Assembly (NCBI GenBank): GCA_015680635.1 | Contig: JAABOA010000166.1 | Coordinates: 1 to 21,704 of the forward strand | Length of the DNA stretch: 21,704 bases | DNA from: Lunasporangiospora selenospora | Lineage: Eukaryota; Mortierellomycota; Mortierellomycetes; Mortierellales; Mortierellaceae | Reading direction: 5' to 3' | Shown: positions 1 to 21,704 of the stretch, in pieces | How positions within the stretch are numbered: position 1 is the stretch's first letter | Layout of the letters: each line of letters begins with the position of its first letter | Notes under the pieces: generated by a model | Databases searched by the model: none | What the model was told of the DNA's origin: nothing | Seen by the model: only the letters and a program-made list of their open reading frames with translations | Program-made: the position numbers and the translations under genes

Positions 1-85
1 CCGCTGCTCTGTTGTACTGTTGATAGCCGTGGACTTCAGCACCTCTTCTCACACTCGCACCCACTTTTCTTGTTCTTCCATACAG

Positions 86-3000
86 ATCGTCTGTGATCAC
101 ATTGCAGACTCCAAACAGCCAGCTTCAACCTTGCCTCTTCCCGGATGGAACAGCAGCATCCAGACTCAAAGCTTTAGCGATCCCAATAGGTATGGAAGTT
201 TCCTGGGCTGTGTTCCCTTAATTCTTGTAGCACATTCGCGAAACTTCTCTAACCGCCACTGTCACACCACCCACATAGTGCTTCGCCTTTGCGTTTGAAC
301 GTCCGCACTAATGTATTTAAGAAGGAGCTTCAAGAGTATGTCCCAGTCCAAGAGGGCGAACGCCTTCGCATCGAGACTATCATCTACGCCGAGCTGTCGC
401 TAGTTGACTCGACTGCTGCCGAAGGCAGCGTTGTCAAGGGCTATGACTTTGTGCGTTTGCCCAAAGAACTCTTTTACACCGCACCGGATAAGCTCATTTC
501 CAACGAAGATTTGGCCACCAAAAAAATCCTTGATGTGAGCACCTCCCTCATGTGTCCTTCCAACAACTGGGAAGTGGAGAAGGAGACCTGTGTCCGCTGT
601 GCCCGCAGGATGTCTTCCAAGCTCGACGAAGCCGAGAGCCGAGTAAGGACAGCTTTTCTTTGACCTTTTCAATGTCTCTCTGCTTCTCTGTGCACTCTAG
701 CCTGACCATCATGCTCGTATCCATTTTACTAGATTATCCACATGCTGCCAGAGCTCCTCCGCACTGAGGACGGCGACGCATTGATCAACTTTCGCAGCGG
801 CGTTGCTAGCCTTCAGTTCAAGGTCAACTGTTACTGTGGCCACAAAAAAGAGAAGAAGGGCTTTGTTATCCAATTTGACGCCCAGAGTTCTTCTTCACCA
901 ACAATCGCTTCCTTCATGACAACACCTATGATGTTCTATCACGAAAACAAGAACCGTATTGCCATCCGCGCTGCCAAGGCTCAGGCCAAGGCTGAACTCC
1001 AGCTACAGCGTCAACAACAACAGCAACAACAGGAGCTGCAACGTCAGCAACAGAAGCAGATGAAGATTGACGCCCGGAGCCAGAGCAATGTTTCTTCGGC
1101 TTCGTCTGCACGCAACATTGTAAAGTCAGTCAACAGCAGGACAAAGCGCGAACTCCGGACGAGCCACCGAGACTATGGCCCGCTTCAATCCCATAGCCAA
1201 CACCAATCACTGCAACCATTGCAGCCACTGCAGCAGCAGGTCCATATCCCTTCGCCACCCGATTCGTCTTATAGCTCGCCAATCGACTTTACTCCCAGCT
1301 CGGATGTTGCCGAATATACAGGCAGTCCAGATGTTTCGATGACTCCTTCAGGGCTTTCTCAGGACCCGATGGGGTCCCTTTTCCCTGATTATGCGAGACA
1401 GTCTATGGCCATCTCGGCGCCATCTCCAAATCATGATCAGCTCTTATCAGAAGAGCAGTCTGCGTCTAATGTTGCAGTTATCGGCCACATGACCCCTAGC
1501 AACGGTACTACTCGTGGAGGTACAATGGTTACAATTCACGGTTCGGGATTCACAGTTGGTGAGATGATGTACATTTTCTTCGGTAACTCGGAGCCCGTGC
1601 GTGTTGTTCCTAATCATGGCCACGTTATCGAGTGTCGTACTCCCGCAACAACCAAGCCCGAGGCCGTGAGTGTCATTGCCACAAGCTCGCCTGGACTATC
1701 ATCCATCCCAGAAGTAGTCGAGACTCCTCCAGCAACCTTCACCTACATTGACGACAACGAGGTCGAGCTTTACAAACTTGCACTTCAGCGTGTAATGGAT
1801 ATCTCAGGCAAGGATGAGACTACGATGGACTCTGTCCTCGCTCGTCCAAACGACCTTGCAATCTGGCAGGACCTGCTGAGCAGTAGCAGTACAGCAGAGG
1901 GTTCATCATTGTCATCCTCAGTTTCGTCGTCGTTGCCATCATCATCGTTGTCGCTGCCATCTGTCTCCCCAGTCTCCCCAGTCTCCCCTGCATCTTCATC
2001 TTCGTCGCCTCCAACTGCTGTGGCTGCACCCACGTATGAAGAACTGGAGGCTATGGTGCTCGAGTCTTTCAAGCTCGTCGACACATCATCCCCACCGTCG
2101 CCATTGGCTCCTTCGCCTTTGACCTTGCAGGCAACAACTTCATCGCCACCGGTCTCATCGCCACCGTCCTCTCCATCGCTGAACAATGCGCTGCTTTCGA
2201 TTGTCAACAGTACTGGACACTCCATGCTCCATCTTTCTGTTGCACTTCAGTACCTTAATCTCGCAAAGGAGCTTCTCATGCGTGGTGTCGACCCAGGCAT
2301 TAAGGACAAGAACGGTCTGACTGCCTTGGATTTGGCTCGCGTCTTCAAGCACGGAAGAATGATTGATTTCCTCATGAATGATATCGAGTCTTCGTCTGCA
2401 TATGCTAACGAGCAGGAGTATCAACAACAGAGCTCGAGCTCGTTCTTCAATGATGCCGCGAGCGCCCTTCTCAAGAGCGCAAGTCATCAAGATATGCAGA
2501 CTCTACAGAATCAGCTTGGAATGGGTCATTCCCAGTATCCGCTTGTCCCTGATGTTCAATATCGACAGCAGACCATGAACAATGCGTCTCAAGGAGGACT
2601 TCGTCACAGCACCTCGTACGACGATCCCATGAGCCTGGCCTGGATCAATAACTTTAGCCAGATGCGACCTAGTGAGATGGCCTACCACAAGGATATGGCC
2701 ATCCCAGATAGACTACAGGGCGAGTCATTGCCACCACCGAGGATTCAACCAACAGGGCGGACGGACGTGAATGTCCCATCCGCCTTTTCCCGCGTCGGAA
2801 ACATGACCTCGTCGACTGATGTACGACAGCAGCAGTCGAGCCAATACCAGGCTGCTATACAGGCAACTGGAAGGCTGTTTGACGAGCCTTATGATCCGGC
2901 GCGTTCCGCTGATGCAGCTGCAGCTGGCAGCCGTGGTGGTCGAGTATCTCATCCAAGGTACGACAGCTACGGCAGCAGCGGCAGCAGCGGCAGCAGCGGT

Positions 3001-3297
3001 GAGAGCGGTGCGGAGGAGGATGAGGACATGGATCTCTTTGAGGGCCACCACCGCACTGTTGAGCAGGCTGTAGTTCAGAGCAGCCGAAACGATGTCGAGT
3101 CTGAACCGTCGTTGTACCTCGGAGGTCGCCGCGTGGTCTTTGAGCGCCATGACAGCCACCGCCAAGCCTCCAGGAGCGCTGCAACAATGACGACGAATTC
3201 CTTCCAATTGGAAGATTACCCACACTCAGGATCCTATCCTCCTCAGGACCCCTCTAATAACCAGGGCCAGGGCCAAAATGGCTATGAGAGGCACTAA
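86..3297 (+). CDS. Spt23/Mga2-like transcription regulator (TIG + ankyrin), 5' partial
   Basis: Exons are 86-189, 279-642 and 733-3297, joined in consistent phase (3033 nt, 1010 residues plus TAA). The first exon follows a pyrimidine-rich stretch ending in TACAG and has no in-frame ATG, so the start codon lies left of the window. Residues about 35-250 resemble the N-terminal region of fungal Spt23/Mga2, including the motif CYCGHKKEKKGF. A Gln-rich stretch comes next. A TIG/IPT domain lies at about 403-497 (GHMTPSNGTTRGGTMVTIHG). A Ser/Pro tract separates it from two ankyrin repeats at about 647-700 (MLHLSVAL, GLTALDLAR). The remaining roughly 300 residues are low complexity. Known family members are ER-tethered factors controlling fatty-acid desaturase and hypoxia genes after proteolytic release. 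I see no hydrophobic helix here, so soluble action in the nucleus is inferred. CAMTA is an alternative, but no IQ motif is visible. The family call is fairly firm; the target genes are unknown. Confidence 0.82.
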
Positions 3298-3715
3298 ATG
3301 AGTAGGACGCGTGAACTTGAACACTTGCAGCACCGACCAAGTACACACCATTTGCTTTTCCGCTCAGCCGTTCTTTGTCTTTTCAGGACATGATACCCAG
3401 AGGCAAGATCAGTATCAAGCCGGATATGTTTATTATTATTATTACTATTACTTTTGTTATTATTATTATTGTTATTATTACTGCTATTATTATTTCTGTC
3501 TGTGTATACGAAAATCTTTGATATTTCCTAGTCAATCTCAATGTAGTCCCCCTTTTTTTTGCATTTCTTTTACCGCTCAATACAATCCAATCTCAAAAAA
3601 AAAGAGTGTGTTTACGAGAGAGAGAGCATAAAGCCATTTAATCCATTGCTGACACAAAAGCACAAGTATTTCTAAATCCCTCTTTAAAGTCTTGCTATTT
3701 TGCCAATGACGCCTA
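3298..3715. other. Convergent 3' intergenic region with simple repeats
   Basis: This 418-bp gap separates two genes whose coding regions converge. It holds both 3' untranslated regions: an AT-rich stretch dominated by TTA/TTG repeats, a CTTTTTTTT run near 3549, AATACA near 3580 and a GA dinucleotide run near 3620. No open frame in it looks like a protein. The poly(A) sites cannot be placed from sequence alone. Confidence 0.6.
3427..3499. repeat. Imperfect (TTA)n microsatellite
   Basis: About 70 bp are built from TTA units interrupted by TTG, CTA and CTG triplets. It lies in the presumed 3' untranslated region of the Mga2-like gene. Frame translations give only Tyr or Ile runs, so it is not coding. 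Confidence 0.85.
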
Positions 3716-5605
3716 TCAGTAAGAGGACAGGAAGTGGTCATAGTCCTCGCCAGTGTAAAGGTCTCCTTCCGAGATCATAGACTCCAACATCGCACTAGAT
3801 CAAGGAAAAAAAGAGGGACAGAGGAACTGATGAGTATATTCCTTTTGAGAGATAGAGTTTCTTAAAAGTAATTTTAGGGCAAGCAGCAGCACTATCAACA
3901 ACAACAACAATCAACAGTCTCTTACTTCACAGCATCGGGGCTGCCGGCAACAGCAGCAAACCGTTTGGTGATTTCCATGCGATGAACACCTGTCTTTGCA
4001 TCGGGGTGGTTTTGAATCATATCTACGATCTGAGCTCCAACATCCATGTTTCTCGAACTGCTACTTGGACGAGCAGTATTATAGTTTGGTTGGTTCTGGC
4101 CAGCATAGGCGGATGTCGACATCACTCCAGACATCCCTCCACTCGACTATCCAGGGCACAAGGAAAAAAAAAAGCAAGACTGGAAATAAGTCTCAAGCTG
4201 ACAAAACACAATAATAAAAGGTCCATCCTTATCCCTTCCCGAATGGGAGACCCTCCCATCTTGGATACCTTTTGACGTGTAGCGCTGACATGGACAAAAA
4301 TCACTTCGAGGTTGTGATACGTCAGCTCGTTCATATCCGTCACGGGACGAATCGTGTGGATATTCACTGAAAACCGCTGGTTAAACTCTTTCAAAAGACC
4401 AACAACTCGCACATATTTTCCTTCACTATTCGAATTACAATCCACCACGGATTGACCCGCGTAGCAAAAAAAAAAAAAAAAAAAAAAAAAGATCAGTAAA
4501 ATTACTCAGATACTTCCACTGTCCACTTCCCCTATAAATGGATTCTAATGATTTTGGTCCGCATCCTGTGTCCAATAAGAAAGTTTACATCCCATGATCC
4601 ATATGACATTGAAAAATGTTCAGTTGCAAGGAACGGGGTTGTAAAATAAAGCCATCGCTCCCTGAGAGAGTATCTGATCTCAACTTACATGATTGTGTTT
4701 TCCTCAGAAGGACTATCCTCCTCTGACAAGAACCGTCTGGCATCAATGGATCCTGTACCATCATCGATTGTGAACATGTGCTGGGTGGATTGTTTGTTGC
4801 TATTACGGACTACGCCGATGAATGTGACCTATAATAAAAATCGTCGAGAGAAGAAAGTGTCCAGTAACCCATCATGACACATATGAATCACAAAAACATA
4901 AGGTACATGGTAGTAAGAGAAAAAAATATGTGTATGTGATGATTAGTCTTCTGGGGTCTGGTTGTCATCTATCGATAGGCAAGCAAGGCTATAGTCCTCC
5001 TGCACTCCTTAAACATCCACTTGCCTGTCCAAGATCCTGGTTGTCAATACGGAAATCACCATCAGCATGCGTCTGAGAAACATTGAGAAGTTGCTTGATA
5101 GTGACAGGGCGCAGCGAGTGATTATTTTTCTATGAAAAACAAAGAATATATTAAATATCACCATCACACAAACGAGTGGAAAGTAGAGTGGTTAGAAGGG
5201 TAACAAATTGGAATAACCATTACTCGCCAACATTCTTTCCAAAGTGGAATTCATTTTTTGCATGGCTCGAAGCGACATTGCCGACGAATAATAATAATAA
5301 AAGTTTTCCTATGACAAAGTTCCGTTACCTTGAGAGCAGTGGCCGGATCGCTGCTGAAGCTGTCCTCGACATATCCTTGTCCTGTGGCGCCGGTTTGAGC
5401 TCTGTAATCTACAAGTGAGGGTGTTTGGTTCAGTAGACAGAAAACGCCATCATTGTTAGTCTCATTGGGAGAAAATCATTCTGCCTTGTCCGTTCTGAAT
5501 CTGTAGTGGCCATAGAAAAGGCTCCATTTATGAAAAGACAATGCCCTAAGAGACAAGCAAGCTGAAAAAAAATAAGGGCGATAATTGCGCATTCATACTG
5601 TTCAT
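3716..5605 (-). CDS. RPA2: Replication protein A 32-kDa subunit (RPA2/Rfa2)
   Basis: Seven exons read downward: 5605-5599, 5408-5329, 5129-5025, 4828-4689, 4425-4269, 4146-3926 and 3794-3716 (TGA at 3718-3716). They total 789 nt, 262 residues, close to the usual 270 or so, and every join keeps phase. RPA2 is the middle subunit of the heterotrimer that coats single-stranded DNA in replication, repair and recombination. Residues 1-29 form a Ser-containing, Gly/Gln-rich head. The OB fold spans about 35-165 with family signatures RPVTIKQLL, VTFIGVVRN and DMNELTYHNLEV. A Ser/Asn-rich linker leads to a C-terminal winged helix from about residue 192 to the end (GAQIVDMI, ending in EDYDHFLSSY). The ATG at 5605 gives MNNYRAQ after splicing. 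The gene sits 142 bp downstream of the MYSM1-like stop on the same strand. Introns (122-263 nt) are longer than in its neighbour and carry simple repeats. The call is strong; the 7-nt first coding exon is the weakest join. Confidence 0.92.
3894..3916. repeat. (CAA)n microsatellite in RPA2 intron 6
   Basis: A run of CAA triplets with one TCAA interruption lies just inside the donor end of the last RPA2 intron (3925-3795). It is non-coding in the spliced model. Confidence 0.75.
4466..4490. repeat. A25 homopolymer (T25 on the sense strand) in RPA2 intron 4
   Basis: Twenty-five consecutive A residues on the plus strand read as T25 on the RPA2 sense strand, about 40 nt before the acceptor at 4427-4426. 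It may serve as a polypyrimidine tract. Its length is likely to vary between strains or be miscounted in sequencing. Confidence 0.9.
4829..5024 (-). other. RPA2: GC-AG intron 3 of RPA2
   Basis: The exon ends in CAG at 5025 and the intron begins GCAAGT instead of GT, ending in TATAG before GTCACATTC at 4828. The join gives DLGQ-VTFIGVV, which matches the RPA2 OB fold across the boundary in phase 0. The donor AG|GCAAGT is the typical strong context of GC-AG introns. Confidence 0.85.
5285..5300. repeat. (AAT)n microsatellite in RPA2 intron 2
   Basis: About five AAT/ATA triplets lie inside the intron at 5328-5130. No function is apparent. Confidence 0.7.
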
Positions 5606-5747
5606 GGTGGGGTTTGTATGTTAAAGCAAAATGAGAATGAGGGGTTGGTCCTCAAGCGCCGAGCACTCTTATTTTTTGGTGGCCAAAAGTCGTCGCGTAG
5701 AGTTGGTCATTTTTTTTTGCAAAGCCACAAAATTAATTTTCTTTTTT
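5606..5747 (-). promoter_or_regulatory. Compact spacer: MYSM1-like 3' end and RPA2 promoter
   Basis: Only 142 bp separate the MYSM1-like stop codon (5750-5748) from the RPA2 start (5605), so this stretch must hold the 3' end of one gene and at least part of the promoter of the next. It contains T-rich runs (sense A-rich) and the palindromic-core hexamer TCGCGT at 5693-5698. That fits the WCGCGW type of site bound by fungal MBF/SBF G1/S factors. The regulatory role is inferred from RPA genes being G1/S-regulated in yeasts. Confidence 0.4.
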
Positions 5748-8700
5748 TTAGCTAGACTTTGCCTGTTCTTGGGGGCTATCACTAACGTCAATATCAATAT
5801 CGACACATGGTGTCATTGCAGTGTCAGGACTGGAGTCACAAGAGTGTCTAGTTGTTGGCTCCTCCGTCATCACTATGACTGGTGGCCCTTTGGTAGGTGA
5901 TGTAGGTCTCTGAGGCTGACCTGAAATGTTCTTAGAAGGATTAGATCCCTCTGATGTCGCAGAATCTTCGGATTTTATCCCCCCTGATGACTCTGCAGGG
6001 CCATTTGTCTGGGTTGTGTCGGTTCTCTGATTAATAGCCGATACCACAGGCGATCGTGATCCGTGTAAAGCATGTTGCTGATACTGACTGGTGGACGATT
6101 TAGAGGATGCCGTTGATTGAAATGTACTTAGTCGCTGTTGCGATGTCATAGTCGGATTACCTTGCCCCAACATCGTGAGTGATGTTGACGATGGCGAATA
6201 CCCAGAAGAAGGCAATCGAAGATGAAATCCTTTGACCACCAGCTCTTTCACTTTGCTGAGAAACGCCTTGGCGGAAGTTTCATCCACAAAAATATGATGA
6301 TTCAGCGATTTCAGAAGTTTGTCTAGCCGTGTCACTGGTTCACCCTTTCTCAGAGGTAATGAGAGATCAACTCGATGTGGGTAAGAGCGGTAATATCGTA
6401 CGAGATCTGTAAGTTGTTGAAAGACTGCTACTGAAAGTTCGTTTGTCCGTGTAATCTCTCTGTCAAATGCATAAGGGGACCCTGCGATACGTATAAATAA
6501 ACAAGGCGCGATGTGAGCACTCCGAGCAATACATGAAGTGGGGGTCTTTCATAGTCTGTGAAAGAGCAGGATGGTACTTACGGCAACTGTTTTGACTATC
6601 CACCGTGTCTGTTATGGAAAGGAACTGAAACTTTGACAGATAGGATATGCTCCTGGGATCAAATGGGCTTACGATCACGCCAACAAACGGTTCCACGCCA
6701 GACTCATGGCGTCGAAACATAAACTGGTGTTCAGTTTGGTTCTCAATGTCTCGTATACTCGGATTGGGTTCAAAAGTCGGATGTGAATGGTACCAGCCCA
6801 CTACAACAAATCCTTTTGACGAAAAGAATGATCTTGCTTCAACGTCGGACTCTGGGTCCAGCTCACACTGGAAGCCAGTGCTAATACTTCGACAAGGAAA
6901 AACTCCAAGAATAAACAGTATCCTTTCGTCCTCATCATACAGCCCACCGAGAAGTCCAATAACCTCTGTCTCTGCCATATGAGAATGAAAATCCATGATG
7001 AGCTAAATGGGCAAGATGAGAAAAGAAGCAATTAGTTTCTTTATGTATGCTAAACTTCCGTAGCCAAATACAAAACAAGCCCATACCATTGCATCGCTTG
7101 ACACCTTGACCCTGAATGGTGCAGGCTTGAGCGGACCAAATTTCCGAAGGGGGATAAGTCGAAATGGGTCATAGCTCTCAACTTCATTGACAAAATATCC
7201 TTCATCTCCGTTATCCGGATGCCCACGTGCTCGGCTCAGATAGTGCTGTGCTCTTCGGTTCTTGGGTACTCTTGCATTCACGCTTCTAACTTCTGAGACT
7301 GCAAAATATCTTGCATTCTGTGCGGCAAGTCTTTCTTGCTCTAGTTCATCCTCCATCTCCTCCCGTGTGATACCATGTCGTTCAAAGTATGCGGCATCGT
7401 CAAGGCTTTCATCATCCGTTAACTGCCGTCTTGGAGTGTCTCTATTTGTTGTCTGTTGGCCGTGTTCAATAACGTGACCTTGTAGGTCTCGCTCATCCAC
7501 CCTGAACATAGAAGAGAGGATTCAGTAAGTTAGTATTTCTCTCTTTCCCTTAAATTCCTGCCTTCAAATCTGTACGAGGCCAGGGTTGTTTCACATTACC
7601 AGTCTCCTTGCTCATTCCGGACACGCCTACGCCGCGAAGAGGAAGCTGACCATAGTGGATCTGTTTCTAGGCTCTCACGAGTGCCAGGGCTTCGGTGCGT
7701 CATGCTGGAGCTGGGCGACAGTGTCCATCCACGTTCAAAGGATGGTCTCCTTCGTCTGGCCCCTCCATTTCGTGGGCGCGCGAGCGACGCACCTGGTGAG
7801 GATGCAGTCATCCCCACATTGATCGCTCCAATTGACTCAAGCCAAGAGTGGACTCTTCCAATGGCGTTAACGTCTCCACAATCCTTTAGACCGGATCGCA
7901 CACTAGTTTTGGTAAGATATGTAGATGGAGATCTTTCCCAGGCCATGAGAATCGTATTCCGAATCCTTTGATATCGCTCAGGTGTCTTGCTCGTCTTGTT
8001 ACAAAAGAACTCGGCGTGGGCCCTTTTTTCTTCTTCGGTGATGATCGATTTGTCTAATATCCGCTGTTTGGCTGTCGGAATTTTGGTCACTGAAGTCGAT
8101 GAAGAAGCTACATCACTGGGACTCAGCGCGGTATCAAGATGTGGTTGTGACGAGTTACTATGTGAACTGCCAGGTCGACCGAGCAACAAGGTTGAGCCGT
8201 AGAGCGACTTTGGTTGAGTAGGGGGAATGGACTGGGTCCTGCGAGGCGGAGGTAATTGTCCATTCCGTGACATACGTTGCAAAGTCTCTGTTCCCAATGT
8301 TCCCTCCTCCTCTTCCTCCTCTTCGTTGTTTTCAATCCTGTTGCTATCGGCATTGTAGCCTCCAGCATCGTCGCTGTCGTATATCCGGTGAGTTCTGACT
8401 CGGCCATTTTGTTTTGTAACCAGTACACTTGGAGAATTGCGGTTAGGTGGCCGTGCATTCATAGTTCCGGCCAGGGTATCATCCTCTTGGGTGGACGTAG
8501 CAAGCATTGGTATCTGTGATGGCGATCGTGCCCCCTGAGCATTTAGTTTTGACGAACCATGTTGATACGAGAGGATTGATAGTGGCGAATTGGTCATGGT
8601 GGTGTCTGCGGGTGTTGGTCGTGAAATTTCCATCCCCTCTTCAGAGGAAGCCACATCTTCTTCATCATAAGAGTTGACATCTGGCCTCAGTTCTGCAACA

Positions 8701-11043
8701 TGGACGGCTCCGAAAGACACAGTGCGTCGTTCCTTGGGAGAATTTGCAATCTTCTCGTTGGTGATATAGTTTAACGGTCCTGCTCTCTGCAGAGTCTGTG
8801 GAGCAAAGTATTGTTGGGCATCCTTTAGAGATGACTTCACGCTTGTCCCTGTCCCTGTACTATTGACACTGCTACTACTTGTACTAAAGGTCGTATTCGT
8901 ATATGGCTCGCCTATCCCCATATTGTTATTATCGAGAAGTGCTGGTGATGATATCGAGACGCGCTTTTGATGATTCCTTGGCCTCAAGGATTCAGTAGGG
9001 TCAACATCTTCATCCATAAGGTGGTCTTCCTGACCGGAATCGCTTTCAGGCTCGCTTGATAGACGAGAACGGGAGGATGCAATCGAAAATGGTGATATGG
9101 AGCGAGATTTCGACTTTTGGGGCTGAAATGGAGGTAGTCCACGAGAAAGCCTAGTCCTTGTTGAGGACTCTTCGTCCGTGCTCTCGATATCGATATCAAT
9201 ATCCTCATCCTCGTCCATACTAGAGATAGTTCGTTGTGTGGGTGTCGAGTAAGGTGAAGACATACTTCCAAATAAAGGTCTGGGTCCAGGGCTAGGTGTA
9301 GTTCGACCAAGAGAACCAGAGCGAGAACCAGAGCGAGATCCAGACTTTGCTGACAACGAAGGTGATTTGGACATTGACCGGTCTTCATCATTATCAGTAT
9401 CGTATCCACTCTAATTTAAAAAAGTTAAGATGTAATTTAACAATCAGCTCAGACTTTAGCACTAGTGAGAGCGAAAAAATAAAAATATATAAAAAAACTT
9501 ACCGTGGCTCCAAACTCAGATCCTGTAAAGTCATCGTTGCCGGATTCTGATGTGATGCTACGTGCACGACGACCATGTCTTCCGAAAGATTCATACCCAC
9601 TTTCAGCTCCAGCGCTGGCCTCAATTCGTTTGACTTTCATACTACGGGGTTGCCGCCTTTTGGTCGTTCTGTTCGAGCCGCCCTCGTCGTTAGGAGAGCT
9701 TGCTGCGGTCGGGTACCTCTTATCCAGACCTTCACCATCGCTAGTGTTGGTTGACATGTCAGGCAGCATCTGTCATTTATGTCAAGAGCTGGCGTTTGTT
9801 AGATTGGTCGCTTTAGGAAACGCACCTGAGCGCGAATATTGTTGATGAGAAGAGGGACCCTTACCCTGTCTGATACCGCCAAGTGTCGTGCATGATTCTT
9901 GACTTGGAGTGGATTTCTTGTCCCCACAACAGCAGCAACAGCTTTCCAGTTTCCATAACCATGGAGAGTCTATCGCATTAACTTCAGATATAAGTATCCA
10001 GCAACATTGAAGCAAAAAAGGATCCAGAAATACAGTGTTACTTACAATGCCCTGACGCAATCGATCATCCTCTTCTACAGTCCAGCGAGTGTTGTGGGAT
10101 GGAAGGTCGGCCGAGGAGAGCTTAGCACTGAGCCTTGAATCTGTATAATCAATCATTATATCGAAAGTTCAGAATGAAATATAAAAATATATAAAATGGC
10201 AGTGGTGACACATGATCAAAAGATGTAACGATTCTTACCTTCACTAGCTGTCCGTTTACTTTGTCCAGATCGTTCATCTGAACTCTTCCTCTTCTTGGAA
10301 TCACCGCCTTTGACTTTTACAGGGTTTGCTCCGCCTCTGAATATTGACTGCGATGAACGTCGTTCTTGAATAATATGATCCGGCGATCTGGCGCGCGATG
10401 AACTATTAGCAACGGATGTCGACTGTCGGCGGGAAGAAGAAACGATTCCTGATTTTCGTCCTGAGTAAAACTCTTCTTCAGCAAGCATGCTTTCAATCAT
10501 CTCACGAGATTTCTCATCCATATCTCCTGCAGCAAAGCTAGACTGTGCATGATACTGTAACAATAGATGAGAGATCCTCAGCAAATGTTAGCATTCACAC
10601 CCGTTGTCATTGAGAAACTCAGCAGCAGCAAGCTCAAGATTTATCATACATCTTGTGTGACCCAGTCCGGGATCTGAAAGTCGTCCTCAATGTTACCCTC
10701 GGTACTAGATCGTGCACAAGAAGCAATTGTGCAACATCAGTGTCTGGCTGTGGGCTGTATAGCATAGAGAGAGACGCCTGAGATTATTTTCAACCTACTC
10801 CAATACATCTGGGAACTGGCTATTGAAGCCGCTGTGTAACGTATTGTCGATTGCGTCACTGGATGCAGTCTCGCCTATTCGATCAGACGATACAGACCCG
10901 CGCCTAGAGACAGATGGTGAGGCTGAAGTTGCCTTGGTGCGATTTCGACCTGGCCAACTTGAACCGGGGTGGGCTTCAATGACCTCTGGTTCTGGATCAT
11001 CCCCATCGATGTCAATATCAACTTCAATATCTTCCTCGGCCAT
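5748..11043 (-). CDS. MYSM1: MYSM1-like histone H2A deubiquitinase (SANT-SWIRM-MPN+)
   Basis: Ten exons read downward: 11043-10799, 10704-10650, 10554-10239, 10140-10046, 9969-9865, 9769-9503, 9410-7600, 7501-7087, 7002-6582 and 6481-5748. They total 4464 nt, 1487 residues, with all phases consistent. The acidic N-terminus ([15 protein letters not shown]) and the motif [11 protein letters not shown] resemble animal MYSM1. A SANT/Myb domain spans about 224-270 ([20 protein letters not shown]). A disordered Ser-rich insert of about 540 residues follows. SWIRM lies at about 820-893 ([14 protein letters not shown]). The MPN+ domain starts near 1104, with Glu1116, HSHP at 1175-1178, Ser1185 and Asp1188, so the JAMM zinc motif is intact. 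A Ser/Thr/Pro-rich tail ends the protein. In animals MYSM1 removes monoubiquitin from histone H2A to activate genes. The protein is nearly twice the length of the human one, mostly from disorder. The exon 1 donor is the least certain: GTAGGT was preferred to GTATTG because it suits the better acceptor at 10706-10705. Confidence 0.9.
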
Positions 11044-13857
11044 CCTAATCGGCTCAAGATATGAAGTCTATATCCTGTTGCTGTGGTACTTCCCGATACA
11101 GACGCTACCAATAGTTGAAGGTACGGACTCCCTGGACCTCAAGGCCCCTGTTGTGTTTTATGGATCCTGCTTTACTGAAGACTAATGGGCCACAAGAATG
11201 ACAATAGGATGGCCGTAAGCGAAAAGAGTGAGTGCTAATAATTATGGACTGGATGGCATGTCCATGTTTGTACAAAAGACAATTGCACTTGGTTCTCTGG
11301 ATGTTGTGGTTGAGTATTGAAGAGTGCATTTCCGGTGGCGTGCTGGTAGACTTTTGAAGCAGGAGCCACGCGCATAAATGAGAGTCTGGCCTCAAATGAG
11401 ATTGGCAAAAATTCTGCAATGCTTTATATGCTTTCACATCATTCATAGCAATGGTATCTGGTGCCTTCCTATTCCTTTCTCTTCTCCATTGACTTACACA
11501 GCTAGCGACGTAAGGAGTACCCGAAAGCATCAGGTCCAAGATGCTAATAAACTACATTCTATGAGGGCAAATTTTTCATCAACCATCTACGTCATGAGAT
11601 GAGCGAGCGGGGCTCATAAAGTCAAGCACGGCACAACCGATGGCTTTCAGTTGGATGTGGAAGACATGGATGTATGTTGTAGCCAATACCCAAGGTCAAC
11701 ACTCAGGTCAGCACTACCACAGTCTTGGTCAACCATAGAAACACGTTTAAAGGATAGCTGACACAGGCAACATTCACGCGCCTAGCCTACGTCTTATTGA
11801 TAAGCGACTGAGTACCGCTTGGGTAGGAGAGGAGGAAGTCAGGACATGGTGTTAAAACAACAGTATGATTGTAAGACCCTGCTTCATTTTGATGCATCCT
11901 CTTGTTAGCGCCAGAACTTGGTCCGAAAGAGCTCGGTCTATTTAAATTCGGAGCGTTCCCATCGGTCCCTCTCAAGTCCTTTCCGTAAGTAATCCGCACC
12001 GCTTGAGCCTATCACACTAAGTTACAGGCAAACCAATCAATAGTTTGACATGCTTGTGTTAGAAAGTCAAGTGTTGTAGAGCAACTACTCGTTCGGGTAT
12101 TTAGTATTTGGAGCAGGAAATGATCAGAGGCTGTCATCCGTTGGATCATGACTCTAAATCCGAATCCATACAAGAGCGCGATAAATACTGCCTCCTCCAA
12201 TGTTTAGTCGAACATGAATTGACCTTCGATTCTTGAATTATTCTCTTCGGTATTGTATGGGTATCGGAAAGGTTACCAGTACTCTTGTGTATGTTAATTT
12301 CAATTTTGGAAAAGATGATCCATTGCAGACAATTGAGGTATTGTAAGTGATAAAGTAGCTTTGTTTAGATTGTGGAAGATTACTCGAACATGATATTCTT
12401 CAGGTAGTGTAATCTACATGAGAAAGGAGTTCCATGTCTGGAATCAGACGAATAAACCCCGGACTCAAAGACACCAAAGAAAAAAAGACTGACGAAATCG
12501 ATGGAGACTGCTTGAGTTGGAAATCAAATAAAGAAGGCCCGTATCTTTTGGCAAGACTAAAAAGGCCTCTTTGAACTAAAGACCCAAATGATCTGACGGT
12601 GCGCCCCTGCGATGATTAAAGACAACAAGTTTTATCCGCCACGTTCTGCTTAGGGCATTCTCTGATTCAAAATAGCGATCAAAGTCGCAAAGTCGCTCAA
12701 CATTGAAGTGGGAAAACCCACTTGTTTTCAACTTTTGTTAGACCTACTGTTGTCCCTCATAAGTCCAGTCAGTAAAAGAATAAAAAAAAGTCAAGAGGGG
12801 GAGAGGTTGATCCGGCAGCTGGTTATCTTTTTCCAAATTTAGTCGAAAGGTGGTGAGCCATGACAATTCCCCTACTTCCCAGAGATATTCGCACAGAGCA
12901 AAGGACAGTAAGGTTCCCAGAGTGAGCCTTGTCTTCAGTCATACTCTTGCACACTCCTGGCAACATGGTCGAGCTCGGTGATTGATCAAGTCTTGATTGC
13001 ATCATATTGTTCCATGGCGCATGGTGTTGATTACGATTCCCGAACCTCATGTGACATTCGCCAGCCTCGGCTTAGATACCCTGTACCCTCTAATTTACAG
13101 AATCCACAAGGGTGTTCATTAATCCTTGATCGGCTACGGGGCATGCTAGGATACCACAACCACTGGGATTTACACACTATCCCACGACCATGGAGTCTCC
13201 AAAAATGAAGCCCTCCGGCTCTCAACTTAAGGCTCCTGAAATATCCCTTTCCCCTTTCCCCCCGAGGGGTGGTGAAATGTTCCCGTTGGCGAACTGCCCC
13301 TTTTGACTTTTCTTGGTCGGTTGCGTCTCGGGGCCAGCCGAGAGCCTATTTTCTCAGTGGGTGTTTTTGCCATACTCCTCTTTCTTTCCCACACGGAGGA
13401 ATCTTATTCCAAGCGGGTGTCTAAGCCCATAGCGTTCGCCATGCGGGAGAGCGGAGCACAAAAGACAGACAGAAGAAGCAGGGAGTAAAAGAGCACTTGT
13501 CGTGGCCATGGTAACAACGAGGAGACAGGGAAACAAAAGGGCCAGACCCAAGGCATTGGTCTGTTCTTGCATACCCAAACAAAATGAAATGAGAGAGCTG
13601 GAAGAAGAGCGATCTGTCGAGTTTCTGTCAAGTACACCTGTGCACTTTGATTCTGGATGCAGGGCCCGTGAGTCCACGGGCCACTGGCTTTGTCATGTTG
13701 GCCCTCTCAGTGAGGAGTATGTTGAGAAAGACAGGTTGGAGGGGCAGGGCAAGCGCGGGTAGAGATGTGATGGGTGGGAGTGGTTGCAACACGGCTGGTC
13801 GGGGTCAGGATGTCTTCCTTCAAAGCCAAGAAGGAAGTCTTGTCCATCTGGCTCACT
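11044..13857. other. Long intergenic region, no supported gene
   Basis: About 2.8 kb lie between the divergent MYSM1-like and channel genes before the CT-rich leader. Open frames of 60-144 codons occur on both strands (for example minus 11539-11105 and 11999-11787, plus 13502-13762). None has a recognisable motif, convincing splice partners or a family look. I found no tRNA boxes, terminal inverted repeats or transposase signatures. Part must hold two promoters. A minor hairpin sits at 12706-12723. The stretch from about 13200 is visibly richer in G+C than the preceding kilobase. Confidence 0.55.
12706..12723. repeat. Short perfect inverted repeat (7-bp stem, AAAA loop)
   Basis: AAGTGGG at 12706-12712 and CCCACTT at 12717-12723 flank AAAA. 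The run of T/C after it is weak, and it is distant from any known transcript end. It may be chance. Confidence 0.5.
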
Positions 13858-14145
13858 ATTTTTTTGTTTTTTGTTTTTTTTTACCCCATTGCTCTCTCAC
13901 CTTCATCCCATCTCTTTCGCTCTTTCACTCTCATTCCCACATTCCACTCTTTGTAATCTCTTTGCACAGACACCGCCTGGTTTTGCATTGTCCCTTTTCA
14001 CTGCCACATCATCATCTGCCCCTGAATTCACTCTCCTCCACTCTCCTCTTCTCTCCTCCACTCTCCTCCACTCACCTGTTGAAATTAATCTCTCGACCGC
14101 CACCAACCAAGACTCGTTTCTCTTTTGCTTCAACGGACAGTGCCT
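13858..14145 (+). promoter_or_regulatory. CT-rich leader/core promoter of the channel gene
   Basis: A T-rich block (13858-13883) gives way to some 200 bp of strongly pyrimidine-rich sense strand, up to about 45 bp before the ATG at 14146. Long sense-strand pyrimidine tracts just upstream of transcription starts are common in fungal promoters. No TATA box is evident. The exact start of transcription is unknown. Confidence 0.45.
14031..14075. repeat. 10-bp tandem repeat CTCTCCTCCA, four copies
   Basis: Units start at 14031, 14041 (variant ending CTT), 14051 and 14061, followed by a partial CTCAC. It lies within the CT-rich leader about 70 bp before the channel gene ATG. Confidence 0.85.
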
Positions 14146-17100
14146 ATGTTCTGGAAACAGAACAAAGGCACCGGCGAGTCTCCATCCCAGAGTCTGGGCG
14201 ATAGCCCATCCGCACGCCTCTTAGGCGTCCCCTCGTCCTCTAATTCTTCCTCGCCTTCCTCGAGTCCCTTGCTCACCCAGCAGGACGACCAGGTCTCAAC
14301 TATGGCCAGTACTGACGTATCATCAAGCCGGATGAGGCGCACACCGACAGATGATTCGCAACAGAAAGACTGTTCAAAAGGTGGGGATTCCGAATGCAGT
14401 CATTGCAATTGCACCTCAGCTTGCCCTACACCCTGTGTGCTCGTTCGTCTCTAACACGGCATCTCTTTACCTTTCTCTCCTTCTTTCGTATTCTATCCTT
14501 GGATCGCTGTACTTCTAGCTCAGCGACGCTACTTTTGTGAAGAAGATGCTAGCCTTTCACGCTCCAAGACATTCTCTGCCGCAGGGAAAATAAGGTATTT
14601 ACACCACGAACCGAGTTGAAGGACATTGTCCCCGTCACTCAATTGCTTCGCTAATGTGAATATTCGCACTCGTTCTCACTTTTGGGCATTAAAAAGAAGC
14701 GGAGCACAATCGTAAGTCTACTCCTACTCGTTGGTTGCCATATTCATCACTCACAGCAAAATGAGCTTGGTAAAGTGCATGTTTGATTCACACTACCCAT
14801 TTTTGCAGCAAAATACAGCCAGCCGAACTCCCGGAAAAGACTTCTAGCTTCAAGGTAAGGGGTCATACTTTGCCGTAGTAGGTGTCAATGTCGCCGTGTC
14901 ATCAAGTAGTCGCCGCCGAAGCTAACATTGTCATGGTCCCTGTAATTAGCTTACAGCCGAGTTCTTTGACTATGCAGCCGGTCTTTACACTGTGCACTGG
15001 CGAGTGAGAGCACCCGATCCATTTCGGTCTCCAGGGGGTTTCCGTTTCCTTACCAACATCTCGTACGAGGTAAGTCATATGATGAATTGATAGCGCAAAA
15101 CGTCAATGCATGATATGCGATGTCTGGTCTAACCTCTGTGTTTCTGACGCAATGCCTTAGCTCGAGTCGGATAGTAGTGGAAGTTTAGATGTCACTATGC
15201 CAAAGCATAAGCTGAGCGCACTACGTAAGTCACAGCTAGTCCATTCATAGTCCATTCATAGTCCATTTATACTCTATTCATAGTCAATATCTGTGAACAA
15301 GATGCATATCTAACTAACCATCGAAACTGTGGATACTTGACGTTACAGCTCCTGGTCACTGGCACAATTTCACTTTAGAAGAAAAGTTGATTATTCTGCC
15401 TCACGAAGGATCGTCTAAGGTCCAGGTCAGTCTTAGTAGTAATGACAGCGTGCGAGGAACCGACTACGCTGGGTTCATGATTGAACATGTCGAGATTAGA
15501 CCAACCCATATCTCTACTTTATGGCAAGGTAACGATCCCACAATTTTACTTTTCCTAATGAGCCGACTCTGGTTTTGATTTCAAATGTGAATCAATATTA
15601 ACGCTGTCATCAATATTAGCTGGAGTACGCACCATTGGCGTCCCGCGTAATAGCATACCCAACTTTTCGATTGATACCTCAAGGGCCAGGCCGCTTGGAC
15701 CTGAGATGTCCTTTATCGATTCACGCACCCCAATCAGTTGTATCGCGGTCTCAAAATCTAGTCAGTTTTTAGCCACGCTATCGATTAGCAACGATGTTGC
15801 CTGTGTCCGGGTCTTTGATATGGGTATTATCAAAAACCCAACTATTCCATTTAGGAACTTGAAGGATCTATGCCGACTCTCAGCCGTTACTACGATTGCA
15901 CACGAGGGTATTAACAAGTTAGCCATCGGTCTGGCAATCTCGTGTGCTGGCGATCAGATTGCAGTTTTCCAGGAACCAAAAATCGGACAGTGGAAGGGAG
16001 GATATGAGGTTGAGAAGGCAGATTTCCCATTTCGACTCTTCAACAATCCATTCGTGACCAAAGACTCTTTTACGGTTGAAATAGACAACCCAGTCGACAC
16101 ACCAGCGAGTGGTGTAAACAGAAGAGGCGGAAGCAGTAGCCCCAGTGGACCCGACGATCCATTCTCTACATCAGCACTCAACCTATTTGCACTGCAAGAA
16201 GTCGAAGCCATTCCCGAGTTACTCAAGTTCTTTGTTGGCTTTGGAACTTTCTTACCCGAGGCTGAGAAGGGCGACTGGGAAAAGAGAGATATCAACGCCG
16301 CACTGACAGGCAGCACCGATGAAGAAGAAACGAGCAGAGACAAAAAGAACGTGAAAAAAACGTCGCTTTTCGTCGCTTGCAATGGTCTAGTACTCGACGC
16401 GTTCGAGATTTCTCAGGAACAAAAGTGGAGTCGACGCCACACCATCGAATTATCTGAGCTCACTCCAACTATTTCGAGACGTATCACCTGCAAGATGATG
16501 ATGGATTCGCTTGGTAGCAACAGCTTCATGTGGCTCGAGGACAGTGGACAGAGTTGCACCCTATGGGGGCTGATGAACGGATCCAATATTTCCCATATCT
16601 CCAGTATTGAGAATGCGCGGTTCAACGGTCTAGCTTATCGAGGTCACAGCAAGATGGCAATATCACCTCATGAGTCCATCATTGCCTTGGCGAGCGTCGA
16701 TGGCAGTCTTACAACATATTTTGCAAACACAGGAATGGCCATCGATGACCGAAAGTTCCCTGGTTACAGGATAGAGCATATCGAGTTTTATGCTCTTGAC
16801 AATCAGCTCCTTGTTATTCTTCGCGACAGCAATACTTTTGAGCTCAAGGCTAAAATCTTAGACACGCTCCAGCTTAAGTCAGAAATTGATGCCAACAATA
16901 TTCCAATCCCGACTTCAGGAAGGTCCATCCTTGCATTTTTCAATGCTCGTGGATATTGGCAACGTGGGATTGTTTGTGAGGTGGATGGAAGCAGAGTCAA
17001 CTGTTATATCGCATACCAGCCCTTGAGCAACAAGATTACCAAGCATGGCGAAAAGGTCGAAAGGTCTGATGTACAGGATATTGCCTGCGAATGCTGGTTC

Positions 17101-20100
17101 AACAAAACCATTTTGTACACTTTAAGAACCGCCTATCACAAAGAGTTACTGCCCGAAGGAGAAGGGGTGTCTTATTGGGTACACCGTGTTGAGATGATTG
17201 AAGAGAATCAAGAGACGGGAGCGAGCCGCATCTTATTTTCATTTATTCCTGAGCCATGGATGCGAGTAACGACTACTGATGTTGCGAATCCTGACAATCT
17301 AGTATCTGCTTATTTCGTGCCATGTGGAACAAGATTTGCGATCAGCGGTGTTCAAACTCTACAAATATGGAATCTTCCAACCCGAGAGAATGCCAAGTGC
17401 ACCCTCCAATTCTTCTGGAGTCAGCCCCGAGAAGAGAAGGTGTCCGAGCGAGGGGGCATCGCGTATACATCTGGACGCGTTCGGGATTATTACCAAGAAG
17501 TTCTGAGTTTCAGTCTTATCGTGGATTTGGAAACAGGAAACACAGCCTTGGAAGTTCGAATAAACGACCGACAAAAGATGAAAGTCGTTGCGGTTCCAGG
17601 AATCGGATCGATCGGTGCTCGACATGCTATCGTCTACTGTTTCAGGAGCGTACACCTGCTTGCTGCCGCTTATGCATATTCGTTCCGCGAAAGCAAAAAG
17701 ACCAGTCGAGAAGTCTCACCTCCAAACACGCTCACGTATGATGATCACGCCGATGCAATTATCCGGTTCACTCGCGAGCATATCAATCGCATGCTTTCGC
17801 TATCATCCTACAGTCCATGGAAAAAAGGGTCTGCTTTGGCAACAACCAATACTGGAGTAAAACCCCCTCCCAAGAACCCAAGGACTCGCCCAAAGAGAAG
17901 TCAGGGTGGCAACAATCAAAGCCCTGGTAGCGACGGCGCCGTGGATGATGTCGCCCACAATCCAGACGGTGGACCAAGTCAGGCATCAGGAAGTACCGCG
18001 CCAATGTCTGTTCCGATACTCCCTCGGCAAAATATCAACCCATTGACTGGATCCCCAGTTCAAGACTATGGGTCCTACATTGCCAGTCACCCAGAGCCCG
18101 TAGCCTCATCACCCGAACCCGAGCCTGTCCCTTCCGCGGCCTATTCTGCGAATGTGATAGGATTTGATGTTCTTATCCACGGAAATTCTAACAAATATAA
18201 TCGGGAGGATGACGACGACAGGATTCACGACCGGATAGATATCTCGCAACTTAGGCCGGAGAATTTGGTGGACCTCGACGATGAGACCCCTGTCCAGAAC
18301 GATGATGTTAAAGTAAATGTTGTTACTCCTGGAATGCAACCCCAACCTCAGCCTCAGCCTCAGCCTCAGCCTCAGCCTCAGCCCCAACCCCAGCAGCAGC
18401 ATCAGATTCGTGCCCCAGCGCAGGCAACACCTTATTCTAATAATTCACCTGTAGTTACGGTCTTGACATTGCTCCTGGACCACCCTCATCTCAAGCGAAA
18501 CAACCATTTATTTGTGGAGGGGCTCCTACGGACGGCACACGGAGACTGGATTCCTCGCGATTTAAAGGTAATCAATCCTATCAAACGCGCTATCGATTCT
18601 GGAAATGGTACTTTGGTGGGAATCTTTGTCGACTATTGCATCAAGAACGCAAAGAAGTACCACCCTGCATACCTTTTGCCAGCGATCCAATGTCTCGACG
18701 AGCTATCTGATCGATATCCAGATCTTCTCAACGATATGTTCAGGAGGGCTTCTTATATCCCAGCCCACAACAGAAATTATGTTTGTTCGCATGCTATCAT
18801 TGCCAACCACGACTACAGCGGGTGGTTAAAAACGAAATTGAGATTCTGGAACATGTTTTCAAAGGAATACAGCTTTATCAAGTCCAACAACATCAATGAT
18901 TACGAGAAGCCGGTGTTTCACTTGAGGTCACAGTTGCCTTACAGACTTTCAGGCTTTCCGATTTTTGGTGCCAGCAGGGCTTCTAAAGATGAGAAGCGGA
19001 TCAAATTCCCTGTTGAACTTGCGCCAACTAATACTGACGATGACAGCCCCAAGAATGGAGGTGTGGGCGACCATTCACATATGATCTATGTGGCACCATT
19101 CCCAAAGCTCTCCAAGTATGCTCCATTCAAAAGGCTGATCTCGATTGGTCCAGACAGTCGATCGGGATTTATTGATATTGCCGGTCAGGATTTCTTTGAT
19201 AGTCCTGCCATGGTTGCCACACTCGAGTTCAAATGGTAAGAGATTCAACAACAACAACAAAGTTTGGTAGCGCTCTACACGGTTTGTCAATCAGATATTT
19301 AATTTACCTTGCTTTCCTTCTCTGTCACTTCGTAGGCACACATTTGGCTTCTTCTTCTGGCTCATGCGGTTTATCTTGGTAATACTATTTTTCATACTTG
19401 TAGTCATCATCACGACTGCACAAATTGTAGCCGTTAAAGATGTCACAAGCGTGGATACCCCACTCAAGGAAATTAAAGACATGTTCATGGAAGACTGGCG
19501 CCCTGTATTGTATGCAGCAATCACCGTGGGTGGGCTGCTGCTACTTTATGAGGCATACCAATTTACTTACTCTCCGAGAAAGTACATCAGGTAATTTTAG
19601 TTGCTCTGCCAACGAAGCGAGGGTTCGGGGGTCATTAAACTGTGGCAACAAAATGGTATATGATTTAACTTGTGCTCTTCCTAATCTTTTTTTTTCTTTT
19701 TTTGGCATTAGCTCGCCATACAACTATATGGATTTGGCTGCCTACACATTACCTGTTATTGGATGCGCCATTCTTTTGTCAAAAGACGATTATGATCAGA
19801 TATCAAGCGAAGCGCTTTTCGAGGAAGCTGCTAAATCCCCTGATGGGGCTGGACCAAAGCAGATCTGGGTTTTAAGTTTTGCTATTTTGGCACTGTACTT
19901 GAATATTGTAGGTCTTCTCTCTCTCTCTCAATTCCCATGACTGCACGCATATAACCAACAAGGCATGAATGTTCAATCTAGTTACTGAATAATTGAAACA
20001 TATTTCTTACACTGATAGCTATTTGAGCTCCGAGTAGTCAGACAACTTGGTATTGTCGTCAACATCATATTGACTATTTCTCGAAAGATTGTCTGGTTTG

Positions 20101-21704
20101 TTTTGGTGTTCTGTATGTTCATTATTGGGTTCACGCACGCGCTACTACATCTGTTACATACCCGTCCCTACAAGGAGGGAGAGACGCCCGAGGAACAGTT
20201 CCCCACCAATCTCGTTAGTGCCTTGTCAACCACGCTCTTCTTGGTGGTAAGTAGTCGATAAGTTTATGTTCTTTTAGCGGGTATCTTAATGACAATGATG
20301 CCAACGACGTATTTAATTATCCGATTACATCGCCTTTGACATACAAAATAGGCTGGAAGATATGATCCTCTGAATGACGAGTTTGGGAAAAAAGACATCA
20401 GTTTCCACCTCATGATGGTTGTATTCTTCTTCTTCACAGTCATCTTACTTCTCAATATTCTTATTGGTAAGCTTTCAGTCCTATGTGATTAGGGTTACGT
20501 TCTTTAATTGTCTGTTGTTGCAAATGATAACTCACATTTTTCATCTTAATTAAATCTGCTCGGGTCCAAATCTTTAGCGCTCATGAACGACGCTTTCACT
20601 GAGAGTAGCAGTCTCGGGAAACTAGCGTGGTTGAAGCAGTGGTCTGAGGTGATTGCGGGTAAGTAGAGCTGCGACCTTGATTTAAAATGAAGTATCAGCA
20701 AATTAGACGGTGACAACTTGCGAGCTCAGTTGGGCATGCCCTCATTGATTTATCCTAACCACCTGTTCCTGTTTTACTGTTACTTTTTAATAGAGGTTGA
20801 AACGTTCCTTATGGGTCCACGAGATAGACAAAATCGCGATTATTTTCCCGACTATATCTATTATGGTGCGAATGAGCGATATGCAGAGGTCTATGAAACC
20901 AAGTTTTCGATCTCAAGCAAGACTAACTTATCAATTGAGAATCGGTTCTTGATCGATACCATGACATATGAGCAAAACTCGACTCAAATCGGTCAGAGGA
21001 ACATTCATCGTGATGTTGTTCGACTTCAACAGGCACAGGACGATTTTAGGAGCGAGGTGGCTCGATTGACAGAGGTTGCATTTGCTTGCATCTCCCATGC
21101 TCATGCCAACCGTGACCGGGACGAAGGCGATGGGTCAACAGAGTATAGTGACCAGCAGTCGACTGTGGACCAGACTCCTTCACGCGGAAGTGGTATTCGA
21201 CATGGCATAAGATCTAGAGCAGGTACTGGCACGAGTAACGTCAGCTATGATTCAACCGTAATTCCAGCAAGCCCTACCTTCCCTATCCCAGGACGAACAC
21301 CCTATGGATCTGCTGCTTCGAATACTCCCGCATCATCATCAAGGGAGACTCGGCCAGGTAATTCTGGAAGGGGACGCATCCTGAGGCCTCCAAGTGGATA
21401 CGATGACTCAAGAGTTACGCCGCCTGCAGCTCCTGCTGGCGGACCTATACTTGAGTCCTCTCCGCTACCCCCGCCGCCTCAACCGATAACCGAGACTGTT
21501 ACATCTGCCCCAATAACAGATACACCGTTGAGCACAGGTCCAATTGAGTATGACCCATCTGCGCCCAGTCAGTATACAGACGAATCTGATCAACAGGCAG
21601 ATGTAAGCGAGACTTTGCCACCAGTGTCTGCTATTCCTGGCCCAGCTCCTCCTCCTCCTCCAGCTCTACCCAGTTCATCTAGAATGTCGGCTCCTGCACC
21701 ACCC
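14146..21704 (+). CDS. Beta-propeller/TRP-like ion channel with PP2-like N-terminal domain, 3' partial
   Basis: Exons: 14146-14380, 14519-14594, 14697-14711, 14809-14854, 14950-15069, 15161-15224, 15349-15528, 15620-19235, 19336-19590, 19712-19907, 20019-20246, 20352-20466, 20578-20658 and 20794->21704, giving 2046 residues with no stop. Residues 1-124 are disordered. About 125-235 form a putative beta-sandwich ending GFMIEHVEIRP, reminiscent of phloem-protein-2 domains. A degenerate WD-like propeller spans about 275-940 (for example VQTLQIWNLP near 830), then a disordered linker. A helical, weakly ankyrin-like pre-channel region lies at about 1185-1445. Six hydrophobic helices follow: S1 near 1451-1482, S2 1506-1528, S3 1539-1559, S4 1587-1610, S5 1614-1648, S6 1693-1720. 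Between S5 and S6 is a pore-like TTLFLVAGRYDPL, and after S6 a TRP-box-like KLAWLKQWSEVIAEVE. A coiled coil (about 1810-1845) and a Pro-rich tail complete what is visible. It is probably a cation channel; selectivity and membrane are unknown. Exons 1-3 are the least certain part. Confidence 0.8.
14697..14711 (+). other. Candidate 15-nt microexon of the channel gene
   Basis: AAGCGGAGCACAATC lies between an AAAAAG acceptor and a strong GTAAGT donor and keeps phase 2 on both sides. Using the AAG three bases later as acceptor would give 12 nt in the same frame. The donor is convincing; the acceptor has a weak pyrimidine tract. Confidence 0.5.
15238..15290. repeat. 11-bp minisatellite in channel intron 6
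   Basis: AGTCCATTCAT occurs at 15238 and 15249, with variants at 15260 (one change) and 15271 (two changes) and a partial unit at 15282. It lies inside the intron 15225-15348 and lengthens it to 124 nt. Confidence 0.85.
18337..18396 (+). repeat. Hexanucleotide repeat encoding a Pro-Gln tract
   Basis: CCTCAG/CCCCAA-type hexamers encode about nine Pro-Gln dipeptides followed by a short Gln run, at residues about 1152-1171 of the channel protein. It lies in the flexible linker between the propeller and the pre-channel region. It is in frame, so unit gain or loss would change linker length without a frameshift. Confidence 0.9.
19247..19260. repeat. Short (CAA)n run in channel intron 8
   Basis: Four CAA units lie just after the donor at 19236, inside the intron that precedes the first membrane helix exon. 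Confidence 0.7.

Follow-up and report, generated by a model that had tools for sequence, protein, structure and literature searches.

A single Mortierellaceae gene predicted to join a WD40-type propeller to a TRPV-like channel domain

In animals, TRPV channels, which have an ankyrin head, act as sensors of heat, osmotic conditions and pain. A long reading frame in the fungus Lunasporangiospora selenospora raises the question of whether a channel body of this kind has been combined, within one gene, with an entirely different head. The window analyzed here, a stretch of 21,704 nucleotides, corresponds to one entire contig (C139) in a genome record comprising 475 contigs and 8.2 Mb. Splice and frame analysis revealed a reading frame of 2041 codons in 13 exons that does not reach a stop codon; the 3' end of the gene and its stop codon are missing because the window is the whole contig. 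The parts that we assign to this gene are collected in Table 1. A first-pass annotation of the locus had proposed the fusion of a plant-lectin-like beta-sandwich, a propeller and a TRP-like channel. Its overall interpretation as one gene with a beta domain, a WD40-type propeller and a TRP-like channel has held, while the identity of the first domain as PP2 is not established, the proposed glycan sensing is conjectural and the propeller is not seen to extend to residue 940.

Table 1. Coordinates of the gene and its parts in the window, with the basis of each assignment
Feature	Position	Strand	Basis
Entire gene up to the contig end	14146..21704	+	splice sites, frame; P0001 aligned to residues 1-1839
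Exons 1-5	14146-14380, 14519-14594, 14809-14854, 14950-15069, 15161-15224	+	splice analysis
Exons 6-9	15349-15528, 15620-19235, 19336-19590, 19712-19907	+	splice analysis
Exons 10-13	20019-20246, 20352-20466, 20578-20658, 20794-21704	+	splice analysis
N-terminal beta-strand domain, residues 119-238, exons 3-6	14850..15521	+	strands in P0001 model; PP2 slices
WD40-type beta-propeller, residues ~243-711	15625..17031	+	28 strands
Additional beta-rich region with helices at its end, residues ~720-961	17056..17781	+	12 strands and helices in P0001 model
Poorly conserved linker, probably disordered, residues 976-1180, with Pro-Gln run	17824..18438	+	coverage and identity of homologues
Ankyrin-like helices and TRPV-type linker region to pre-S1, residues 1183-1447	18445..19339	+	P0001 1100-1725 model
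Intron in conserved FKW codon directly before S1	19236..19335	+	GT at matching codon and phase in three paralogues; P0071 spans junction
S1-S6 channel domain, residues 1448-1720, exons 8-12	19340..20606	+	Ion_trans; TRPV4 match; TRPV structural match
Filter motif G-R-Y-D, residues 1674-1677 (TRPV4: G-M-G-D)	20355..20366	+	HMMER alignments with TRPV4
TRP helix with conserved W1728, residues ~1723-1743, exons 12-13	20613..20810	+	ungapped TRPV4 alignment from S6 through TRP helix
C-terminal beta-strand YIYYG, residues 1759-1763	20856..20870	+	strand 569-573 in P0001 1100-1725 model
Pro/Ser-rich C-terminal tail, cut by contig end	20871..21704	+	open frame to contig end

With respect to its type, the channel is the part most readily recognized. 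It is the only part of the window that Pfam finds over its cut-offs (Ion_trans, E 9.5e-14, 51.6 bits vs. a cut-off of 25), and the six helices expected of this family are also present in the AlphaFold model of a homologue, P0001. Both AlphaFold models used in this study are derived from this homologue, which is about 51% identical to the chain encoded in the window. The Pfam scan of the window also listed Lig_chan, overlapping the pore, with an E value of 1.5e-4 and below its own cut-off. The window's own sequence matched TRPV4 with an E value of 4e-8, from S4 to the TRP helix only. The best 60 of the 90 sequence matches listed were all of TRPV type, as were all 50 structural matches listed by VIA and 49 of the 50 matches listed by Foldseek. 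When the N-terminal alignment, the rows of which are whole proteins, was turned into a profile, it found TRPV4 at 3.5e-12 and ranked TRPM2 (1.2e-7) behind it, though ahead of some TRPV rows; for P0071, a far paralogue from the same species, taken alone, TRPM2 (E 0.1) ranked before TRPV2 (E 2.6). Directly after S6, a TRP helix containing the conserved tryptophan aligns with TRPV4 without a gap. The claim of a complete six-helix channel with a TRP-like helix is thus borne out by the family match, the TRPV4 alignment and the P0001 model.

Upstream of S1, the model of P0001 residues 1100-1725 predicts helices at 16-142 and strands at 162-165 and 216-220, and many of the TRPV structural matches have their start towards the C-terminal end of the ankyrin domain. 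Helices account for no more than about 130 residues in the stretch of this model that separates the disordered linker from the linker strands. No ankyrin family was detected in the window at E<=5, and the 18 families that a scan of 17 homologues listed at E<=1 did not include one. The N-terminal domain of six ankyrin repeats that is characteristic of TRPV channels is not present in these data.

The selectivity filter constitutes a second point of departure. The motif G-R-Y-D was aligned with G-M-G-D in two of the three HMMER alignments from one search as well as in a separate search with the window, and was offset by two places in the remaining alignment of the three. Among 62 rows (72 aligned rows from which nine gapped and one misaligned were left out), the position of the TRPV filter methionine is occupied by arginine in 55 and by glutamine in seven, and where TRPV has its filter aspartate, 58 of the 62 rows show an acidic side chain (Asp or Glu). 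P0071 retains G-R-Y-D-P. Model confidence around the filter is moderate (block mean pLDDT 65). The GMGD-type filter of TRPV1-4 is lacking. The conserved arginine is the strangest feature of the channel; we know of no characterized TRP with arginine at this place in the filter, and it could lower or abolish cation permeation.

It is chiefly because of this arginine that pore function is in doubt. The pore might not be that of a Ca2+ channel at all: the filter arginine would then render it non-conducting or selective for monovalent ions or anions, and the protein would mainly act as a membrane scaffold or regulated subunit. We consider this unlikely, since the acidic residue at the aspartate position and the strong conservation of S6 and the TRP helix are what a working pore would lead one to expect, although the prevalence of arginine among the aligned rows, the G-R-Y-D-P of P0071 and the large, binding-type N-terminal head would all fit such a role.

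Another explanation concerns the family to which the channel belongs. TRPY1 is the characterized fungal TRP (PMC3410928), and precomputed database annotation assigns PF23317 (YVC1_C) to 17 of 39 homologues, which would suit a vacuolar channel of the TRPY1/Yvc1 type with extra domains rather than a TRPV-like one. This reading is disfavoured and, in our judgement, holds little probability: the sequence matches and VIA matches listed are of TRPV type, and PF23317 was absent from the window at E<=5 and from the 18 families that the scan of 17 homologues listed at E<=1. A separate scan for PF23317 found nothing either, and its controls were likewise without match. Sequence matches and models thus place the channel closest to TRPV, and we describe it as TRPV-like. 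It would work like TRPV but is not filed as TRPV, because two of the features that define TRPV, the six ankyrin repeats and GMGD, fail.

What occupies the place of the ankyrin head was assessed on the N-terminal AlphaFold model of P0001. Its 28 strands fit seven four-stranded blades, suggesting a seven-bladed propeller, and the propellers matched by fold include Ski8, SCAP, G-beta, Atg18/WIPI and processome proteins. Taken by query length, the TM-scores that Foldseek gave for this model are low (0.11-0.25), the Pfam WD40 model yielded no match over its cut-off in the window (E 0.84), and propeller sequence models were weak or below cut-off in the homologues. The predicted fold is that of a WD40-type propeller. 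The first-pass annotation had drawn this propeller across residues 275-940 and had made its reading depend on that fold; the model does predict a propeller, but one that ends near residue 711, and residues 720-961 are predicted to form a separate region, beta-rich and helical.

The domain preceding the propeller contains eight strands at residues 27-140 of P0001 in the AlphaFold model. Family searches were performed with 17 slices of this domain, i.e., 16 from among 25 homologue slices plus that of the window. PP2 (PF14299) was the most frequent match (six of 17 slices, best E 0.0038), and CopC was matched in three of the 17. In the three slices for which the PP2 matches were examined in detail, scores amounted to 14.4, 14.5 and 17.5 bits, all below the Pfam cut-off of 25, and the matches spanned profile positions 57-148. 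The window's own slice gave no PP2 match and a weak CopC match instead. A profile of all 17 slices found no match in the PDB at E<=10, and most of the matches listed in the fold search with the N-terminal model fall within the propeller. As the scores fall under the cut-off and the window slice remains unmatched, PP2-likeness is a lead and not a result. The model thus supports the beta-strand domain of the earlier proposal, which is probably a beta-sandwich and PP2-like at most, and the plant-lectin identity is not established.

Whether head and channel indeed belong to one gene depends on the gene model. All 12 introns have GT...AG borders, including the two, 15529-15619 and 19236-19335, that had been singled out earlier, such that the single spliced frame proposed at the outset is confirmed over all 13 exons. 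In 13 of 39 homologues residue 1 aligned with residue 1 of the window protein, and the start codon is therefore supported; the least certain part of the gene model is the splicing of exons 1-3 (residues 78-119). A single open exon of 3616 bases (15620-19235) encodes the propeller, the linker and the ankyrin-like region up to near S1, and P0001 aligned with the window protein as a single piece. The putative donor of the intron before S1 (19235/19336) falls within the W codon of FKW in phase 2. Three paralogues encoded elsewhere in this genome, L020, L021 and L022 (contigs C223, C5 and C337, with YKW in place of FKW), likewise show a GT after the conserved [FY]KW codon and in equal phase; their matches to the family are about 19-35% identical. 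P0071, an annotated protein from contig C337, is continuous across this junction. The [FY]KW scan additionally picked up two unrelated [FY]KW triplets.

The distribution of the architecture was studied in 70 distinct homologues, 39 from a first protein search and 62 from a second one with a diverged paralogue as query; the three protein searches performed detect only relatives with shared five-residue words, so that members in Glomeromycotina or Mucoromycotina may have escaped them. A third search, with the C337 paralogue as query, returned P0071 and P0072 only. Over 96% of its length, the C337 frame shows 100% identity with P0071, a Lunasporangiospora selenospora protein that shows the same domain order with Ion_trans and weak propeller matches. 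By a 60% coverage test, all five folded parts (the beta domain at the N-terminus, the propeller/post-propeller region in its two parts, the ankyrin-like stretch and the membrane part) are present in 51 of the 70 homologues, and 19 are without at least one part. Its recurrence in these 51 homologues, and again in the far paralogue P0071, shows that this architecture is not an isolated case. Species names are attached to 68 of the 70, all from genera that we take to belong to the Mortierellaceae; P0032 and P0070, both JGI-derived, carry no species name. In a FastTree topology of 72 rows, read for branching order alone, the window protein adjoins P0001 among the long homologues, and several species possess extra, more diverged copies.

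Median identities, calculated for the first 29 homologues of the first search with the number of usable rows varying by region, were highest for the TRP helix (76%, residues 1723-1760), followed by the beta/helical region (60%, residues 741-975), the ankyrin-like/linker region (58%), the membrane part (54%) and the propeller (53%), each with 29 rows, and by the N-terminal beta domain (48%, 27 rows). Values were lower for the C-terminal tail (31%, residues 1761-2041, 27 rows), residues 1-118 (28%, 25 rows) and the linker (23%), for which only six rows were usable at a median coverage of 37% of the 29 rows; the long disordered linker described earlier accords with these figures. Regional conservation in the alignments lies far above chance, by which a chance open frame is ruled out. 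Among further Ion_trans loci of the genome, those on C69, C262 and C267 gave no family match at E<=1e-4 (C108 lay outside this test), the one on C175 was matched weakly in one search and not in another, and the upstream exon of L021 found nothing better than E 0.12 in the PDB.

A false join, in which a WD-repeat gene and a separate channel gene downstream of it have been read as one, is rejected here and regarded as very improbable, on account of the shared exon, the 51 complete homologues, the pre-S1 position held in common with diverged paralogues and the same domain order in P0071, even though the joined frame is known from genomic sequence only, the channel is the sole part with a Pfam match over cut-off and 19 homologues are without at least one part. 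The beta domain, the propeller and the channel accordingly belong to one gene, as first proposed.

We thus consider it likely that the product of this single Mortierellaceae gene is a cation channel of TRPV type whose gating proceeds through a propeller head in the cytosol. Sequence and models establish a single frame, propeller and channel folds predicted in a close homologue, a TRP helix and conservation across related genera. Most of the ankyrin head of animal TRPV would be replaced by the beta-strand domain and the WD40-type propeller, which a flexible linker would join to the short ankyrin-like/linker region. By analogy with TRPV biology, four subunits would form the membrane pore with the N-terminus in the cytosol. 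WD40 propellers widely bind partners in this compartment, and the head may bind a cytosolic partner, the most likely candidates being proteins, lipids or ligands. Such binding, or pulling, could then act by way of the linker region and pre-S1 on the TRP helix and open the gate. The permeant ion would mainly be Ca2+, or mixed cations would pass, with selectivity altered by the filter arginine. A much bolder idea, to which we attach a low probability, is that the Mortierellaceae possess a clade of TRPV-derived channels in which a head made of the beta domain and the WD40 propeller has taken over from the ankyrin sensor, and in which four filter arginines form a ring that confers permeation unlike that of any known TRP, excluding Ca2+ or even passing anions, with the propeller coupling a cytosolic signal to this unusual ion flow. 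A conserved fungal group combining a TRPV body with a propeller head and a filter arginine would offer a natural experiment on head gating and selectivity, and the channel group would supply the Mortierellaceae, as soil fungi, with a candidate sensor system.

Among fungi, a survey of pathogenic species sorts TRPs into TrpY1-like, Trp2 and Trp3 groups (PMC3410928). The channel studied here shares with TRPY1/Yvc1 and Trp2/Trp3 the six-helix TRP design; it differs in that its nearest solved relatives are TRPV and that YVC1_C was not found in the window and homologue scans. In the accessible portions of further work, a 'TRPV-like' group of 32 genes is reported for Rhizophagus irregularis (PMC10234402) and TRP channels of early-diverging fungi are described as duplicated in Neocallimastigomycota and Glomeromycotina (PMC8778642); a propeller head is absent from the TRP accounts in these portions. 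The Rhizophagus group, known here without domain architecture from the part of that source available, is possibly the same broad group (PMC10234402). The literature searched, with incomplete coverage of subscription papers, contained neither a propeller-headed TRP channel nor a functional description of the present one, which we regard as a conserved variation on an established type of channel. The likeness to PP2/Nictaba (PF14299) consists in an all-beta domain matched in six of the 17 slices, the difference in scores of 14.4-17.5 bits, below 25, and an unmatched window slice. With the WD40 propellers of Ski8, SCAP, G-beta, Atg18/WIPI and processome proteins the head shares its predicted seven blades and fold matches, whereas its sequence stays below the Pfam WD40 cut-off and is joined to a channel. 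The closest comparison is that with TRPV4, TRPV1-3, TRPV5/6 and insect Nanchung/Inactive: the S1-S6 fold, the ungapped stretch from S6 to the TRP helix including the conserved tryptophan, the strands before S1, the C-terminal strand and a helical ankyrin-like region before the linker are held in common, whereas the fungal protein has a beta-strand domain and a WD40-type propeller in place of the six-repeat ankyrin domain, G-R-Y-D vs. G-M-G-D in its filter, and a long disordered linker and tail.

The genome that contains the propeller-channel gene of the window also holds three diverged paralogues of it, L020, L021 and L022 (on contigs C223, C5 and C337, respectively), in which the ankyrin-like/linker and channel stretches were matched and all of which carry a GT, a putative intron donor, at the same tryptophan codon preceding S1 (FKW in the window, YKW in the paralogues). 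In the upstream exon of L021 the propeller matches are weak only, and P0071, the protein annotated from the contig of L022, combines an Ion_trans match with weak propeller matches.

In some species, tandem copies of the family are suggested by adjacent locus numbers or source contigs of identical size, as among the members from Mortierella sp. AD094 (P0040, P0044 and P0053; P0003 and P0046) and Mortierella sp. AM989 (P0036 and P0042).

Additional features of the window
Feature	Window position	Residues	Strand	Source
SPT23/MGA2 DNA-binding domain and IPT/TIG, plus weak ankyrin matches, in one open frame	733-3297		plus	Pfam scan
JAB/MPN ubiquitin-protease domain	6463-7002		minus	Pfam scan
SWIRM domain	7596-9410		minus	Pfam scan
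Pro-Gln dipeptide run, linker of the propeller-channel gene	about 18340-18390	about 1147-1165	plus	

The Pro-Gln run is a candidate length-variable repeat. The plus-strand frame at 733-3297 probably encodes a transcription factor of the SPT23/MGA2 type. JAB/MPN and SWIRM are encoded in adjacent reading frames (6463-9410); these two domains are paired in histone H2A deubiquitinases of the MYSM1 type.
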